NCBI GenBank assembly: GCA_025359065.1 | Contig: JANYHM010000040.1 | Span: 62,001-126,000, forward strand | Reading direction: 5' to 3' | DNA from: Synechococcales cyanobacterium GL140_1_metabinner_5_sub | Lineage (GTDB): Bacteria > Cyanobacteriota > Cyanobacteriia > Cyanobacteriales > Chamaesiphonaceae | Length of the DNA: 64,000 bases | Part shown: piece by piece, positions 1-64,000 of the stretch | How positions within the stretch are numbered: position 1 is the first letter of the stretch | Layout of the letters: each line of letters opens with the position of its first letter | Notes under the pieces: generated by a model | Seen by the model: the letters and a program-made list of their open reading frames with translations, nothing else | Told to the model about the DNA's origin: nothing | The model's database searches: none | Made by a program: the position numbers and the translations under genes

Positions 1-814
1 GCGGCGGCGCGGCTTTTTTGGGAGTACTGTCCAAACGCAAATCAGCAGGGACTTCGCCAAAAGTGGGGAAATCGTCCTCTGTGTCTACCAAATTCGCCAA
101 GGGCTGACGAGATTTGTACATAGGCTCAGGTAAAACAAGGTCATCTTCTAAGGATTTTGCTGTTGCTGCTTCAAAATCTTTTGCGAAGATTTCTTCGTGC
201 TGTGGCAAATCTAGCGGTAATTCCAGTGGCGGGTTATGGGCGGCAACATCTTTTTGCTCTTCTGGATTAAAGCCACCGCTAAATCCAAAACCTGTGAGGT
301 CATCAGATACTGAGTCCTGCTCAAAGATATCTTCTAGTGAACTATCGGCAACAAAATTCTGATCAGATAACTCTTGGGCGGCCATTTCCTGAGCCATCAT
401 TTCGGTCAGATAATCTTCGTCGCTGACGTTGCCGTAAATTTTGCCCAAAATTTGGTGGCCATAGTCGCCCGCTAAGCTGGTGACTTCGCTACAGTCCAAG
501 TCACTAAGCTGAATCATTCGGCGTGCCAGTTCTTCATTGGGAGTGGGGGAATTTACCGCCCGATCGCCAAAGGTATTTATCCAGATTACCCACTGAGATT
601 TGGGGGCGCGCTGCTTAATTTTGCGGAAAAACTCGATCGCCCGAGGCTGCTGCCAGCCATGAGAGACTCCTTCTAGCAACTGCATAAACAAATATTCATA
701 GTCTGGATCGGTGAGTGGTGGTAGATCGGCGCTGGCTGCCAGAGCTTTTTGGGGGGTGGTGCCCACCAGGGATTGCCACCATTTTGAGACTGGCCGCCAA
801 ATTCCTTTAAACAT
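1..814 (-). CDS. Hypothetical protein, 3' end beyond the window edge
   Basis: An open frame of 271 codons on the minus strand starts at the ATG at 814 and runs off the left edge, so the C-terminus is missing. The N-terminus begins MFKGIWRPVSKWWQSL. The first ~130 residues are moderately hydrophobic and Trp-rich; after that the protein becomes acidic and rich in Glu, Asp and Pro, ending within the window in a basic PKKPRRR stretch. No signal peptide or membrane segment is obvious and I recognise no domain. It is divergent from dnaX, with about 230 bp of shared upstream DNA. The unbroken frame and normal codon use make it a real gene; the function is unknown. Confidence 0.75.
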   Translation of the reverse strand, partial: MFKGIWRPVSKWWQSLVGTTPQKALAASADLPPLTDPDYEYLFMQLLEGVSHGWQQPRAIEFFRKIKQRAPKSQWVIWINTFGDRAVNSPTPNEELARRMIQLSDLDCSEVTSLAGDYGHQILGKIYGNVSDEDYLTEMMAQEMAAQELSDQNFVADSSLEDIFEQDSVSDDLTGFGFSGGFNPEEQKDVAAHNPPLELPLDLPQHEEIFAKDFEAATAKSLEDDLVLPEPMYKSRQPLANLVDTEDDFPTFGEVPADLRLDSTPKKAAPP

Positions 815-1045
815 TTACCGATATCCTTGAGCTGTAGTAGTACACGGGTTTTATTTTAGTTGAAATGCCCTTAATATAGTAAGCAAGAGTGACCAAATTA
901 AGGACATTGCTGTTAATATTTTGGGCTAAACTTTAAGCCAAAATTTGGGCTAAGATTCGATGGCATCCGGGAGGCATCCCTACAATTTAACTATCCCAAA
1001 AGGGGATAACTAGCTACAGGTTCGACTTTAAATATTGATCCCCAG

Positions 1046-3151
1046 ATGAGTTACCTTCCTTTCCATCATAAGTATAGACCGCAGACCTTTGCCGATTTAG
1101 TCGGTCAAGAGGCGATTTCGGCGACTCTAACCAATGCCTTACGCTTGGGGAAAGTAGCACCTGCCTATCTGTTTACCGGGCCGCGCGGCACTGGTAAAAC
1201 TTCTAGCGCCCGGATTTTTGCCAAGTCTCTCAATTGTACCGCGAGTGCAGTACCCACAGCGGAACCCTGTGGTCAGTGCTCGGTCTGTCGATCGATTACT
1301 GCTGGCAACGCCATGGATGTAATCGAAATTGATGCCGCCAGTAATACCGGCGTAGACAATATTAGGGAGCTAATTGAACGTGCGCAGTATGCGCCAGTAC
1401 AGTGCCGGTACAAAGTTTACACCATTGATGAATGCCACATGCTCAGTACGGCGGCCTTTAATTCGCTGCTGAAAACCCTAGAAGAGCCGCCCAATCGGGT
1501 GGTATTTATCCTGGCCACCACCGATCCTCAGCGGGTGTTACCCACCATTATTTCGCGCTGCCAAAAATTTGATTACCGGCGGATTCCTTTAGAAGCCATG
1601 GTTGGGCATTTGGATTACATCGCCAAGAATGAGCAGATGTTGATCGATCCCGCTGCCCTACGTTTGGTGGCTCAGATCTCTCAGGGTGGACTGCGGGACG
1701 CAGAGAGTTTATTAGATCAGCTCAGTTTAGTGGGCGAACAAGTCACCATTGATCGGGTGTGGGACTTGGTGGGTTCGGTGCCAGAAGGTGATTTATTGGA
1801 GATCTGTACGGCCTTGCAGCAGGGAGACTTGACAGCAGTTATTGATCGCTGTCGGCAGTTGTTAGAAAGAGGCAAAGAGCCTTTGACCGTACTGCAAAAC
1901 TTGACCGGCTTTTATCGAGATTTATCGATCGCCAAAACTGCCCCTCAACGCCCAGACTTGACTAGTCTCACCAATGAAACTTGGCAGCAAGCAGTAGCTT
2001 TGGCTGCCCAATTAGACTTAGCTAGTATTTTGAACGGTCAACAAAGGCTGAAAGAAGGAGAAGCCCAACTCAAAGGCAGCAGTCAGCCTTATTTGTGGCT
2101 AGAGATTGCGCTGCTCTCGCTGTTGCCTGTGGCTCAATCGAACTCATCAGTCTCTAATCCTTCACCAGCTAAGATCGCCAATAATTCTTCGCCATCTACC
2201 AAAGCAGCGGTAATTAGTAGCCAATCAATCCCAGAACCTCAGCTCACTCCGGTTCCTCCGGCAGCCAGTAACCATCAGTTAATTCCAGATGCTCAGGCTT
2301 CTCTTTCAGCAAGTAATCATCAGTCAGTTCCAGCACCTCAAATGATGCCGGAGATCGAAGAAGATCCATTGTTTGATGATCTGGAACCTGAGCCTGAACC
2401 TCCCTCTGTACCAGTATCCGAAACCTATGATCTACCTAGTATTTGGCAGCAGGTTTTGCAACAGCTCCTACCTTCTGGCAAAGGCTTATTTACGCCCCAT
2501 GGAGTATTATTGTCGATCGACGCAAACCTGGCAGTTGTAGGGATGAAAAGCGGCACCCTCAGCAAACTAGCAGAAGGCCAAAAACCCCATGTGCAAAAAG
2601 CTCTGAGCAATATTTTAGGTCGATCAATTGCCGTAAATATCCAGCTAGCAACTGCCGCGCAGGCCACAAACGTTACACCACCAACTTCTGAGCTATTATC
2701 GGTGGCTCCAGTAGCAATATCGCCCACTCCTGTCATTCCACAAGTAACCGCGCTACCTGCTCCGCAAGTGATAAACTCACCGGCTTCCTTGGCACCAGCA
2801 AATAATCCAGTCAGCAATAGAGTCGTAGCTGATTTGAATGACGAAATTTTGGAAGAAGTGGAGAATGACTTTGAAGAGGAAGAAACTACCTTACCCTGGG
2901 ATGAACCAGCGCCATTACCACCGATAGTCGCCAAAGAACCTCAGATGCTTTCCTTGTTTGAGGCAGTGCCACCGTCTGACTCTATCTCAATTCCAGTCAT
3001 TCCCCCGGCTATCTCACCAGCCCGACCTGAACCCAATCCGAATATTCCTGATAGCTTTACGTTAGAAGAACTCGATGCTGCTGCTCAGAACTTGGCCGAT
3101 CGATTTGGCGGTGAAGTTGTCGAAGAATACGTCACTCTCTGGGATCTTTGA
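1046..3151 (+). CDS. dnaX: DNA polymerase III subunit gamma/tau
   Basis: This is the ATPase of the clamp loader, which places the beta sliding clamp on primed DNA and, through tau, connects the polymerase to the helicase. The 701-residue protein opens with HHKYRPQTFADLVGQ. It has a Walker A GPRGTGKTS near residue 45, the four-cysteine zinc module typical of DnaX near 65-80, a Walker B-like DECHML near 128, sensor 1 ATTDPQ and an SRC motif. After about residue 370 there is a long Pro/Ser/Ala-rich, low-complexity linker followed by a tau-like C-terminal segment. The frame is continuous and no intein is present, although inteins are known in some cyanobacterial DnaX proteins. I saw no convincing slippery A-run that would produce gamma by frameshift. 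Confidence 0.97.
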   Translation: MSYLPFHHKYRPQTFADLVGQEAISATLTNALRLGKVAPAYLFTGPRGTGKTSSARIFAKSLNCTASAVPTAEPCGQCSVCRSITAGNAMDVIEIDAASNTGVDNIRELIERAQYAPVQCRYKVYTIDECHMLSTAAFNSLLKTLEEPPNRVVFILATTDPQRVLPTIISRCQKFDYRRIPLEAMVGHLDYIAKNEQMLIDPAALRLVAQISQGGLRDAESLLDQLSLVGEQVTIDRVWDLVGSVPEGDLLEICTALQQGDLTAVIDRCRQLLERGKEPLTVLQNLTGFYRDLSIAKTAPQRPDLTSLTNETWQQAVALAAQLDLASILNGQQRLKEGEAQLKGSSQPYLWLEIALLSLLPVAQSNSSVSNPSPAKIANNSSPSTKAAVISSQSIPEPQLTPVPPAASNHQLIPDAQASLSASNHQSVPAPQMMPEIEEDPLFDDLEPEPEPPSVPVSETYDLPSIWQQVLQQLLPSGKGLFTPHGVLLSIDANLAVVGMKSGTLSKLAEGQKPHVQKALSNILGRSIAVNIQLATAAQATNVTPPTSELLSVAPVAISPTPVIPQVTALPAPQVINSPASLAPANNPVSNRVVADLNDEILEEVENDFEEEETTLPWDEPAPLPPIVAKEPQMLSLFEAVPPSDSISIPVIPPAISPARPEPNPNIPDSFTLEELDAAAQNLADRFGGEVVEEYVTLWDL

Positions 3152-3209
3152 TGCTCCTGCGCACCTCGTTCTATAATGGCCTATCGCCAAATTAGAGCCT
3201 TTTTAGCAC

Positions 3210-3620
3210 ATGCAATTAGAATTTGTTCCCGTAGAAGATTTTTTCTTCGCCCTCACCCTGGCGGTACGCACCTTAGAAGAAGTAGAACAGCCCAATTTAG
3301 CGATCGAAGTTGGTGCTAAATTAGCCGAAAAGTTTGGACAGTCTTCGACGGTCGCTGCTGCTAGCCAAAATAATTACAATTATGTCTTCAAAGTCCATGG
3401 TGTGGCTGAAGCTCCAAATTTAGTGGTTTCGGTAGCCGATTGGCAAGATAAACTGCGTTTGGGCAGCGATTATGGCTGGCGGCTCGATGCTGAACGGAAG
3501 CCAGTTAAAACACCCGAAAATGTGCGGCGATCGGAGTTCAATCAACAATTAAAAGCACATTTACAGGAATTGTTAGGTGCTTCTATCGCCGAAAATACTA
3601 GTGAAGCAATTGATGCTTAA
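3210..3620 (+). CDS. Hypothetical protein downstream of dnaX
   Basis: A 136-residue soluble protein whose ATG lies 58 bp after the dnaX stop, in the same direction, so the two are probably co-transcribed. It begins MQLEFVPVEDFFFAL, with an amphipathic N-terminal helix and a central segment of alternating hydrophobic residues that suggests a small alpha/beta fold. There is no signal peptide, membrane helix or recognisable catalytic motif. I do not recognise the family. The frame is clean and codon use matches its neighbours. Confidence 0.75.
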   Translation: MQLEFVPVEDFFFALTLAVRTLEEVEQPNLAIEVGAKLAEKFGQSSTVAAASQNNYNYVFKVHGVAEAPNLVVSVADWQDKLRLGSDYGWRLDAERKPVKTPENVRRSEFNQQLKAHLQELLGASIAENTSEAIDA

Positions 3621-3635
3621 TCATCAAAGATAGTC

Positions 3636-3668
3636 GAAAAAAACTGGTGTCTAATCTTAGACACCAGT
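3636..3668 (-). terminator. Rho-independent terminator of the RRM gene
   Basis: A 12-bp perfect inverted repeat (ACTGGTGTCTAA at 3643 with its complement ending at 3668) is followed, in minus-strand direction, by a run of six T. It lies about 60 bp downstream of the stop of the minus-strand RNA-binding protein gene. On the plus strand the stem has no T-run after it, so it should not be an efficient terminator for the dnaX side. Confidence 0.8.
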
Positions 3669-3726
3669 CCTAACTGTTACTTGGATCGAGTCAAAATCAC
3701 AGAGCACCCAAACTGCCCACAGAGAA

Positions 3727-4233
3727 TTATGGGTTAGTAGTGACTTCGGTGAAACGTTCCTTTAAGATGGCCAATTGGTTAGCCCACCGAGGATCTGGTT
3801 GGAATGTAGTGTCTCCACCAGTGTAAGTAGCTGGGGTTTTGTTACCGCCACCGCCAGACTTGCTGCCGCCACGACTGCCGCCCTTCTTGGCTCTGTCGCC
3901 ACCGCCACTGCGTTGACCACCCTCACTTCGTTGGCCTTCGCCACGAGGAGTAACCGGTTTGGCCGAAGATTCTTCTTCTTCGGACTTAGGTAATGCTTTT
4001 TCTAATTTAATTGCCAGCTCTTGAAACATCGCGCCATTGTATTTTTCGATGATTTCATCTGCTTGACTTTCATCTTCTACGGTCAGAAAGCCAAAGCCCC
4101 GGCATTTACCAGTCTTACGGTCTTTAATTACTTTGGCGGAAACACTTTCGCCCGCTTCAGCAAATACTGCTTGTAGGTCTTGGCGCTCGACATCAGATTT
4201 CGGCAAATTGCCAATGTAGAGGCGAATTGACAT
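3727..4233 (-). CDS. RRM-type RNA-binding protein (cyanobacterial Rbp family)
   Basis: A glycine-rich RNA-binding protein of about 168 residues. The single RNA-recognition motif shows RNP2 LYIGNL near residue 4 and RNP1 RGFGFLTV near residue 45. It is followed by an Arg/Gly/Ser-rich low-complexity tail, then a conserved-looking C-terminus with PDPRWANQLAILKERF. The start at 4233 is preferred over the upstream ATG at 4278 because GGAG sits just upstream and the RRM then begins directly at MSIRLYIGNLP, as in the family. Rbp proteins in cyanobacteria are linked to cold response and mRNA handling; that role is inferred here. A strong terminator follows the stop. Confidence 0.9.
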   Translation of the reverse strand: MSIRLYIGNLPKSDVERQDLQAVFAEAGESVSAKVIKDRKTGKCRGFGFLTVEDESQADEIIEKYNGAMFQELAIKLEKALPKSEEEESSAKPVTPRGEGQRSEGGQRSGGGDRAKKGGSRGGSKSGGGGNKTPATYTGGDTTFQPDPRWANQLAILKERFTEVTTNP

Positions 4234-4329
4234 AGGAATTTTCTCCAAGTTGGTGGTTAGGCAATCCAACTTTACCATGTTGCTTGTTGAGATGCATTAT
4301 TTTTTCGTATTACAAACTCATCGAGATTT

Positions 4330-4809
4330 CTAGAATGGAATTTCGTCATCGCTAACTTCAAAAGACTCTACTGGCTTGGCTGGAGCAGCCTTGGTTGCTT
4401 TTTGTGCCACTGAGGCTGTTGAGGCCATTGGTGGTGCTGAGGGACTGCTAGCAGGAGTCGCGGCTGGTGACATTGTGGCTCCAGCAGACATCCCCATATC
4501 TTCACCGCCAGTGAAAGCATGAATCCGCGAGGCCACGAGCTGGGCACGTTTTTCTTTATAGCCTTCGGGCTTTTCGGTGACGGTCATTTCTAGCCGTCCT
4601 TCAATGATCACCCGATCGCCCTGACGATACTTTTCCTTAATCTCCCGCGCCAAGTTGTTCCAGCCTACTACTTTGATTAGAGCTGGCGGATTTTCGGGTT
4701 TGCCGTTGGTAAATTGCACAAACATTTCGGCAATCTCCATTTGGTTATCGGAGGTAGAGCGCAGTTCAGGAGCTTGAACAATTTCCGCCATCAAGATACA
4801 GCTATTCAT
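4330..4809 (-). CDS. ssb: Single-stranded DNA-binding protein
   Basis: A 159-residue OB-fold protein that coats single-stranded DNA during replication, repair and recombination. The N-terminus MNSCILMAEIVQAPELR and the central VVGWNNLA and GDRVIIEGRLEM strings match the cyanobacterial SSB type. A Pro/Ala/Ser-rich linker from about residue 105 leads to the acidic tip DDEIPF, the conserved partner-docking tail. It lies upstream of the RRM gene on the same strand, about 100 bp away. Confidence 0.95.
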   Translation of the reverse strand: MNSCILMAEIVQAPELRSTSDNQMEIAEMFVQFTNGKPENPPALIKVVGWNNLAREIKEKYRQGDRVIIEGRLEMTVTEKPEGYKEKRAQLVASRIHAFTGGEDMGMSAGATMSPAATPASSPSAPPMASTASVAQKATKAAPAKPVESFEVSDDEIPF

Positions 4810-4902
4810 AAACTTGCTTTAATAAAAATCAGTAGACAAGTACTATCGTACTCGATCGTGTACCATTCTGGCCACAATTTTAAACTTTTTGATAGAATCT
4901 GC

Positions 4903-5877
4903 TTACCATAACTCTAAGATCGAATCGGGATGATCGGGGTCATGATAGCGATCGCCACCAGTAGTGCTAGTTTGGGTAAAGCCGACCCAGGCCGGAATGG
5001 AGAAGCGACGACGAATCTTTTGTGGTCTACGACGCGCTTCTATCCTGCTATCTCGACCCCCTCTCGTAACTGGTCTGTCACTAGGGATAGTATTGCTGCC
5101 AGCACCACCTATCACCTCCTCATTAGTTCTATTGCGACTTCCCTGGACATCATCGAGCCGATCTCCTCCTCTTCCGCCACGAACGTTATTGTCTCTGCTG
5201 CTGTTGATCGTATTGCTTTGAGTATTCGATTGGGTAGTACCGGTATCACCACGACCCGTACCAGTGATCGGTGCAGTTGGCGCAGAGTCAGACGGAGGCA
5301 GAATATTGATTGCTGTTGATGGCTCTACTTCTTTTTCGATGATGGTTGGCTTACTATCGATCAATACTCTCACATCACCCTGGAAGCGATTTTTATCCGC
5401 TGCCGACCAAGGCTGAGAGCGGTTGATTTCTGACAAATTGGCACCCACAAAATCAGATTCAGTAATCTTTGCCCCATTTAAATCTGCACCAACTAAGTTA
5501 GATCCTTGTAGATCGGTGCCTCGCAAAATGGCATCGTTCAACTGGGCTTTGGCCAAGTTGGCATAGATCAAGCTGGCTTTGACCAAGGTAGCTTTTTGCA
5601 GATTGGCTCCCACCAGACTGGTGCCCACTGCCGAAACTTTGGTCAGATTGGCTCCACTCAAATCAGCCCCGGATAAATTTGCGGCGTTGAGTTTTGCCCC
5701 CTGGAGTTGGGCATTGCTCAGGTCAATACCAATTAAATTCACCCCGCTCAAGTCACAGCCCTCGCAGCGATTGGTGGTCAAAAGTTTTTTCAAATCACTG
5801 GCCGAATCGGCTTGAGCTTTTGCCGCCGGAATGGTCGCTAATACTAAAGCTGCCGTCAAAATTGTCAATAATTTCAT
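4903..5877 (-). CDS. Exported pentapeptide-repeat protein
   Basis: A 324-residue protein with a signal peptide (MKLLTILTAALVLATIPAAKAQA, cleavage likely after AKA or AQA). A block of pentapeptide repeats of the A(D/N)LxX type follows from about residue 38 to 150, including CDLSGVNLIGIDLSNAQ; such repeats fold as a right-handed quadrilateral helix. The C-terminal half is a low-complexity Thr/Ser/Asn/Arg region ending in an Arg-rich segment. The ATG abuts the dnaG stop with no gap, so translational coupling with dnaG is likely even though the roles look unrelated. The specific function is unknown. Confidence 0.85.
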   Translation of the reverse strand: MKLLTILTAALVLATIPAAKAQADSASDLKKLLTTNRCEGCDLSGVNLIGIDLSNAQLQGAKLNAANLSGADLSGANLTKVSAVGTSLVGANLQKATLVKASLIYANLAKAQLNDAILRGTDLQGSNLVGADLNGAKITESDFVGANLSEINRSQPWSAADKNRFQGDVRVLIDSKPTIIEKEVEPSTAINILPPSDSAPTAPITGTGRGDTGTTQSNTQSNTINSSRDNNVRGGRGGDRLDDVQGSRNRTNEEVIGGAGSNTIPSDRPVTRGGRDSRIEARRRPQKIRRRFSIPAWVGFTQTSTTGGDRYHDPDHPDSILELW

Positions 5878-7833
5878 TTAAACCTCCCCGATCGTTAGAT
5901 CGGCAATAGAAAATAGTCTTTGTTTATTGATCGCCTGCAATCTTCTTTGAGCCTCATAAAATTGCTCATAGTATTGCTGTCTACGCTCAGGAGCTGTCGC
6001 CGGGTTTTGCCAGAGGGTTAAATAATCACTGCGCTGTTTTTCACAGGCAACTTTTTCTAAACAAGCTGCGGCTGCCTTTATCACCAGTGGCGATCGGAGA
6101 ATTTCCTGAGCAGTTTGTTCATTCAAGTGGAATAAGTGATTTACTTGACCCATTTCGCGGCTGTGGGTGCCGTGCAGATCTTGCAAATAGGCAATGAGCT
6201 GTGGATCAGAATAATCGATCGTCCCTTGTTGACAAGCCTCCACAATTTTTTGCCAAATAAACCGGTGATGGGGTAGACAAAAAATCACATCAGATTCTTC
6301 CATCGCTTCAATAATAGTCAACCGATATTCTGGATAATGCAGGTACAGACGCAACAAAACAATTTCGGCTTGCTCTACCAACCGCTGCTGGGGCAACGGT
6401 AAAAGATTAATGGGTAGACCCTGAGCCAGATCTTCATTTTCTGGTTCGGCTCGGTTTGGATCGGCGGGTCTACGCACCGATCGCTCTTGACGCTTCAAAG
6501 CCGTGTTCAGATTCTCTACCAGCAGCGGAATCTGGCGTACATCATTACCGCTGAGCAACTGAGCCGTTTTTTGTAAGTAGTAAGTGCGGGTGGTGGGGTC
6601 AGTAATTTGGTGTAACAATTTGACACTTTCGCCCACCGCCTGCTGGTAGCCCTGAGCATCTTGCAAATTAACTCCCGACACCGCTCGATCAAGCTGCCAA
6701 TCTAACCACAACGGCGCTTGAATTAGTAACTCCTGATAGGCAGCGCTGCTGTTTTCGATCAAAAACTCATCGGCATCTTTACCTGCCGGTAAATTTAAAA
6801 CCCGGAGCTGAATCTGGCCTTGATATGCTAAATCAGCAACTTCTTCGATCGCCTTTTCAGTAGCCAGCCTCCCGGCTCGATCGGCATCGAAGTTTAGAAT
6901 AATTTGATTAGAAGGAGTCAGCTTTAGCAACTGCTTGATCTGATAATTGCTCAGCGCCGTGCCCAAAGAAGCTACCGCCTCAGTGATGCCTGCTGCATGT
7001 AAAGCGATCACATCAAAATATCCTTCTACTACCACCGCTCGATCGGTTTGCTTAATGCCTGCTGCTGCCCGATCTAGACCATATAAGGTCTTCCCTTTGT
7101 CAAACAAGGGTGTCTCAGGAGAATTTAGATACTTAGGCTGCTCATCGCCCAAGCTACGGCCACCAAAGCCAATAACTTGCCCCCGGCTGTCAAAGATTGG
7201 CAACATTAACCGGTTCCGAAATCGATCGAAATACCCCGTACCTTCTTTGCGGGGAATAATTAATCCAGCCAGTTCTACCAACTTGGCCGGAAATTTCTTG
7301 GCCTCGGTCAAATACTTAGCTAAAACTTCCCAGCTATCGGGAGAATAGCCAATCTGAAAGCTGCGAATGGTTTCTATACTGAGCTGGCGAGCCTGCAAAT
7401 AGGCCAGCGCGGCCTGACCAATGGGCTGCTGAAGAGCGTGCTGATAAAAATTCGCCGCCACCGCCACAATTTCTAATAGCTGCTCTCGCTCAGTGAGCTG
7501 GCGCTGTAGCTCCTGGCGTTTTTCTGGGGCGAGGGTGCGTACCGAAACCTGGTACTGTCCAGCCAAATCTAAGATCACTTCGCTAAACGATCGCTTGTTA
7601 ACCTCCATCAAAAACTTGACGGCATTGCCCCCAGCCTGACAACCAAAGCAATAATACATTTGCTTGCTAGGGCTGACCGTAAAACTCGGCGATCGCTCTT
7701 GATGAAAGGGACACAGCCCTTGAAAATCGCGTCCCTGCTTTTTGAGTACTACATAAGAGGAAACTATTTCATAAATATCGGCTTTGGCTTTAACTTCTTT
7801 GATCGTGTCAGGATGCAGGGAAGGAACTTCCAT
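5878..7833 (-). CDS. dnaG: DNA primase
   Basis: Synthesises the RNA primers for the replication fork. The 651-residue protein has the N-terminal CHC2 zinc-binding domain (LCPFHQERSPSF then YYCFGCQAGG, residues about 40-65). The TOPRIM catalytic core follows, with VVVEGYFDVIALH near residue 270 and the acidic NFDADRAG near 315. The C-terminal third corresponds to the DnaB-helicase interaction domain and is less conserved. The start MEVPSLHPDTIKEVK is usual for cyanobacterial DnaG. Directly downstream and abutting is the pentapeptide-repeat gene. Confidence 0.97.
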   Translation of the reverse strand: MEVPSLHPDTIKEVKAKADIYEIVSSYVVLKKQGRDFQGLCPFHQERSPSFTVSPSKQMYYCFGCQAGGNAVKFLMEVNKRSFSEVILDLAGQYQVSVRTLAPEKRQELQRQLTEREQLLEIVAVAANFYQHALQQPIGQAALAYLQARQLSIETIRSFQIGYSPDSWEVLAKYLTEAKKFPAKLVELAGLIIPRKEGTGYFDRFRNRLMLPIFDSRGQVIGFGGRSLGDEQPKYLNSPETPLFDKGKTLYGLDRAAAGIKQTDRAVVVEGYFDVIALHAAGITEAVASLGTALSNYQIKQLLKLTPSNQIILNFDADRAGRLATEKAIEEVADLAYQGQIQLRVLNLPAGKDADEFLIENSSAAYQELLIQAPLWLDWQLDRAVSGVNLQDAQGYQQAVGESVKLLHQITDPTTRTYYLQKTAQLLSGNDVRQIPLLVENLNTALKRQERSVRRPADPNRAEPENEDLAQGLPINLLPLPQQRLVEQAEIVLLRLYLHYPEYRLTIIEAMEESDVIFCLPHHRFIWQKIVEACQQGTIDYSDPQLIAYLQDLHGTHSREMGQVNHLFHLNEQTAQEILRSPLVIKAAAACLEKVACEKQRSDYLTLWQNPATAPERRQQYYEQFYEAQRRLQAINKQRLFSIADLTIGEV

Positions 7834-7947
7834 ACAATTTTCAACTCTTTGCTACTTTAAGGAATGACCGTGGCATACTAATAAAGAATAACAGGCTCTC
7901 TGCTTTCGTCATCTTCGGATCATCCGCCAACCTCCAGATTCAGGTCT

Positions 7948-9666
7948 ATGTTTGTTTGTCCCCAGTGCAGCTCCCAAAACCCCATCGACCACCGCTTTTG
8001 CCAGCAATGTGGTTTCCAGTTAGTTCAAAAATTGGCTGTAGTCGAAGAGTTAGCCGATGCAACAGGCCAACCTACCAATCCGCAGGTCGATGAACCAGAG
8101 CCATCGGTACCGCCGACTTTGGCTCTAGATAGTAATTCTCGCTATCGAATTGTTTCCTCTGCTCCGGCAATGCTAGATACCAAATTAGTGCAAGTACTAG
8201 ATGCCCATCCGAAGCAACCTTCCGCGCTGCAAGAATTTATGGCACAGCAGCCGCCGATCGACAGCAAAGCATATCTGGGTAAAACTCCCAGTGACTATCC
8301 AGAATGGGAGCTTTGGGAACGGGGCGGAATTAATCCTGCTGCTCGCCCGTATTTAGCCCTGCAACCTGCATTGAGCAGCATTCCTCAGCTTTGTGATGCC
8401 TGGAAAGACCAGCGTCGCAGTGTTTTAGTGCTAAATGCACCTACCACTCATCAACAATTGACCACGATCTGCCAAGACGACCAGTTGCCCCGCAAAGAGC
8501 TGCAAGGCTGGCTAGAAGAAATGTTGCAGCTTTGGAGCTACCTCAAACCCTGGTCTGTGCGTTCGAGCTTGTTAGATCTAAATAATTTGTATCTGAACGC
8601 CGATCGACAGCTTTATCTTCGCTGCTTGATTAATGAACCTAGTGAGCAACCCCCCACTCCCAACGACCTAGCGAAGATTTGGCAGCAGCTTGGTCACAGT
8701 CAAGATCTAGGTTGGCAACAATCACTCACAGAACTTATTGCTACCGAAAATCTCACTGTTGATAACCTGCATCACGGACTCAGCCAGCTTTCAGCTACTG
8801 CTGCTACCGAGATTGCTGAAGCTTTTGAACCCACTACTTCGCTGTTTTTGGCTCCTCGTTTATTAGGCGTAGAAGCTGCTGCCGCTACAGATGTCGGTAG
8901 ACAGCGCGATCACAACGAAGATTATTACAGCATTGATAGCAGCTTTACTCAATGCCAAAGCCCCGAAATCCAAACCACTACTGGTCGAGGATTATATATT
9001 TTGTGCGATGGCATGGGTGGCCATGCCGCTGGTGAAGTTGCTAGCAAAATGACGACTGAGAAGCTAAAAGAGTATTGGGAAAGCCATTGGTGCGACGATG
9101 TTTTGCCCAGCGAAGAAGAAATCATCGCGGCGATTCACTATGCCAACCAAGCCCTATTTGAAATAAATCAAGGAAATTCTTCTTCTGGTAGCGGCCGGAT
9201 GGGCACCACGCTAGTAATGGTGATGCTTCAAGATAACCAGGTGGCGATCGCCCATGTAGGGGACTCCCGCTGTTATTTACTCGAAGCCAGCAGTCAGCCA
9301 GTGCAAATTACCCTGGATCATGAAGTTGGTCAAAGAGAAATGCTGCGAGGCGTAGAGCCAGAAATCGCCTATGGTCGCCCTGATGCTTATCAGCTTACCC
9401 AGGCGATCGGTCCCCGTGACCAGTCGGTTATTTCGCCTGACGTGCAAATTTTTAGCCTGCGTGAAGATACGCTGATTCTGATCGCTTCCGATGGTTTGAC
9501 CGATCGAGATTTGGTCGAAGAAAATGGTGAAGCGCTGCTGCGACCATTGGTTAATCGGCAAATTTCCCTGCACCAAGGAGTGAAGCAACTAGTTGAGTTT
9601 GCCAATGGCTACAATGGTCACGACAACATTACGGCGATCGCTGTGCGCATTCAGATTGGGAAATAA
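7948..9666 (+). CDS. PP2C-type Ser/Thr phosphatase with N-terminal zinc ribbon
   Basis: A 572-residue protein. Residues 1-30 form a zinc ribbon with two CxxC pairs (CPQC and CQQC). A ~270-residue middle region of unknown fold follows, then a PP2C domain from about residue 310. Metal-binding motifs of PP2C are all visible: DVGRQRDHNED, CDGMGGHAAGE, HVGDSRCYLL, IASDGLTDRDL and GHDNITAIAV. It should remove phosphate from Ser/Thr in a metal-dependent way. An FHA-kinase gene follows 39 bp downstream on the same strand, which suggests a kinase/phosphatase pair acting on shared targets. It is divergent from dnaG. Confidence 0.93.
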   Translation: MFVCPQCSSQNPIDHRFCQQCGFQLVQKLAVVEELADATGQPTNPQVDEPEPSVPPTLALDSNSRYRIVSSAPAMLDTKLVQVLDAHPKQPSALQEFMAQQPPIDSKAYLGKTPSDYPEWELWERGGINPAARPYLALQPALSSIPQLCDAWKDQRRSVLVLNAPTTHQQLTTICQDDQLPRKELQGWLEEMLQLWSYLKPWSVRSSLLDLNNLYLNADRQLYLRCLINEPSEQPPTPNDLAKIWQQLGHSQDLGWQQSLTELIATENLTVDNLHHGLSQLSATAATEIAEAFEPTTSLFLAPRLLGVEAAAATDVGRQRDHNEDYYSIDSSFTQCQSPEIQTTTGRGLYILCDGMGGHAAGEVASKMTTEKLKEYWESHWCDDVLPSEEEIIAAIHYANQALFEINQGNSSSGSGRMGTTLVMVMLQDNQVAIAHVGDSRCYLLEASSQPVQITLDHEVGQREMLRGVEPEIAYGRPDAYQLTQAIGPRDQSVISPDVQIFSLREDTLILIASDGLTDRDLVEENGEALLRPLVNRQISLHQGVKQLVEFANGYNGHDNITAIAVRIQIGK

Positions 9667-9705
9667 GTTGCCCAGTAATAAGTGATCTAGCTAAGAGACC
9701 CGGCA

Positions 9706-10848
9706 ATGTTAATTCTTTCTCTATTTGATGCTACTGGTAAGACCTTTATAAAGAGTTGGCAGTTTGATCAATCTAGCCATATTCGGATTGGCCGCGACCC
9801 AGAAAATCAGGTGGTGATTAATGACCCGTTGGTCTCGCGCTTCCATGCTGATCTGCAAGCCAATAGCCAATGGCAACTAATCAGTCATGGCACCAACGGT
9901 ACTTTTGTAAATGGCCAGAAGGTCGATCGAGCAACTTTGGTGAGTGGCAATATGCTGCAATTAGGCAGCGGTGGACCGATCCTGCGTTTTGAGGTGATTG
10001 GGGCAATTTACTGTCAGCATCAGGGCAACACCCCCGATCGACTATTTTGCATGCACTGTGGACAGCCAATTTTGGTGGTTAAAACTATCCGAGACTACCA
10101 AATTCTTAAGCCTTTGGGTCAAGGGGGAATGGGCAGCACCTATTTGGCTTGGAATCAGCAAAGAATGCTGGTATTGAAAGAAATGAATGCCGAGGTGGCT
10201 AACAATACCAAAGCTCAAGAGCTGTTTGAGCGGGAAGCAAAGATTTTAAGTACTTTGCAGCATTCGGGCATTCCCCGCTATCAAGATTTTTTTGCTGAGG
10301 CGGGCAAACGCTATTTGGCAATGGATTTGGTGCATGGCCAAGACTTGGAGCGCTACATTATTAACAAAGGACCCGTAACTATCCAGCAGGCGATCGAATG
10401 GATGCTGCAACTCTGTGAAATTTTGACCTATATTCACAGCCAACGATCACCATTGATTCATCGAGATGTAAAGCCAGCCAATTTGTTGGTGAGCAATGTA
10501 GGACAACAGATTTTTTTGATTGATTTTGGAGCGGTAAAAGAAAGCGGCTCCGCAGGCAGTACCCGCATTGGTGCCCCAGACTATATGGCTCCCGAACAAA
10601 ATCAGGGTAAGCCAGTGACCCAGTCTGATATTTATGCGTTGGGGCCAACTATCTTATTTTTGGTAACTGGGGAAAATCCCAGTAAGTATTTAACGCTGAC
10701 GGCCAAGGGCTATGAGTTTTCGGTAAAGAATGTGCCCACTATTACGCCCAAGTTGGCCGATGTGATTCACAAAATGTCTGCTGATCGAGCTAGTGAACGC
10801 TATGCTACCGCTGCCGAAGCAGCGATCGCGCTCAAGAGCTGTTTGTAA
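9706..10848 (+). CDS. FHA-domain Ser/Thr protein kinase
   Basis: A 380-residue kinase. An N-terminal FHA domain (RIGRDPENQVVINDPLVSR, with SRFHADL) binds phosphothreonine. It is followed near residue 105 by a short zinc ribbon (two Cys/His pairs, FCMHCGQP) and then a Hanks-type kinase domain: glycine loop GQGGMGSTYLAW, VLKEMN lysine, HRDVKPANLL catalytic loop, DFGAV and PDYMAPEQ. No membrane segment follows the kinase domain. The FHA domain probably recognises the kinase itself or partners after phosphorylation. It is placed 39 bp after the PP2C gene, an operon-like spacing that suggests antagonistic signalling. Confidence 0.93.
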   Translation: MLILSLFDATGKTFIKSWQFDQSSHIRIGRDPENQVVINDPLVSRFHADLQANSQWQLISHGTNGTFVNGQKVDRATLVSGNMLQLGSGGPILRFEVIGAIYCQHQGNTPDRLFCMHCGQPILVVKTIRDYQILKPLGQGGMGSTYLAWNQQRMLVLKEMNAEVANNTKAQELFEREAKILSTLQHSGIPRYQDFFAEAGKRYLAMDLVHGQDLERYIINKGPVTIQQAIEWMLQLCEILTYIHSQRSPLIHRDVKPANLLVSNVGQQIFLIDFGAVKESGSAGSTRIGAPDYMAPEQNQGKPVTQSDIYALGPTILFLVTGENPSKYLTLTAKGYEFSVKNVPTITPKLADVIHKMSADRASERYATAAEAAIALKSCL

Positions 10849-11165
10849 GTCTAAAATTTTTTACCAAGTTGATATTCAAGCTTTGTAAACAATTAGTTTC
10901 TAAATATTTTGTAGTGTTATTCTAAATATAGACATCAGCCAGCAGAGAAAACTGGTTTTCACCCCCCGAGCCGAAACTAGATGTCAGCCAGGTTTTAGGT
11001 TCTACGCAATCACCCGAGCAAAGCAACCAGATGGCTTTACACCTTATTTTATTGAGGATGTCAGCCAAAGTAAAAATCACTAAAATCTCTGTTCGGCCTG
11101 CGATTTACAACGTTAGAGATCTATATTCTTCTTGATTACACCTAAACTATTGAAATTTCTACAGA
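10849..11165. other. Intergenic region with three repeats of GA(C/T)(A/G)TCAGCCA
   Basis: Between the kinase stop and the terminator at 11166 no convincing reading frame is present. Three copies of a short direct repeat occur at 10931, 10980 and 11057 (GACATCAGCCAG, GATGTCAGCCAG and GATGTCAGCCAA). An AT-rich stretch lies before them and could hold a promoter. Together with the downstream terminator this makes a candidate non-coding RNA or long leader. I could not match it to a known cyanobacterial RNA family. Confidence 0.4.
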
Positions 11166-11204
11166 AGAAATGAGCCTAGAACCCTTCTAGGCTCATTTCT
11201 TTTG
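11166..11204 (+). terminator. Strong rho-independent terminator upstream of nrdR
   Basis: A 16-bp perfect stem (AGAAATGAGCCTAGAA and its complement) with a 3-nt CCC spacer is followed by TTT and GG. It ends a plus-strand transcript that begins somewhere in the preceding intergenic region or in the kinase operon, and it lies about 75 bp before the NrdR start. Confidence 0.8.
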
Positions 11205-11280
11205 GCATTTAGGTTAGATGTTTTACTCTGAAGGGGATGATCTATGGGAAGATTGCCATAACTGTCGCCCGCTTCTTTCC

Positions 11281-11739
11281 ATGGAATGTCCTTACTGCCA
11301 ATTTATCGACAGCCGCGTTTTAGAGTCTCGATCGACAGAAAGCGGCCAAAGCATTCGTCGTCGCCGAGAATGCCTCAAGTGCAAACATCGCTTTACTACT
11401 TATGAGCGCTTAGAATTTGTGCCAGTTACTGTGATTAAGCGCAATGAAGAGCGCGAATACTTCGATCGATCTAAGCTACTGCGTGGCATGGTACATGCTT
11501 GTCAAAAAACTGGTCTGTTGACTGATACCTTAGAGCGAATTGTTGATGAAATCGAAGCTCAGCTTCAATCGCGCACTCGTCGGGAAGTTACCACTACCGA
11601 AATTGGGGACTTAGTATTAGAACAGCTTAAACCGCTCAATGAAGTAGCCTATATTCGCTTTGCTTCGGTTTATCGCCAGTTTCAGGGAATTAACGATTTT
11701 GTAAATACCCTCAGTCAATTTCAGGGTAATCATCATTAA
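11281..11739 (+). CDS. nrdR: Transcriptional repressor NrdR
   Basis: Represses ribonucleotide reductase genes in response to the nucleotide pool. The protein is 152 residues from the ATG at 11281: a zinc ribbon with MECPYC and [15 protein letters not shown], then an ATP-cone domain ([19 protein letters not shown]). An in-frame ATG at 11218 would add 21 residues, but the family begins at MxCPxC, so the internal start is preferred. The gene stands alone behind a strong terminator. Confidence 0.93.
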
Positions 11740-11835
11740 CCCTGGTACCAAGCTGAACCATTAGTCTTAAAGGCTAAAAAAACTCACCATAAAAAGCTTT
11801 GAGCTATTGATCGACCTTGTAACCCGGTTATAACG

Positions 11836-12363
11836 CTAGCCACCCTGATTCTTTCCCCGTAACAAATTAGTCAACACTACCTCTAACCTCTCCTTAAATG
11901 CCATAAAACTGGGTATATCAACAAGGCGATCGCCCTCGATCTTCCCATCATCAATTTTATTGTTCAGCAGCTCGCGGGTAGCTGGTTCCCCCAGATAAGT
12001 CTCAAGCTGACTCTTCAACGAATTCGGCGAGGCATCATTCCCTGACTCATCCTCCAACTTTTGACAATCTCGATAGCCATTCTTTGCTGCCAGCGTTCCT
12101 GCCAATAAAGCCAGTGCCCGAGCATTGTTGTAGAAATAGCGCGTTTCACTCGGTTGTTTTTTCCCTTTGCGAGAGCGTGATTTCATTTGTTTTGCACGAG
12201 CTACCAATTCTGCCTTTGAGAACAATGTTAGGGCTTGATAGTCAATTAAGGAGTAGGTCAGCCGTCCATCCATTTCCCGCAGGACTAACTTGGTAATCGG
12301 GCCAAGGTGTTCAAGATCAACCCCAACATCTGATGCACCTTCTCCGCTCAATACTAGATGCAT
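11836..12363 (-). CDS. TOPRIM-like (DUF4276-like) partner of the AAA ATPase
   Basis: A protein of about 175 residues that begins MHLVLSGEGASDVG, an N-terminal beta strand plus an acidic GEGxSD motif of the kind seen in OLD/RloB/DUF4276 TOPRIM-like partners. Further acidic residues occur near the C-terminus (KIDDGKIEGDRLVD). Its ATG shares one base with the stop of the upstream ATPase (TGATG), so the two are translationally coupled. AAA ATPase plus small TOPRIM-like protein is a recurrent layout of phage-defence systems. The TOPRIM assignment is tentative because the DxD motif is not obvious. Confidence 0.6.
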   Translation of the reverse strand: MHLVLSGEGASDVGVDLEHLGPITKLVLREMDGRLTYSLIDYQALTLFSKAELVARAKQMKSRSRKGKKQPSETRYFYNNARALALLAGTLAAKNGYRDCQKLEDESGNDASPNSLKSQLETYLGEPATRELLNNKIDDGKIEGDRLVDIPSFMAFKERLEVVLTNLLRGKNQGG

Positions 12364-13553
12364 CAAGCCTCTCCCAAAATTTCTGCATTCAGTTGGGTTA
12401 ACAGCGTATCTTCATACACTTCGCCCGCACCCATCACCGTTAACTTTTCTCGCATTCTGGGGATATCAAACAGTCTTTTGGCCTGCGTCGCCCCCAGAGG
12501 CGTTTTATAGATGTAAATAATCCCCTCGATCGCTACCTCATCCTCCAGATAATTCAAGACCATCGGACTATGAGTCGTGATTAACACCTGCGGAGCGGCC
12601 TCCACCAAGTCATCCACCAAAAACTCGATCAGCTCCGGATTAATACCATTTTCGATTTCATCCAACAACAAAAAACTTTGATCCTTAGAAAGCTGCGCAC
12701 AAACCGCCAACATTCGCAGAAAACCATCGGCCACATGGCGAGCCTCAGTCTTGATGATCGTCTCACCAAATTGTTCTTGAACAGCAAGACTTTTCCAGCC
12801 AGAACGTAGCGACGATATGTTGATGTCATTGAACTGTGGATAAATTCTAGCTAGCTTTTCTTGAATAACAACTCGTTTTGACTCGCCCAGTTCATGTAAA
12901 AAAGCAGATAACTTTTCACCACCTAAACCCAAACTATTATCCGCATTTCTCGTTTTTTGCCTGAGTAATTCAGGAGCTAAAAGATCTAGGGCATGTAGAT
13001 CAAAAAAGAATCTTTTCAATTCGAGTAATTCTTCTGGTAACTGAGATTCCTTGATCTGAGCCAATACAGATCCTTGGTAATCAAATGGAATGTCTCCCGA
13101 CAATATAGTCCTATCATTCTTCCGATCAAAAACAAAATATCCCCCATCATGTACTTTCAACAAGGAAGATTTCTCGGTCATAATACCATTAGTTTCTACA
13201 ATATGAATGAGTTCGGAAGTGCATCGTAGAGCTTGACGATTGAAGCTTACAAACCATGTCAACTCAGCATTATAGCCAAACATGCTGTTACGACTATGAC
13301 AAGCAAACGAAATCTCAAACTTAATATTCTGCTTGCGAGTTAATTTTGAATTTATATCAGAAGGATTCCATTGCCGTTTTTTTAGCCAATCACTCAGATC
13401 ACCTCTAAATTGTTGAGACAAGAAATCAAAAAACTGTAACACTGTGGACTTGCCAGAACCGTTTAGCCCAATCAAACAATTGAATTTAGCTAGTGGCAAT
13501 TCAAAATCAACTAAAGACTTAAAATTGTCAACCTTAATAGATTTAATTTGCAT
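12363..13553 (-). CDS. ABC-type/AAA ATPase of the RecF/OLD-like group
   Basis: A 396-residue ATPase starting MQIKSIKVDNFKSLVDF. It has a Walker A GLNGSGKST near residue 30, an ABC-signature-like region (HVADGFLRMLAVCAQL), Walker B FLLLDEIENGINP and a switch histidine in TTHSPMVL. There is no long coiled coil, so it is closer to AAA_21/AAA_15 defence ATPases than to SMC or Rad50. The ATG at 13553 is preferred to the in-frame TTG at 13559. It forms a two-gene unit with the TOPRIM-like gene downstream and is divergent from gatB. A defence role is inferred from family and layout only. Confidence 0.85.
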   Translation of the reverse strand: MQIKSIKVDNFKSLVDFELPLAKFNCLIGLNGSGKSTVLQFFDFLSQQFRGDLSDWLKKRQWNPSDINSKLTRKQNIKFEISFACHSRNSMFGYNAELTWFVSFNRQALRCTSELIHIVETNGIMTEKSSLLKVHDGGYFVFDRKNDRTILSGDIPFDYQGSVLAQIKESQLPEELLELKRFFFDLHALDLLAPELLRQKTRNADNSLGLGGEKLSAFLHELGESKRVVIQEKLARIYPQFNDINISSLRSGWKSLAVQEQFGETIIKTEARHVADGFLRMLAVCAQLSKDQSFLLLDEIENGINPELIEFLVDDLVEAAPQVLITTHSPMVLNYLEDEVAIEGIIYIYKTPLGATQAKRLFDIPRMREKLTVMGAGEVYEDTLLTQLNAEILGEA

Positions 13554-13842
13554 ACTCAATCCTTACTCAAATATAGCCCCTTTGATTTACCCGATAATAT
13601 CCTACAATTCCTTGCAGGTGAACATTCATCATCACTACCATCAAGACTATCTGCCAAAGCTCGAAACTGCAAGCCCCCCCAACACATGTTACTAGTCAAG
13701 GCATTCCAATCCGATTGATCTCCTAAGTTGCACGAAAAATAAGCATTTTTTCTCAGACTAATTTTGTTGATCGATTCGATTTCTGACCATGAAGCAGAAC
13801 ATGGACTATACTATATATCCAGTTTCTCCAGCACGTTCTAAC

Positions 13843-15327
13843 ATGGTCACAGCATCTCCTAGCGGCACCAAATACGAGGCAGTCATTGGCCTCGAAACCC
13901 ATTGCCAACTGAGCACCGCAACCAAAATATTTTGCAACTGCTCCACCAAATTTGGCCAGAACCCCAACCACAACGTCTGTCCTATTTGTTTGGGGATGCC
14001 TGGAGTTTTGCCGGTACTCAACGAAAAAGTTTTAGAATTTGCCGTCAAAGCTGGTCTAGCCTTGAATGCTACCATTGCGCCTTACAGCAAGTTCGATCGT
14101 AAGCAATACTTCTATCCCGATCTACCTAAGAATTACCAAATCACTCAGTCTGACCTGCCGATCGGTGAACATGGCTGGTTAGAGATTGCCCCTTTAAATG
14201 AAGAAGGCAAACCGGTGCGTAAGCGCATCGGCATCACTCGGCTGCACATGGAAGAAGATGCAGGCAAGTTGGTACATGCAGGCAGCGATCGACTAGCTGG
14301 CTCTACATATTCCTTGGTAGACTACAACCGTACCGGTGTGCCACTGGTAGAAATCGTTTCAGAGCCAGACCTGCGCAGTGGTTTAGAAGCTGCCGAATAC
14401 GCCCAGGAGCTGCGCCGGATTATTCGTTATCTGGGCGTTGGCGACGGCAACATGCAGGAAGGCTCCCTGCGCTGTGATGTGAATATTTCGGTGCGCCCAG
14501 TGGGACGCGAGGAATTTGGGGTGAAGGTCGAGATCAAAAACATGAACTCTTTTAGTGCCATTGCCAAGGCGATCGATTACGAAATTGAGCGTCAAATTGC
14601 AGCGGTAGAAGCTGGCGAAACTATTCTGCAAGAAACCCGCCTGTGGGAAGAAGGCACTCAGCGCACCATTAGTATGCGGACAAAAGAGGGAGCCAGTGAT
14701 TATCGCTATTTCCCCGAGCCAGATTTAACGGCGATTGTAGTGGGTGATGCCCGGTTGACGGCTTGGAAAGGCAGTTTGCCAGAGTTGCCTGCTCAGAAGC
14801 GATCGCGCTATGAAACCGAGTATGGTTTGTCTCCTTATGATGCGCGGGTGTTGACGGATGATCGGGATGTAGCGCTGTACCTAGAGCAATCAATCCAAGC
14901 CGGAGCCGATGCCAAACAGGCTGCTAACTGGGTGATGGGTGATATTACTTCCCATTTAAAGACCCAAAAAATTAGCGTTAACGATATTCCCTTTAAGCCC
15001 GAAAATCTGGCTGAATTAGTGTGTTTGATTAGTAAGGGGACAATTAATGGCAAAATCGCCAAGGAGATTTTACCAGAGCTGCTAGAAAAAGGTGGCTCGG
15101 TGCAGGCTCTGGTGGCAAGTAAAGGAATGACTTCGCTGTCTGACCCAGCGGCGATCAGCAAGCTCATTGACGAAATTATTGCTGCTAACCCCACAGAGTT
15201 GGAACAGTATCGGGGCGGTAAGACTAAGTTGCTGGGCTTTTTTGTAGGCCAAGTAATGAAGCAATCTGGTGGTCGCGCTGAACCGAAGCTGACCAATAAG
15301 ATCTTGGCTGAAAAGCTGAATGGTTAA
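13843..15327 (+). CDS. gatB: Aspartyl/glutamyl-tRNA(Asn/Gln) amidotransferase subunit B
   Basis: Subunit of the GatCAB complex that converts Glu-tRNA(Gln) and Asp-tRNA(Asn) to the amidated forms. From the ATG at 13843 the protein is 494 residues, the usual size. It shows YEAVIGLETHCQLST, two CxxC-type zinc ligand pairs (FCNC and CPIC) and HMEEDAGKLVH. The C-terminal YqeY-like helical tail ends in LTNKILAEKLNG. An earlier in-frame ATG at 13789 would add 18 residues not seen in the family. It overlaps the next gene by 8 bp. Confidence 0.95.
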   Translation: MVTASPSGTKYEAVIGLETHCQLSTATKIFCNCSTKFGQNPNHNVCPICLGMPGVLPVLNEKVLEFAVKAGLALNATIAPYSKFDRKQYFYPDLPKNYQITQSDLPIGEHGWLEIAPLNEEGKPVRKRIGITRLHMEEDAGKLVHAGSDRLAGSTYSLVDYNRTGVPLVEIVSEPDLRSGLEAAEYAQELRRIIRYLGVGDGNMQEGSLRCDVNISVRPVGREEFGVKVEIKNMNSFSAIAKAIDYEIERQIAAVEAGETILQETRLWEEGTQRTISMRTKEGASDYRYFPEPDLTAIVVGDARLTAWKGSLPELPAQKRSRYETEYGLSPYDARVLTDDRDVALYLEQSIQAGADAKQAANWVMGDITSHLKTQKISVNDIPFKPENLAELVCLISKGTINGKIAKEILPELLEKGGSVQALVASKGMTSLSDPAAISKLIDEIIAANPTELEQYRGGKTKLLGFFVGQVMKQSGGRAEPKLTNKILAEKLNG

Positions 15328-16405
15328 CCCGATGGATAACTTAGAGCTACTGGTGTTTGACCTAGATGGGGTGATTACCAGCGAGCAAAAATATTGGAAC
15401 ACTGCCCGTTTGACAGTTTGGGAAATGCTTTGTCAGCCGCATTATTTGGGGTTGGCAGAGCATTTTGGTAGTGGTTTGACCAATCCTGATCTGGTATTGG
15501 AGCAGGGTGAAGCGGTGATTGACACCGACTTTATTACTGAGCTAAAAAATCGCGCAGTGAATTCTAATTGGGATTTAACTTTTTTTGTGGTGTCACTACA
15601 AATAGTGGCGATTTTAGCCCAGATGAATCCGGTAGATTTGCTCGTTGTGCAAGAAGAGGAGAATTTGATTGAGCAACTAGAAGCAATTGGCTATCTCTGC
15701 AAAAAACAAACCATTGACCAAAATCATAGTCAGCAGATCATCCAAAAATTCTGGCAGGAGTCCACCGACTTCAAAGGCACTGCTGTTCAAGACTATGTGC
15801 CGATCTTCGCCCAGAAAATCTTAGGTCAAAACCTAGAACTTTTTCGGAGTCACAGCGAGCTTTGGCAACTCTGCTATAAGAATTTCCAGGCTTGGTATGA
15901 AGGACAACAGGGCTATCAGCTACCCGATGATGAGACTGTTTTGCCGGTGGTAGAGATTAAGCGGGTGCTTGGGAAACTGGCGCAGCACTATAAATTGGCG
16001 ATCGCTACTGGTCGTCCGCGCAACGAAACTATAGAACCTTTGACTAAGCTGGGGTTAATTGAATATTTTGATGCTCAGCTAATCGTGACCTACGATGAAG
16101 TTTTGGAGGCGGAGAAGTTGGTGGATATCAAGCTGGGTAAACCCCATCCATTTATTGTATTGAAAGCGATTTACCCCGATCAGACAGATGCAGAGTTGAT
16201 TCAGTTATCCGAGAATTTTCATCCTCGGGTGGCCTACATTGGGGATGCAGCCAGTGATGTCGCCGCAGCAAAAGCGGCGGGTTGTTGGTCGATCGGTGTC
16301 CTTACTGGCTTCGGCACTGATTTGGAATATAAGAGAAAGCTCTTAGAAAAAATTGGCTGTGATTATATAGTAGCTAATGTTGCTGCTTTACTAGATTTAC
16401 TATAA
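15320..16405 (+). CDS. HAD-superfamily hydrolase
   Basis: A 361-residue HAD phosphatase. Motif I is LVFDLDGVITSE with the nucleophilic Asp near residue 14, motif II is LAIATGRPRNE near 230, and motif IV is IGDAASDVAAAKAAG near 315. A large helical cap insertion occupies about residues 40-200. It resembles phosphoglycolate-phosphatase-like proteins, but the substrate cannot be told. The start overlaps the gatB stop by 8 bp; an alternative ATG at 15332 gives MDNLELLVFDLDG and is equally possible. Confidence 0.85.
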   Translation: MVNPMDNLELLVFDLDGVITSEQKYWNTARLTVWEMLCQPHYLGLAEHFGSGLTNPDLVLEQGEAVIDTDFITELKNRAVNSNWDLTFFVVSLQIVAILAQMNPVDLLVVQEEENLIEQLEAIGYLCKKQTIDQNHSQQIIQKFWQESTDFKGTAVQDYVPIFAQKILGQNLELFRSHSELWQLCYKNFQAWYEGQQGYQLPDDETVLPVVEIKRVLGKLAQHYKLAIATGRPRNETIEPLTKLGLIEYFDAQLIVTYDEVLEAEKLVDIKLGKPHPFIVLKAIYPDQTDAELIQLSENFHPRVAYIGDAASDVAAAKAAGCWSIGVLTGFGTDLEYKRKLLEKIGCDYIVANVAALLDLL

Positions 16406-16429
16406 ACAACTATAGAAATAGAATGTAGG

Positions 16430-16560
16430 GTGGGCACTGCCCATGTTCGTTGATTTATGTGAACTCAATGGGTTCTATAATGAATTCAGCAGGCTAAGGG
16501 GTTGCCTCCTTCTACATCTTTAACTGTAAAAGTCCTTAGCAATCCCCTTCTCTGCTAGCT
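16430..16560 (+). other. Structured leader region upstream of the SMR gene
   Basis: A GTAGGGTGGGCA..TGCCCA palindrome of a type dispersed in cyanobacteria lies near 16422-16444. Further on, AGCAG at 16488 pairs with CTGCT at 16552, and AAGGGGTTGC at 16496 pairs with GCAATCCCCTT at 16539 with one bulge. A competing pairing, GCTAAGG (16493) with CCTTAGC (16534), uses the same bases, so two exclusive folds are possible. The loops do not match the ACGR loops of guanidine-II riboswitches. Confidence 0.4.
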
Positions 16561-16632
16561 CTTCAACTACGTTAAGATATTGATTCACTCATGTGTGGAT
16601 TGGCAGTATTGACATAACTACACTTAAAAATT

Positions 16633-16953
16633 ATGAGTACAGCTTGGATTGCGCTAATTTGTGCAGGAATTGCCGAAATTGGCTGGCCTGTGGGACTCAA
16701 GATTTCTCAGCAACCCGGAAAAATAGTTCCTGGTGTCGTCACTGCCATTATTTCTTTGGTTTTTAGTGGTGGTCTGCTCTGGTTCGCTCAAAAAGAAATT
16801 CCGATCAGTACATCTTACGCTGTTTGGACGGGCATTGGCGCAGCCGGAACATTCTTGATTGGAGTATTCTATTTTGGTGATGCCACTAACGTCTTGCGAT
16901 ATGTGGCGGTGGGCTTAATTATCGGCGGAGTCATTTTACTCAAAGCCGCTTAG
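16633..16953 (+). CDS. SMR-family exporter, SugE/Gdx subtype
   Basis: A 106-residue four-helix membrane protein of the small multidrug resistance family. The membrane Glu is in AGIAEIGWPVGLKIS near residue 14. The W-x-x-GLK pattern and AVWTGIGAAGT in helix 3 are characteristic of the SugE/Gdx subgroup, which exports guanidinium rather than quaternary drugs. SMR proteins work as antiparallel dimers, and no second SMR gene is adjacent, so it should be homodimeric. The leader upstream can form two alternative stems. Confidence 0.88.
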   Translation: MSTAWIALICAGIAEIGWPVGLKISQQPGKIVPGVVTAIISLVFSGGLLWFAQKEIPISTSYAVWTGIGAAGTFLIGVFYFGDATNVLRYVAVGLIIGGVILLKAA

Positions 16954-17016
16954 ACAATCTGGGATTCTTGTTTCTCCTGATTGATAACAAACTGAAGGCG
17001 ATCGATTACTCCTTAG

Positions 17017-18275
<1,259 letters not shown>

Positions 18276-18354
18276 CGCGTTATACTTCCTAATAAATCTG
18301 TTGGGAAACCCATATCCCAATCCTAACCTTTATCGTCGCCCCCTAAAATTCATT

Positions 18355-19224
18355 ATGACCGTCAAACCAGAATGGCTGCGGGTGAAAGCGCCCCAAATGG
18401 AGCGGGTGGGCAAAGTCAAAGATATTCTCCGTGATCTGCATCTCAATACGGTCTGTGAAGAAGCTTCTTGTCCCAATATTGGTGAATGTTTTCAAGCAGG
18501 CACCGCCACCTTTTTAATTATGGGGCCAGGCTGTACGCGAGCTTGCCCTTACTGCGATATCGATTTTAACAAAAAGCCCCCCGAGCTAGATCCGGCAGAA
18601 CCTCATCAATTAGCTTTAGCAGTACAAAGATTGCAGCTCAATCATGTGGTGATCACTTCGGTAAACCGAGATGATTTAGAAGACGGTGGCGCGATGCAGT
18701 TCTTGCGCTGCATTGGTGCGGTGCGCGCCTTGTCGCCAAAAACCACGATCGAAGTTTTGATTCCCGACATGTGTGGTAACTGGGCAGCCTTAGAAGTTAT
18801 TCTGCGGGCAGAGCCAGAGGTGCTAAATCACAACACCGAAACTGTGCCCCGGTTGTATCGGAAGGTTAGACCTCAAGGTAGCTATCTGCGTAGCTTAGAA
18901 GTAATCAGTAAAACCCACCAACTGGCTCCCAATGTTTACACTAAATCGGGCATTATGGTGGGCTTAGGCGAATCTGATGCCGAAGTGCGCCAAACAATGC
19001 GCGATCTGCGTGAGGCTCACTGCGATATTTTAACCATCGGCCAATATTTGCAGCCTTCACCGCAGCATTTGCAACTAGTAGAATTTGTGACTCCTGAGAG
19101 ATTTGCGAGCTGGAAAGAATTTGGCGAGTTGATCGGCTTTTTGCAAGTTGTCTCTTCGCCTCTAACTCGTAGCTCTTATCATGCAGAGCAAGTACGAGAA
19201 TTAATGAGCAAAAATCCCCGTTGA
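18355..19224 (+). CDS. lipA: Lipoyl synthase
   Basis: A radical-SAM enzyme that inserts two sulfurs into octanoyl groups on lipoyl domains. The auxiliary cluster cysteines are in [12 protein letters not shown] and the radical-SAM cluster cysteines in [10 protein letters not shown]; the C-terminal RSSYHAE carries the conserved Arg-Ser-Ser-Tyr. The ATG at 18355 gives 289 residues beginning [14 protein letters not shown]. The earlier in-frame codon at 18301 lies in the promoter region shared with the LapA-like gene. The lipoylated targets include complexes that use LpdA, which is also encoded in this window. Confidence 0.96.
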
Positions 19225-19284
19225 GTTTAGTTCAGCTCACTTCAAAGTTTACGTAAGAACAAAAGATTTTGAGAATGACTAGTT

Positions 19285-19318
19285 CAGACTGCCGTTGGTA
19301 TGTCTGCAACCTTTTTTA
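19285..19318 (+). terminator. Possible terminator after lipA
   Basis: CAGAC at 19285 and GTCTG at 19302 form a short stem, extended by GTT/AAC with a bulge, followed by CAACCTTTTTT. The stem is weak but the T-run is clear and it lies 60 bp after the lipA stop. Confidence 0.4.
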
Positions 19319-19392
19319 AAACTTTTCAGTGGGTCATCACGCGGGGTATAGACAAAGCACAAGGAGGCCACGGGGGTGCCCAGCCAAAAGAA

Positions 19393-19959
19393 TTAACTTT
19401 GAACGTTCTTTTGATTTTTGATGAGTCTCGATCGGAACCGCAGACACTTTTGAATTGCCAGTTTATCTAATATGGCTTCTGGAGAAATTCTTGGTTTTTT
19501 CAGTGTGCCCGATTGTTGGTAAATAATCTCGTACAAACGGCTCTCGCCCCAATCGTCGCACAACAGCTCTAGAAATTGGTCTGGGTGAATTGCTTCAATA
19601 TTGTAAGCAAGCAATGATTTCGGAGGGAAATCTTTGAGATTGAAGGTCACAATGTATTGTGCTTGGCTAGCGATCGCAGTTGCGGCAACGTGGCGATCTG
19701 TTTCGGCATTTGTCATGGTTGCAACAATTTCTGATGGAGCATCAAAAAAATTGTCGGGGAAGGCGTTTTGAATTTGTTGTTGATAATATGCTTCTTTCTC
19801 TGGTTTCAATCTACCTTTGAGCACCATATTTCGGGTGGCATCGGCTACGATTTTGTGAGAGAGAACTATTTGATAGAGATTTGCTTCTGCGGCTCTGAGT
19901 AGGGTGTCGCACAAGGGCATCCCAAAAATTATGCAGGAATCGATGACGGCTGTAATCAT
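19393..19959 (-). CDS. PIN-domain protein, probable VapC-like toxin
   Basis: A 188-residue protein with PIN-fold acidic positions: VIDSCIIFG at the N-terminus, a middle acidic region, TNAETDRHVAATAI near residue 110 and TFNLKDFPP near 130. These fit the Mg2+-binding cluster of PIN ribonucleases (NAETDRH and NLKDFP are typical). A helical C-terminal extension of about 45 residues follows. Its ATG overlaps the stop of the small upstream gene by 4 bp (ATGA), the standard arrangement of type II toxin-antitoxin pairs. Confidence 0.82.
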   Translation of the reverse strand: MITAVIDSCIIFGMPLCDTLLRAAEANLYQIVLSHKIVADATRNMVLKGRLKPEKEAYYQQQIQNAFPDNFFDAPSEIVATMTNAETDRHVAATAIASQAQYIVTFNLKDFPPKSLLAYNIEAIHPDQFLELLCDDWGESRLYEIIYQQSGTLKKPRISPEAILDKLAIQKCLRFRSRLIKNQKNVQS

Positions 19960-20174
19960 TTATTTGCGATCTCAGTCATACATTCCTGGATGTATTCGTC
20001 TTCGTAGAATCCTTCGGCTTGCAAGAATTCTGAGAATTGATCGAGTTTGCTGGTTTTGGTGGCGGGCGTGTTTGTAGAGTTAGAGAGGCTGGTGAGAAAG
20101 TGTAGGGTTTTTGCTAGTACTTCATCGGGGGCGGCTTCGATGGCTGCTAAGAGTTGTTGTTTGATGGGTGACAT
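19956..20174 (-). CDS. Putative antitoxin of the PIN protein
   Basis: A 72-residue protein beginning MSPIKQQLLAAIEAAPDEVL and ending in an acidic tail (EGFYEDEYIQECMTEIANK). The N-terminal helix with xxIExxPxExLxxxLxFLxxL resembles the small antitoxin-like partners found upstream of cyanobacterial PIN genes. There is no obvious DNA-binding motif. It is translationally coupled to the PIN gene through an ATGA overlap. Confidence 0.7.
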   Translation of the reverse strand: MSPIKQQLLAAIEAAPDEVLAKTLHFLTSLSNSTNTPATKTSKLDQFSEFLQAEGFYEDEYIQECMTEIANK

Positions 20175-20237
20175 AGACTTCTCATCCGTGGGAGTTGAAT
20201 AATCTTATTTTGGCATACTCTCTGGCTGGTAGTCGTC

Positions 20238-21049
20238 TCAACCGTTGGCGTTAGCCTCTTGATCGATCCTAGCAAGATCTGCTTTGGCTCCAAGTTGGGT
20301 ATATGGCTCATGAGCATGATCGAAATACTCCTGAGCCTTGCTGGGTTCACCCTTGGCATGATAAATCCTCGCCAAAACCCAATTAACTTCCGCCAACATA
20401 TCGGGCATCTGGAGTTCTTCAAATACGAGGAGTGCTTTTATCAGCCATGTTTCCGCTGCTTCGAGATTGCCTCGCTCTAGCTCATTCTCACCCAGACTGC
20501 CCCAAGAAGTTGCCATCCCCGCCCGATCGCCTAATTCAGTTTGCACTGCGAGGGATTGATTGAAGAGAGCTTCAGCCTTGTCGTAGGCACCCCGTTTGCG
20601 GGCGATATCTCCCAGTAAACCGAGTGATGTACCAATTCCACCCAAATTATCTGCTGCTTCGGCATGAGCCAGAGATTTTTGGAACCATTTTTCTGCTCCA
20701 TCCCAGTCGCCCGTATCTCGACAAATGCCGCCGAGAAATTGGACGCAAATGCGATAGTAGATACCTTCAGCGTGGGGCAACATGCGATCGCACCACTCCT
20801 TGCACAATCTCCAGTAACCCCACCTTTGCAGCTTACCGATAATATTCCCAAGCATCATTTCGATGACAGGCTGATACGATCCCAATTGCCAGTAAAAATA
20901 CAACTCCTCCAACACCAGCCGCAGATCGTTGATATTTGTCAATTCCTCTGGCAGATCGAACGAGCCATAAAATCTCGCAGTACGACTTGATCGACGAATG
21001 CAGGTAGCGATCGATCTTCAAGAGTTCCCAAAATCAGCAACCCCAAGTT
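20238..21049 (-). pseudogene. Frameshifted remnant of a TPR-repeat protein
   Basis: An open frame from 20942 to 20238 encodes about six tetratricopeptide repeats (GDWDGAEKWFQKSLAHAE, KRGAYDKAEALFNQSLAVQ and similar). It starts only at a TTG. Just upstream, in the neighbouring frame from 21049 to 20939, the DNA reads LEDRSLPAFVDQVVLRDF and ends QRN then TGA. One missing G at about 20940 would restore QRNWTNINDL and join the two. No start codon is available upstream, so this is a C-terminal fragment of a longer protein, probably of the STAND/TPR type, that has decayed. Confidence 0.65.
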
Positions 21050-21121
21050 TTAATCATTGGGTGAGCGCCGTAGCAACCAACGTCGAGATAGAATGAGACT
21101 TTGTTATCGAGAAGCCGAGAT

Positions 21122-22024
21122 ATGTTGCTGCCTTCTACAATTATTGGTGCTGGGGCTTGGGGTAATGCTTTGGCTGGACTGGTGCGATCTCCGGTGCAAG
21201 TGTGGTCGCGCAGTTCTGCGCTTTCTCTAGATGCGGCAGTGACGGGTAGTGAGTTGGTGATATCGGCGGTTTCGATGGCTGGGGTTAATGAAGTAGTCAA
21301 TCAACTACAAAACATTATTACCCCAGAGCAAATTATTGTTACCACTACTAAAGGTCTGGATTTAGCGACCAATTTAACCCCTTCCCAGATTTGGACAGCG
21401 GCATTTCCCCACAACTCAGTGGTGGTGCTCTCGGGACCAAACCTTTCCGCAGAGATTCAGCGGGGTTTACCGGCAGCTACAGTAGTGGCGAGTCATGATT
21501 TCAATGCGGCCAAAAAAGTCCAAGCAGCTTTTTCTTCTAGTCAATTTCGGGTCTATACCAACGATGATCCTATAGGGGTAGAGCTAGGTGGTACGGTGAA
21601 GAATGTGATGGCGATCGCGGCTGGTACCTGTGATGGTTTGGGTTTAGGCAGCAATGCTAAAGCTGGCTTGTTAACTAGAGGACTGGCCGAAATTGTCAGA
21701 ATTGGTACTCATTGGGGCGCAAACCCCGAAACATTTTATGGGCTTTCGGGTTTGGGTGATTTGTTGGCAACTTGTAGTAGTAGCCTCAGTCGTAATTATC
21801 AGGTGGGTTATGGTTTGGCGACTGGTCAATCGCTCTCTGAGATCTTGACACAACTAGAAGGTACTGCTGAGGGGGTAAATACCACTAAAGTATTGATGCA
21901 AATTGCGCGCCAAAATCAAGTGGAGTTGCCAATTACTACCATGGTCGATCGGGCATTACAAGGTCAAATTACCCCGGCGGAAGCTTTGACGGCTTTAATG
22001 CTACGAGACAATCGCCCTGAGTAA
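21122..22024 (+). CDS. gpsA: Glycerol-3-phosphate dehydrogenase (NAD(P)+)
   Basis: Reduces dihydroxyacetone phosphate to sn-glycerol-3-phosphate for membrane lipid synthesis. From the ATG at 21122 the protein is 300 residues. The nucleotide motif STIIGAGAWGNALAG begins at residue 6; LSGPNLSAEI, the catalytic-lysine region GGTVKNVMAIAAG, and GLSGLGDLLATCSS are typical. The first domain is compact, with a short strand between the Rossmann motif and VWSRSS. An upstream TTG at 21101 would add seven residues and is less likely. Confidence 0.93.
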   Translation: MLLPSTIIGAGAWGNALAGLVRSPVQVWSRSSALSLDAAVTGSELVISAVSMAGVNEVVNQLQNIITPEQIIVTTTKGLDLATNLTPSQIWTAAFPHNSVVVLSGPNLSAEIQRGLPAATVVASHDFNAAKKVQAAFSSSQFRVYTNDDPIGVELGGTVKNVMAIAAGTCDGLGLGSNAKAGLLTRGLAEIVRIGTHWGANPETFYGLSGLGDLLATCSSSLSRNYQVGYGLATGQSLSEILTQLEGTAEGVNTTKVLMQIARQNQVELPITTMVDRALQGQITPAEALTALMLRDNRPE

Positions 22025-22204
22025 ATCACCTTGTATTTTGAGTCTACGGATTCAAGGCAGGGCTACTCAACAAATTATCTCGATTTGAAAGCAAATCAAA
22101 TCAATCTTGATCAATGCGCCTTAGAACTGACGGATAGAAGCTCTAAGCTGGTAAACCATTGCCGAGAGTGTCAGAATGGAATCATTGCAATTTTTTCAGA
22201 AATT

Positions 22205-22708
22205 ATGTCCCGCGTTTCACCTTGTCCAGTACCCAAAGAACAACAGCCTATCAATGAATACCAAGATCTGCAATCATCTTGGTTTTTTGGCTGGGGAAAA
22301 CTTGATCGATCGATATATGGGTTAAAGCTATTCAGAATTTGGCTGTTTGGCTTGATTATCACCATGCCGATCTCCAACGTCAGCTTTGAATGGCAGCGCC
22401 AACCGCTTTACTTTGCCCTAGCTGGCATGGGCGGCGCACTGTTCTTTGTAGCTCTCGCCGTTGCCTACTTATACAGTGGCTGGTCACACGTGGAACGCCG
22501 CCTGCGCTCCGAAAGCGTCGTATACGAAGAATCTGGCTGGTATGATGGTCAAACCTGGATAAAGACCGTCGAAATCTTAGCCCGCGATCGACTGCTGGCT
22601 ATCCACGAAGTAGCACCCGTGATGCGCCGGATCAAACTCACCTTTTTGGCGTTGCTGGGCACAGTGTCGATCGGCAGTCTCATTTGGCAAATAGGTGGTT
22701 TAGGATGA
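22205..22708 (+). CDS. CGLD27 family (Ycf36-like) membrane protein
   Basis: A 167-residue protein starting MSRVSPCPVPKEQQPINEYQ and continuing SSWFFGW, the signature of the CGLD27/Ycf36 family conserved in cyanobacteria and plastids. Two membrane helices (FRIWLFGLIITMPIS and YFALAGMGGALFFVALAVA) are followed by a soluble segment (EESGWYDGQTWIKT) and a final helix. The in-frame ATG at 22031 would add 58 unconserved residues. In plants CGLD27 is associated with chloroplast function under nutrient stress; the mechanism is not settled. The stop overlaps the next gene's ATG. Confidence 0.85.
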   Translation: MSRVSPCPVPKEQQPINEYQDLQSSWFFGWGKLDRSIYGLKLFRIWLFGLIITMPISNVSFEWQRQPLYFALAGMGGALFFVALAVAYLYSGWSHVERRLRSESVVYEESGWYDGQTWIKTVEILARDRLLAIHEVAPVMRRIKLTFLALLGTVSIGSLIWQIGGLG

Positions 22709-22941
22709 CCAGCAGCAAAGCTAATTTATGGCAGTCCAAGCCCTGGTGGTGCCAACCCTGGACAATTATTTTAACTGGGACACTCATTGTGTCTGGCAGT
22801 TGGTTGCTTTTACATACTCTGTGGATTACCCTGCCGATCGGGGTCTTGATTGGATTCTGGTGGCTGTATTTTTTGGTATTGGTGCCACGAATGTTAGAGC
22901 AAATAGCCACTGATCAAAATAGCAGCTCCAAAACCAATTAA
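22705..22941 (+). CDS. Small membrane protein (DUF6737-like)
   Basis: A 78-residue protein with a KPWWCQPWTIILTG motif and two membrane helices, ending in a hydrophilic tail. The pattern matches the small cyanobacterial family I know as DUF6737. The ATG at 22705 overlaps the CGLD27 stop (ATGA), indicating coupled translation and probably a linked function. A TTG at 22684 would extend it by seven residues but lies inside the upstream gene. Confidence 0.7.
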   Translation: MTSSKANLWQSKPWWCQPWTIILTGTLIVSGSWLLLHTLWITLPIGVLIGFWWLYFLVLVPRMLEQIATDQNSSSKTN

Positions 22942-22996
22942 CTTTTTCAGACATTGCGGTAAACTGCACAAGTTCCCTAACTCAGAAAATAAATTC

Positions 22997-24307
22997 ATGG
23001 GTGAAAATAGCCAGTTAGTACTTGCTGGGGTACTACTCAGCCTCATTGTGATTCACTTAGCTAGCAAAGTGGGCGGCGAAATTTGCGTGCGTCTCAACTT
23101 GCCCCCAGTTTTGGGTGAACTGCTCGGAGGCGTAATTGTGGGAGTTTCTGCCCTGCGGTTGATTATTTTTCCGGGTGGCGAACTCGATGCTAGTGCTTCC
23201 TTGGTGATCAACCTGCTGCAAAACACTGCTGGACTAGCACCCGAGGCCGCCACTAGCGTATTCGATCGACAGTCGGAAGCCATCTCGGTGCTATCAGAAA
23301 TTGGCGTAATCATTCTGCTGTTTGAAATCGGTCTAGAATCGAGCCTCACTGAGTTACTAAAAGTCGGCACCCAAGCCGCCATGGTGGCCATCGTCGGCGT
23401 GATAGCTCCTTTTGCCGCTGGAGTTTTGGGGATGATTTATATTTTTCATGCACCCCCGATCGCCGCAATTTTTGCTGCTGCTGCCCTGACCGCCACCAGC
23501 ATCGGCATCACTGCCAAAGTACTCTCTCAACTTGGTCGGATCAACACCCCCGAAGGCCAAATTATCATCGGGGCGGCGATCTTAGACGATATCTTGGGTC
23601 TAATCGTCTTAGCCGTAGTGTCTGGCCTGGGTCAAACCGGCAAAGTCGATGTGGGCGGTATTTTTTATCTGATCATCACAGCCAGTGCTTTCTTGGTCGG
23701 TTCAATCTTCATTGGGCGGGCATTAACTCCTTTGTTGGCTAAAATAGTAGATACCCTGCAAACCAGGGGACAGTTGATTGTGGTGTCGCTGATTTTTGCT
23801 TTTAGTTTGGCCTATGTGGCAACTGCCATTCATTTGGAAGGTATTTTAGGATCTTTTGCTGCTGGTTTGGTGCTGGCAGAAACCGAAAAGCGGGAGGGAA
23901 TTGTGAATGACCTTACCCCTTTAGCCGATGCCGTTGTGCCAATATTTTTTGTGGTGGTGGGCGCGCGCACTGATTTATCAGTGTTGAACCCGATCGATCC
24001 AGTTAATCGAGAAGGATTGCTCATAGCACTTTTTTTAATTGTGGTGGCCGTGTTAGGTAAAGTAATTACTGGTTTAGTGGTGTTTGGTAAACCCGGCATC
24101 AATCGGCTGGCGATCGGCGTGGGGATGATTCCACGGGGTGAAGTAGGATTGATTTTTGTCAGCGTTGGTGCTACTAGCGGCATTTTACCGCCTGCAATCC
24201 AAGCTGGCGTGGTGGTTATGGTGATATTCACCACTTTTCTTGCCCCGCCACTGCTGCGCTTAGTGTTTAAAGATCCTCTTTCAACTGTGCAAAAATTATC
24301 AGATTGA
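22997..24307 (+). CDS. Cation:proton antiporter (CPA2, NhaS3-like)
   Basis: A 436-residue polytopic membrane protein with 12-13 predicted helices. The conserved Asp pair of CPA2 exchangers is in AAILDDILGLIVL near residue 197. LPPVLGELLGGVIVG near residue 35 and IEIG-type helix 3 residues (LLFEIGLESSL) also fit, as does the late MIPRGEVGLIF motif. It most resembles cyanobacterial NhaS3, the Na+(K+)/H+ antiporter of thylakoids, but paralogues in the family are close. It would use the proton gradient to expel Na+ or K+. Confidence 0.9.
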   Translation: MGENSQLVLAGVLLSLIVIHLASKVGGEICVRLNLPPVLGELLGGVIVGVSALRLIIFPGGELDASASLVINLLQNTAGLAPEAATSVFDRQSEAISVLSEIGVIILLFEIGLESSLTELLKVGTQAAMVAIVGVIAPFAAGVLGMIYIFHAPPIAAIFAAAALTATSIGITAKVLSQLGRINTPEGQIIIGAAILDDILGLIVLAVVSGLGQTGKVDVGGIFYLIITASAFLVGSIFIGRALTPLLAKIVDTLQTRGQLIVVSLIFAFSLAYVATAIHLEGILGSFAAGLVLAETEKREGIVNDLTPLADAVVPIFFVVVGARTDLSVLNPIDPVNREGLLIALFLIVVAVLGKVITGLVVFGKPGINRLAIGVGMIPRGEVGLIFVSVGATSGILPPAIQAGVVVMVIFTTFLAPPLLRLVFKDPLSTVQKLSD

Positions 24308-24650
24308 TTAATCTTTCAGGCAGAAGACAACTGGCCTAGTTTAGTTAATTGTGCCAACAAAATTGGGTATTCTACAGTAAGGCTTTTGAACCGAAAACCT
24401 CTGATAGAAAGCATCTAGAGGTTTATTTAATCGGAATATTGGCTCCTCAGCCAAATATCCAAATTTGGTTACAAAATGACATATATGGTCATAATCCATG
24501 CTATGTTTACCCACACGGATTGGACAGAACCCGTTTGCTTTACCCAATCTCGAAACAACCGTAGCCAAATAAACATCATTAGTTTTAGTAACAAATACGG
24601 TACTCACCGAACGGTGAGATCGTGAGTAGTAATTTTGAGGGTTTTATCTC
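24308..24650. other. Intergenic region before the AMIN operon with a 16-bp palindrome
   Basis: No gene is evident in these 343 bases. A hairpin-forming segment (ATATTGGCT..AGCCAAATAT) lies near 24436-24458. A near-perfect operator-like palindrome, CTCACCG-AA-CGGTGAG, lies at 24603-24618, about 30 bp before the GTG start of the AMIN gene, with another GTGAG just beyond it. It could be a regulator site or an mRNA leader hairpin. Confidence 0.45.
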
Positions 24651-25058
24651 GTGAGATTGTCTTCCATAGCTTTAGCATTTTGTGCGCTGCTAGCGATCGT
24701 CCCACCGGCGGATGCTGGCCAGTTGACTACATGGCAAATGTCTGGTGACGGTAAAAAACTGTCTTTTAAAACCGATGGTGGTGTACAGCCCAGAGCAACT
24801 TTATTGTTTTCACCCACTCGCTTAGTAATAGATTTACCCGGCACTGTTTTTCCCCGACCGACCGTCACTCAAACCCTGTCGGGCTACTACAACACCCTGC
24901 GAGTTGGTCAGTTTGATCCCAGCACTACCAGGTTAGTGCTAGAGGTAAGAGCAGGGTACACTTTAAACCCAAAGCAAATTAGCTTCACCGGTTACAATCC
25001 GATCGATTGGTTAGTAGATCTGCCCAACCCCGTAGTTGGCAACATTCCATCGAGCTAG
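24651..25058 (+). CDS. AMIN-domain periplasmic protein
   Basis: A 135-residue exported protein that is essentially one AMIN domain after a signal peptide (MRLSSIALAFCALLAIVPPADA). AMIN domains bind peptidoglycan and localise cell-wall hydrolases. It begins at a GTG preceded by GAGG. The full amidase with its own AMIN domain follows 41 bp downstream and murI after that, a layout that resembles the amiC1-amiC2-murI region of other cyanobacteria, although this first protein has no catalytic domain. Confidence 0.85.
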   Translation: MRLSSIALAFCALLAIVPPADAGQLTTWQMSGDGKKLSFKTDGGVQPRATLLFSPTRLVIDLPGTVFPRPTVTQTLSGYYNTLRVGQFDPSTTRLVLEVRAGYTLNPKQISFTGYNPIDWLVDLPNPVVGNIPSS

Positions 25059-25099
25059 TTTTGTATCTGTAGACGATCGTTTAGGAGGAGTAAAAAACC

Positions 25100-26659
25100 G
25101 TGAAATTAACATGGCTATTGGTTAGTTCGTTTGGAGCAATGTTGGCTGCGCTGCCTGTCAGTGCCTCAGAAATCGTCTCTTGGCAATTTAATAGAGACAA
25201 CGGCCAGCTAGACTTCAGCACCGATAGTCGTGTGCAGCCAGAAGCGCAAATGCTTGCGAATCCTGGCAAACTGGTGATTTTACTTCCAGAAACCAATTTT
25301 AATCGACCGACTTTTCGCCAGCCCAGCAGCCGAGGAGTTAAGGAGTTTCGAGTGGGCTATGACCCCGAAACTCGCACTACTAGCTTAGTCTTTGAGTTAG
25401 AACCCAGCTACGCGATCGATCCAGAAAAAGTCCTAGTTAAAGCTAGCAGCACCAATCGTTGGGTGGTCAAGGTACCAGAGCCACAAATATTGCGCGGTGG
25501 CACAGCAGCTATTGGTGCTATTCCAGTATTGAGTGAAGATGGCAGAGTGATTACCGCTGAACCAACAGTAACCAGTACCGTGGTTTCTGGGGTCAGCACT
25601 AGTACCAGTGCCACGATCAGTAATCCCACGATCAGCAATCCCCCCGCTATTACGAGCGGCTCCAACATCGTCCCGGTAAATTCAGGTAACGTCCCCACTC
25701 AGTTGGCTGCCGGTAATCCGGTGATTGTCAGTGCCGTCGAACTAGACAAACAGTACAACCGCGTGATTGTGCGAGGCAGTCGCCAAATGACTTTTAGAGG
25801 CGGCTGGGATTCCAGCACTGCAAGCTATCGCATCAACATTGAAAATGCTCGGCTATCTGGGGATCTGCGTCTGCCCAGTGGTGCGCCAGTAGATTTACGA
25901 GTTTCTCAAGGTGGCAACTTTGTGCAGATTGAGTTGCGACGCTACGATCGATATCAAATTGGTCCAGTAGCTCAGTATTATGGTGGCCAAATTTTAACCC
26001 TGCCCTATGGTAGTGCCCCCCGCACCGTAGCCACCCGCACAACCACAGCGAGCACAATTACTCGCCCAACCACAGCGACTCAAGCTCAGACGACCCGCCC
26101 CAGCGGCAAAGTATTAGTGATGATCGATCCTGGTCACGGGGGTAGAGATCCGGGCGCGATCGGCTTAGGTGGATTACAAGAAATTGATGTGATTATGCCG
26201 GTCGCCAGAAAATTAGCCAACATTTTAGAGAGTAAAGGTATTCCCACCAAAATGACCCGGGACAGCGACTACTATGTGGGCTTAGACGAACGAGTTGCTT
26301 TGTCAAACCGCTATGATGCCACCATTTTCGTTAGCATTCACGCCAACTCGATCGATGGTCGCCCCGATGTTAATGGCTTAGAGACTTACTATTATGGTTC
26401 TGAAGGCAGCAAACTAGCTGAGATAGTGCATCGAAATGTATTGAGTACGGTTACAGCTAAGGGATTTTACTTAGGCGATCGAAATACCCGATCGGCCAGG
26501 TTTTTGGTATTGCGCAAGTCGCGAGTGCCGGCTATTTTGGTTGAAACTGGCTACCTGACAAACGAAGCCGAAGTAGCACGATTACGCCGAGACGATTACC
26601 GCGCAGTAGAAGCTGAAGGAATTGCCAAAGGAATCATGGAATATCTATCAAGATATTAG
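25100..26659 (+). CDS. amiC: N-acetylmuramoyl-L-alanine amidase with AMIN domain
   Basis: Cleaves the bond between MurNAc and the stem peptide during septum splitting; in filamentous cyanobacteria AmiC proteins also drill the septal nanopores. The 519-residue protein has a signal peptide (LLVSSFGAMLAALPVSAS), an AMIN domain (about 25-130), a Ser/Thr-rich linker, a second AMIN-like segment and a C-terminal Amidase_3 domain. Zinc and catalytic residues are visible in MIDPGHGGRDPGAIG, GGLQEIDV, VSIHANSI and ILVETGYLTNEAE. The GTG start has a textbook AGGAGG 10 bases upstream. Confidence 0.95.
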   Translation: MKLTWLLVSSFGAMLAALPVSASEIVSWQFNRDNGQLDFSTDSRVQPEAQMLANPGKLVILLPETNFNRPTFRQPSSRGVKEFRVGYDPETRTTSLVFELEPSYAIDPEKVLVKASSTNRWVVKVPEPQILRGGTAAIGAIPVLSEDGRVITAEPTVTSTVVSGVSTSTSATISNPTISNPPAITSGSNIVPVNSGNVPTQLAAGNPVIVSAVELDKQYNRVIVRGSRQMTFRGGWDSSTASYRINIENARLSGDLRLPSGAPVDLRVSQGGNFVQIELRRYDRYQIGPVAQYYGGQILTLPYGSAPRTVATRTTTASTITRPTTATQAQTTRPSGKVLVMIDPGHGGRDPGAIGLGGLQEIDVIMPVARKLANILESKGIPTKMTRDSDYYVGLDERVALSNRYDATIFVSIHANSIDGRPDVNGLETYYYGSEGSKLAEIVHRNVLSTVTAKGFYLGDRNTRSARFLVLRKSRVPAILVETGYLTNEAEVARLRRDDYRAVEAEGIAKGIMEYLSRY

Positions 26660-26808
26660 ACTGTAAGTTTTTGTAATCATAAGTAAAACTACTCGTATCT
26701 CCTGGGAAAGATTGAATATCCTAGATCTGCTTCAGACAAATGATTGAACTTATTGTTTTCCAGATATGATACAAATGCGTGGAGTGTTGATTACTTTCGA
26801 GGTATCCT

Positions 26809-27651
26809 TTGTTGAGCTTGTCTGCCCCTGAAATAGCGCCTATCAATACTAATAATGCCCAAATTGGCGTTTTTGACAGTGGAGTTGGTGGCCTGACTGT
26901 TTTACAAGAGATTCATCGGCAATTGCCACACGAATCTGTTTTATATTTTGGAGACACGGCCAGAGTGCCCTACGGTAATCGGGAGCCTGCCGAGATCATT
27001 ACTTTTGTGCGCGAAATTTTGCACATGATGGCCAAACAGGATGTGAAAATGGTGATCATGGCTTGCAGTACTGGCTCTGCCCTAGCTATGGACTTGGTAA
27101 AAAGCGAGTTTGATTTTCCGATCGTCGGAGTAGTACGGCCAGGGGCGAAAGCAGCGGTACAGGTCGGATCAAGAATTGGCATTATGGCCACCCATGCTAC
27201 AGTCAAAAGTCAGGCTTATAGCAACGAAATTTGGCGCTGTGCCGCCGATGCTCACGTGTGGGAGATTGCTTGTCCGAAGTTTGTGCCCTTGATTGAAAGC
27301 AATCAAATTGATTCGCCAGAAATGATGGAGGCTGCAGAAGAATATTTGCAGCCTTTAATCGACCAGGAGATCGACACCCTGGTTTTTGGTTGTACTCATT
27401 ATCCCCACCTTAAGCGGGTTTTTCAGCAAATTTTGCCGCCCCATGTTACCTACGTAAATCCTGCTGAAGCTGCCATTATCGAAACAGCACAGGTTCTAGC
27501 CGGTGAAGGAATTCAGGCTAATCCTAACCTGTTGGGAGAAACCAGTTTTTATGTCAGCGGCTCGGCACCTGACTTTGCTGATTTAGCGACTAACTGGTTG
27601 CCCAGTCGTCCTTACGTGCAAAACATTCCGGTAGAATCTTTGCATTTGTAA
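26809..27651 (+). CDS. murI: Glutamate racemase
   Basis: Interconverts L- and D-glutamate for peptidoglycan. The 280-residue protein has IGVFDSGVGGLTVL, YFGDTARVPYGNR, the first catalytic cysteine in MACSTGSALA (residue ~87) and the second in FGCTHYPHL (residue ~196). The usual motif around the first cysteine is CNT; here it reads CST, a single-base change worth verifying. The start is a TTG with GAGG upstream, and no better codon is available. It follows amiC, consistent with a cell-wall gene cluster. Confidence 0.93.
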   Translation: MLSLSAPEIAPINTNNAQIGVFDSGVGGLTVLQEIHRQLPHESVLYFGDTARVPYGNREPAEIITFVREILHMMAKQDVKMVIMACSTGSALAMDLVKSEFDFPIVGVVRPGAKAAVQVGSRIGIMATHATVKSQAYSNEIWRCAADAHVWEIACPKFVPLIESNQIDSPEMMEAAEEYLQPLIDQEIDTLVFGCTHYPHLKRVFQQILPPHVTYVNPAEAAIIETAQVLAGEGIQANPNLLGETSFYVSGSAPDFADLATNWLPSRPYVQNIPVESLHL

Positions 27652-27754
27652 GTGTCTTGCAAGGCAGAAATCTAGGAACTGCCCCCCGACTGAGAAAAAT
27701 AGCTTAAAATAAGTGTAAACTTTCGTAAATGCTTATCAAGCCAGCTAGTAACTC

Positions 27755-28726
27755 ATGAACTCGGTGACATCCCTTTTCGCTCCTGTTGAAGCCGATCTGA
27801 AAGTGTTGGCAGAAAACCTTAAATCATTGGTGGGTGCTCGTCATCCTATCCTTTACGCAGCAGCAGAGCACCTCTTTTCTGCTGGTGGCAAGCGAGTCCG
27901 ACCAGCGATTGTTCTATTAATTGCCCGCGCCACTTTACCGGGAGAAGATATTACCCCCCGCCATCGGCGGTTAGCGGAAATCACGGAGATGATTCATACT
28001 GCTAGCTTGGTACATGATGACGTGCTCGATACAGCGGAGACCCGGCGGGGCATTCCCACAGTACATGACCAGTTTGGCAATCGGGTAGCAGTTTTGGCCG
28101 GTGATTTTTTGTTTGCTCAGTCTTCTTGGTACTTGGCAAACTTAGATAATTTGACGGTGGTGAAGCTGCTCTCCCAGGTAATTATGGACTTAGCTGAAGG
28201 CGAGATTCAGCAGAGCCTGAGCAGTTTTGATACGGAGATGTCGATCGAAACCTATTTAGAGAAAAGCTATTTTAAAACGGCTTCGTTGTTAGCAAACAGT
28301 GCCAAGGCCACAGCGATTCTGAGCGACCTACCTGAACCCAACTGCCACAAAATGTATCTTTATGGTCGCCATTTGGGTCTGGCTTTCCAAATTGTGGATG
28401 ATATTTTAGACTTCACTAGCTCCACTGAAGTACTCGGTAAGCCCGCTGGCTCCGATTTGGCGGGTGGTAATCTGACGGCACCAGTGCTTTACGCAATGGA
28501 AGAACAACCACGCTTAGCAGAGATAATTGTGGGTGAGTTTGAACAAGAAGGCGACCTAGAAAAAGCTTTGGGGCTGATCCATAGCAGCAGCGGCCTGGAT
28601 AAATCTTGGGCTTTGGCCAAGGAGCATGTGGGGTTAGCCTTAGAGCAATTGACCGATTTAGCACCTTCTAATTCCAAGTCGGCCTTGATCGAGATGGGCG
28701 ATTATGTGTTGCAGCGCACTCACTAA
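27755..28726 (+). CDS. sds: Solanesyl diphosphate synthase
   Basis: A long-chain trans-prenyltransferase that builds the C45 side chain of plastoquinone. The 323-residue protein has the first aspartate-rich motif in LVHDDVLDTAETRRG (near residue 90), the second in FQIVDDILDF (near residue 215), and GGKRVRPA near the start. The residues just before the first motif (IHTASLVH) are small, in keeping with a long-chain product. The next gene starts 4 bp after its stop, so they are probably co-transcribed. Confidence 0.92.
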   Translation: MNSVTSLFAPVEADLKVLAENLKSLVGARHPILYAAAEHLFSAGGKRVRPAIVLLIARATLPGEDITPRHRRLAEITEMIHTASLVHDDVLDTAETRRGIPTVHDQFGNRVAVLAGDFLFAQSSWYLANLDNLTVVKLLSQVIMDLAEGEIQQSLSSFDTEMSIETYLEKSYFKTASLLANSAKATAILSDLPEPNCHKMYLYGRHLGLAFQIVDDILDFTSSTEVLGKPAGSDLAGGNLTAPVLYAMEEQPRLAEIIVGEFEQEGDLEKALGLIHSSSGLDKSWALAKEHVGLALEQLTDLAPSNSKSALIEMGDYVLQRTH

Positions 28727-28729
28727 ACT

Positions 28730-29674
28730 TTGAAACTCCACACTTCTAGCGGTAACTGGCAACTTGGACTGGGTTTGTCGATCGTCACGGTCTTGCTGTG
28801 GGGGCTGATTCCCTTAGCTTTGGGGGTGGTGCTGCAATCGTTCGCCCCAGGCGAAGCTGTCGATGTAGCTACGGTCAATGCTTTTCGTTTTCTGAGTTCT
28901 TTTGTGTTACTTGGTACCTACCTGGCTAGTCGCCAGCAGTTACCCACGGTCAAACAGTTGCGGGCCACTTCGCCGGTTTTAATGCTGGTGGCGATCGGGG
29001 GGTTAACCTGTAATTACCTGTTTTTTACTAAGGGTTTGATTGCTACTTCGCCCTCCCATGCGGAAGTATTGATTCAGCTCGCCCACTTATTTTTTGGCTT
29101 TGGTGGCCTGTTGATTTTCAAGGAAACCTACAGCCGCAAGCAGTTGATGGGTCTGGGAATTCTAGTTCTGGGTCTAGTAGGATTTTTTAATCAGCAGTTG
29201 GCGGTAGTGGCTGCCACTGATCAGTATTGGGCAGGCAGTGCCATGTTGGCTTTTGCCGCTTTGACCTGGGCAATTTATGCTCTGGCTCAGAAGCAAATGT
29301 TGCAGCAGCTCAGCTCTGGCCAAATTATGTGGATAATTTATGGCTGCTGTGGGGTGATTTTTGGGGTGTTCTCTCATCCGGCGAGTCTATTGGCAATGTC
29401 AGCCTTGCAGTGGAGCATGTTGATTTTTGCCGGGTTGAATACCTTTGTGGCCTACGGGGCTTTTGCTGAGTCTTTGGCTCATTGGCCTGCCTCACGAGTC
29501 AGTGCGGTGTTGGCTTTGGCACCAATCGTCACTTTGGTAGCCATGGCGATCTTGGCTCCTTGGCTGTCACTTCAGGCCGAGAAAATTGCGCCCTTGGGGA
29601 TTGCCGGGGCTATAGCGGTGGTGGTAGGTTCTATTTCGATCGCTCTCAATGATCAACCCAATCGGTCTAAATAG
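28730..29674 (+). CDS. EamA/DMT-superfamily permease
   Basis: A 314-residue protein with ten predicted membrane helices in two EamA repeats, about residues 12-150 and 165-305. The second helix region of each repeat carries the typical GLIATSPSHAEVLIQL and FAESLAHWPASRVSAVLAL motifs. The only plausible start is a TTG 4 bp after the sds stop, with no clear Shine-Dalgarno sequence, suggesting coupling. The substrate is unknown; metabolite or amino-acid efflux is usual for the family. Confidence 0.85.
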   Translation: MKLHTSSGNWQLGLGLSIVTVLLWGLIPLALGVVLQSFAPGEAVDVATVNAFRFLSSFVLLGTYLASRQQLPTVKQLRATSPVLMLVAIGGLTCNYLFFTKGLIATSPSHAEVLIQLAHLFFGFGGLLIFKETYSRKQLMGLGILVLGLVGFFNQQLAVVAATDQYWAGSAMLAFAALTWAIYALAQKQMLQQLSSGQIMWIIYGCCGVIFGVFSHPASLLAMSALQWSMLIFAGLNTFVAYGAFAESLAHWPASRVSAVLALAPIVTLVAMAILAPWLSLQAEKIAPLGIAGAIAVVVGSISIALNDQPNRSK

Positions 29675-29748
29675 CTGCTGGTAACTGGGCAAACTACCCT
29701 TATAGAAAAAATAGTGCCAAAATAGTCCCATTGCAACAAATATTCACA

Positions 29749-31110
29749 ATGCTGACATCTCCTGCTGAGACCGATCATCTTCAGAGTTCAGAGCTACACG
29801 CTTTGGAGCATCAGAATTTAGAACTTACTCCGCCTTCGGGCTGGAGCAAGCTGCTGTTTGGCCAAGAACCGACCTTAGAGCTGATCGCAATTTTGCTGGT
29901 CTATGGGGTACAAGGCGTTTTGGGCTTGGCCAAACTGGCCGTCAGTTTTTTCCTGAAAGATCAGTTGGCACTGTCGCCAGCGCAAGTCGCAGCACTAATG
30001 GGTGTGGCTGCTTTGCCTTGGGTAATTAAGCCGCTGTTTGGTTTTATTTCAGATGGATTGCCGGTATTTGGCTATCGACGTAGACCCTATTTGGTCTTGG
30101 CGGGTTTGTTGGGGGCAGGATCCTGGCTGAGCTTGGCGACTTTTGTCCACACGCCGGGACTGGCTACGTTGGCGATCGCCATGACCTCTCTATCGGTGGC
30201 TTTTAGTGATGTATTGGTAGATTCCCTGATTGTCGAAAGAGCGCGGGGCGAATCTTTGAGCAAGTCTGGCTCGTTGCAGTCTCTCTGTTGGGGAGCTTCT
30301 GCTCTGGGTGGCTTGTTGACGGCCTATGCTAGCGGGCTACTTTTGAGCAAGTTTACGCCTCAAACTGTTTTTGCCGTGACGGCAGTGTTTCCTCTGCTGG
30401 TTTCGCTGGTGGCTTTTTGGATTGATGAACAGCCGATTACCGTGAAAGAATCAGCGGTAGCTCAGGCCAGGGGGCAGATCCAACAACTGTGGACGGCATT
30501 GCGTCAAAAGGCAATTTGGATGCCCTTGGCCTTTGTGTTTTTGTGGCAATGCACACCCACTGGTGAATCTTCTTTCTTTTATTTTGTGACCAATGAACTA
30601 GGCTTTACGCCGGAGTTTTTGGGACGAGTACGGTTGGTTTCTAGCTTGGCTTCGCTGATTGGGATCTGGGTGTTTCAACGCTACCTCAAGGCCGTGCCTT
30701 TTCGGACGATCTTTGGCTGGACAACAGTGATTTCTTCGCTGTTGGGTTTAACTACTTTGCTGCTGGTGACTCATGCCAATCGTGCTTTAGGGATAGACGA
30801 TCGATGGTTTAGCTTGGGTGACACGTTGATTTTGACGGTGATGGGGCAAATTACCTTTATGCCGGTGCTAGTATTAGCCGCCCGTCTCTGTCCTGCTGGC
30901 ATCGAAGCTACTTTGTTTGCTTTGTTGATGTCAGTGCTGAACTTGGCTGGTTTGGTCTCTCAGGAAGGCGGAGCGCTGCTGACTCATGCTTTGGGCATTA
31001 ATGAACACAATTTTGACAAATTGTGGCTATTAGTAACTATTACCAATTTAGGTGGCATCCTGCCGCTGATTTTTTTGAGTTGGCTACCAGGAGATGAGAG
31101 TTCTCCTTGA
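29749..31110 (+). CDS. Folate/biopterin transporter family (BT1) MFS protein
   Basis: A 453-residue membrane protein with about 12 helices. The BT1/FBT hallmarks are VQGVLGLAKLAVSFFLKDQ near the N-terminus, WVIKPLFGFISDGLPVFGYRRRPY between helices 2 and 3, and FSDVLVDSLIVERARGES near helix 5. Cyanobacterial and plastid members carry folates or pterins. The ATG at 29749 is chosen over the TTG at 29731. It is followed 40 bp later by the carotenoid oxygenase, with no functional link that I know of. Confidence 0.9.
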   Translation: MLTSPAETDHLQSSELHALEHQNLELTPPSGWSKLLFGQEPTLELIAILLVYGVQGVLGLAKLAVSFFLKDQLALSPAQVAALMGVAALPWVIKPLFGFISDGLPVFGYRRRPYLVLAGLLGAGSWLSLATFVHTPGLATLAIAMTSLSVAFSDVLVDSLIVERARGESLSKSGSLQSLCWGASALGGLLTAYASGLLLSKFTPQTVFAVTAVFPLLVSLVAFWIDEQPITVKESAVAQARGQIQQLWTALRQKAIWMPLAFVFLWQCTPTGESSFFYFVTNELGFTPEFLGRVRLVSSLASLIGIWVFQRYLKAVPFRTIFGWTTVISSLLGLTTLLLVTHANRALGIDDRWFSLGDTLILTVMGQITFMPVLVLAARLCPAGIEATLFALLMSVLNLAGLVSQEGGALLTHALGINEHNFDKLWLLVTITNLGGILPLIFLSWLPGDESSP

Positions 31111-31150
31111 ATTCTTTTAACTACAATTAAATATTTCACACTCTAACAAC

Positions 31151-32593
31151 ATGCTTAATCTAGAAAAAACTGCTTACACTCAAGAAGATTGGGCACAGGG
31201 CTATCAATCACAGAAAAATGAATACGAGTATTGGATCGAAAATATTACTGGTGAAATTCCCTGGAATTTAGCTGGGACGCTGTTTCGGAATATTCCAGCA
31301 ATGTTGGATGTCAATGGAGTCTCTGTCAGACATCCCTTTGATGGTGATGGAATGATCTGCTCTGTTGGCTTCCGGGATGGTAAAGCGTTTTTCCGCAATC
31401 GATACGTGCGCACCGCAGGCTTTGTTGCTGAGCAAGCTGCTAACAAGTTTTTGTTTCGCGGCGTATTTGGCACCGCCAAAGCTGGTGGCTGGCTAGCGAA
31501 TGCTTTTGATATTAAGCTCAAGAATATTGCCAATACCCATGTAATTTATTGGGGCGGTAAGCTGTTGGCTTTATGGGAAGCAGCAGAACCACATCGGCTG
31601 TTACCAGAAACCTTGGAAACAGTGGGCCTAGATTATTTGGATGGGGTCTTACAGCCCGGAGATGCTTTTGCGGCTCATCCTCGGATTGACCCGGCTGGTA
31701 GATTAGTAAACTTTGCGCTGAAAACCGGCTTATCGACCACTGTTAAAATATTTGAATTTGATCGATCGGGCAAACTAGAAACTAGCTATGAACATGTAGT
31801 GCCCGGTTTTGCCTTTATCCACGATTTTGCAATTACCCCTAACTACTGTATTTTCTTCCAGAACCCAGTGGGCTTTAATCCTTTACCCTTCTTGTTTGGC
31901 ATGAAAGGCGCTGGAGAATGCGTAAAATTCAAGGCCGAAGAAGCCACTAAGATTTTGGTGATTCCTCGCAATGGTACAGATCCTGTCAAGGTATTTGAAA
32001 GTAAGTCTGGCTTTGTTTTCCACCATGCTAATGCTTTTGAAACTGAGAGTGGTTTATTGATCGACTCGATCGCCTATGGCAGTTTCCCAGAGGTAGAACC
32101 CAACAAAGATTTCCGTGAGACTAACTTCGATCGCTTAGACCCCGGGCAGCTCTGGCGCTTCCAGCTAGATTTTGCTTCTGGGAAGGTCGATCGGGAATTA
32201 ATTGAACCCCGCTGCTGCGAATTTCCTACGATGAATTCTGCCCAGGTGGGTCAAGATGGTCGCTATTATTATTTAGGCGCTGCGGCTAATGAAACTGGCA
32301 ATGCTCCTTTGCAAGCAATTATTAAGATTGATTTGCAAACCAAAGAAACCATCACTTGGTCAGCAGCACCCTATGGTTTTGTCAGTGAGCCACAGTTTAT
32401 CGCCAAGCCCCAAGCAGCCAGCGAAGATGATGGCTGGGTAGTAACACTGGTTTATCAGGCCGATCGAAATGCTACTGATATCGTCATTTTGGAGGCCAAA
32501 GATCTAACGGTGGTTGCCAAACTCCATCTTCCGCACCATCTGCCCTTTGGACTCCACGGCAGTTGGACAGACAAAATATTTCTACCGAGTTAA
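31151..32593 (+). CDS. Apocarotenoid 15,15'-oxygenase (carotenoid cleavage family)
   Basis: A 480-residue non-haem iron oxygenase expected to cleave apocarotenals to retinal. The four iron-binding histidines are visible in AAHPRIDP, AFIHDFAIT, FVFHHANAFE and FGLHGSWTD. The N-terminal GYQSQKNEYEYWIENI, HPFDGDGMI, RGVFGTAKAGGW and LDPGQLWRF stretches closely follow the well-studied Synechocystis ACO. There is no signal peptide. The retinal could serve a rhodopsin elsewhere in the genome; none is in this window. Confidence 0.93.
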   Translation: MLNLEKTAYTQEDWAQGYQSQKNEYEYWIENITGEIPWNLAGTLFRNIPAMLDVNGVSVRHPFDGDGMICSVGFRDGKAFFRNRYVRTAGFVAEQAANKFLFRGVFGTAKAGGWLANAFDIKLKNIANTHVIYWGGKLLALWEAAEPHRLLPETLETVGLDYLDGVLQPGDAFAAHPRIDPAGRLVNFALKTGLSTTVKIFEFDRSGKLETSYEHVVPGFAFIHDFAITPNYCIFFQNPVGFNPLPFLFGMKGAGECVKFKAEEATKILVIPRNGTDPVKVFESKSGFVFHHANAFETESGLLIDSIAYGSFPEVEPNKDFRETNFDRLDPGQLWRFQLDFASGKVDRELIEPRCCEFPTMNSAQVGQDGRYYYLGAAANETGNAPLQAIIKIDLQTKETITWSAAPYGFVSEPQFIAKPQAASEDDGWVVTLVYQADRNATDIVILEAKDLTVVAKLHLPHHLPFGLHGSWTDKIFLPS

Positions 32594-33111
32594 CAAAGAT
32601 TTCTAGCAATTCCAAATTCAACTTTGAGAGACATCTGCAGCTAAAGTGCGGACTACAGGTGGAAAGTTCTTTCAGGATCTTTCCATGCTTTTTTTTGCCG
32701 TCAAAATCTGACCAATTTGCATTGTGGTTTGATGAATGTAGTGGCTCAGCAATGAAAACGTGTTCCTGTGGGGTAGCAACTTAAGACAGGACATTGTTGC
32801 ACTTGCCCTCACCCCAGCCCTCTCCCAAGTTTGGGAGAGGGAGCAAGAGACTACGTGGAATGATCCGGCTCCCCTTCTCCCAAATTTGGGAGAAGGGGCT
32901 GGGGGATGAGGGCAAGTGCAATATTTCTGCTATTTTGTCTCGCATTAAGTTGATACCCTTCCTGTGATGACTTTTACCACTGATTAAAATATCAACTAGC
33001 CGGAGCTTTCAACCTTACAGATAGAATGCTGTATAGGCTGAGTACCCTAGAATTATCTATCGCCAAGATGTCATAATCTAAAAGTTGATCTGTGCGTGAC
33101 TCGACGACCAC
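32594..33111. other. Intergenic region holding MITE copy 1
   Basis: These 518 bases contain no supported gene. The main content is the 125-bp inverted-repeat element described separately at 32797-32921. The rest is AT-rich leader before the kinase-FGE gene. Confidence 0.6.
32797..32921. repeat. MITE-like palindromic element, copy 1
   Basis: The element is bounded by terminal inverted repeats TTGCACTTGCCCTC and GAGGGCAAGTGCAA. It contains two inner hairpins, CCCTCTCCCAA/TTGGGAGAGGG and CCCTTCTCCCAA/TTGGGAGAAGGG. A second copy of exactly the same length, with a few substitutions, lies at 35372-35496. Short flanks (ACATTG on the left, TCTGCTATT on the right) are also shared, so the mobile unit may be about 145 bp. 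No transposase is inside. Confidence 0.85.
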
Positions 33112-35010
33112 ATGGCTGAAAAACTTTTAAAAAATTGTTATTTGATTGAAAATGTCGATCGAGACCAGCTTGGCGCAGGTTCTTTTGGCAAAACTTATTT
33201 AGCCAGAGACACCAGATACAAAAGCATTGTCAATGTGGTGGTTAAGCATTTACAGCCACCCCCAGGGAAGTTTGATGAGGCGCTGAAGTTTTTCAAACGG
33301 GAAGCAGAGGTACTAAAAAAGTTGGGTAGTGTGCATCCTCAAATCCCAACGTTGGTGGATTTTTTTGCTGAAGGCAATGAATTTTATTTGGTGCAGGAGT
33401 GGATTGATGGCGACACGCTGAGCAGTGTTTTGACCTACGGTCAGCGATGGACTCAAAAAGACACGATCGATTTGCTGATTGAAATACTGGAGCCGTTAAC
33501 ATTTTGCCACGCTGAAGGCACTATTCACCGCGACTTAAAACCATCAAACCTGATGCGTCGCCGGGAAGATCAGCAGCTAGTGATTATTGATTTTGGGGCA
33601 GTGCGCGAAATTGGGCAGTTAACTCTGCTGCCTAATGGTGAAGAGCGCCCTGGTTCGGTCATTGGAACACCAGGATATGCTTCGCCGGAACAATCATCGC
33701 TAAGTTCTCCTTCTCCGGTGTTGGCCAGTGATATTTACGCGGTGGGGGCGATCGGTATCCAAGCAATGACTGGACTGTCACCTGATATGATTGACACTCC
33801 GTTTGAAGAAATTCCTCGGTGGTGGGAAGTGCCAAATTGCACTAACGCTACTCCAGAATTCACTGCTGTACTAAACAAAATGTTGGCATTTTCGCCCAAG
33901 GCTCGTTACTATGATGCCTCGGCAACACTAGAGGCGCTGAGAGCCATCACTGCAAAATATCCATCAGGAATTTCCGCTAAGCCAATTAATTCACCACCTA
34001 CGCCGCAACCATCCACTCCGTTGCCGTCAGTGGTCACACAGCCCAGCATTGTTATTCCAGGATCTCCTTCGTCAATTGAAATTTCGCCAGCTTCTAAGTT
34101 TGTAAGTAAGGCTGGTCAACTCAGCCAAGAAATATTTACTTTTGAAACTGCCAAGTTAGAGGAAATTTCTGTAGAAGAAGTCGAGATCGTGAAAAAGCCA
34201 GGATGGTTAGGCTTTGGCGAGAGAGAAAAACAAGTAACTACAATGGTGCAAGTCTGGCAAATTAAAAAGAGTCATGGTAAAGCGGAGCGCTTTATCGAAA
34301 ATTTAGGCGATGGTGTGAGCCTAGAGATGGTTTATGTGCCAGCCGGTAGCTTCATGATGGGTTCTGAGGAACAGGAACGTGAAAAACCAAGGCATGTGGT
34401 GAATGTACCCGGTTTTTATATGGGCAGGTACCAAGTTACTCAAGAGCAATATCTGAAGATAACTAGTGAAAATCCTTCTCAGTGGCAAGATGCTAAGTTA
34501 CCGGTAGAGCGGGTATCATGGCATGAGGCTCAGATATTTTGTCAACAATTAAATGTTTGCACCGGTAAAGAGTTTCGATTGCCCAGTGAGGCTGAGTGGG
34601 AATATGCCTGTAGAGCCAATACTGATACGCCATTTCACTTTGGGGAAACTATCAGTACAGAATTAGCTAACTATAATGGGGATTTTGTCTATGGGTCAGG
34701 AGTTAAAGGGGTTTATAGAAATCAGACTACTCCTGTTGGTAGTTTCCCTGCAAATGGCTTTGGATTGCACGATATGCATGGCAATATTTTGGAATGGTGT
34801 TTAGATAGTTGGCATGATAATTATCAAGGCGCACCGATCAATGGTAGTTCCTGGACGAGCCAGAGAAATAGTGCTCATGTACTGCGCGGCGGCTCGTGCA
34901 TCGACGTTCCTAATTACTGCCGTTCGGCTGATCGCAGCAGGAACAGGCTAGCTTTCCACTACGACTTCATTGGTTTTCGAGTAGTGTATGCCCTAGCGAG
35001 GACTTCTTAA
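33112..35010 (+). CDS. Ser/Thr kinase fused to an FGE-sulfatase (SUMF1) domain, probable DGR target
   Basis: A 632-residue protein. Residues 1-280 are a Hanks-type kinase (GAGSFGKTYLARD, VVVKHL lysine, IHRDLKPSNLM, IIDFGAVRE, GTPGYASPEQ). A Pro/Ser-rich linker follows. Residues ~395-632 form an FGE-sulfatase (SUMF1) domain (LEMVYVPAGSFMMGS, FYMGRYQVTQEQY, FRLPSEAEWEYACRA, GLHDMHGNILEW). The last 45 residues, from HVLRGGS to IGFRVV, look like a DGR variable region: codons expected to be AAC or AAT in the template read ATC, GAC, GTT, TAC, AGC, TTC, CAC and similar. FGE-fold proteins are known DGR targets in cyanobacteria. The FGE domain would be the diversified binding face and the kinase the output; both points are inference. 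Confidence 0.88.
   Translation: MAEKLLKNCYLIENVDRDQLGAGSFGKTYLARDTRYKSIVNVVVKHLQPPPGKFDEALKFFKREAEVLKKLGSVHPQIPTLVDFFAEGNEFYLVQEWIDGDTLSSVLTYGQRWTQKDTIDLLIEILEPLTFCHAEGTIHRDLKPSNLMRRREDQQLVIIDFGAVREIGQLTLLPNGEERPGSVIGTPGYASPEQSSLSSPSPVLASDIYAVGAIGIQAMTGLSPDMIDTPFEEIPRWWEVPNCTNATPEFTAVLNKMLAFSPKARYYDASATLEALRAITAKYPSGISAKPINSPPTPQPSTPLPSVVTQPSIVIPGSPSSIEISPASKFVSKAGQLSQEIFTFETAKLEEISVEEVEIVKKPGWLGFGEREKQVTTMVQVWQIKKSHGKAERFIENLGDGVSLEMVYVPAGSFMMGSEEQEREKPRHVVNVPGFYMGRYQVTQEQYLKITSENPSQWQDAKLPVERVSWHEAQIFCQQLNVCTGKEFRLPSEAEWEYACRANTDTPFHFGETISTELANYNGDFVYGSGVKGVYRNQTTPVGSFPANGFGLHDMHGNILEWCLDSWHDNYQGAPINGSSWTSQRNSAHVLRGGSCIDVPNYCRSADRSRNRLAFHYDFIGFRVVYALARTS
34879..35010 (+). other. Candidate DGR variable region (VR)
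   Basis: This is the last part of the kinase-FGE gene. A constant frame (RGGS...P..CRSA.R.R...IGFRVV) is interspersed with codons that differ from AAC/AAT only at their A positions: ATC 34900, GAC 34903, GTT 34906, TAC 34915, GAT 34930, AGC 34936, TTC 34954, CAC 34957, TAC 34960, GAC 34963 and TTC 34966. The constant end (GGTTTTCGAGTAGTGT) then a short hairpin at 35038-35055 matches the layout of an IMH and adjoining stem-loop. Neither template repeat nor reverse transcriptase was found in the window. Confidence 0.65.
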
Positions 35011-35037
35011 CCCTTTGTTCTCTTGCTCTTTTGCCCT

Positions 35038-35055
35038 TTGAGCGCGAAGCGCAAG
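35038..35055 (+). other. Small GC-rich hairpin just after the variable region
   Basis: TTGAGCGC-GA-AGCGCAAG can fold into a tight stem 28 bp after the stop codon. Hairpins close to the 3' end of VR are part of retrohoming target recognition in studied DGRs; here that role is only inferred. There is no T-run, so it is not an evident terminator. Confidence 0.4.
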
Positions 35056-35072
35056 TGATTAGTTGCCTTTTT

Positions 35073-35147
35073 ATGGATGAAGCTGATTACAAAATACGTG
35101 ATAGCCCACTATTACAGAACATCCGCAAAGAAGGAGTTTTGCTATGA
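35073..35147 (+). pseudogene. C-terminal remnant of an MNT-type nucleotidyltransferase antitoxin
   Basis: A 24-codon frame reads DYKIRDSPLLQNIRKEGVLL and stops in an ATGA overlap with the next remnant. This is the conserved C-terminal tail of MinD/MNT nucleotidyltransferase antitoxins (typically xSPLxxxIRxEGxLL). The catalytic GSxxxG region is absent, so the gene is truncated at its 5' side, close to the end of the DGR variable region. Confidence 0.6.
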
Positions 35148-35648
35148 CCGACGAGCAACGAGAACTTTTACTCAAAGCCCAGCATAGCCTATCGGCAGCC
35201 CAACTGCTCTTAGCTAACAACTATCCAGAGTATGCGAGTTCCTCCTGACTTTCACCGCTTTTTAATTGAATCTCAAGAACTATGCACCACTAGCGACTAA
35301 GTAGGTAAATCTAATTAAACTTTAGATAATTTTAGTCTTGGTAAGGGATAACAATTTTAAGCGGTACATTGTTGCACTTGCCCTCTCCCCAGCCCTCTCC
35401 CAAACTTGGGAGAGGGAGCAAGAGACTACGTTAGATGTTCCGGCTCCCCTTCTCCCAGAATTGGGAGAAGGGGTTGGGGGATGAGGGCAAGTGCAAGGTC
35501 TCTGCTATTCTTGGCAAGGCTTTCAGGTCATCTCATTTTACATTTAATTGCTTGTGCCTACTTATGGACAGCTCAATCCAGTGAACAAACTGATCGTGCT
35601 CAGCAGTTTTTAGACTTGGCAATACAGGCAATTGGCAATGTTGATTAA
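35144..35648 (+). pseudogene. Broken HEPN-toxin gene with a deletion and a MITE insertion
   Basis: The first segment (35144-35248, AAGGAG ribosome site upstream) encodes MTDEQRELLLKAQHSLSAAQ and NNYPEYA, then stops. A second segment in another frame (35238-35300) reads VPPDFHRFLIESQEL, a later part of HEPN proteins, which implies that the middle, including the catalytic RxxxxH region, is deleted. The final part (35577-35648) reads SEQTDRAQQFLDLAIQAIG, resembling the HEPN C-terminus, and lies beyond an inserted 125-bp MITE. The toxin cannot be functional. Confidence 0.6.
35372..35496. repeat. MITE-like palindromic element, copy 2
   Basis: Same 125-bp length, terminal inverted repeats (TTGCACTTGCCCTC/GAGGGCAAGTGCAA) and inner hairpins as the copy at 32797. 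It lies inside the HEPN remnant, between the segment ending at 35300 and the one beginning at 35577. Shared flanks ACATTG and TCTGCTATT extend the match slightly on both sides. The two copies bracket the kinase-FGE gene as direct repeats. Confidence 0.85.
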
Positions 35649-35698
35649 TTCTTAGATTTGCTAGTATGATGTTTTCAAGTAGTGAATAGGTGTACATT

Positions 35699-35884
35699 AT
35701 GCAAATAGATAGAATTACTATCAATCCTAAACAAATGAATGGTCAGCCCTGTATTCGCAACATGCGACTGACAGTTAAACGAATAGTTGAATTATTGGCG
35801 GTTTACCCCGATCGATCAGAACTATTCCAAGAATTTCCAGAGCTAGAAGAAGACATCCAACAAGCCTTGTTCACTACACATTGA
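35699..35884 (+). CDS. DUF433-family antitoxin-like protein
   Basis: A 61-residue protein with the DUF433 pattern ITINPKQMNGQPCIRNMRLTV, a winged-helix-like domain often found upstream of PIN-like toxins. The family usually runs a few residues further (ALxFAAxxL); here it ends ALFTTH, so the C-terminus may be slightly truncated. The ATG at 35699 is preferred over the GTG at 35690. No DUF5615-type toxin follows, so it looks like an orphan antitoxin. Confidence 0.75.
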   Translation: MQIDRITINPKQMNGQPCIRNMRLTVKRIVELLAVYPDRSELFQEFPELEEDIQQALFTTH

Positions 35885-35894
35885 GATTTTAACT

Positions 35895-36179
35895 ATGACA
35901 AAAACAACTGTAGAACGCCAAAACTTAATTGAGACCATCAACACCCTACCAGACGAAGCTCTGATCGAGCTGGCCAGTTTTATGGAATACCTTCGGTTTA
36001 AAACAGTCCAATATCAAAACACTGAACCTCCCAAGCAAAATTTTTTACTGGCGATCGCAGGTCTAGGAGATTCTGGACAATCAGATATTTCAGACTGTGA
36101 CGAAGCAATTCTCTGCAATGAAATCGACCCGATACATGGCTGGATCAGCACCCCCAGGACTCCACAACGATCACGTTAA
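35895..36179 (+). CDS. DUF2281-like antitoxin-like protein
   Basis: A 94-residue protein. The N-terminal part (LIETINTLPDEALIELASFMEYLRFK) and the central NFLLAIAGLGDSGQSDIS and EILCNEIDP-like segments fit the VapB-like proteins that precede PIN toxins in cyanobacteria. In intact members the protein ends soon after NEIDPIxGW; here an Arg/Pro-rich tail (STPRTPQRSR) is appended, suggesting a 3' end change. No toxin gene follows. It lies 10 bp after the DUF433 gene. Confidence 0.65.
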   Translation: MTKTTVERQNLIETINTLPDEALIELASFMEYLRFKTVQYQNTEPPKQNFLLAIAGLGDSGQSDISDCDEAILCNEIDPIHGWISTPRTPQRSR

Positions 36180-36812
36180 TATCAACCGCTTATTTTTTTG
36201 TTATTCATAATAAGAATGCGGGATGTGGGAAACTCAGTGGCTTTAGCCCTGAGAGGGAAGCGACTCGGGGGACTTTAGTCCCCTTCTGCCGATAGGCAAA
36301 AAGAAAAACTAAAGTTGCACCATTTTTGCTATATTAACTAAAGTTGCAGATAGTAAATTCAACTACGTGTCGAACCATTCCTAGTAAGGGTGTAATCCCC
36401 GCCAACTTAGTACGGCTATAGAGAGCCAACACAAAAAGGGTAAGCAATGGCAGGGTGGGGAGCGTACCGAACTGGCTAGCGTTGAACCTTTGAAGCAATT
36501 AAAAGATAAAAGTAAGCGCAATTGCAATACCTCTTGTATGGGTAGTTGTTTTGAGCGTCTAGAGGCACCCTTGACAGTCGCCTTTAATAGCGTTGATGGC
36601 TATCAAGCTGGAGTTATTAAGAATCTCTGTGGCTTTAGCCCTGAGAGTGTCAATCCGAGATTTCATGGTGAGCAAAATCGATCGAAGATAATCTACATTT
36701 TGGGGTTCCCCACCATAGCGTCAAGCCACAAAGGCCACAACAATCGGCTCCATCATCAGGCCGATCGAACCATCCAGACCCTGCCAACGCAGCATTGCAA
36801 GTTTGACTTGAC
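36180..36812. other. Intergenic region with IS-end-like hairpins
   Basis: These 633 bases contain no convincing gene; the 140-residue frame at 36490-36912 has no recognisable features and overlaps the opposing Rpn gene. Two hairpin motifs sharing the 19-mer GTGGCTTTAGCCCTGAGAG lie at 36237 and 36629, and a further hairpin, GGGGGACTTTAGTCCCC, is at 36268. The most economical explanation is a decayed IS200/IS605-type element. Confidence 0.5.
36233..36653 (+). mobile_element. Probable IS200/IS605-like remnant (end hairpins, omega-RNA-like segment)
   Basis: At 36621-36653 the sequence GAATC, a hairpin CTCTGTGGC-TTTA-GCCCTGAGAG, and then TGTCAA matches the form of IS200/IS605 right ends in cyanobacteria. 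A similar hairpin (CTCAGTGGCTTTAGCCCTGAG) is at 36233. The intervening DNA has no TnpB frame, but the part before the right-end hairpin is rich in local stems, as expected for a TnpB guide RNA scaffold. This rests on pattern memory and needs a search. Confidence 0.35.
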
Positions 36813-37814
36813 TCAGGGACGTTGTGCCAACCAATCTATTAAGTTCTCAATACTGCTGAAATCCATCGCTGCTTCGTGGAGAGATTCTAGTTGTTCGATC
36901 GACAGTTGTTGAATTTGATGGGCCACAGCCTTTGGTACTGACTCAAACTTGCGTACTAGCAGCCGTTGCACCAGCCGTTCGATCATTTGCCGTCCTTGTT
37001 CAAGTCCTTGTTCAAGTCCTCGTTCAAGTCCTTGTTCAAGTCCCTTTTCTAGCCAGCTTGTTGTAAGTTGCATGATTTTCTCTCGTTCTTGAGGCATTTT
37101 AATTTTAGCAACTTCTGCCTGAAAGCTGTCTTCCTCAATAGCATTAAGCCGTAAATATGTATCTACAAAGCTAGAGATGAGAAAGCTGCGGGCAGGGTCT
37201 AGTTTGAGAGTGACCAGCAATCGCAGGCATTCTACTTTTACCTTGGGTCGGTCTTCAGGAGCGATGCGCATTTTAGCCATGAGGGCGGCTGCAATGGGGT
37301 TTTGGTACTGGAGAAAATCTCGCCAGTTGAGACGATTGAGTTGGACGGCATGAAATTTGAAGCTCAGGACATCTAAACCGGGCAGTGTGATCCGGTACTC
37401 GCTGAGTTCTGGGCGATATGGGGTCTCGAAGGAAAAGATAACCAAGGGATAAATAGGAATGCGATGTTGGTTGTGCAGTTGGGAAAAGTAGAAGAAAATC
37501 CGCTGCTCGAATTGAGCCTTGCTGAGAGCTTGGTTTTCGAGGTGGATTAATACCATTTGGGCTTGGGATGGGCGGCGTTTGCCGGAAGCCGGTTGGGATA
37601 GAGGAACTTGGAGTTCTACTCTGGCAAGGAGGTCAATAGCTTTACGCTCACCTTCAATGAGATCAGTGAAATATTCTTGGGGTAAGAATTCTACGGTGTC
37701 TGGTTGGATGTGGCTGAGCAGTTCTGGGGCAAAGAGGGCTAGAAAATCCAAAAAGAAGGTTTGAATTAGCTGCTTAAACAGTTGGTCATGGTCGATGGAG
37801 TTGTTCATACGCAT
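36813..37814 (-). CDS. Rpn-family PD-(D/E)XK nuclease/transposase-like protein
   Basis: A protein of 333 residues. The N-terminus (HDQLFKQLIQTFFLDFLALFAPEL) and the core (KAIDLLARVEL, then VLIHLENQA) show the PD-(D/E)XK pattern of Rpn recombination-promoting nucleases. The middle YPLVIFSFETP and the C-terminal DUF4351-like helices are also typical. A tract of GLEQG/GLERG repeats near residue 265 is encoded by near-identical 12-bp units. The ATG at 37814 is preferred over the TTG at 37829, which overlaps the nitrilase gene. Such genes are abundant and mobile in cyanobacteria. Confidence 0.82.
   Translation of the reverse strand: MRMNNSIDHDQLFKQLIQTFFLDFLALFAPELLSHIQPDTVEFLPQEYFTDLIEGERKAIDLLARVELQVPLSQPASGKRRPSQAQMVLIHLENQALSKAQFEQRIFFYFSQLHNQHRIPIYPLVIFSFETPYRPELSEYRITLPGLDVLSFKFHAVQLNRLNWRDFLQYQNPIAAALMAKMRIAPEDRPKVKVECLRLLVTLKLDPARSFLISSFVDTYLRLNAIEEDSFQAEVAKIKMPQEREKIMQLTTSWLEKGLEQGLERGLEQGLEQGRQMIERLVQRLLVRKFESVPKAVAHQIQQLSIEQLESLHEAAMDFSSIENLIDWLAQRP
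36996..37050 (-). repeat. 12-bp tandem repeats encoding GLEQ/GLER
   Basis: Four to five near-identical units (CAAGTCCTTGTT on the plus strand) sit inside the Rpn gene and encode EKGLEQGLERGLEQGLEQG. The number of units is likely to vary between strains through slippage without changing the frame. Confidence 0.75.
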
Positions 37815-37825
37815 CAAAAATTTGA

Positions 37826-38638
37826 TCAACCAAACATCCGATGCTGCAAGGAAGGCATCTGACGACGCACCTGCGCCAATCGACTAGGCGAAATCTCTGC
37901 TACTGCCACTCCAGGAGCATCGCCAGCATCTGCTAACACCACTCCCCAAGGATCTACAATCATGGCGTGACCATGAGTATAGCGCATGGCATAGTGGTTG
38001 CCGGTTTGTGCTGGAGCCAAGACATAACAGGTGTTCTCGATCGCCCTAGCCTGCAACAACACCTGCCAATGATCCTTCCCGGTATAAGCCGTAAAAGCCG
38101 CTGGCACAAACAACACCTCAGCCCCCTGCTTAGAAAGATGCCGATATAGCTCTGGAAACCTTACGTCATAGCAAACCGACAGACCTAAATTCCCCAACTC
38201 TTCTGATTTATAGACCTCTGGTAGCTCATTACCAGCTTTCACTGTTTTAGATTCCAAGTAAGTATTGCCGTCAGGTAGATCCACATCAAACAAATGCACT
38301 TTCTGATATCTTGATAGCTCCTGACCATCGGGACCGATCAGCAAAGCCGTGTTGTAAACCTGATTTTCGCCAGCAGGTGTAGGAAAACCACCACCAAGCA
38401 AAGTAATTTGAAACTTTTGGGCAGCCGTTTTTAAGAATTTTTCAGTGGAAACAGCAATCTGGCTAGCTTGGGCAATTTTGGCTCCTTCTTGACCCAAAAA
38501 AGCAAAATTTTCTGGTAGAGACACCAACTCAGCACCGCGCCTCACCGCCAAATCGATCAGCTCCTCGGCCTGTGCCAAGTTCTGTTCCAGGTTGGGGGAG
38601 CTAGTCATCTGAACGGCAGCGGCGAGATAAGATTTCAT
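37826..38638 (-). CDS. Carbon-nitrogen hydrolase (Nit1/NIT2-like)
   Basis: A 270-residue nitrilase-superfamily amidase. The catalytic Glu-Lys-Cys triad is visible in VSLPENFAF, YQKVHLFDVDLPDG and SVCYDVRFPELYR. The arrangement, including HLFDVDLPDGNTYLES, fits the Nit1 branch, whose members hydrolyse deaminated glutathione as a repair reaction, although other amidase substrates cannot be excluded. The gene ends in DNA that overlaps the possible TTG start of the Rpn gene. petL lies about 67 bp upstream on the same strand. Confidence 0.9.
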   Translation of the reverse strand: MKSYLAAAVQMTSSPNLEQNLAQAEELIDLAVRRGAELVSLPENFAFLGQEGAKIAQASQIAVSTEKFLKTAAQKFQITLLGGGFPTPAGENQVYNTALLIGPDGQELSRYQKVHLFDVDLPDGNTYLESKTVKAGNELPEVYKSEELGNLGLSVCYDVRFPELYRHLSKQGAEVLFVPAAFTAYTGKDHWQVLLQARAIENTCYVLAPAQTGNHYAMRYTHGHAMIVDPWGVVLADAGDAPGVAVAEISPSRLAQVRRQMPSLQHRMFG

Positions 38639-38671
38639 TGCAGTAAAAACAAAGGTGAATGAGGATCAGAC

Positions 38672-38696
38672 AGATTCGCCGCCTCGCGGCGAATCT
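38672..38696. repeat. Perfect GC-rich palindrome between petL and the nitrilase gene
   Basis: AGATTCGCCGC-CTC-GCGGCGAATCT forms an 11-bp perfect stem with a 3-nt spacer. It lies 9 bp after the petL stop in the direction of transcription. No T-run follows, so it may be an mRNA-stabilising hairpin or a dispersed repeat rather than a terminator. Confidence 0.65.
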
Positions 38697-38704
38697 TAGG
38701 GATT

Positions 38705-38797
38705 TTAGATAACTTTGGCAGCGCGTAAGCCAAAAAATAGAGCAACCGCAGCAATGGCCATCGCACCCAAAAAGCCAACGTATATAAACAAGGCCAT
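38705..38797 (-). CDS. petL: Cytochrome b6f subunit PetL-like, 30 residues
   Basis: A 30-codon gene that gene finders commonly miss. The product begins MALFIYVGFLGAMAI and ends ALFFGLRAAKVI, one membrane helix followed by the GLRAxKxI tail characteristic of cyanobacterial PetL. PetL is a small peripheral helix of the cytochrome b6f complex in the thylakoid, contributing to dimer stability. A good ribosome site (AGGAGAG, about 8 bases upstream) supports the start. Another small photosystem subunit is the alternative, but the tail favours PetL. Confidence 0.72.
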   Translation of the reverse strand: MALFIYVGFLGAMAIAAVALFFGLRAAKVI

Positions 38798-38970
38798 AAT
38801 AAAACTCTCCTGAATAATTTTTTTATCGAACATTCAGCACCCATTAAACCATTCTGCTGAGTCCTGCGTCTATCATGATTTTGCCTAGTCTGAGGTCAGC
38901 CTCTGACGTGTTCCCTAATTCTGTTGTATTTTAGGGAAAGATTATTGTCCAGTTGTTATTCTTTATTCCT

Positions 38971-39678
38971 ATGAATCAAATTCGGTTATTTTGCCAAAAG
39001 CTTTGCCTGCTCTGCGTTGCGGCATTAATGGCTTGGCAGATCTGCTTGTTACCAGTAGCAGCCACAGCTCTATACGAAATTCCTACCATTTCTCAGGGAG
39101 TACCTACTTGGTCGATCGATAAAGCCGGAGTGCTTAGCGTGGCGACCAAGGCCAAGATCAATAGCACCATGGAGAAGCTGGCGGCAGATACTGGCAAGGA
39201 AATTAGGTTCGTGACCATCCATCGCTTTGATTATGGAGACAACGCACAGACTTTTGCCACCAAGATTTTCCAGAAGTGGTTTCCAACTGAAGAGGCTCAA
39301 AAAAATCAGATGCTCATTTTGCTCGATGATCTCACTAATACTACTGGAGTATCTACTGGCGCGGGAGTTAAAGAAGTGATGAGCGATGCGATCGCCGTCA
39401 GTATTACTACCGAAACCATGTTGGTGCCTTTGCGTACTGGTAATAAGTACAATCAATCTTTCTCTGATGCGGTCGATCGAGTTGTGGCAGTGATTACTGG
39501 TCAACCAGATCCGGGGCCACCAGTCATTAAGGAAACAGCCGTTGCTGGCAGCACTTACCTGACCGCCGAAGAAACCAATGCCAATCGCTTTAGTTTTACG
39601 ACGATTGTGATTGTGCTGTTGATTGCGGCCACTGTACTACCAATGCTGACTTGGTGGTGGTATCAAAACCAAGACTAG
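38971..39678 (+). CDS. psb32: Psb32-like TPM-domain membrane protein
   Basis: A 235-residue protein with an N-terminal signal/anchor (LCLLCVAALMAWQICLLPVA), a TPM domain in the lumen or periplasm (about residues 40-185) and a C-terminal membrane helix (FTTIVIVLLIAATVLPMLT). SISQ-type start, LYEIPTISQGVPTWSIDKAGVLS and FATKIFQKWFPTEEAQKNQ fit Psb32, which protects and repairs photosystem II. The ATG at 38971 is chosen over the TTG-type start at 38953. Confidence 0.87.
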   Translation: MNQIRLFCQKLCLLCVAALMAWQICLLPVAATALYEIPTISQGVPTWSIDKAGVLSVATKAKINSTMEKLAADTGKEIRFVTIHRFDYGDNAQTFATKIFQKWFPTEEAQKNQMLILLDDLTNTTGVSTGAGVKEVMSDAIAVSITTETMLVPLRTGNKYNQSFSDAVDRVVAVITGQPDPGPPVIKETAVAGSTYLTAEETNANRFSFTTIVIVLLIAATVLPMLTWWWYQNQD

Positions 39679-39752
39679 GATTGTTTCCAAAGCTTTTAAA
39701 GAGAGCATGATATTGCACTACGGTATCAAACCGAGGGTTTTCTACGCTCATG

Positions 39753-39786
39753 AAAAAAGCAGGTTGATACTATCAACCTGCTTTTT
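39753..39786. terminator. Bidirectional terminator between psb32 and the DUF4912 gene
   Basis: AAAAAAGCAGGTTGATA and TATCAACCTGCTTTTT form a long perfect stem with A/T tracts on both sides, so it can stop transcription from either convergent gene. Confidence 0.85.
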
Positions 39787-39798
39787 AATTTCAACAAT

Positions 39799-41055
39799 CT
39801 AAGCAAACCACTCTTGGACAGCTTCTTCCTTAGTATTAGTATTCCGGGAAGGAGTCTCACGTTCAAACTTCATGTGAACCGATCGCTGCTGCTCACCGTC
39901 TTTGGCCACTGCTACGATCGGATAGTCGATTAGACCATCTTGGAATGACATGTGGAAACGGAAAGTACCATCTGGATTCAACTTAATTTGTCTGTCGCCG
40001 ATAAATACCGCAGCATTAGGCTCAGTCGCACCATAGACAATCAACTCAGCATCAGCCACCAGCCAGAACTGGCGAGGTTGATGTTGCTCAATGCCAATAC
40101 CCGACATACCCACGCCGGACATGTTGACACCAGAAGCAGTAGGTAAAGCCCAAGCCCCGATACCAGATGGGAACACAAACGAACTGAGAGATTCTTCGGG
40201 AGACTGCTGCATGGAGCCATACAACGAACCAGCAATGCGCATTGCTTCCACCGATTCGGCCAAACCAAAGATTTGCTCGTAAATGGGGTTGCCAGCGGCA
40301 TCGAAAGTAGCTGTGGAGCCAGCACCAGCAGGCTTTTTGCTAGGAGGAACCAGGTTAGCAAAAGTCTTGCCAACGAGGTCTTCTTGCCAATCAATTGTTA
40401 CGAAATGATCTTCTACCCAATCCGAAGGATATACGGGAGGAATGCGGATTTCAGCCGATCGAGCCAAGACCAACCACCGACCATCGGCACAGCGGAAACC
40501 GATATCTAATAGGTACTCTCGATCGCTGACCGGAATTGACAAATACCATTCCCGCGCCATTTCATCTAGCGGATATTCTTGAATGCTGTGAGGGCTTTGT
40601 ATACTCATATTGATGTCGGTGACATCATACAAGCGCAGTGCCAACTGCTGACCGCCCTGAGCGCGCAGCTCTTGCTTGTGCTCAGTGGTAATATCCCAAT
40701 AAGCATAAGCCCACTGCGGATCGCGAGGGAGCAGGACTATTTTGCTTTCGGCGTAACCCCCAGGAATGTCACCAAGTTCGGCATCGGCAATTGCCAAATC
40801 TTCCATGGTGTTGCTGGGGACTGGGGCATCTAGTTCAAATTTTCCTGCTTCCACTGTTAGTGATGCCTCCTGTTGTAATAATGCGTTGCTATTTGAAGTA
40901 TGTAATGCGGAAGATGTGCTGCGCTCAATTTTGAGAATCTCTTCTAGCAACTGGGATTTGCGCATCCGGCTATAGCGAGAAACACCGTAGGTGCTGGCAA
41001 CCCTTCGTAGTTGCCGCAGAGTCATCTCCTCGAATAGGATATTGTCTGTAGACAT
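39799..41055 (-). CDS. DUF4912-domain protein
   Basis: A 418-residue protein. The N-terminal 40 residues (MTLRQLRRVASTYGVSRYSRMRKSQL) look like a SAP/Rho-N helix-extended-loop-helix that may bind nucleic acid. Residues ~100-200 contain the DUF4912 core (IVLLPRDPQWAYAYWDIT). The later part has a Ser/Gly/Met-rich low-complexity stretch and a beta-rich segment (WLVADAELIVYGATEP, AAVFIGDRQIKLNPDGTF). There is no signal peptide. The function is unknown; DUF4912 proteins are widespread in cyanobacteria. Confidence 0.85.
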   Translation of the reverse strand: MSTDNILFEEMTLRQLRRVASTYGVSRYSRMRKSQLLEEILKIERSTSSALHTSNSNALLQQEASLTVEAGKFELDAPVPSNTMEDLAIADAELGDIPGGYAESKIVLLPRDPQWAYAYWDITTEHKQELRAQGGQQLALRLYDVTDINMSIQSPHSIQEYPLDEMAREWYLSIPVSDREYLLDIGFRCADGRWLVLARSAEIRIPPVYPSDWVEDHFVTIDWQEDLVGKTFANLVPPSKKPAGAGSTATFDAAGNPIYEQIFGLAESVEAMRIAGSLYGSMQQSPEESLSSFVFPSGIGAWALPTASGVNMSGVGMSGIGIEQHQPRQFWLVADAELIVYGATEPNAAVFIGDRQIKLNPDGTFRFHMSFQDGLIDYPIVAVAKDGEQQRSVHMKFERETPSRNTNTKEEAVQEWFA

Positions 41056-41267
41056 GGTGAGATTTTTCCTCCAGAGAAAACAGTAGCTTGAGCAGTCTGC
41101 AATCTGGTTTGTGATGGGGGATTGATCAAGAACACTAACTAATGTCTTGATAGCTTATTTATAATCGGATGTTGATCGATAAAACAATCCCCCAGACCAT
41201 TGAGATATGAGGGTTTAACGAGTTATGGTCGATCGACGGGGATCTATGTCAGGGATTCATGACAATT

Positions 41268-42605
41268 CTATACGCCCAAGAACTTTCCTAAGATCCCCGG
41301 CACCGGCAAGAAAATTAATACGATAATTGCGAGCAGGCACATTCCCCAGGCATCGCGCCGAATGTCGATTTCAGTAACATCATTGAGAGTGGGATCCGAG
41401 ATGGTGGGGAAAAACATCAGCAGCATCGCAAAAATCAAACTGCCAGTGTTGCCCGTTAGGCGCAATTGCAAAAAGCCCAACATAATGAGAATGATTTTGG
41501 CAATTTGGCCAATGGTAATGCTGCCACGCACTCCATACATGGCATGAACCACATAACCGCCATCAAAGCGCTTAAAGGGCAGCATGTTAATGGCCATCAT
41601 CAAAAAGCCTAAATAGGCCGCCGTGGCCACTGGATGGAGCTGGATTGCGGTGTTCGTGCTGAAATCTTGCCCCATGGCTAACTTACTCAGACCAGTTAAA
41701 AACAGCGAAAAGCGCGGATCACAAGAAGCAAAATTCAAAATTCCTGATTCTGTGGTCGCTGTTACCACTGTGGAATGTTGCAATCCCCAAAACAAACCAG
41801 CGCTAGCAATCACCAAATTGACCATCAGCGAACCAAAACCTAGATCAAACAAAACTCGCCGATCGGGGATAGGTGCCCGTAACTGCAACAGAGTACCGCA
41901 GGTGCCCGGGAAAAACGGCAGAGGCACGCAGTACAGCAAACCACTAGCAATTCTACGCCAGCGACAGATCCAATACTTCACCACATCTTTGCTGCTCAGC
42001 ACCGCCAACACGGTTAAGGCATAAAGCCACCCCCGTGGCTCCATCATGTTTTGTTGAAGCTGCTCGGGCTTCACCCCATTTAACAACGCCCCGTACTGAC
42101 TAGTAGTACCCCAGGCCAAAGCCCAGCTCAGACCAGCAATCATGTAATTCATAAAGCTAGGGCGCGAATTCTTATTCTTAATGACATCGGGCACCAAGAC
42201 GAAAAAAGGTCGATCGCTCAACCCGGACTGAAACAACACAAAAAATTTGTCAGCAAAGCGCTCTGAAATATTGTCTTTGACTGTTTGATAGGCTTCCCCA
42301 GCCTCAGTGCGTAATCGCCCTCGGCACACCACTCCTTGGGGGCGATACTCGATCGACTCCAAAAAATACACCGACCAAGGGAAACATTCACGCAAGAGAG
42401 CTTCTTCTTCGACTGAAATTGATCGCAGTGGTGCTGCCTCTTTTGGCTGTGAAACAACTTCCGCTTCTAGCGTAGAGCCTGTTAAAGGTAGAACAGACTG
42501 ATTTATGCGTAGCCAGCGAGATATTTGCGCTGATCGTCGGATAGTCAGGCTCAGCAACCAGTAGGCAATCATGCCTGATAAAATTAGGACAATCCACTTT
42601 TCCAT
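41268..42605 (-). CDS. Site-2-protease-like (M50/EGY) protein lacking the zinc motif
   Basis: A 445-residue membrane protein aligned by eye with the EGY/S2P family: SPIP-like LRAPIPDRRVLFDLG, GILNFASCDPRFSLFL, LHPVATAAYLGFL and MLPFKRFDGGYVVHAMYG (the DG motif). The usual HExGH is replaced by KDVVK (41976-41990), so both zinc histidines and the catalytic Glu are lost; it should be an inactive protease. The start at 42605 is preferred over 42674. It is divergent from the MBL gene. A role as a pseudoprotease or chaperone, as proposed for plant EGY3, is inference. Confidence 0.88.
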   Translation of the reverse strand: MEKWIVLILSGMIAYWLLSLTIRRSAQISRWLRINQSVLPLTGSTLEAEVVSQPKEAAPLRSISVEEEALLRECFPWSVYFLESIEYRPQGVVCRGRLRTEAGEAYQTVKDNISERFADKFFVLFQSGLSDRPFFVLVPDVIKNKNSRPSFMNYMIAGLSWALAWGTTSQYGALLNGVKPEQLQQNMMEPRGWLYALTVLAVLSSKDVVKYWICRWRRIASGLLYCVPLPFFPGTCGTLLQLRAPIPDRRVLFDLGFGSLMVNLVIASAGLFWGLQHSTVVTATTESGILNFASCDPRFSLFLTGLSKLAMGQDFSTNTAIQLHPVATAAYLGFLMMAINMLPFKRFDGGYVVHAMYGVRGSITIGQIAKIILIMLGFLQLRLTGNTGSLIFAMLLMFFPTISDPTLNDVTEIDIRRDAWGMCLLAIIVLIFLPVPGILGKFLGV

Positions 42606-42687
42606 GAACTCATTAATTCCTTTGCTTTTGTCTCCGCTGGCACAAGCGAATGAGCACAGGATGGAATACCACATTATATTTGATATT

Positions 42688-43356
42688 ATGCCGAACCCAC
42701 CGGAAACCTCTCAAGAAAACCAGCAAGGGCGAGAAAAAGCACCAAATTTAGTACTACAAAACGTCTTTGCTTTTGCCCCAAATCGAGATACCTTGGGCGG
42801 TACATCCTACCTTATTGTAAGTAATTGTGGTGTTGATCAACCCCAAAACATTTTAATTGATGCGCCAGCTTGGAATCAGACCAATCGAGAATTTATGGCC
42901 AGTCAAGGTGGTATTTACTGCGCGATCGCCACTCACCGAGGCGGATTGGGTCGAATGGCCACTATCGCCAAAGAGTTGGCTTGCCAGGTGATTATTCAAG
43001 AACAAGAAGCTTACCTATTACCAGATACGCCAAAAACTACCTATCACCAAGCCTATCAGATCACTTTAGCGGCAGCAGAGGAGCCTCTGCAAGTTGTCTG
43101 GACTCCTGGCCATTCACCTGGTTCTGCCTGTGTTTACTACGGGGGCATGATGTTCACTGGCAGACATCTATTACCTGATCGACAGATGAATCCTCAACCA
43201 TTCCAAACTGCTAAGACTTTTCATTGGCCCAGGCAACTGCGGAGTGTGGCCAAGCTGCAAGAGCTGTTTCCTCAAGTGCAGTATATGTTACCCGGAGCTA
43301 GTAGTGGCCTGTTGCGCGGTCAAGGGTATATTGATATGGCCGATTCTGTGTGGTAG
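42688..43356 (+). CDS. Metallo-beta-lactamase-fold protein with degenerate metal site
   Basis: A 222-residue MBL-fold protein: SYLIVSN and ILIDAPAW correspond to the first strands, VVWTPGHSPGSACVYY carries the later His, and FTGRHLLPD the Asp region. The usual HxHxDH is replaced by ATHRGGLGRM, so most ligands of the first metal are absent. The start at 42688 is chosen because upstream codons lie within the opposing gene and are unconserved. Function is unknown; related cyanobacterial proteins are annotated only as MBL-fold hydrolases. Confidence 0.8.
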   Translation: MPNPPETSQENQQGREKAPNLVLQNVFAFAPNRDTLGGTSYLIVSNCGVDQPQNILIDAPAWNQTNREFMASQGGIYCAIATHRGGLGRMATIAKELACQVIIQEQEAYLLPDTPKTTYHQAYQITLAAAEEPLQVVWTPGHSPGSACVYYGGMMFTGRHLLPDRQMNPQPFQTAKTFHWPRQLRSVAKLQELFPQVQYMLPGASSGLLRGQGYIDMADSVW

Positions 43357-43461
43357 TTTCAGCTATTTTGTAGCCAGCTAAGTAAATTTTGATGATATTT
43401 TTTGGGAGAGAAGTATTTACTAGCTAAACTAATTAAAATTTCTCAATTTGGTTCGGTATAG

Positions 43462-44049
43462 ATGATCATCACTATTACTGCTCTCAAAGGTGGTGTGGGC
43501 AAGACAACCACTGCCATCCACCTTTCAGCCTATCTCCAAGAAAAAGCTCCCACTCTGTTAGTAGATGCCGACAAAAACCGATCGGCTTTGGTTTGGTCAC
43601 GGGAAGATAAGCTATCTTTTACGGTGGCTTCCCAAGCTTCAGCGACGGCAATTATTCAGCAATTTCAGCATATTGTCATTGATACTCAGGCACGACCAGA
43701 ACCCGAAGAACTCAAAGACTTGACGGCCAGCAGTGATTTGATCATTTTGCCCACCACTCCCAACCATTTAGATATGGATGCCACTATTAAGGCGGCAGAA
43801 TTGTTGAACTCTTGGGATGCCAAATTTAAAGTGCTATTAACTCAGGTAGATCCACGTACCAAAAATGGCCGTAGTGGCCGTGAATTTTTAACCGAAGCTC
43901 GAATGCCAATGTTTAAAACTGATATTCCTCGCTTAGTGGCTTTTGAGCGATCGCCTAGTCGAGGAGTATCTGTGCAGAACTATAGTGACCCCAGATCTAG
44001 CTTTGGTTGGCAACAGTATGTAGAAGTAGGCAAAGAAATACTTCCCTAA
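43462..44049 (+). CDS. Orphan ParA-family ATPase
   Basis: A 195-residue deviant-Walker ATPase: MIITITALKGGVGKTTTAIHL (the signature Lys is present), LLVDADKNRSALVW, and IVIDTQARPEPEELKDL. There is no N-terminal helix-turn-helix and no ParB neighbour, so it resembles chromosomal orphan ParA/MinD-like proteins used for positioning cellular cargo such as carboxysomes. Here the cargo cannot be guessed. Confidence 0.88.
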   Translation: MIITITALKGGVGKTTTAIHLSAYLQEKAPTLLVDADKNRSALVWSREDKLSFTVASQASATAIIQQFQHIVIDTQARPEPEELKDLTASSDLIILPTTPNHLDMDATIKAAELLNSWDAKFKVLLTQVDPRTKNGRSGREFLTEARMPMFKTDIPRLVAFERSPSRGVSVQNYSDPRSSFGWQQYVEVGKEILP

Positions 44050-44212
44050 TACTCGCACTCAAATATTTTCCACTTCAGCCGAATGACGGCACCAGCAAAA
44101 AGTGTTTGAATTAGCAACAGTGCTTTTGGCGGATATCTCTGAAGGTAGGTGTTGCGTAAGATTGAAGGTAGCTAAAACAATCTCCCATTCAATCTTGTCC
44201 TTGACTACACCC

Positions 44213-46294
44213 ATGAACGACAACTTTTCTAACCCCAGTAACTTTTCTAACCCAGTACTAGATTCACTGCAAAACGTAGATAGCCTTTTAGGAATTAATG
44301 CTGTTAAAGATCTGGGTAAAGGTTCATTGGGTGCGGCATTAGTAGAGACAAGTGAAGTAGATAATTTAATAGCTACCCCACCAGTTGGTAGCGTATTTAA
44401 AGCTCCTTTGGCAGCCGGGTATTCCGATCTTAGCAGCCGCAAAGGCGCTGATATTAGCGGCAGTAATGGTACTATAAACCCTTTTGCAGCCATGGATGGA
44501 GTGTTTACTGTAGGCAATGGCGGCTTACTGTCGATCGATGTATTGGCAGATAACGGAGCTTATCAAGGACAGCTTGGAGTATTTAGCCTTACCGGCATGG
44601 AAAACTTCCGGCTGGGTTCAGCAGAGTTCATGATAGAAGCAGCTCGCAGAGCGATCGATGGCAATGGTGAAGGTTACTTGCTATTTGATGATGCCACCGA
44701 AGATGCCCGGTTTAACTCTCAGCTTGGTGAGCGAGATTACAATGGCGGTAGCTATAACGGAGTTAAGACAGTAGGCTTTGAAGCCGGTGAAAAAGTCGCA
44801 TTGATTTTGGTACCCAATAGCAGCTTAGAGAGCGTGGCTGATGGCAATTTCCAAGGCTCTAACCGTCCGCTATTTTCTATGTCTGCTGCCAACGGTGCCA
44901 CACAGTTTGCCAAGGTCGGCACCAATGTTTTTGGTTGGGAAGATATAGCTCTTAAAGGTGGCCGCAGCAATTTTTCTGACGCTGACTACAACGATATCGT
45001 GATTAAAGTCAGCGGTGCCACTGGTCAAGCCACTGAGCTGAGTCAAGTTATGAAGGCCGATCGGAACTGGCTGCAAACTGAATCGGCTCAAAATATTCTG
45101 GCTTTTTCTAACAAGGTAAATGCGGTGTTGGGCTGGAACCAAGCAGCTCTAGAGGCCATTAAAACCGATAAGACAAATCCACCGATCGCCTCTCGCAATT
45201 TGGCAATTTTAGAAACGGCGGTATTTGATGCAGTCAATGGACTCACTGCTTTTTATGATGCCTATAAATTTGATAACGGCATCAATCCTGATGCTTCGGT
45301 AGAAGCTGCCGCTTCCCAGGCTGCCTATCGGGTGCTTACGGAGCTGTATCCCACCCAAAAAGCCACTTTTGATGGCATCCTCAATGGCTATTTGCAAGAT
45401 TTACCAGCAGGAGATTTTGTTACTAAAGGTTTGGCCTATGGTAAAGCAGTAGCTGAAGCCGCCTTAGCTTCTCGCACCAACGATGGCTCTAAAACCGTAG
45501 TGCCTTACACTGCCAGCACCGAAATCGGTAAGTGGCAGCCTACTGGCTCGGTAACTTCTCCCTTGCTGCCCCAATGGGGTAAGGTTACGCCTTTTGCCTT
45601 AGAAAGTAGCAGCCAGTTTCGCCCAGATGCTCCACCAGCTCTTACTAGCACCGAGTATGCTAAAGACTTTAACCTCACCAAAGACCTGGGTAGCTTAAAC
45701 AGCACTACTCGTACTGCTGACCAAACCGAAATTGCCAAGTTTTGGGCAGATGGTGGCGGTACTTATACTCCACCCGGTCACTGGAACAGCATTGCCACTC
45801 AGCTTTTGGGCGAAAGCAACGCTTCTTTGGTAGAAAGTGCTCATACCTTGGGAGTTTTAAGTATTGCCTTAGCTGATGCTGCGATCGCCTGTTGGGATGC
45901 CAAATATACCTTCAATACTTGGCGACCTGTCACTGCCATTAAGCAAGCCGCCTTAGATGGTAATGATGCTACTACTGCGGATGCTACTTGGCAGTCATTA
46001 ATTGCTACTCCACCTTTCCCCGAATACACTTCTGGCCATAGTACATTTAGTTCTACTGCTGCAACTGTCCTGACAGAATTGATCGGCGACAATGTGAACT
46101 TTACCACTTCTTCGATCGGCTTACCGGGTGTAACTCGCAGTTTTACTAGCTTTCAGCAAGCTGCCCAAGAAGCGGGCATCAGCCGCATTTACGGTGGTAT
46201 TCATTTCTTATCGGCTAACATTAGCGGTTTAGAATGTGGTGAACAGATTGGGGAATATGTAATTACCAACTTCATGCAGAGCAAAACTGCTTAA
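44213..46294 (+). CDS. DUF4114 / vanadium-dependent haloperoxidase-type protein
   Basis: A 693-residue protein. Residues ~60-270 contain a DUF4114-like domain with acidic, potentially Ca2+-binding loops (NFSDADYNDIVIKV). The C-terminal half is a PAP2/vanadium haloperoxidase domain with CWDAKYTFNTWRP (Lys and Arg), EYTSGHST (Ser-Gly-His) and RIYGGIHF (Arg and His) as vanadate ligands. It should oxidise halides with peroxide or act as a phosphatase. No N-terminal signal peptide is visible; DUF4114 proteins in cyanobacteria are often exported by C-terminal signals. The ATG at 44213 is preferred over 44102. Confidence 0.85.
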   Translation: MNDNFSNPSNFSNPVLDSLQNVDSLLGINAVKDLGKGSLGAALVETSEVDNLIATPPVGSVFKAPLAAGYSDLSSRKGADISGSNGTINPFAAMDGVFTVGNGGLLSIDVLADNGAYQGQLGVFSLTGMENFRLGSAEFMIEAARRAIDGNGEGYLLFDDATEDARFNSQLGERDYNGGSYNGVKTVGFEAGEKVALILVPNSSLESVADGNFQGSNRPLFSMSAANGATQFAKVGTNVFGWEDIALKGGRSNFSDADYNDIVIKVSGATGQATELSQVMKADRNWLQTESAQNILAFSNKVNAVLGWNQAALEAIKTDKTNPPIASRNLAILETAVFDAVNGLTAFYDAYKFDNGINPDASVEAAASQAAYRVLTELYPTQKATFDGILNGYLQDLPAGDFVTKGLAYGKAVAEAALASRTNDGSKTVVPYTASTEIGKWQPTGSVTSPLLPQWGKVTPFALESSSQFRPDAPPALTSTEYAKDFNLTKDLGSLNSTTRTADQTEIAKFWADGGGTYTPPGHWNSIATQLLGESNASLVESAHTLGVLSIALADAAIACWDAKYTFNTWRPVTAIKQAALDGNDATTADATWQSLIATPPFPEYTSGHSTFSSTAATVLTELIGDNVNFTTSSIGLPGVTRSFTSFQQAAQEAGISRIYGGIHFLSANISGLECGEQIGEYVITNFMQSKTA

Positions 46295-46375
46295 GTTCTC
46301 GGTTCCGACTAATGCTGAAGGCTTCGCAACAAAAGATGAATTACAGTAGTTTTCTACTATGCTCCAATCTCTTGT

Positions 46376-47674
46376 TTAGCTCAAAGAAGGCAGAATCTGA
46401 TTTAAGATTTCCTCATCGATCGGCTCCGTCAAAAAAGCCGTCAGCTTTCTGCCCACCGCTTGCCGCAGCATTTGAGAAATATTTTCGATCGAATTCACTT
46501 CTGGATGCAGCGAAACCCGTTGCTCTGAAACATGAGTAGTGGCTGGCTCTCGCACAAAAATACCAGCGGAGACAAAGCTAAATAGCGAGAGTTTTACTAC
46601 CTCGGCGGCCACTGCGCCGTTTAAGCCCCGCACAATTTCTTCATTAGCTGTAGAGAGCTTTACCTGCTGAAGCGGATTTTTGATTATCCAGTTGGCAATG
46701 ATATATAGCTCGTGGGGTGGCGGTAGACGATAGATCGGTGAACCCACCGAAAGAATAGATTGATAGGTTTCGATCGAATGGGCTGTCCGCAAACTCATAT
46801 CTGGCAAAATCTCAGCATCTTTAGGAGCCGCCGCTCGTAAGCGTAGTACCACCTGAGAGGGGGGAATGCGAGCAATACAGAGTTCGGAATCTTTGCAGGC
46901 ATACTGCATGTATTCTACAAACTTAGCAAAGCCGAAGCGGATGGTTTGCAGGTCGGGAATCACTTGGCGCAGTGCTTGCTGAATGACCGAAAGGTGAATG
47001 CCACCGACTAATAGCTCCGATCGACAGGTGCGATCATTGGCGTACCAATGCAGGATTTCTTTGGTTTTGGTCGCAATTTCTTCTGGTGATTGAGATATGG
47101 GGCGTTTAATTTGAGAAATCAGGCGAGCATTGCGAGGATCAATGCCATCCAGAGCGCGGACTACGGTGCTGCCTAGGCGCTGTCGATCGTCTTCAGTGGG
47201 ATCTGTGATCCGCACAAAATGGTCACAGACTGCTTGGAATGTGCGGTTGGCGGCATTGTCGTAGGCGCAGCCAATTACGGTTTTGCCGTATTCGTGGAGT
47301 TTTTTGGCCAAGGCTGCGAAGCCGCCGTCACCAGAGACAATGATGTAGACTTCGATCGAAGGACGAATGTGAGCCAGATCTATGGCATCGATCGAGAGTT
47401 GGATGTCGGCGGCGTTCTTTTTTTGCTCGCGGGAAAAACCAAAAACCTGCACGGGATCAATGCCCAGCTCATTGATTTCGCCGCGCATGATGCCTAGTCG
47501 GGGGTCACTCCAGTTGGCATAGGCTCGCTGGACAGCGATCTGACCGATTTTGTCGGTCTTGCGGATGCGCTGCAAAATTTCTTCTAAAGATAAATTGGAA
47601 ATCAGATGGCTAGAGAAGCTATAGCCTTTCAGCAGATTCTCGATGTCATAAAAAATGGCCGTGTTGAAACTCAC
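46376..47674 (-). CDS. NYN-domain ribonuclease with OST-HTH (LOTUS) domain
   Basis: A 432-residue protein. The NYN domain (TAIFYDIENLLKG, KNAADIQLSIDAI, IIVSGDGGFAALAKKLHEYG) carries the Asp cluster of PIN-like metallo-ribonucleases. An OST-HTH/LOTUS domain follows near residues 215-285 (GGIHLSVIQQALRQVIP, FAKFVEYMQYA), and a further helical region may hold a second copy. The pairing recalls eukaryotic MARF1-type RNA regulators and LabA-like cyanobacterial proteins. RNA cleavage or binding is inferred from domains. Confidence 0.85.
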   Translation of the reverse strand: MSFNTAIFYDIENLLKGYSFSSHLISNLSLEEILQRIRKTDKIGQIAVQRAYANWSDPRLGIMRGEINELGIDPVQVFGFSREQKKNAADIQLSIDAIDLAHIRPSIEVYIIVSGDGGFAALAKKLHEYGKTVIGCAYDNAANRTFQAVCDHFVRITDPTEDDRQRLGSTVVRALDGIDPRNARLISQIKRPISQSPEEIATKTKEILHWYANDRTCRSELLVGGIHLSVIQQALRQVIPDLQTIRFGFAKFVEYMQYACKDSELCIARIPPSQVVLRLRAAAPKDAEILPDMSLRTAHSIETYQSILSVGSPIYRLPPPHELYIIANWIIKNPLQQVKLSTANEEIVRGLNGAVAAEVVKLSLFSFVSAGIFVREPATTHVSEQRVSLHPEVNSIENISQMLRQAVGRKLTAFLTEPIDEEILNQILPSLS

Positions 47675-47825
47675 TACTTTGCTCTTGTTTGCTGTTGGGC
47701 TTGCTCTTTGGTCGTTATATTCTAGCTTAGCAGGACGAAGTTAGCTTGAATCAGTTTGACAAGGATGGTCTCTCGGAGTGAAGATGAGGAAGCGCATTTT
47801 GCAGGAGTTTTCAGGAGAAATGACC

Positions 47826-49250
47826 GTGAGCCAACAGTTTGACTATGATTTAGTAATTATCGGAGCCGGTGTTGGTGGTCATGGTGCCGCACTGCACGCG
47901 GTGAGCTGCGGCCTGAAGACCGCGATTATTGAAGGCGGAGACATGGGGGGCACCTGTGTAAACCGGGGCTGTATCCCTTCTAAGGCTTTGTTGGCAGCCG
48001 CTGGCCGGGTGCGAGAAATGCGCAATGAGCATCATTTGAAAATGCTGGGTATTTCCCTGGGTTCGGTGAATTATGATCGATCGGCGATCGCGGCTCATGC
48101 TGGCAATACGGTGAACAAGCTGCGGGGTGATTTGACAAATAGTATGACCCGGCTGGGTGTGGATGTAATTAGGGGCTGGGCAAAAATTGCTGGTCAACAA
48201 AAGGTTTCAATTACCACCCCCGAAGGCGAGAAAACTATTACAGGCAAAGATATTATTATTTCTTCTGGCTCGGTGCCGTTTGTGCCGCCAGGAATTGAGC
48301 TTGATGGCAAGACGGTGTTTACTAGCGATGATGCTATTAAGCTAGAGTCTGTGCCTGATTGGGTGGCAATTATTGGTAGCGGTTACATTGGTCTGGAGTT
48401 CTCGGATGTTTATACGGCGCTGGGTTCGGAAGTAACTATTATCGAAGCCTTAGATCAGTTGATGCCGGGATTCGATCGAGATATTGCTACTTTGGCTGAG
48501 CGAATTTTGATCAAGCCTCGGGATATTGAGACTCGATCAGGGGTGTTGGCAATGAAGATTATTCCTGGTACGCCGGTACAGATTCATTTGGCTGATGCTA
48601 AGACCAAAGAAATAGTGGAGGTATTGGAAGTTGATGCTTGTCTGGTGGCTACGGGGCGGGTTCCAGATACCAAAAAGCTGAATGTAGAAGCGGTAGGCGT
48701 GACTCTCAATCGGGGCTTTATTCCGATCGATGATCATCTCCAGGTTGTGGCTGATGGTCAGAAGGTGCCGCATTTGTGGGCGATCGGCGATGCTACTGGC
48801 AAGATGATGCTGGCGCATACGGCGGCGACTCAGGGGATTGCAGCGGTGGAAAATATCTGTGGTCGTCCAAAGACGGTGGATTACCAAAGCATTCCGGCGG
48901 CGGCTTTCACTCACCCAGAGATTAGTTTTGTGGGGATGACTGAGGCACAGGCCAAGGAGCAGGCTACCGGCTACACTGTGGCTGCGTCTAAGAGCTACTT
49001 TAAAGGCAATTCTAAGGCGATCGCCGAGGGTGAGGCTGATGGCATGTGTAAGGTGGTCTATCGTACCGATACTGGAGAAATTTTAGGGACTCACATTATC
49101 GGGCTTCATGCTTCTGATCTAATTCAGGAGGCGGCGAATGCGATCGCGGCTCGGCAGTCGGTGCAGTATATGGCGCAGCTTACTCATGCTCATCCAACTC
49201 TATCGGAGGTTTTAGATGATGCCTTTAAGCGGGCGGCTTTTGCTCACTAG
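47826..49250 (+). CDS. lpdA: Dihydrolipoyl dehydrogenase
   Basis: The E3 flavoenzyme that re-oxidises lipoyl groups of pyruvate dehydrogenase and the glycine cleavage H protein. It has the FAD motif [17 protein letters not shown], redox-active disulfide [18 protein letters not shown] motif [13 protein letters not shown] and the C-terminal HAHPTLSE with the catalytic His-Glu. The GTG at 47826 is preferred: AGGAG lies about 8 bases upstream and the protein then reads [13 protein letters not shown], 474 residues, as in other cyanobacteria. An ATG at 47820 is the close alternative. Confidence 0.94.
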
Positions 49251-49345
49251 TGATCAAATCAAGATGATCTGATCGAGCGGGGATCTGGGGGCAAAGTCCT
49301 CAGATCTCTGTAACCAATGTTTCGTTAGCCTACACCTTTGATCCT

Positions 49346-50230
49346 ATGCAAATTCGTCGCGTTCAGCCCGGTATCCCAGTCAGCATCGAAACTTTGGAAT
49401 ATCAGATCAAAGTGCCAGACAACCAACCCCATAACATTTTGGAAGAAATAGTCTGGCAGAAAGAGCGAGAAGTCGCCCGCTGGCGCGAGAAAACTCCTTT
49501 AAACTTACTGCGTGAACAAGTAGCCGCGATCGCCCCACCAGTCCGTAATTTCCTCGGGGCACTGCGCAACAGTTCTCGCCAGCCTGCGCTGATTGCCGAA
49601 GTCAAAAAGGCTTCCCCCAGTAAAGGTGTAATTAGAGCAGACTTTGACCCAGTATCGATCGCCCAATCTTATGTCCAAGGCGGAGCCGCTTGTCTTTCGG
49701 TACTCACCGATGAAAAGTTTTTCCAGGGTAGCTTTGAAAACTTGAGCTTGGTGCGATCGGCAGTAGATATCCCATTGCTCTGCAAAGAATTCATCATCTA
49801 TCCCTACCAAATCTATTTAGGCCGCAAGCACGGAGCCGATGCGGTCTTGCTGATTGCGGCGATTTTGCCCGATAGTGACCTGCGCTATTTCCTTAAAATT
49901 ATCAAAGCTTTGGGCATGACGGCTCTGGTTGAAGTGCATAGTGCCGAAGAGCTAGAACGAGTTTTAAAGCTAGAAGGCTTGGAACTGCTGGGCATCAACA
50001 ATCGCAACCTGACAGATTTTAGTGTTTCGCTCCAGACGACTGGCGATCTGCTGAAAAAATATGGCACAGCTTTAGCAGAACGCGATATCTTGGTAGTAAG
50101 CGAATCGGGTATTCATCAACCTGTAGATCTAAAGACCGTGCGAGTGGCTGGAGCCGCCGCTGTTTTGGTCGGTGAATCGTTGGTGAAACTACCAGACCCA
50201 GCTCAGGCGATCGCCGAGTTATTTGCATAA
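49346..50230 (+). CDS. trpC: Indole-3-glycerol phosphate synthase
   Basis: Closes the indole ring in tryptophan synthesis. The 294-residue TIM-barrel enzyme has the catalytic Lys in [11 protein letters not shown], the phosphate-binding SPSKGVIR, the second Lys in [16 protein letters not shown] and VSESGI. An N-terminal extension of about 30 residues ([13 protein letters not shown]) is common in cyanobacterial enzymes. A hairpin (GATCTGGGG/CCTCAGATC, 49282-49306) lies in the 95-bp gap after lpdA, without a T-run. Confidence 0.95.
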
Positions 50231-50262
50231 GTTCCTTTCTATCCAAATCATCGGTTTTTGAC

Positions 50263-50526
50263 GTGAGTAAAATTCAACTGCCTTCTTTGATCCATTACGA
50301 ACTGGTCTTGCAAATTTTAGAAAAGCAAACTTTGCCAGATTCTGATGGTCAGGATCCTCAAATACGCCAGCAGGCACAGCAGCTAGTTGTTACTATGCGC
50401 AAAGCTATTTCCCAACAGCGCCTGCTAGAAGAAGACTGTCAGCGTCGTCAACTCGAAATAGAACACCATTGGGGTTTGAATAACCCGGCTGTAGCACCGA
50501 TCGATCTCAACGGAGTAAGTTTATGA
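50263..50526 (+). CDS. DUF5340-like small protein
   Basis: An 87-residue soluble protein starting at a GTG (MSKIQLPSLIHYELVLQILEKQT). The LPSxIHYELxLQxLExQT opening and a later helix with QQLVVTMRKAISQQRxLE fit the cyanobacterial DUF5340 family. It follows trpC by 32 bp and overlaps the next gene by 4 bp, so it may be part of a trpC transcript. Function unknown. Confidence 0.7.
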   Translation: MSKIQLPSLIHYELVLQILEKQTLPDSDGQDPQIRQQAQQLVVTMRKAISQQRLLEEDCQRRQLEIEHHWGLNNPAVAPIDLNGVSL

Positions 50527-50777
50527 TGCCTCCCATTAAAGGAATCGAACAATTTCGCGGCCAAATTAACCTGCTCGGCATCCGACGAGATGTAATGGGG
50601 TTGCGTCAAGAACTAGAATCTCAGAAAGTCTCGATCGCCCAAACCCGTCGTCGCCTGCCCCGGGGCTGGTATCGCCACAGCCCCACGGTGGATTTGGAGG
50701 TGTCATTAAATGTGCAGCCAGTGCAGAATCCGGTCTGTTTACCGCATATTTGGCCAGCCCACAATCCCCGTCGATAA
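50523..50777 (+). CDS. Hypothetical protein
   Basis: An 84-residue basic protein whose ATG overlaps the stop of the DUF5340 gene (ATGATG), indicating coupling. The N-terminal half (IEQFRGQINLLGIRRDVMGLRQELESQ) looks helical. The C-terminal half is Arg/Pro-rich and probably extended. I do not recognise a family. Confidence 0.55.
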   Translation: MMPPIKGIEQFRGQINLLGIRRDVMGLRQELESQKVSIAQTRRRLPRGWYRHSPTVDLEVSLNVQPVQNPVCLPHIWPAHNPRR

Positions 50778-50917
50778 AAATCATTTAAAAATTATTCCGG
50801 TTCACCATCAAATAGATGAGAGTGATCAATCAAATCAAGAAATTATTGATGGGTCATTGACTCAATCCGCGTTAAGATAATTTTTCTGAGTTAGGCGCAA
50901 GAATTAGAAGGAACCTC

Positions 50918-52048
50918 ATGGAAAATAAATTGATGTTGATGATTCCTGGCCCGACCCCGGTGCCAGAGAATGTGCTGTTAGCTTTAGCTAAGCACCCAAT
51001 GGGGCACCGCAGCGGTGAATTCATCCAGATTCAAGCCGATGTCACCGAAAACTTGAAATGGTTGTATCAAACTACCAATGAGTTACTGCTGCTTACTGCC
51101 TCTGGTACAGGTGCAATGGAAGCAGGCATCATCAACTTTTTTAGCCCTGGCGATCAGGTATTAGTAATCCACAACGGTAAATTTGGTGAACGCTGGGTAC
51201 TAGTCTCTAAAGCCTTTGGTCTAGATGTAGTCGAAGTCACCGCTCCTTGGGGTCAACCAATCAATCCTGCTGACGTGCAGGCTGCTCTGACTGCCGATAG
51301 CGCTAAAGCAATCAAAGGCGTAATTATCACCCATAGCGAAACTTCTACTGGCGTAATTAACGACCTAGAAACTATCAACAAACATGTCAAAGCCCATGGC
51401 GCACTGATCATTGTCGATGCCGTCACCAGTATGGGTGCCACTAATGTCCCGATCGATGACTGGGGCTTAGATGTAGTCTGCTCTGGTTCTCAGAAAGGTT
51501 TTATGGTTCCCCCAGGGATGGGCTTCGTGGCCGTCAGCGCTAAAGCCTGGGAAGCTTACAAAACCGCCAAAATTCCTAAGTTCTACCTAGATTTGGGCAA
51601 ATACCGCAAAGATGGCGCTCCCTTCACGCCGCCGGTTAACCTTATCTTTGCGCTCCAAGCTTCTTTATCGATGATGAAAAAAGAAGGACTAGAAAACATT
51701 TTCGCTCGTCACCACCGTCATCGTGATGCCTGTCGCGCCGCTGTTAAAGCCATAGGCCTAGAACTCTATGCTCCCGATGGTCACGGCAGCCCTGCGATCA
51801 CCGCAGTTGCGACTCCCGCCGCCGAAGAAATCCGCAAGGTAATGAAAAAGAAATACGACATTGTGTTAGCTGGTGGTCAAGATCACCTCAGCGGTCAAGT
51901 CTTCCGCATTGGTCACTTGGGATTTGTGTGCGATCGAGATATCCTTAGTGCCCTTGCCGCTCTAGAAGGCACCTTAGCTGAACTAGGAATCGGCAACAGC
52001 AACGGAGCCGGAGTATCCACCGCCGCCAAAATTCTCAGCGGTAAATAG
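50918..52048 (+). CDS. Class V aminotransferase (alanine/serine-glyoxylate aminotransferase family)
   Basis: A 376-residue PLP enzyme that transfers amino groups between serine or alanine and glyoxylate, probably in photorespiration. MIPGPTPVPENVLLALAKHPMGHRS, TASGTGAMEAGI, VDAVTSMGA and the Schiff-base lysine in CSGSQKGFMVPPG are diagnostic. In cyanobacteria this protein has historically been annotated as a soluble hydrogenase subunit, which is a misnomer. A good ribosome site (GAAGGAA) precedes the ATG. Confidence 0.93.
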   Translation: MENKLMLMIPGPTPVPENVLLALAKHPMGHRSGEFIQIQADVTENLKWLYQTTNELLLLTASGTGAMEAGIINFFSPGDQVLVIHNGKFGERWVLVSKAFGLDVVEVTAPWGQPINPADVQAALTADSAKAIKGVIITHSETSTGVINDLETINKHVKAHGALIIVDAVTSMGATNVPIDDWGLDVVCSGSQKGFMVPPGMGFVAVSAKAWEAYKTAKIPKFYLDLGKYRKDGAPFTPPVNLIFALQASLSMMKKEGLENIFARHHRHRDACRAAVKAIGLELYAPDGHGSPAITAVATPAAEEIRKVMKKKYDIVLAGGQDHLSGQVFRIGHLGFVCDRDILSALAALEGTLAELGIGNSNGAGVSTAAKILSGK

Positions 52049-52066
52049 CCAAATCAAATATTCATT

Positions 52067-52096
52067 TTGCATCAGGAAAAAACTGGTGCAATTTTT
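52067..52096 (+). terminator. Terminator after the aminotransferase gene
   Basis: TTGCATCAG and CTGGTGCAA (one G-T pair) flank an A-rich loop and are followed by TTTTT, 18 bp after the stop codon. Confidence 0.75.
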
Positions 52097-52235
52097 GACT
52101 GACCATTTAGTTTCCATGATCGCACCGAAAGCCATAGCTGAAATGATCGACGTACCAAACAAACTGATAAAGTTATGTAGCCAACCACAGATTCTTAAAT
52201 AATCTGCTGTTTACTCTATATTCGGAGGAATGTTC

Positions 52236-53471
52236 TTGGCTCGTCGTTATCTTTTTACTTCAGAATCCGTCACCGAAGGTCATCCAGATAAAATCTGTGA
52301 CCAAATCTCTGACACCATTCTTGATGCGCTTCTTCAGCAAGACCCCGCTAGTCGGGTAGCCGCAGAAGTCGTAGTCAACACCGGACTAGTACTAATCACT
52401 GGCGAAATCACCAGCAAAGCTCAGGTTAATTACATTGACCTCGCGCGTGCCAAGATCGCAGAAATCGGCTACACCGATGCCGACAATGGCTTTTCGGCCA
52501 CCAGCGCCTCGGTACTGATCGCCCTCGATCAACAGTCCCCCGACATTGCTCAGGGCGTTAATGATGCTCAAGAATCTCAGGATAGCTCTGACAGCTTCGA
52601 CAAAATCGGTGCTGGTGACCAGGGAATTATGTTTGGCTATGCCTGCAACGAAACCCCCGAACTAATGCCCATGCCTATCAGCGTGGCTCACCGTTTGGCC
52701 AGACAGATGGCTCTAGTGCGCAAAAATGGTCAAATGCCTTACCTGCGCCCTGATGGTAAAACTCAAGTCACGATCGCCTACGAAGAAGGTAAGCCCGTGG
52801 CCGTTGATACTATTTTGCTTTCCACCCAACACGATCCTACTGTTACAGGCATTAGTGATGATCTGGGTATTCAGCAGAAAATTAAAGACGAGCTATGGAA
52901 ACAGGTTGTAGAACCGGTTTTCGCTGAGCTTTCCATCAAGCCCGATGAGGTAACCAAGTACTTGGTAAACCCCACTGGTAAGTTTGTAATCGGTGGCCCT
53001 CAAGGGGATGCTGGTTTGACTGGGCGAAAGATTATTGTCGATACCTATGGCGGTTACTCTCGTCATGGTGGGGGAGCTTTCTCTGGTAAGGATCCTACGA
53101 AGGTTGACCGATCGGCTGCTTATGCTTGTCGTCACGTAGCTAAAAACATAGTGGCTGCTGGCTTGGCCGATAAGTGCGAAGTTCAACTCAGCTACGCGAT
53201 CGGGGTTGCTCGTCCAGTAAGTATTCTGGTAGATACTTTTGGCACTGGCAAAATCGATGATGATGCTATCCTAGACTTAATTGAAAAGCATTTTGAGCTA
53301 CGTCCTGCTGGAATTTTGGCGGCTTTCTCGCTGCGCAAGTTGCCCAGCGAACGCAATGGTCGTTTCTATCAAGATGTGGCTGCCTACGGACATTTTGGTC
53401 GCAATGACTTAGATCTGCCATGGGAAAAAACTGACAAGGTTGATGCTTTGAAAGCAACAGCTAAGGTTTAG
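52236..53471 (+). CDS. metK: S-adenosylmethionine synthase
   Basis: Makes SAM from methionine and ATP. The 411-residue protein has [47 protein letters not shown] and [11 protein letters not shown], all hallmarks of MetK. The TTG at 52236 is preferred over the ATG at 52230: GGAGG sits 7 bases before the TTG but only one base before the ATG, and the protein then starts [11 protein letters not shown] as in relatives. No SAM riboswitch was recognisable in the 140-bp leader. Confidence 0.95.
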
Positions 53472-53489
53472 ATTTAAAAATCTATTAAT

Positions 53490-53521
53490 AAAAAAGGGGT
53501 CAATATTGGCTCCTTTTTTTT
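53490..53521 (+). terminator. Rho-independent terminator after metK
   Basis: AAAAAAGGGG and CTCCTTTTTT form a stem around an inner CAATATTG palindrome, followed by further T residues, 19 bp after the metK stop. Confidence 0.8.
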
Positions 53522-53640
53522 AGTTGTAGTGGTTATTATTTTACTTAATCGCCATTAGTCGATTGCGTCGAACTGCCACTCAGTTTCCTGACGTTGCTAT
53601 CCAGATTGAAGATTGGTACTCGATCGTCAAAGCAGTCAAG

Positions 53641-54082
53641 TTAACAAAAATCTGGTATCTCCGATGCTGGGGTTCGCCAATAAATGCCGTTTTCTCGCTG
53701 CATCATTTGGCAGCCCACCAACTCACGGCGCAGCGTAGCCGTATCGGCATGAACAGGTTTAATGATGCCATTGAGTTCTGCCTCAGGATACTGTCGATCA
53801 AACTCAAATTTTTGCATCAGCCACTTCAAAACAATCCAGCGTTTTTTGCGACTAGCCGGAATCTCTTTAATTACGTCGTTATCAATAAAACTACTGAGCA
53901 CCTTAGTTTCCCAAATATTTTCATCCCCGATCGGCTGCACCATTGGTAGCGCCATAAGCGTAGATTTCTGCATATTTTGCAGAGCATCAAGATCTAGCCG
54001 ATAGTAGTGGTTATTACCCTCCACCCGCATGTAACTCCTTGAGCTTGCCCAAATGGTGAGAAATAGTTTGGCACGATGCTCA
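53641..54082 (-). pseudogene. DUF2087 protein with a frameshifted, truncated ArsR-like HTH
   Basis: The frame 54030-53641 encodes 129 residues with DUF2087 (VLSSFIDNDVIKEIPASRKKRW, YPEAELNGIIK, ATLRRELVGCQMMQRENGIYW). Members of this family usually carry an ArsR-type HTH in front. Here the recognition-helix sequence TISHHLGKLKELHA is present at 54079-54017, but in another frame and preceded by a stop. The short DUF2087 protein might still be made from the ATG at 54030, which has AGGAG upstream, but the HTH is lost. Confidence 0.65.
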
Positions 54083-54095
54083 AAACGGCATTAAA

Positions 54096-55637
54096 ATGAT
54101 CAGTAAACAAGAATTGATGTTCAGAATTACCAAAACCCTAGCTGCGACCAGTCTACTGGGAATCTTTGCCCCTATCGCAATCATCGCATCCGCGTCGGCT
54201 AAAGCGCCGGTAGAAATTAATGAGATCGCCAAAACCATGACGGTGATGATTTCTGGTACCAGTCAGCAAGGCTCTGGCATCATTATTCAACGGCAAGGAG
54301 ATGTCTATACCATTTTGACCGCCGCACATGTACTGAAAGATGAAGCCTATCAAATTACTGCCACCAATGAGCAAAAGTATGCGGTCATTCCGGGTTCCAT
54401 TCGGAAAGCCAGCGGAGGAATTGACTTAGCCCTCTGTAAATTTCGATCAAAAACCAGTTATCCTGTCGCGAAATTGGGTAATTCTCGTCTGCTTAATGGT
54501 GGTACAGAAATTTATGTAGCCGGTTTTCCGGCAGCAACCCGCACAATTACTACATCAGTCTTTGTGTTCAGAAAAGGCGAAGTTTCAGCCAATAGCAATA
54601 AGATTTTTGAGAGCGGCTACTCTTTGATTTATAGCAACGATACTTTACCGGGGATGAGTGGTGGCCCAGTTTTGAATAGTGCTGGGGAATTAGTTGCTAT
54701 CCACGGCAAAGGCGATCGAGAGCAAAGTAACGGCATGTTAGGAGCAAAAACCGGTTTTAACCTGGGGATTCCAATTTCCCGCTTTTTAGAAATTGCCAGC
54801 ACTCTGGGCGTGGTAATTGATCAGCCTGTTCCTACTGCGCCTAGCAGCCAGCCCGCCGAAGATTTATTGGCCACTGCCTTGGCTAAGGAACAAAAGAATG
54901 ACTATCGAGGGGCAGTAGTAGACTACAGTCGGGCGATCAAGCTGAATCCTCGCTATGTCGATGCTTACATTGGTCGAGGCTACGCTAAATATAAGCTGGA
55001 CGAACGTTCTAATGCCATTATCGACTTCAGCACCGCTATTCAGCTCAATCCTCAATCTGCCCGAGCCTATTTAAATCGGGGAAATATGTATTTGGCGGCG
55101 ATCGATTGGGAATATGCCATTAATGATTTTACCAAAGCTTTGGAAATTAATCCTGACTATGTAGATGCTTATATCAGTCGAGGGGTAGCCAGAGAATCTT
55201 GGTTTAATTCGCCCACAAGTGGCATGGTAGATTTAAATATGGCAATTATTTTAGATCCGCAGTCGATTTTGGCTTATCGGAGTCGAGCGAATGCTAGATA
55301 CAATATTGGAGACTATCAAGGATCGATCGAAGACTATAACAAAGCCATTAGCCTGGGTTCTAAAGAGGCCGCTAACTATTTTGGTCTTGGTATTGCTAGG
55401 CATCAGCTTAAAGATTATCGCAAGGCGATCGCCGATTTGAATACAGCAATTCAGCTTGATGCAGCTAGAGCACAAGCTTATTACGAGCGAGGGCTGTCTA
55501 AATATGAACTTGATGACAAAAGCGGTGCTATTCAAGATCTGCAAAAAGCTCAGTCTTTGTTGACAGCACAGGGCAAAGGTCGATCGTCTGAAAGTAATAA
55601 AGTTATCCGACTTCTCAAGAAGTGGGGATCAATGTAA
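54096..55637 (+). CDS. Trypsin-like serine protease with C-terminal TPR repeats
   Basis: A 513-residue exported protein. The signal peptide ([21 protein letters not shown]) is followed by a trypsin-like domain with His in LTAAHVLKD, Asp in [10 protein letters not shown] and Ser in [11 protein letters not shown], so the triad is complete. From about residue 255 to the end there are six to seven TPR repeats ([29 protein letters not shown] and similar). TPRs probably recruit protein substrates in the periplasm. An ATG at 54117 is the alternative start. Its 3' end overlaps the convergent tgt gene by 9 bp. Confidence 0.9.
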
Positions 55638-56750
55638 ATCCGGCTTTTCTAACCACTGCCCAAAATCCTCTACAAATCGATCGGCCAAAATCGCCTCCCG
55701 AATACGAGTAGTAAACCGAATTAACTCCGTCACATTATGTAGTGCCAACAAAGTAAACCCTGTCACCTCATTGCAGCGAATTAAATGACACAAATAAGCC
55801 CGACTAAAATTCTGGCAAGTATAGCAAGGACAACTATCATCCAACGGCGTAAAATCGCGCTTAAACGTCGCATTCTTTAAATTCCAGCGCTCTCCTCTCA
55901 CAAAAGCCGCCCCATGACGAGCTACCCGGGTAGGAATTACACAGTCAAACAAATCTATCCCCGAAGCGATCGCGATCGCCATTTCTTTGTAAGTACCAAT
56001 CCCCATCAAATAGCGTGGTTTCTCTTGGGGCAACAGCGGCGCAGTTGCCCGCACAATTTTGTGAATAAATGGAGCCGGTTCACCTACGCTCACCCCGCCG
56101 ATCGCAAATCCTGGCATATCATACTGGCTGAGAGCTTTAGCCGCCGCCTCCCGCAAATCTAAATGCACACCCCCTTGAACAATCGGAAATAAAGCCTGAT
56201 CATGAGGTCTTTGGTGAGCAGCAATACAGCGCTCTAGCCAGCGTTGAGTTCGATCGGTCGCTGCCACTACTTCCTCGCGGGTCGCTGGGTAAGGTGGGCA
56301 TTCATCGAAAGCCATAATTACGTCAGCACCTAAAGCATTCTGAATCTGAATCGATTTTTCTGGAGAGATAAAGATCATCCGGCCATCTAGCGGTGACTTG
56401 AAAGTAACCCCCTCTTCTGCGATTTTGCGAGTCTTGCTCAGGCTAAACACCTGAAACCCACCAGAATCGGTCAACATTGGCCCCGACCAGTTCATAAACT
56501 TATGCAGACCACCAGCTTCTGCAATAATGTCCTCGCCCGGTCGCAGGTGTAGGTGATAAGTATTAGCCAACACCATCTGCGCCTGAGCATCGGCTAAATG
56601 AGCAGAAGTCAGGGTTTTCACCGTGGCCTGGGTGCCCACAGGCATAAATCTGGGGGTTTCTACAATGCCGTGGGGGGTTACAAAAGTACCAGCCCGAGCT
56701 TGGGTGCGGCTGCATTTGCCGTGGCATTGAAAGGTAAAGTTGCTGTTCAC
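55629..56750 (-). CDS. tgt: Queuine/preQ1 tRNA-ribosyltransferase
   Basis: Exchanges the wobble guanine of GUN-anticodon tRNAs for the queuosine precursor. The 373-residue protein has the first catalytic Asp in [12 protein letters not shown], the nucleophile Asp in [26 protein letters not shown], and the zinc site [16 protein letters not shown]. It is complete and of normal length. The gene converges on the trypsin-TPR gene, with the two stops overlapping by 9 bp. Confidence 0.95.
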
Positions 56751-56982
56751 TGAGAATGATGTCCGCGTGATGACTGCTCATTGTACTTTACCAAAAGCCA
56801 TATCAACACCTAAAGCAATCTGAAGCTACTTTTCTGGAGAGGTAATGGTTTTGGGAAAAAGGGTTAAATAAGATAATCAGCCATTATGATAAATCGATGT
56901 CCTTCTTACCTAAAAATATTTAGGCACATAATGATAATCCTAAATTCTGATATTGGAGCTTAGAGATATCCCTCTAACGGTT

Positions 56983-57588
56983 TTATGAAAACAACATATA
57001 TCCATATTTCTCGGTGATTTCGGTCAGTTTATCGCTAAAAATGTCGCTTAAAATTTCAACTGTAGATTCAGTAGCTAGAATTCCATCTACTCGATCGCTA
57101 TAAAGCGCCACGCAAAATTGCTCGTTATTGTGACAGGAAGGATAGATAATTCCATCCACATTTTCGGGGTATTGCCAAAAAGCAAATGACCATTGTTGGG
57201 TAATCTGCCGATTTTTGGTGGCAAAGATCCCAGAATTTGCTCCCATGCGTTCCAAATTAGCACCAGAAGCCCTAATTAATCTGAGCGGTCGATCGAACTT
57301 TAATTGAGAGATAGATTCTGCTGCCAAGCTAGAGCGTTCTATCCAGCCACGATTTGCTTGATCGCGCATCACCTCCAGAAAGGCAACACCTTCATTCATT
57401 CCAGCATAGACAACCCCATATGGTCTGGGTGCATCAAAGCGATGAGGTAAATCTCTGCCAAAAAATATCGGATTAAAAACGGTTCGATGAATGCGAAATA
57501 ATCGTGTTTCAGTATCTAAGGTATCGATCTTAATTTGCCGATCATTTAAATCTTCTGGTGGCAGGGGATGCTCTTGTCCTGTTTGCAT
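56983..57588 (-). CDS. RES-domain toxin
   Basis: About 201 residues. RES toxins degrade or modify NAD+ using an Arg-Glu-Ser triad. Candidate residues are the Arg in TRLFRIHR, the Glu in YAGMNEGVAFLEVM and a Ser in the later strand region. The DGIIYPSCHNNEQFCVALY segment also resembles the RES fold. The ATG at 57588 is chosen; a TTG at 57615 would add nine residues. An Xre/MbcA-type antitoxin lies just upstream on the same strand, the standard RES-Xre order. Confidence 0.82.
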   Translation of the reverse strand: MQTGQEHPLPPEDLNDRQIKIDTLDTETRLFRIHRTVFNPIFFGRDLPHRFDAPRPYGVVYAGMNEGVAFLEVMRDQANRGWIERSSLAAESISQLKFDRPLRLIRASGANLERMGANSGIFATKNRQITQQWSFAFWQYPENVDGIIYPSCHNNEQFCVALYSDRVDGILATESTVEILSDIFSDKLTEITEKYGYMLFS

Positions 57589-57679
57589 TAAGTAGGCGTG
57601 CCTAATTAAACTCAAGATAGTTTTGGTCTAGACAAGGATTTCAGATTGATCCGTCTTACATTTAATTGAGCGTTGCTAC

Positions 57680-58102
57680 TTATTCAGTCGCAGCAATAAC
57701 TACATCCTCAATATTACCTCGTCGTAGCTCTGATAATGGCGAGTTTTGATCATCTAGAGAATAGTTTGGCGAAAGTAGATACGATAACTTGTCCCAAGAT
57801 GAGAAAGGATTGAGACATCTGAGAACTTCTGGCAACCCAGCTAGAACTTTCCTATTTTCTGTAAACTGCCAAGCGGGATAGAGATAGCGATCTTCCCACC
57901 ACACACCCAGCAACCTACCTTGTTCCCGCATTGCATCTAGATGCTGAAAACCAGTCACACCAAAATACTGCATGACTCGATCGGCTTCCCAGCAGCCACC
58001 CTCAGCCGTAATTAGTTCCCACTGAAACTCTTGCAAAGTTTGCTGAGGTCTATTACTGCTGGTATTGGGTAAACGAGATTTTTGTCTGTCTTCGGCTAAC
58101 AT
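57680..58102 (-). CDS. MbcA/ParS-type antitoxin paired with the RES toxin
   Basis: About 140 residues from the ATG at 58102. The middle (WEADRVMQYFGVTGFQHLDAMREQGRLLGV) resembles a DNA-binding segment and WWEDRYLYPAWQF continues the family pattern. The C-terminus (LNPFSSWDKLSYLLSP then SPLSELRRGNIEDVVIAA) is the MbcA/ParS toxin-binding domain (DUF2384). It precedes the RES gene by about 90 bp. Its first 15 codons are duplicated in decayed form at 59009-59056. Confidence 0.78.
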   Translation of the reverse strand: MLAEDRQKSRLPNTSSNRPQQTLQEFQWELITAEGGCWEADRVMQYFGVTGFQHLDAMREQGRLLGVWWEDRYLYPAWQFTENRKVLAGLPEVLRCLNPFSSWDKLSYLLSPNYSLDDQNSPLSELRRGNIEDVVIAATE

Positions 58103-58186
58103 AATATTTCCACACATTTTTTTGTTTATTTGTATCTCACTTGAAATTTTTATATAAAAGCGAGATGTGATCGGTGTTTATTTGAT

Positions 58187-58777
58187 TCATTTAAATGATG
58201 GTTTTAACCACCTAGGCAGATCGGTCGATTGATATCTGACCTGGCCACGATTTAAAGAAAGCACTAATCTGACTTCAGTAGCATCGTCTGAGTTGTCATA
58301 AACCAATGAACGATCAGCTACTTCGAGCGCACTTGATAATAAGTGCATCACACGCTCATACCTAGCCATTACTTTGTCTTTTGGTACATCATGCCCACCA
58401 GACTGAACCCTTTGTCTGACTCGTTCAAAAGAAAGTTGTGGACTAGATAATCCGACAAAAATCAGCATTACGTCATAGCCAGCGTTCTTTGCAGACTGCA
58501 TGAATTCGATCTTGCTAGGGTGGCTCATCACTGTTTCAAAAGCCATCGATTCTCGACCTGTTAACCATCTATTTCTCTGCTCATCAGCTCTCTTAGACGC
58601 AGTGCTAGCCCTTTCTCTCAGGTCAGTAATGTCTGTTAGAGTGAGAGCTATTTCATCAGGATTAATATAGTTTGAGGGAAATCCTGGTTCTTGTCGTAGA
58701 CGAGCAGTAATAGTAGACTTCCCAGCCCCGTTAACACCTGCGATTACAACCAATAAAGGTGTCGATGAGCTATCCAT
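58187..58777 (-). CDS. Zeta-toxin-family P-loop kinase
   Basis: A 196-residue protein with Walker A GVNGAGKSTITARL near residue 13, NPDEIALTL (zeta-type Asp), MAFETVMSHPSKIEF, and a C-terminal RVxQRVQSGGHDVP that fits the lid/Arg region. Zeta toxins phosphorylate UDP-GlcNAc or related sugars; here the exact substrate is unknown. It follows a 72-residue gene by 6 bp that is probably its antitoxin. There is no SH3-like extension. Confidence 0.85.
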   Translation of the reverse strand: MDSSSTPLLVVIAGVNGAGKSTITARLRQEPGFPSNYINPDEIALTLTDITDLRERASTASKRADEQRNRWLTGRESMAFETVMSHPSKIEFMQSAKNAGYDVMLIFVGLSSPQLSFERVRQRVQSGGHDVPKDKVMARYERVMHLLSSALEVADRSLVYDNSDDATEVRLVLSLNRGQVRYQSTDLPRWLKPSFK

Positions 58778-58783
58778 ATTTTC

Positions 58784-59002
58784 TTAGCTCTGGCTGGGTA
58801 CATTGGAAACTTCAATTTCTTCTCCACTTGGCTTTGTTTCATGCATGATGCCATCTCTTTCTCCATAAGTAGAGATACCATTCGCATGAAGGTCTTCCAC
58901 GGCTGCCTTAGTTGCTTCTCTGGCTAAAGAAGACATCGTTTCATCTGACAAATCAAAGAAGTTGTCAGTTTTAGATGGGAGTGTTTGCTCTACTGCTTGC
59001 AT
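58784..59002 (-). CDS. Putative antitoxin of the zeta-like kinase
   Basis: A 72-residue protein. AREATKAAVEDLHANGISTYGERDGIMHE is the motif commonly found in the small gene upstream of chromosomal zeta-like kinases in bacteria. It precedes the toxin by only 6 bp, indicating an operon. It is not related to the classical epsilon antitoxin, so the neutralising mechanism is unknown. Confidence 0.75.
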   Translation of the reverse strand: MQAVEQTLPSKTDNFFDLSDETMSSLAREATKAAVEDLHANGISTYGERDGIMHETKPSGEEIEVSNVPSQS

Positions 59003-59008
59003 GATACT

Positions 59009-59056
59009 TAGTCGGTATTAGATAAATGAGATTTTTGTTGGTCTTGGGCTAACATC
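59009..59056 (-). pseudogene. Decayed duplicate of the RES-antitoxin N-terminus
   Basis: A 15-codon frame encodes MLAQDQQKSHLSNTD, closely matching MLAEDRQKSRLPNTS at the start of the antitoxin gene at 58102. It stops after the Asp codon. The zeta antitoxin begins just downstream, so the upstream region of one TA operon may have been copied to the other. Confidence 0.55.
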
Positions 59057-59202
59057 AATTTCCTCACTATTTCAATTTTTGTTGGGGGTCGATACCACAT
59101 TTCCAGTATCGCAAACTCACGATTTATTTTTAACTCAGTTTTGTTTTTAGTTAAAATTGAGGCATAATTGAGACACAAAAGGACTGGAGATCTTGACTTG
59201 CC

Positions 59203-62200
59203 ATGGCTAATTCTTTGATTGCTTCGGATAAAGGACTTCAGCTCATCGATAATGCCAGAGAAAAGCAAGGCTGGAATCGATCGGATCGGCGGCTTCTGGA
59301 AGCGGCGGAGATTTCGAGAGCGACGTTGAATCGGTTTTATGCTCAGCAGCCAATTAAACATGATAATTTTGTGGCGATTTGCAGGGCGGTGGGGATTGAG
59401 AGGTGGCAGCGGGTAGCAGCGATAGTGTTAACGGCTGAAAAAATGCAGGCGGTGCCAGAGATACCGCCAAATTCTTTGGCTGAACTCGATCGAGATTTAC
59501 GGGCTTGGTTTAAAGCATTGCGGTATAAGATCGAGCCAGATTATCTGGTGGAGACAGCGGAATATTTTGAGTGGATTATTCGGATACCAGTGCGGAGTAG
59601 ATACGATCGAGTTTTAATTCATGGGATTACGGGCGAGGCGGGGATGCAGGATCTGGCGCGGGTGGAGGCGGTGGTGCAGGAGCGGCAGTTAGATGAGGGG
59701 TGTTTGGTGACAGATTATCGGGTGAGTCGATCGGTGGATGCTTATTTGGCGGCGGAAGAGGAGAAGGGGAATCAGAAAATTTTGTGCTTGACGGTGGATG
59801 AATTGATTGATCGAGATGTAGATTTTTCGCCGTATATTCAGTGGTTGGCGGCGGAGATCCAGCGGTTGAAAATCGCTGAAGAATATCTCCAGTTGGATTG
59901 TAGTAAACCCGAAAAAGATGCCCAGGGAAGATATAAAACGCCGAGTGCGGGAGCGGTGGGGGCAGAACAGATCGATGAATATATGGATGAGTGGTTGAAG
60001 TCAGCGCAGAAAAATCATATTTCGGTGCTGGGGGAATTTGGGACGGGGAAGACTTGGTTTGCGCTGCACTATGCTTGGGTGGGAATTCAGGCTTATTTAC
60101 AGGCAAAAGCCAAACGGGTGAAGCGTCCGCGTTTACCACTATTAATTACCTTGCGGGACTATGCCAAGACGTTAAATGTGGATACGGTGATTGCGGGGTT
60201 CTTTTTTGTTAATCACAATATTCGGCTGAATGCGGATGTATTCGATCGATTGAATCGCATGGGTAAGCTATTGATTTTGTTCGATGGTTTTGATGAGATG
60301 GCGAATAAGATTAATAGTCAGGAGGCGATCGATAATTTCTGGGCGTTGGCTGAGGTTATTGTGCCAAATTCTAAGGCGATTCTTACCTGTCGGACGGAGC
60401 ATTTCCCGACTACGACAGTCACGCAGGAGATTTTGGCTGGTGAAAAGTTGGCTTCTACTCAGGCAAAGGTGGCGATGGCTCCAAAGTTTGAAATTTTGAA
60501 TTTGCATCCGCTATCGATCGACCAAATTCGGCAGGTGTTGACTAGTCGCGGTGCGACGATGGAGGCGATCGATCTCATTCTGGCTAATGCTGAATTAGCC
60601 GATTTGGTGAAGCGTCCGATGATGGTGGATTTGGTGTTGGCGGCGTTACCAGAAATTAGTGCGGGTAGAGATATCGATGTGGCGCGGGTGTATTTGTATG
60701 CTCTCAAGCACAAGCTGGCGCAGGATATCGAAACTAAGCGGACGTTTACATCCATGGCAGATAAGGTGTTCTTTTTGTGTGAGGTATCTTGGGCGATGCT
60801 GTCACAGAATAAGTTGACGCTGCACTATAGTCAGTTTCCGGATAAGTTGCGAGAGGTGTTTGGTGATGCGGTTAAGGATACTCAGCTCGACCATTGGCAT
60901 TATGACATGATGGGTCAGTCGATTTTGATTCGTGACCACGATGGTAATTATCGTCCGGCGCATAAGTCGCTGCTGGAGTTTTTTGTGGCGTGGAAGTTTG
61001 CGGCGGAGTTGGGGTTGCTGCATGACGATTTTTTGGAGTTGGTGGGGGAACCAGAGGGGAATCCCCCTGTCTTGTCGCGCTTTTTAGCGGAGGAAACCTC
61101 CGCAGCGCGCGCCGCTAAATCCCCCTTGGGAAGGGGGACTTTGAGAGGTGAATTAGAATCAGGTACTTCGACTGTAGTCCCTTTGGGAAGGGGGACTTTG
61201 AGAGGCGCATTAGAATCAGATACTTCGACCGTAGCCCCCTTTTTAAGGGGGTTGGGGGGTTCAGATTTCGCAACGGAGTCAGGAGTGATCGCACCATCGG
61301 ATGTTCGCTACAAGTGGGCAGATTATTGGCGGCATTGTCGAGAGAATCAGGGGAATGGGGGCGATATTGCCAGATTTGAGCGGGTGGAAATTGCCAATTT
61401 AGTGACAACTTTTGGGGCGAGTCCGTTAATTCCGGCGGTGATGAATTTGCTTTTGCCGATGCTGGATCTAGAGGTGAGTTATCGGCAGATGAATTCGTTG
61501 TTGGAGTTGATGCAGTGGACGCGGGGACAAGCAGAAGCGGCATGGTTGGGGAGTAATGCGGGAAGTGTGTTGGTGAAACTAAATCCCTATGGGTTAGAGT
61601 ATCAGGATCTCAGCGAGACGGTGCTGCCAGATATTGATTTGGTGGGGGCAGGATTGCGGGAAGTGAATTTTGCTGGGGCAAACCTGGCAAATGCTGCAAC
61701 AACTAAAACTTTTGACACTTGTACTGCGATCGCCACTAGTGACGATGGTCGATATTTTTTTACGGGTCATAGTGACAGAACTGTTAGGATTTGGTCGATT
61801 GATGGTCAAGAATTATTTACTTGTTCTGGTCATCATGATTCGGTAAGTTCGCTTGCTATTAATGGCGAGTGGTTGTTCTCTGGCAGTTATGATTGCACCA
61901 TCAAACAGTGGGAGATCTCCACCGGCAAATGTCTGCAAACCTTCAACGATCATCAATATTCGGTAAACTCGATCGCGATCAGCGGTGAGTGGCTATTTTC
62001 TGGCAGTGATGACAACACGATCAAACAGTGGGATATCTCCACCGGCAAATGTCTACATACCTTCACCGGTCATCAATCTTGGGTAAATTCGATCGCGATC
62101 AGTGGTGAGTGGCTATTCTCTGGCAATGATGACAACACCATCAAACAATGGGAGATCGCCAGCGGCAAATGCCTCCACACCTTCACAGGTTATCAAAATT

Positions 62201-62415
62201 CGGTAAATTCGATCGCGATCAGTGGCGAGTGGCTATTCTCTGGCAGTGATGACAACACTATCAAACAGTGGGAAATCTCCACAGGGAAATGTATTGCTAC
62301 CTTCGATAATTCCCTCTGTGCTAAAGCAAATATTACGGACGTGCGCGGTCTGAATGACTCACAGATAGCCTCACTCAAAGCCCTGGGCGCAGTTGATGAT
62401 AATATCTTGACGTAG
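59203..62415 (+). CDS. NACHT NTPase with N-terminal HTH-like region and C-terminal WD40 repeats
   Basis: A 1070-residue STAND protein. Residues 1-75 (LLEAAEISRATLNRFYAQQ) resemble an HTH. Residues ~90-220 form an unknown alpha/beta domain, possibly nuclease-like (RSRYDRVLIHGITGEAG). The NACHT domain starts near 275 with Walker A GEFGTGKTWF and has Walker B LLILFDGFDEM near 360, then helical NACHT-associated domains. An in-frame GC-rich repeat insert is at about 620-690. Pentapeptide-like LREVNFAGANLANA and about five WD40 repeats follow from residue 840. NACHT proteins of this type can act in phage defence; here that is inferred. It is next to a TA island. Confidence 0.88.
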   Translation: MANSLIASDKGLQLIDNAREKQGWNRSDRRLLEAAEISRATLNRFYAQQPIKHDNFVAICRAVGIERWQRVAAIVLTAEKMQAVPEIPPNSLAELDRDLRAWFKALRYKIEPDYLVETAEYFEWIIRIPVRSRYDRVLIHGITGEAGMQDLARVEAVVQERQLDEGCLVTDYRVSRSVDAYLAAEEEKGNQKILCLTVDELIDRDVDFSPYIQWLAAEIQRLKIAEEYLQLDCSKPEKDAQGRYKTPSAGAVGAEQIDEYMDEWLKSAQKNHISVLGEFGTGKTWFALHYAWVGIQAYLQAKAKRVKRPRLPLLITLRDYAKTLNVDTVIAGFFFVNHNIRLNADVFDRLNRMGKLLILFDGFDEMANKINSQEAIDNFWALAEVIVPNSKAILTCRTEHFPTTTVTQEILAGEKLASTQAKVAMAPKFEILNLHPLSIDQIRQVLTSRGATMEAIDLILANAELADLVKRPMMVDLVLAALPEISAGRDIDVARVYLYALKHKLAQDIETKRTFTSMADKVFFLCEVSWAMLSQNKLTLHYSQFPDKLREVFGDAVKDTQLDHWHYDMMGQSILIRDHDGNYRPAHKSLLEFFVAWKFAAELGLLHDDFLELVGEPEGNPPVLSRFLAEETSAARAAKSPLGRGTLRGELESGTSTVVPLGRGTLRGALESDTSTVAPFLRGLGGSDFATESGVIAPSDVRYKWADYWRHCRENQGNGGDIARFERVEIANLVTTFGASPLIPAVMNLLLPMLDLEVSYRQMNSLLELMQWTRGQAEAAWLGSNAGSVLVKLNPYGLEYQDLSETVLPDIDLVGAGLREVNFAGANLANAATTKTFDTCTAIATSDDGRYFFTGHSDRTVRIWSIDGQELFTCSGHHDSVSSLAINGEWLFSGSYDCTIKQWEISTGKCLQTFNDHQYSVNSIAISGEWLFSGSDDNTIKQWDISTGKCLHTFTGHQSWVNSIAISGEWLFSGNDDNTIKQWEIASGKCLHTFTGYQNSVNSIAISGEWLFSGSDDNTIKQWEISTGKCIATFDNSLCAKANITDVRGLNDSQIASLKALGAVDDNILT
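61061..61262. repeat. GC-rich palindromic repeat inserted in frame in the NACHT gene
   Basis: The segment holds nested inverted repeats (TTTAGCGG...CCGCTAAA, GCGGAGG-AAA-CCTCCGC, CCCCCTT...AAGGGGG) and two tandem units of about 57 bp beginning near 61123 and 61179. These encode PLGRGTLRGELESGTSTVV and PLGRGTLRGALESDTSTVA. It ends in CCCCCTTTTTAAGGGGG-type sequence common in dispersed cyanobacterial repeats. The reading frame is kept open throughout. The host protein thus gains about 65 residues of low complexity. Confidence 0.75.
61839..62318 (+). repeat. Four near-identical 120-bp units encoding WD40 repeats
   Basis: Units begin at about 61839, 61959, 62079 and 62199 with exact 120-bp spacing. 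Each encodes 40 residues with SVNSIAISGEWLFSGSDDN and TIKQWEISTGKCLHTF. Units 2 to 4 are almost identical at the DNA level, including synonymous positions, indicating recent amplification or gene conversion. Confidence 0.85.
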
Positions 62416-62428
62416 TTCAGGAGTCCAA

Positions 62429-62758
62429 ATGAGTAATCATAATTATGTTGCTATAGTACTGATCTCCAGTACTTCAGATTCACCAGGGTATCAAACACTT
62501 TACGACGAAACAACCCTAATCGTTCAAGCCAATTCTATAGAAGAAGCCAAGTCAAAGGCGATTCAGTATGGGAAAAGCTGTGAGGGGAGTTATACCAGCG
62601 TAGATGGTTTTCTCATCGTTAAAAAGTTTGTAAATGTGGAAGATGTAAACGATGTTCTAGAAGATCTGGGCGGTGATATTACCGCTATTAATGCGCGCTT
62701 CTTCCATGACTTGGATGCTTACCAAAATTTCAGAACAATGTTGCACTCAGAAACATAG
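62429..62758 (+). CDS. DUF4288-like small protein
   Basis: A 109-residue protein starting MSNHNYVAIVLISSTSDSPG. A first strand, the ANSIEEAKSKAIQYG helix and a later VNVEDVNDVLEDL segment with an INARFF strand give the pattern I associate with DUF4288. It lies 13 bp after the NACHT-WD40 stop, so it is probably in the same transcript and may be an accessory protein of that system. Confidence 0.6.
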   Translation: MSNHNYVAIVLISSTSDSPGYQTLYDETTLIVQANSIEEAKSKAIQYGKSCEGSYTSVDGFLIVKKFVNVEDVNDVLEDLGGDITAINARFFHDLDAYQNFRTMLHSET

Positions 62759-63075
62759 CAAGCTTTCCTGTAAACGAGTATGCCGCCGCGTCGATCGCAC
62801 CGTATTCACTGCCTGCTCCTCCCCCTAATAATTGCCGCATACAAAAGATTCCGTTGCAGCATCATATTGTGCTCCATACTCAACGGAATCACCACCACCG
62901 GAAACTCCGAACCCTAGATTTTGTGAATCGTAAACGCTTTCAAAAACACTAACGCAGCTTGGATGAATTTCAGATGATCTTTCGATCGCTGTTCACTTGA
63001 TCATTCCTTGACTGGATACAGTACCGGCCAGAGACTATGATATAGATCGTTTGTGCCGCTCTGACTAGCTCACTA
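62759..63075. other. Intergenic region with a possible decayed coding segment
   Basis: No intact gene was found. On the minus strand, about 62990 to 62828 is open without a start codon and reads protein-like sequence ([20 protein letters not shown], then [11 protein letters not shown] and a stop), which may be the C-terminal end of a lost gene. A 10-bp inverted repeat (GATTCCGTTG at 62847, CAACGGAATC at 62881) lies inside it. Confidence 0.35.
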
Positions 63076-64000
63076 ATGCTACTTTCCTTACATATCAGCA
63101 ACTTCGCCCTGATCGACGAACTCACCATTGACTTCGCCCGAGGACTGAACGTGCTGACCGGCGAAACCGGCGCAGGTAAATCGATTATTTTAGATGCGAT
63201 CGATGCCCTGTTAGGCGGCACCGTTAGCGCCCGCTTAGTCAGAAGTGGCACCAGTCGTGCCATTGTCCAAGGCACTTTTAAATCGCCGCTGCACTTAGTG
63301 GACTGGCTGCAAGCCAACGAAATCATCGTCGCTGAGAATTTGATTTGTACCCGCGAAATCAGTCGTACTGGTGGCACCATTCGATCGAAGCTGCGAGTCA
63401 ATGGCACCGTGGTCAGCAAACAAATTTTAAATGAACTGCGTGAGCACCTGGTAGAAATCACTGGCCAAGGCCAAACTAGCCAAATTACCGCCGCTCATCA
63501 ACAGCGCCAGTTACTAGATGCCTATGGGAGCTTAGAGGCCGATCGACTGCAAGTTAACCAGCACTTTCAGGCTTGGCAGCAGGCTGAAAAAAATTTGACC
63601 CAACGCCAGCAGCAGCAAGCAGATCATGCTTTCCGGTTAGAAACCCTGCGGATGGAGGTGCAAGAACTAGAATCTGCTGCTTTAGAAGCCCCCGATGAAC
63701 TTATTGCCCTAGACCAAGAGCATCAGACATTGAACCACGTAGTAGACCTGCAACAGCAGAGCTATCAAATATATCAGCTCTTATACCAAAACGACCTGGG
63801 TGAATCTGCTGCCGCTGACCTGCTGAGCAAAGCCGAAAACCTACTGGTGGGCTGTGTGGATATTGATCCCAAATTGCAGCCGCTGTTGGATGTGGTCAGC
63901 GATAGCCTGACTCAAATTATCGATGTGGGACGCAGAATTAACAGCTATGGCGATCGATTAGAAGCCGATCCCCAGCGCCTCGAAGAAATTGAAGATCGGA
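63076..64000 (+). CDS. recN: DNA repair protein RecN, 3' part beyond the window
   Basis: An SMC-like ATPase for double-strand break repair. The visible 308 codons begin MLLSLHISNFALIDELTI with Walker A LTGETGAGKSIILDAI near residue 28, VSARLVRSGTSRAIVQG and LVEITGQGQTS (RecN usually has GQHE/H here). A coiled coil rich in Gln, Glu and Leu starts near residue 150. The C-terminal ATPase half lies outside the window. Confidence 0.95.
   Translation, partial: MLLSLHISNFALIDELTIDFARGLNVLTGETGAGKSIILDAIDALLGGTVSARLVRSGTSRAIVQGTFKSPLHLVDWLQANEIIVAENLICTREISRTGGTIRSKLRVNGTVVSKQILNELREHLVEITGQGQTSQITAAHQQRQLLDAYGSLEADRLQVNQHFQAWQQAEKNLTQRQQQQADHAFRLETLRMEVQELESAALEAPDELIALDQEHQTLNHVVDLQQQSYQIYQLLYQNDLGESAAADLLSKAENLLVGCVDIDPKLQPLLDVVSDSLTQIIDVGRRINSYGDRLEADPQRLEEIEDR

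Follow-up and report, generated by a model that had tools for sequence, protein, structure and literature searches.

A probable orphan variable region of a diversity-generating retroelement in a cyanobacterial Ser/Thr kinase gene

Introduction

Treponema denticola TvpA and Mtd of Bordetella phage BPP-1 are targets of complete diversity-generating retroelements (DGRs). In BPP-1, the IMH is followed by a hairpin (PMC3240598). In cyanobacteria, the remote variable proteins of DGRs include Ser/Thr kinases grafted to a C-terminal C-type-lectin (CLec) domain, and these kinase-CLec targets are dispersed away from the DGR itself (Vallota-Eastman et al., 2020; PMC7517822). According to a published hypothesis, the CLec face may autoinhibit the kinase or select its substrates (PMC7517822).

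Here we compare with these systems a locus found in a stretch of cyanobacterial DNA of 64,000 nucleotides (the window). The 3' end of the gene at 33112-35010 is, as judged from its sequence, a DGR variable region (VR) and a real feature. Together with the searches for a reverse transcriptase (RT) and a template repeat (TR) described below, it is best read as a probable orphan, and most likely fossil, remote VR.

Results

A kinase gene with a variable 3' end

The following features of the gene are referred to throughout:

33112-35010, forward strand: intact kinase-FGE gene encoding 632 amino acids (open reading frame, Pfam domains, translation)
Amino acids 18-266: N-terminal Hanks-type Ser/Thr kinase domain (Pfam PF00069, 4.6e-35)
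Amino acids 405-625: C-terminal FGE-sulfatase/C-type-lectin-fold domain (Pfam PF03781, 4.5e-53)
34882-34986, forward strand: DGR-type VR, with a TR-derived scaffold and NNY codons at the TR-Asn positions (match to the sibling's TR, A-biased differences, end of homology)
34897-34899, forward strand: codon 596, TGC (Cys) against TGG (Trp) in the TRs read, a non-adenine change

The GxGxxG, HRDLKPSN and DFG motifs of the kinase are readable in the translation, and the solved structures related in sequence to the FGE domain include the DGR variable protein TvpA (PDB 2y3c, 1.2e-20). Domain and structure-relative searches thus show the VR to be 3'-terminal in a gene of the C-type-lectin/FGE fold. An AlphaFold model of the FGE domain, computed from a 3-row alignment, was unusable (pLDDT 33). 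The lectin-like domain may gate or direct the kinase.

The first-pass annotation had described a constant scaffold in the FGE tail, interrupted by codons that resemble mutagenized asparagine codons. Both are present at 34882-35010, with CGC GGC GGC TC., CCT, TGC CGT TCG GCT, CGC and ATT GGT TTT CGA GTA GTG as the scaffold, and all 11 TR-Asn positions read NNY. As evidence for a VR, however, the codon pattern is weak: the same columns read NNY in 10/11 cases in the closest homologue of the sibling and in 8/11 and 9/11 in two conserved non-DGR paralogues of the same genome, while NNY makes up 49% of all codons in the kinase-FGE gene. The count does not discriminate, and we dropped it as proof. 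Taken alone, these numbers would fit an ordinary divergence of the FGE fold, in which the Asn-rich NNY codons reflect loop composition and no DGR ever acted.

What disfavours that reading is the comparison with a species of the same genus (the sibling, G001), whose contig C181 carries a complete DGR composed of a variable protein (VP) with a VR, Avd (NF033474, 1.1e-37), an RT with SQ...YVDD motifs (detected at 3.4e-254; 57-66% identical to DGR RTs from other genera of the order), a TR and a second VP. The VR of this second VP (L077) has a TR-type end, AGCACT with the TR flank, instead of AGGACT, and may be a non-recipient copy that arose by local duplication. Searched against the genome of the window, the sibling's TR has its significant match in the window VR only (82% over 55 bp, E=1e-8; runner-up E=0.43). 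Differences between the two fall on 17/28 A sites and 14/71 non-A sites (Fisher p=1.3e-4), and the bias persists without the indel zone (11/21 A vs 8/63 non-A, p=4.7e-4), control comparisons giving p=0.02-0.09. The differences are thus A-biased but not limited to A, and, since 14/71 non-A positions differ, the exact donor TR is not the one seen in the sibling; a cognate TR was not found in the genome of the window.

Over the scaffold, 46/51 positions are identical to the sibling's TR, against 35-37/51 to the homologue and paralogues (35/51 for the homologue). At the DNA level the closest homologue matches the gene at 72% over 1.8 kb, and this homology stops at 34855, just 5' of the VR. Between the two species, the FGE tail region is 97% identical in two orthologue pairs, so that the fold does not diverge fast by itself, but 38% in the pair formed by the window gene and its best sibling homologue, which we treat as homologues rather than proven orthologues because they are more divergent overall (68% over the whole gene, vs 92-93% for the two orthologue pairs) and lie in different contexts. 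With the tail signature described next, this leaves ordinary divergence, already disfavoured, with hardly any probability.

A recipient-type tail signature

Two further features follow the variable codons:

34996-35040, forward strand: recipient-type, IMH-like 3' signature GCGAGGACTTCTTAACCCTTTG with a pyrimidine tract (tail model)
35042-35052, forward strand: short inverted repeat GCGC[GAA]GCGC with a 4-bp stem, in the position of the 5-7 bp GC hairpin of active VRs

We read the tails of 18 DGR loci of the order. In most VRs the end reads AGGACTYTT-TAGCCCTTT and a pyrimidine tract comes next; most also have a GC hairpin of 5-7 bp, which stands 44-66 nt further on. The TRs typically carry AGCACT or AGTACT with a different flank; the window VR has AGGACT at this place. 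A nucleotide model of the tail, trained on 12 active VRs from other genera only, has a single significant match in the window, at 34972-35045 (44 bits; E=4.2e-13 for the 64 kb, with the second-best match at E=6.5). Across 1.12 Mb of DNA, all distinct matches of at least 14 bits lie behind FGE or VR tails, save two not recognized by a regular expression, which speaks against ordinary divergence; the conserved paralogues (C99 and C73) score about 1 bit or less and TRs at most 19 bits. The signature thus tells VRs apart from TRs as well as from ordinary FGE paralogues with no need of an RT, so that cyanobacterial DGR targets, whether remote or orphan, become directly countable.

The small hairpin after the stop codon noted in the first pass is there, 43 nt from AGGACT, but it amounts to the 4-bp inverted repeat listed above and its fold is weak (z -1.3 to -1.6), so we do not retain it as strong evidence for a VR. 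Alternatively, a run of T's behind a GC hairpin could mark a transcription terminator.

On the match to the sibling's TR, the A bias and the tail, the first-pass annotation was right that the Ser/Thr kinase ends in a DGR-type VR within its CLec/FGE fold, and this VR is of the type of remote target described in cyanobacteria (PMC7517822).

DGR components in the genome

The genome of the window (G000) is a draft assembly of 121 contigs that total 3.92 Mb, with a completeness of 99.84%. It contains no RVT_1 domain, and the sibling's DGR RT finds no match in it even at E<=10. No TR was found in it by DNA search, nor by a profile of the VR peptide, which recovers the sibling's TR and, in the genome of the window, retrieves four FGE tails and nothing else. 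In the first-pass annotation, a DGR at another place in the genome acts on the VR in trans, to be sought as a TR next to an RT; this assembly yielded neither, and the locus that holds the DGR in the sibling is empty here, so that this part of the annotation is not supported.

The empty site lies inside a 193-kb contig (G000:C34). The flank of the sibling's DGR aligns to it at 84% up to a ferredoxin gene, beyond which two genes that we take, by eye from their translations, to be rlu and trpA stand in place of the DGR. A search for the far flank of the sibling's DGR through trpA and rlu found nothing in the sibling, so the empty site is aligned on one side only. No DGR RT was found at E<=1e-60 in nine outgroup genomes of the same family; as these also lack one, the difference between the two genomes may reflect a loss here or a late gain in the sibling.

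The only other VR-type tail in the genome of the window (C28:140-298) forms the 3' terminus of an FGE gene whose halves lie at two contig ends, G000:C62:7315-8067 (the 5' part) and G000:C28:1-300 (L012/L189, L002/L190). This gene is a pseudogene: its reading frame is broken by two stops, and the start of its VR has received an IS4-like element (TIR CAATACGGTTCGGTTAA, 11-bp TSD GGGGCGGTTCT), which splits the gene.

Because neither RT nor TR was found in the genome, the most likely reading of the tail of the kinase gene is that a lost system left it behind as a frozen relic. Against the orphan state count the draft nature of the assembly and the known occurrence of cyanobacterial DGRs on plasmids, and against the fossil state that the VR is intact and in frame and retains AGGACT, as a live target would. 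These points would suit a remote VR that is still being diversified in trans by an RT and TR whose replicon, such as a plasmid or an unbinned contig, is not part of the assembly: DGR RTs are found on plasmids of Fischerella, Anabaena sp. 90, Nostoc, Acaryochloris and Microcystis, and remote targets occur commonly in this clade (PMC7517822). We nevertheless consider a live target improbable, given a nearly complete genome with no RT, TR or RVT_1 domain, VR DNA that matches no plasmid record and a second VR that belongs to a pseudogene. Codon 596 points the same way. TGG is otherwise near-invariant at this position, and Trp596Cys, which falls on a non-A codon of the TR, is beyond the reach of A-mutagenesis and hence outside the DGR mechanism; with the hairpin stem cut to 4 bp it suggests that the VR has not recently been rewritten, neither being proof. 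A phage or plasmid source of the TR was also considered and dropped, as there was neither a plasmid match for the VR nor an exact match of the scaffold in viral contigs.

The genomic block around the gene

The gene lies in a block that the sibling lacks at the syntenic site:

32594-37817: block of about 5.2 kb around the kinase-VR gene, missing from the syntenic site in the sibling (flank mapping)
32771-32958: MITE-like repeat upstream of the gene, with terminal inverted repeats and an 8-bp TSD, TTCCTGTG
About 35345-35535: second MITE-like copy

In the sibling, the flanks of the block are ~570 bp apart (query positions 1-2863 and 8087-8908 map to G001:C155:79668-82597 and 83169-83990). The missing block, the low overall identity of the gene to its best sibling homologue, the different context of that homologue and the outgroups without a DGR RT would all fit a horizontal import, by which the 5-kb block, or the 3' end of the gene, came ready-made from a DGR-bearing cyanobacterium into a lineage that never had a DGR. 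This is a sub-case of the orphan VR, with another history but the same present state. We regard it as rather unlikely, although less so than a live target, given that the scaffold DNA is close to VR and TR of the same genus and that the second, independent VR-type target on C62/C28 means that two imports would be needed.

The two MITE-like copies are in direct orientation and 87% identical over 165 nt, and represent a palindromic element of ~190 bp that is dispersed in the sibling too. Composite transposition of the gene by the two copies is unsupported, since the upstream copy has its own TSD. Just 3' of the VR, a 34-codon ORF fragment (35144-35248; MTDEQRELLLKAQHSLSAAQLLL...), HEPN-like by eye, is probably a gene remnant. 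The block further contains a DUF4351 protein (PF14261, 6.5e-16) on the minus strand at 36813-37829, a stretch 70% identical to a locus of the sibling (G001:C147).

Discussion

Our preferred reading, a probable orphan and most likely fossil VR, may be summarized as follows. A DGR of the cyanobacterial clade (RT, Avd and TR), present in an ancestor or else in the organism that donated the block, would have rewritten the last ~45 codons by adenine-mutagenized retrohoming into the C-type-lectin-like domain of the kinase, with the 3'-terminal AGGACT...CCCTTT/hairpin signature of the gene presumably serving as guide. The lineage would then have lost RT and TR, or, if it acquired the block by transfer, never have had them; what remains would be a dead target gene and a kinase whose ligand-binding face is fixed. 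The loss event and the present static state of the VR are what we infer here. The locus would then be a DGR target that outlived its DGR, seen in siblings with and without the system, with the site of the DGR empty and another target inactivated by an IS element.

VR-type tails of 23-49 bits also occur in seven genomes where no DGR RT was detected, although RT calls in these used E<=1e-60, so that RT remnants are possible there. The candidate orphan VRs are:

L185 (genome G011)
L023 (genome G015)
L021 (genome G018)
L029 (genome G030)
L038 (genome G035)
L033 (genome G036)
L018 (genome G038)

They suggest that an orphan VR is not unique to the genome of the window. Orphan VRs might, as we tentatively propose, be a recurrent end state, in which lineages use a DGR, lose RT and TR and keep a kinase-lectin receptor of fixed specificity. 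If so, the loss of a DGR would fix a binding face that had been selected, and such fossil receptors could be located in genomes without any RT by their tail signature (AGGACT...CCCTTT, pyrimidine tract, hairpin).

Among described systems, the remote targets of Vallota-Eastman et al. share with the window gene the architecture, the 3'-terminal VR and the distance from any RT, but were assigned to a DGR of the same genome (PMC7517822), whereas neither RT nor TR was found for the window gene. In Nostoc sp. PCC 7120, all3226 retains remnant TR-VR homology with no proximal RT (PMC7517822) and, like the window VR, lies away from RT genes; that strain, however, retains two DGRs, where the assembly analysed here yielded none. 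TvpA (PDB 2y3c) and Mtd likewise bear a C-terminal VR on a protein of the C-type-lectin fold; the window gene differs from them by its fusion to a kinase without a DGR and by a 4-bp stem in place of one of 7-10 bp. The AGGACT...CCCTTT tail with its hairpin resembles, by sequence, the IMH and hairpin of BPP-1 (PMC3240598). With no DGR detected in its genome, an empty site and a second, dead target, the VR is an informative case of a known kind rather than a new system.

Follow-up and report, generated by a model that had tools for sequence, protein, structure and literature searches.

The window, by which we mean the whole 64,000-nucleotide stretch of DNA that was analysed, comes from a 3.92 Mb assembly in 121 contigs of the cyanobacterial family Chamaesiphonaceae. 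On its minus strand (41268..42605) lies a gene for a membrane protein of 445 amino acids with a predicted site-2 protease (S2P) fold. The stop codon occupies 41268-41270 and the likely start is the methionine at 42605. The full minus-strand open reading frame (ORF) covers 41268-42674 and encodes 468 amino acids, although relatives, which begin at the MEKW/MWLS position corresponding to M 42605, make the ATG at 42674 an unlikely start. We designate the orthologue group of this gene group A and its intact S2P paralogue group as group B.

At 41976..41990 the minus-strand codons, read from 41990 to 41976, are AAA GAT GTG GTG AAG, which encode K206-D207-V208-V209-K210 (residues numbered from M 42605). 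BLAST aligns this KDVVK onto the HELGH of intact relatives, so that both zinc-binding histidines and the catalytic glutamate are gone. The third zinc ligand position is kept in F347-D348-G349-G350 (41556..41567, minus strand), which is aligned to the LDGG of relatives. A sequence-only reading of this DNA had placed KDVVK in the position of HExxH and described the DG landmark as retained; the first claim is borne out to the base by codon reading and BLAST alignment, and the second agrees with the alignment. The same reading had looked to a true HExxH elsewhere in the protein as evidence against itself. A scan of the 468-aa ORF found no HE..H anywhere, which rules out a second HExxH, and the only histidines from the likely start onwards are at residues 277, 324 and 354. 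In the sister genome (G001) the orthologue is 89% identical and has the same KDVVK.

The window protein scored 24.8 bits against Pfam PF02163, below the curated cut-off of 27.2, and a Chamaesiphon orthologue (28.5) and an intact orthologue (84.5) scored above it. NCBIfam gave no match for the window protein and none near cut-off for its relatives. Hydropathy scanning and alignment also show that an N-terminal stretch carrying a further predicted transmembrane helix is missing from the window genus; this stretch is present in Chamaesiphon and most intact orthologues, and a few intact orthologues are short as well (e.g. L025/L048).

Upstream, an 82-bp intergenic stretch (42606..42687), a putative shared promoter region, separates the gene from a divergent plus-strand neighbour at 42688..43356 that encodes a protein of the metallo-beta-lactamase (MBL) fold. 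The usual metallo-beta-lactamase motifs are HxHxDH and GD. In the window neighbour they are replaced by THRGGLGR and GRH, respectively, and among aligned copies THRGxIG occurs in nearly all (Arg 100%, His 97%) and GRH in 100%. This family was assigned to the fold because its profile matched MBL-fold proteins of known structure (best E 5e-5) and because NCBIfam returned a match below its cut-off; Pfam gave no match for the neighbour. It is a candidate pseudo-hydrolase family. Across cyanobacteria, 129 distinct group A loci have at least 900 nt of DNA upstream; 114 of these carry a divergent MBL-fold gene next to group A, and the remaining 15 have none within the available upstream DNA. Since group A often loses its zinc site and the neighbour has lost its metal motif throughout, the two would form a candidate functional unit. 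The downstream neighbour (39799..41055, minus strand), a protein with DUF4912 and Rho_N domains, is shared by some Chamaesiphonaceae loci only, having been found near group A in L040, L042, L044, L045 and L061 and in no other named locus. Further along the plus strand (44102-46294), the window encodes a PAP2 / vanadium-chloroperoxidase-like protein with an N-terminal DUF4114.

Loss of the zinc motif in Chamaesiphonaceae and beyond

A copy was called lost on the basis of the three motif columns together with the DGG aspartate. The group A motif is lost in 11/11 examined genomes of Chamaesiphonaceae, which comprise Chamaesiphon and its sister genus. The KDVVK form occurs only in the window genus, represented by two genomes (the window genome and G001), and the nine Chamaesiphon genomes have RDxGR (eight genomes) or HDLGR (one genome). 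KDVVK is thus not an isolated error, given its presence in G001 and the related forms in Chamaesiphon, and these copies together with the other lost orthologues rule out a loss private to the window genome. Most other families keep HExxH in group A.

At the level of the order, group A was found in 286 of 291 genomes (E <= 1e-75, among the matches listed). These genomes were searched with a DNA pattern representing the intact motif in a group A-type context, and with the reversed pattern as a control. The pattern matched 241/291 genomes, among the matches listed, and the reversed control matched none. Four of the 50 genomes with no pattern match have no group A, and the copies of the other 46 were read singly: 39 are lost (14 known beforehand and 25 of the remaining 32) and seven are intact. 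One further copy (G244) is lost despite a pattern match elsewhere in its genome. The motif is therefore lost in at least 40/286 order-level orthologues, a lower bound because the pattern can match a paralogue and so hide a lost copy, as in G244. Roughly 86% of the group A copies of the order show no loss, most of them judged by the pattern alone, which suggests that catalysis may matter in most lineages.

Further samples consisted of a set of 60 relatives and a draw of 146 genomes across the phylum. Group A was detected in 60 of the 146 (E <= 1e-60), and seven of the 60 copies read are lost. The lost forms are diverse, with RELGR, QKFSH, YEVGH, HELGS, HELSQ, HEFAR, YAVSR, REMVR, HISAH, HVSVH, GELSH, RELSH and KELCH in the order and HKFSQ, RELAN and REVGQ elsewhere in the phylum. 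After one fragment (L123 of G058) was dropped, a step that also preceded tree building, 150 readable distinct group A sequences were available, 103 intact and 47 lost, a ratio that is not a frequency because lost lineages were sampled deliberately. The sequence-only reading had suggested that the KDVVK form might define an orthologous pseudoprotease group. The group is real, and the proposal was drawn too small: the loss is family-wide with changing residues, and recurs in unrelated lineages. No publication on motif loss in cyanobacterial S2Ps was found within the openly available literature and the terms tried.

Two observations concern single genomes. Genomes G344 and G353, whose size of 1.4-1.5 Mb suggests reduced symbionts, contain group A and match the intact-motif pattern. 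At L160 (G156), a profile search recovered a group A frame with one in-frame TAA and an intact motif.

Repeated losses and selection on the lost copies

Phylogenetic trees were built from sets that leave out near-duplicates. A tree of 125 rows, built with the motif columns removed and with group B as its root, requires 18 changes of the lost/intact label, of which at least 11 are forced by strongly supported (starred) branches. A more careful tree of 80 rows, from which the long rows of the window, L172 and L117, several other lost lineages and many intact rows were left out, requires 15 changes (14-15 across bootstraps), at least nine of them forced. Such counts do not by themselves separate gain from loss. 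The changes are read as losses because group B and most of group A share HExxH, and a repeated regain of three residues is implausible. Group A has therefore lost its motif independently at least 9-11 times on strongly supported branches, and 15-18 times by parsimony. Both trees rule out a single inherited loss. In the genus f2/g108, copies with and without the motif occupy adjacent short branches.

Mapped on the tree, the first histidine changes 18 times, the glutamate six times and the second histidine 14 times, and 19 of 488 columns, including both glycines of DGG, never change. The first step varies by lineage, with only the glutamate, only the first histidine or only the second histidine lost. 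For most changed codons one base change from His or Glu suffices, so the recurrent Arg, Tyr, Gln and Asn are explicable by mutational access alone, and no convergent design with two basic residues need be invoked. The window branch is very long (2.56 vs a median of 0.43 for end branches), so that this copy may have acquired a separate function through drift.

Selection was estimated as dN/dS by the Nei-Gojobori method. The window gene and its G001 orthologue gave 0.077 (dS 0.72). The range was 0.069-0.265 for eleven further pairs, each within a lost clade, with the two highest values (0.195 and 0.265) both from the f2/g108 loss, and 0.091-0.221 for eight intact pairs. The group B genes of the window/G001 pair gave 0.040. 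As its value is like that of intact relatives, the window gene is being kept rather than decaying. Column conservation was also compared: 85 columns reach a fixation of at least 95% among 86 intact proteins, and 69 of them retain an identity of at least 85% across 22 representatives of lost lineages, a comparison that is circular for the three motif columns and unaffected for the others. Columns that loosened besides the motif include G317, G321, P327 and A396 (reference numbering); the N-terminal domain, the P-x-P..GT.G loop after the active-site helix and the DGG/RD..G elements stay fixed. The window protein thus lacks the catalytic residues and is under purifying selection, as would be expected of a pseudoprotease.

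Fold, intact paralogue and known S2Ps

An AlphaFold2 model of the window protein was generated from a 31-row alignment (mean pLDDT 76.7). Together with column conservation, the model predicts a soluble N-terminal domain at residues ~61-142 (42180..42425, minus strand) with a beta-beta-alpha-beta-beta order, and the rest of the model is a helical transmembrane part. The best PDB match of the model was the M. jannaschii S2P (3b4r; Z 9.2, 185 aligned residues, rmsd 5.5), followed by SpoIVFB (8vjm; Z 8.6, 182 aligned, rmsd 5.5), and Foldseek gave an E of 0.008 for the fold match. The model of an intact orthologue has a similar order of elements. A PDB sequence search with the family profile returned nothing convincing (best E 0.77). 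At these modest scores the model lends support to an S2P transmembrane fold for the window protein, the core of which it would have in common with the archaeal S2P and SpoIVFB. Those two are active zinc proteases, whereas the window protein has neither zinc-binding histidine.

Two cysteines of the N-terminal domain are nearly invariant in group A, with C74 present in 119/119 and C94 in 118/119 of the proteins reaching that far, and both are absent from the 5/5 group B proteins aligned. They could form a disulfide or a redox site. One copy (L204) lacks the N-terminal domain.

The sequence-only reading had proposed a search for an active-type paralogue, and one was found. The group B gene of the window genome (L002/L090) has HEAGH and LDGG and its product is 24% identical to the window protein. 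Other M50 matches in this genome are an RseP-type protein, a larger M50 protein and a 207-aa protein, all with HELGH. HExxH and DG are intact in 39/39 group B loci read. L087 and L205 are the same gene, so these loci represent 38 distinct genes; the set leaves out the group B gene of G127. Of these 38 intact genes, 31 come from genomes in which group A is lost. No group B gene was found in two Chamaesiphon draft assemblies (G002 and G004), which is a poor fit to an obligate partnership of A and B unless the assemblies are incomplete. On contig C57 of G199 (L234) group B seems to be split and rearranged: the C-terminal part precedes the N-terminal part by ~10 kb, and both are on the same strand.

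The sequence-only reading had also likened the protein to the EGY proteins of plants. A GNLR signature is reported to be unique to EGY proteins (PMC6131628). GNLR is present in 38/38 group B genes and anywhere in only 2/120 group A proteins, and the window protein, which reads CRGRLR, has none. The EGY label therefore fits group B better than the window protein. Plant EGY3 is described as a conserved S2P relative of the photosynthetic membrane that is predicted to be inactive, and the one pseudoenzyme described in the S2P family is called plant-only (PMC9355673). EGY3 resembles the window protein in being a predicted inactive, conserved S2P relative, but the loss in group A is bacterial and recurrent, and group A mostly lacks the EGY signature. 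Because GNLR marks B rather than A, EGY3 is best seen as an analogue, and the two losses were probably separate events.

A link to a studied protein comes from primers. Four S2P homologues of Synechocystis are given with their primers in PMC4284730. The published slr0643 pair fits inside the group A genes of one genome group (g9), facing and ~126 bp apart, the two primers having 1 + 4 mismatches to G135 and 3 + 6 to G045; an exact search with one sll0862 primer gave 0 hits in 50 genomes. Since the slr0643 primers land inside these genes, group A probably corresponds to the family of Slr0643 from Synechocystis sp. PCC 6803, an identification made by primers alone. Slr0643 is reported to be essential for acid acclimation (PMC12014562), probably via SigH (PMC4284730), and the direct substrates and interactors of these S2Ps are called poorly understood (PMC12014562). 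The g9 copies have an intact HExxH, unlike the window copy.

Possible roles of the vacated fold

The explanation that we favour, with reasonable though far from complete confidence, takes as its basis the computationally established loss, its recurrence, the selection on the protein, the S2P-like fold, the intact paralogue and the neighbour. It holds that the window gene encodes a functional pseudoprotease, an S2P-fold membrane protein selected for binding or scaffolding, and that it belongs to a family, group A, for which catalysis is dispensable. With its ligands replaced, the window protein could no longer hold a catalytic zinc in the usual way, and we infer that it does not cut. In Chamaesiphonaceae the vacated site is occupied by K/R, D, K/R and D (H first in one genome), two basic residues and two acidic ones whose charges could cancel in a salt bridge that takes over from zinc. 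The suggestion of the sequence-only reading, that a cyanobacterial pseudoprotease may bind substrates or regulate an active S2P, is likewise an inference. The conserved job would be the binding of a membrane partner, with cutting as an extra that some lineages dropped, and candidate partners are a substrate-like transmembrane helix, the intact paralogue B or the metal-less MBL-fold neighbour. A narrower version, which we hold tentatively as somewhat short of an even chance, would make group A a receptor or adaptor paired with this MBL-fold partner, with lineages discarding an already dispensable active site. Among rhomboid pseudoproteases, iRhoms and Derlins are reported likewise to reuse intramembrane-protease folds for binding membrane clients. 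Their fold is unrelated to S2P and their chemistry is that of serine proteases, so they offer a precedent for a possible mode of action and are not relatives of group A.

The strongest rival, which we regard as unlikely while giving it appreciable weight, is that group A is an ordinary protease whose cutting was made superfluous by group B in some lineages, where it drifted and is kept only as a structural subunit, e.g. in a hetero-oligomer with B. The intact motif in 31/31 distinct group B genes read from lost-A genomes is what such redundancy would predict, and first losses that differ between lineages are what relaxed selection on catalysis would give; yet most lost clades show no weakening of selection across the protein, and two Chamaesiphon assemblies have no B. 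This rival overlaps with the functional pseudoprotease and differs from it mainly in the partner.

It is very improbable that the site still cuts by a different chemistry, e.g. with D207, which stands in the place of the Glu, and D348 acting as an aspartyl-type dyad. The change of Glu to Asp and the kept DGG aspartate in 11/11 family genomes would suit such a dyad, but each of the two acids has neighbouring Lys/Arg with which it would pair, the Glu is retained or one acid is missing in other lost lineages (QK, YV, YA, HI; N/P for D), and we know of no relative that works in this way. A decaying pseudogene or an assembly error, which the long window branch and the lost N-terminal stretch might suggest, is less credible still, as an independent assembly has an intact 445-codon frame at 89% identity with a dN/dS of 0.077, and losses also occur in single-contig genomes (e.g. 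G019, G047, G055 and G067).

A zinc site is what defines a site-2 protease. Annotation as 'site-2 protease' by family name would be misleading for about one in seven group A copies of the order (at least 40/286). That a bacterial family has been retained through repeated, independent losses of this site, with its intact paralogue serving as an internal control, amounts to a natural experiment on the non-cutting roles of the fold, and it opens a direct test in a laboratory cyanobacterium, namely whether Slr0643 can serve acid acclimation without its active site.
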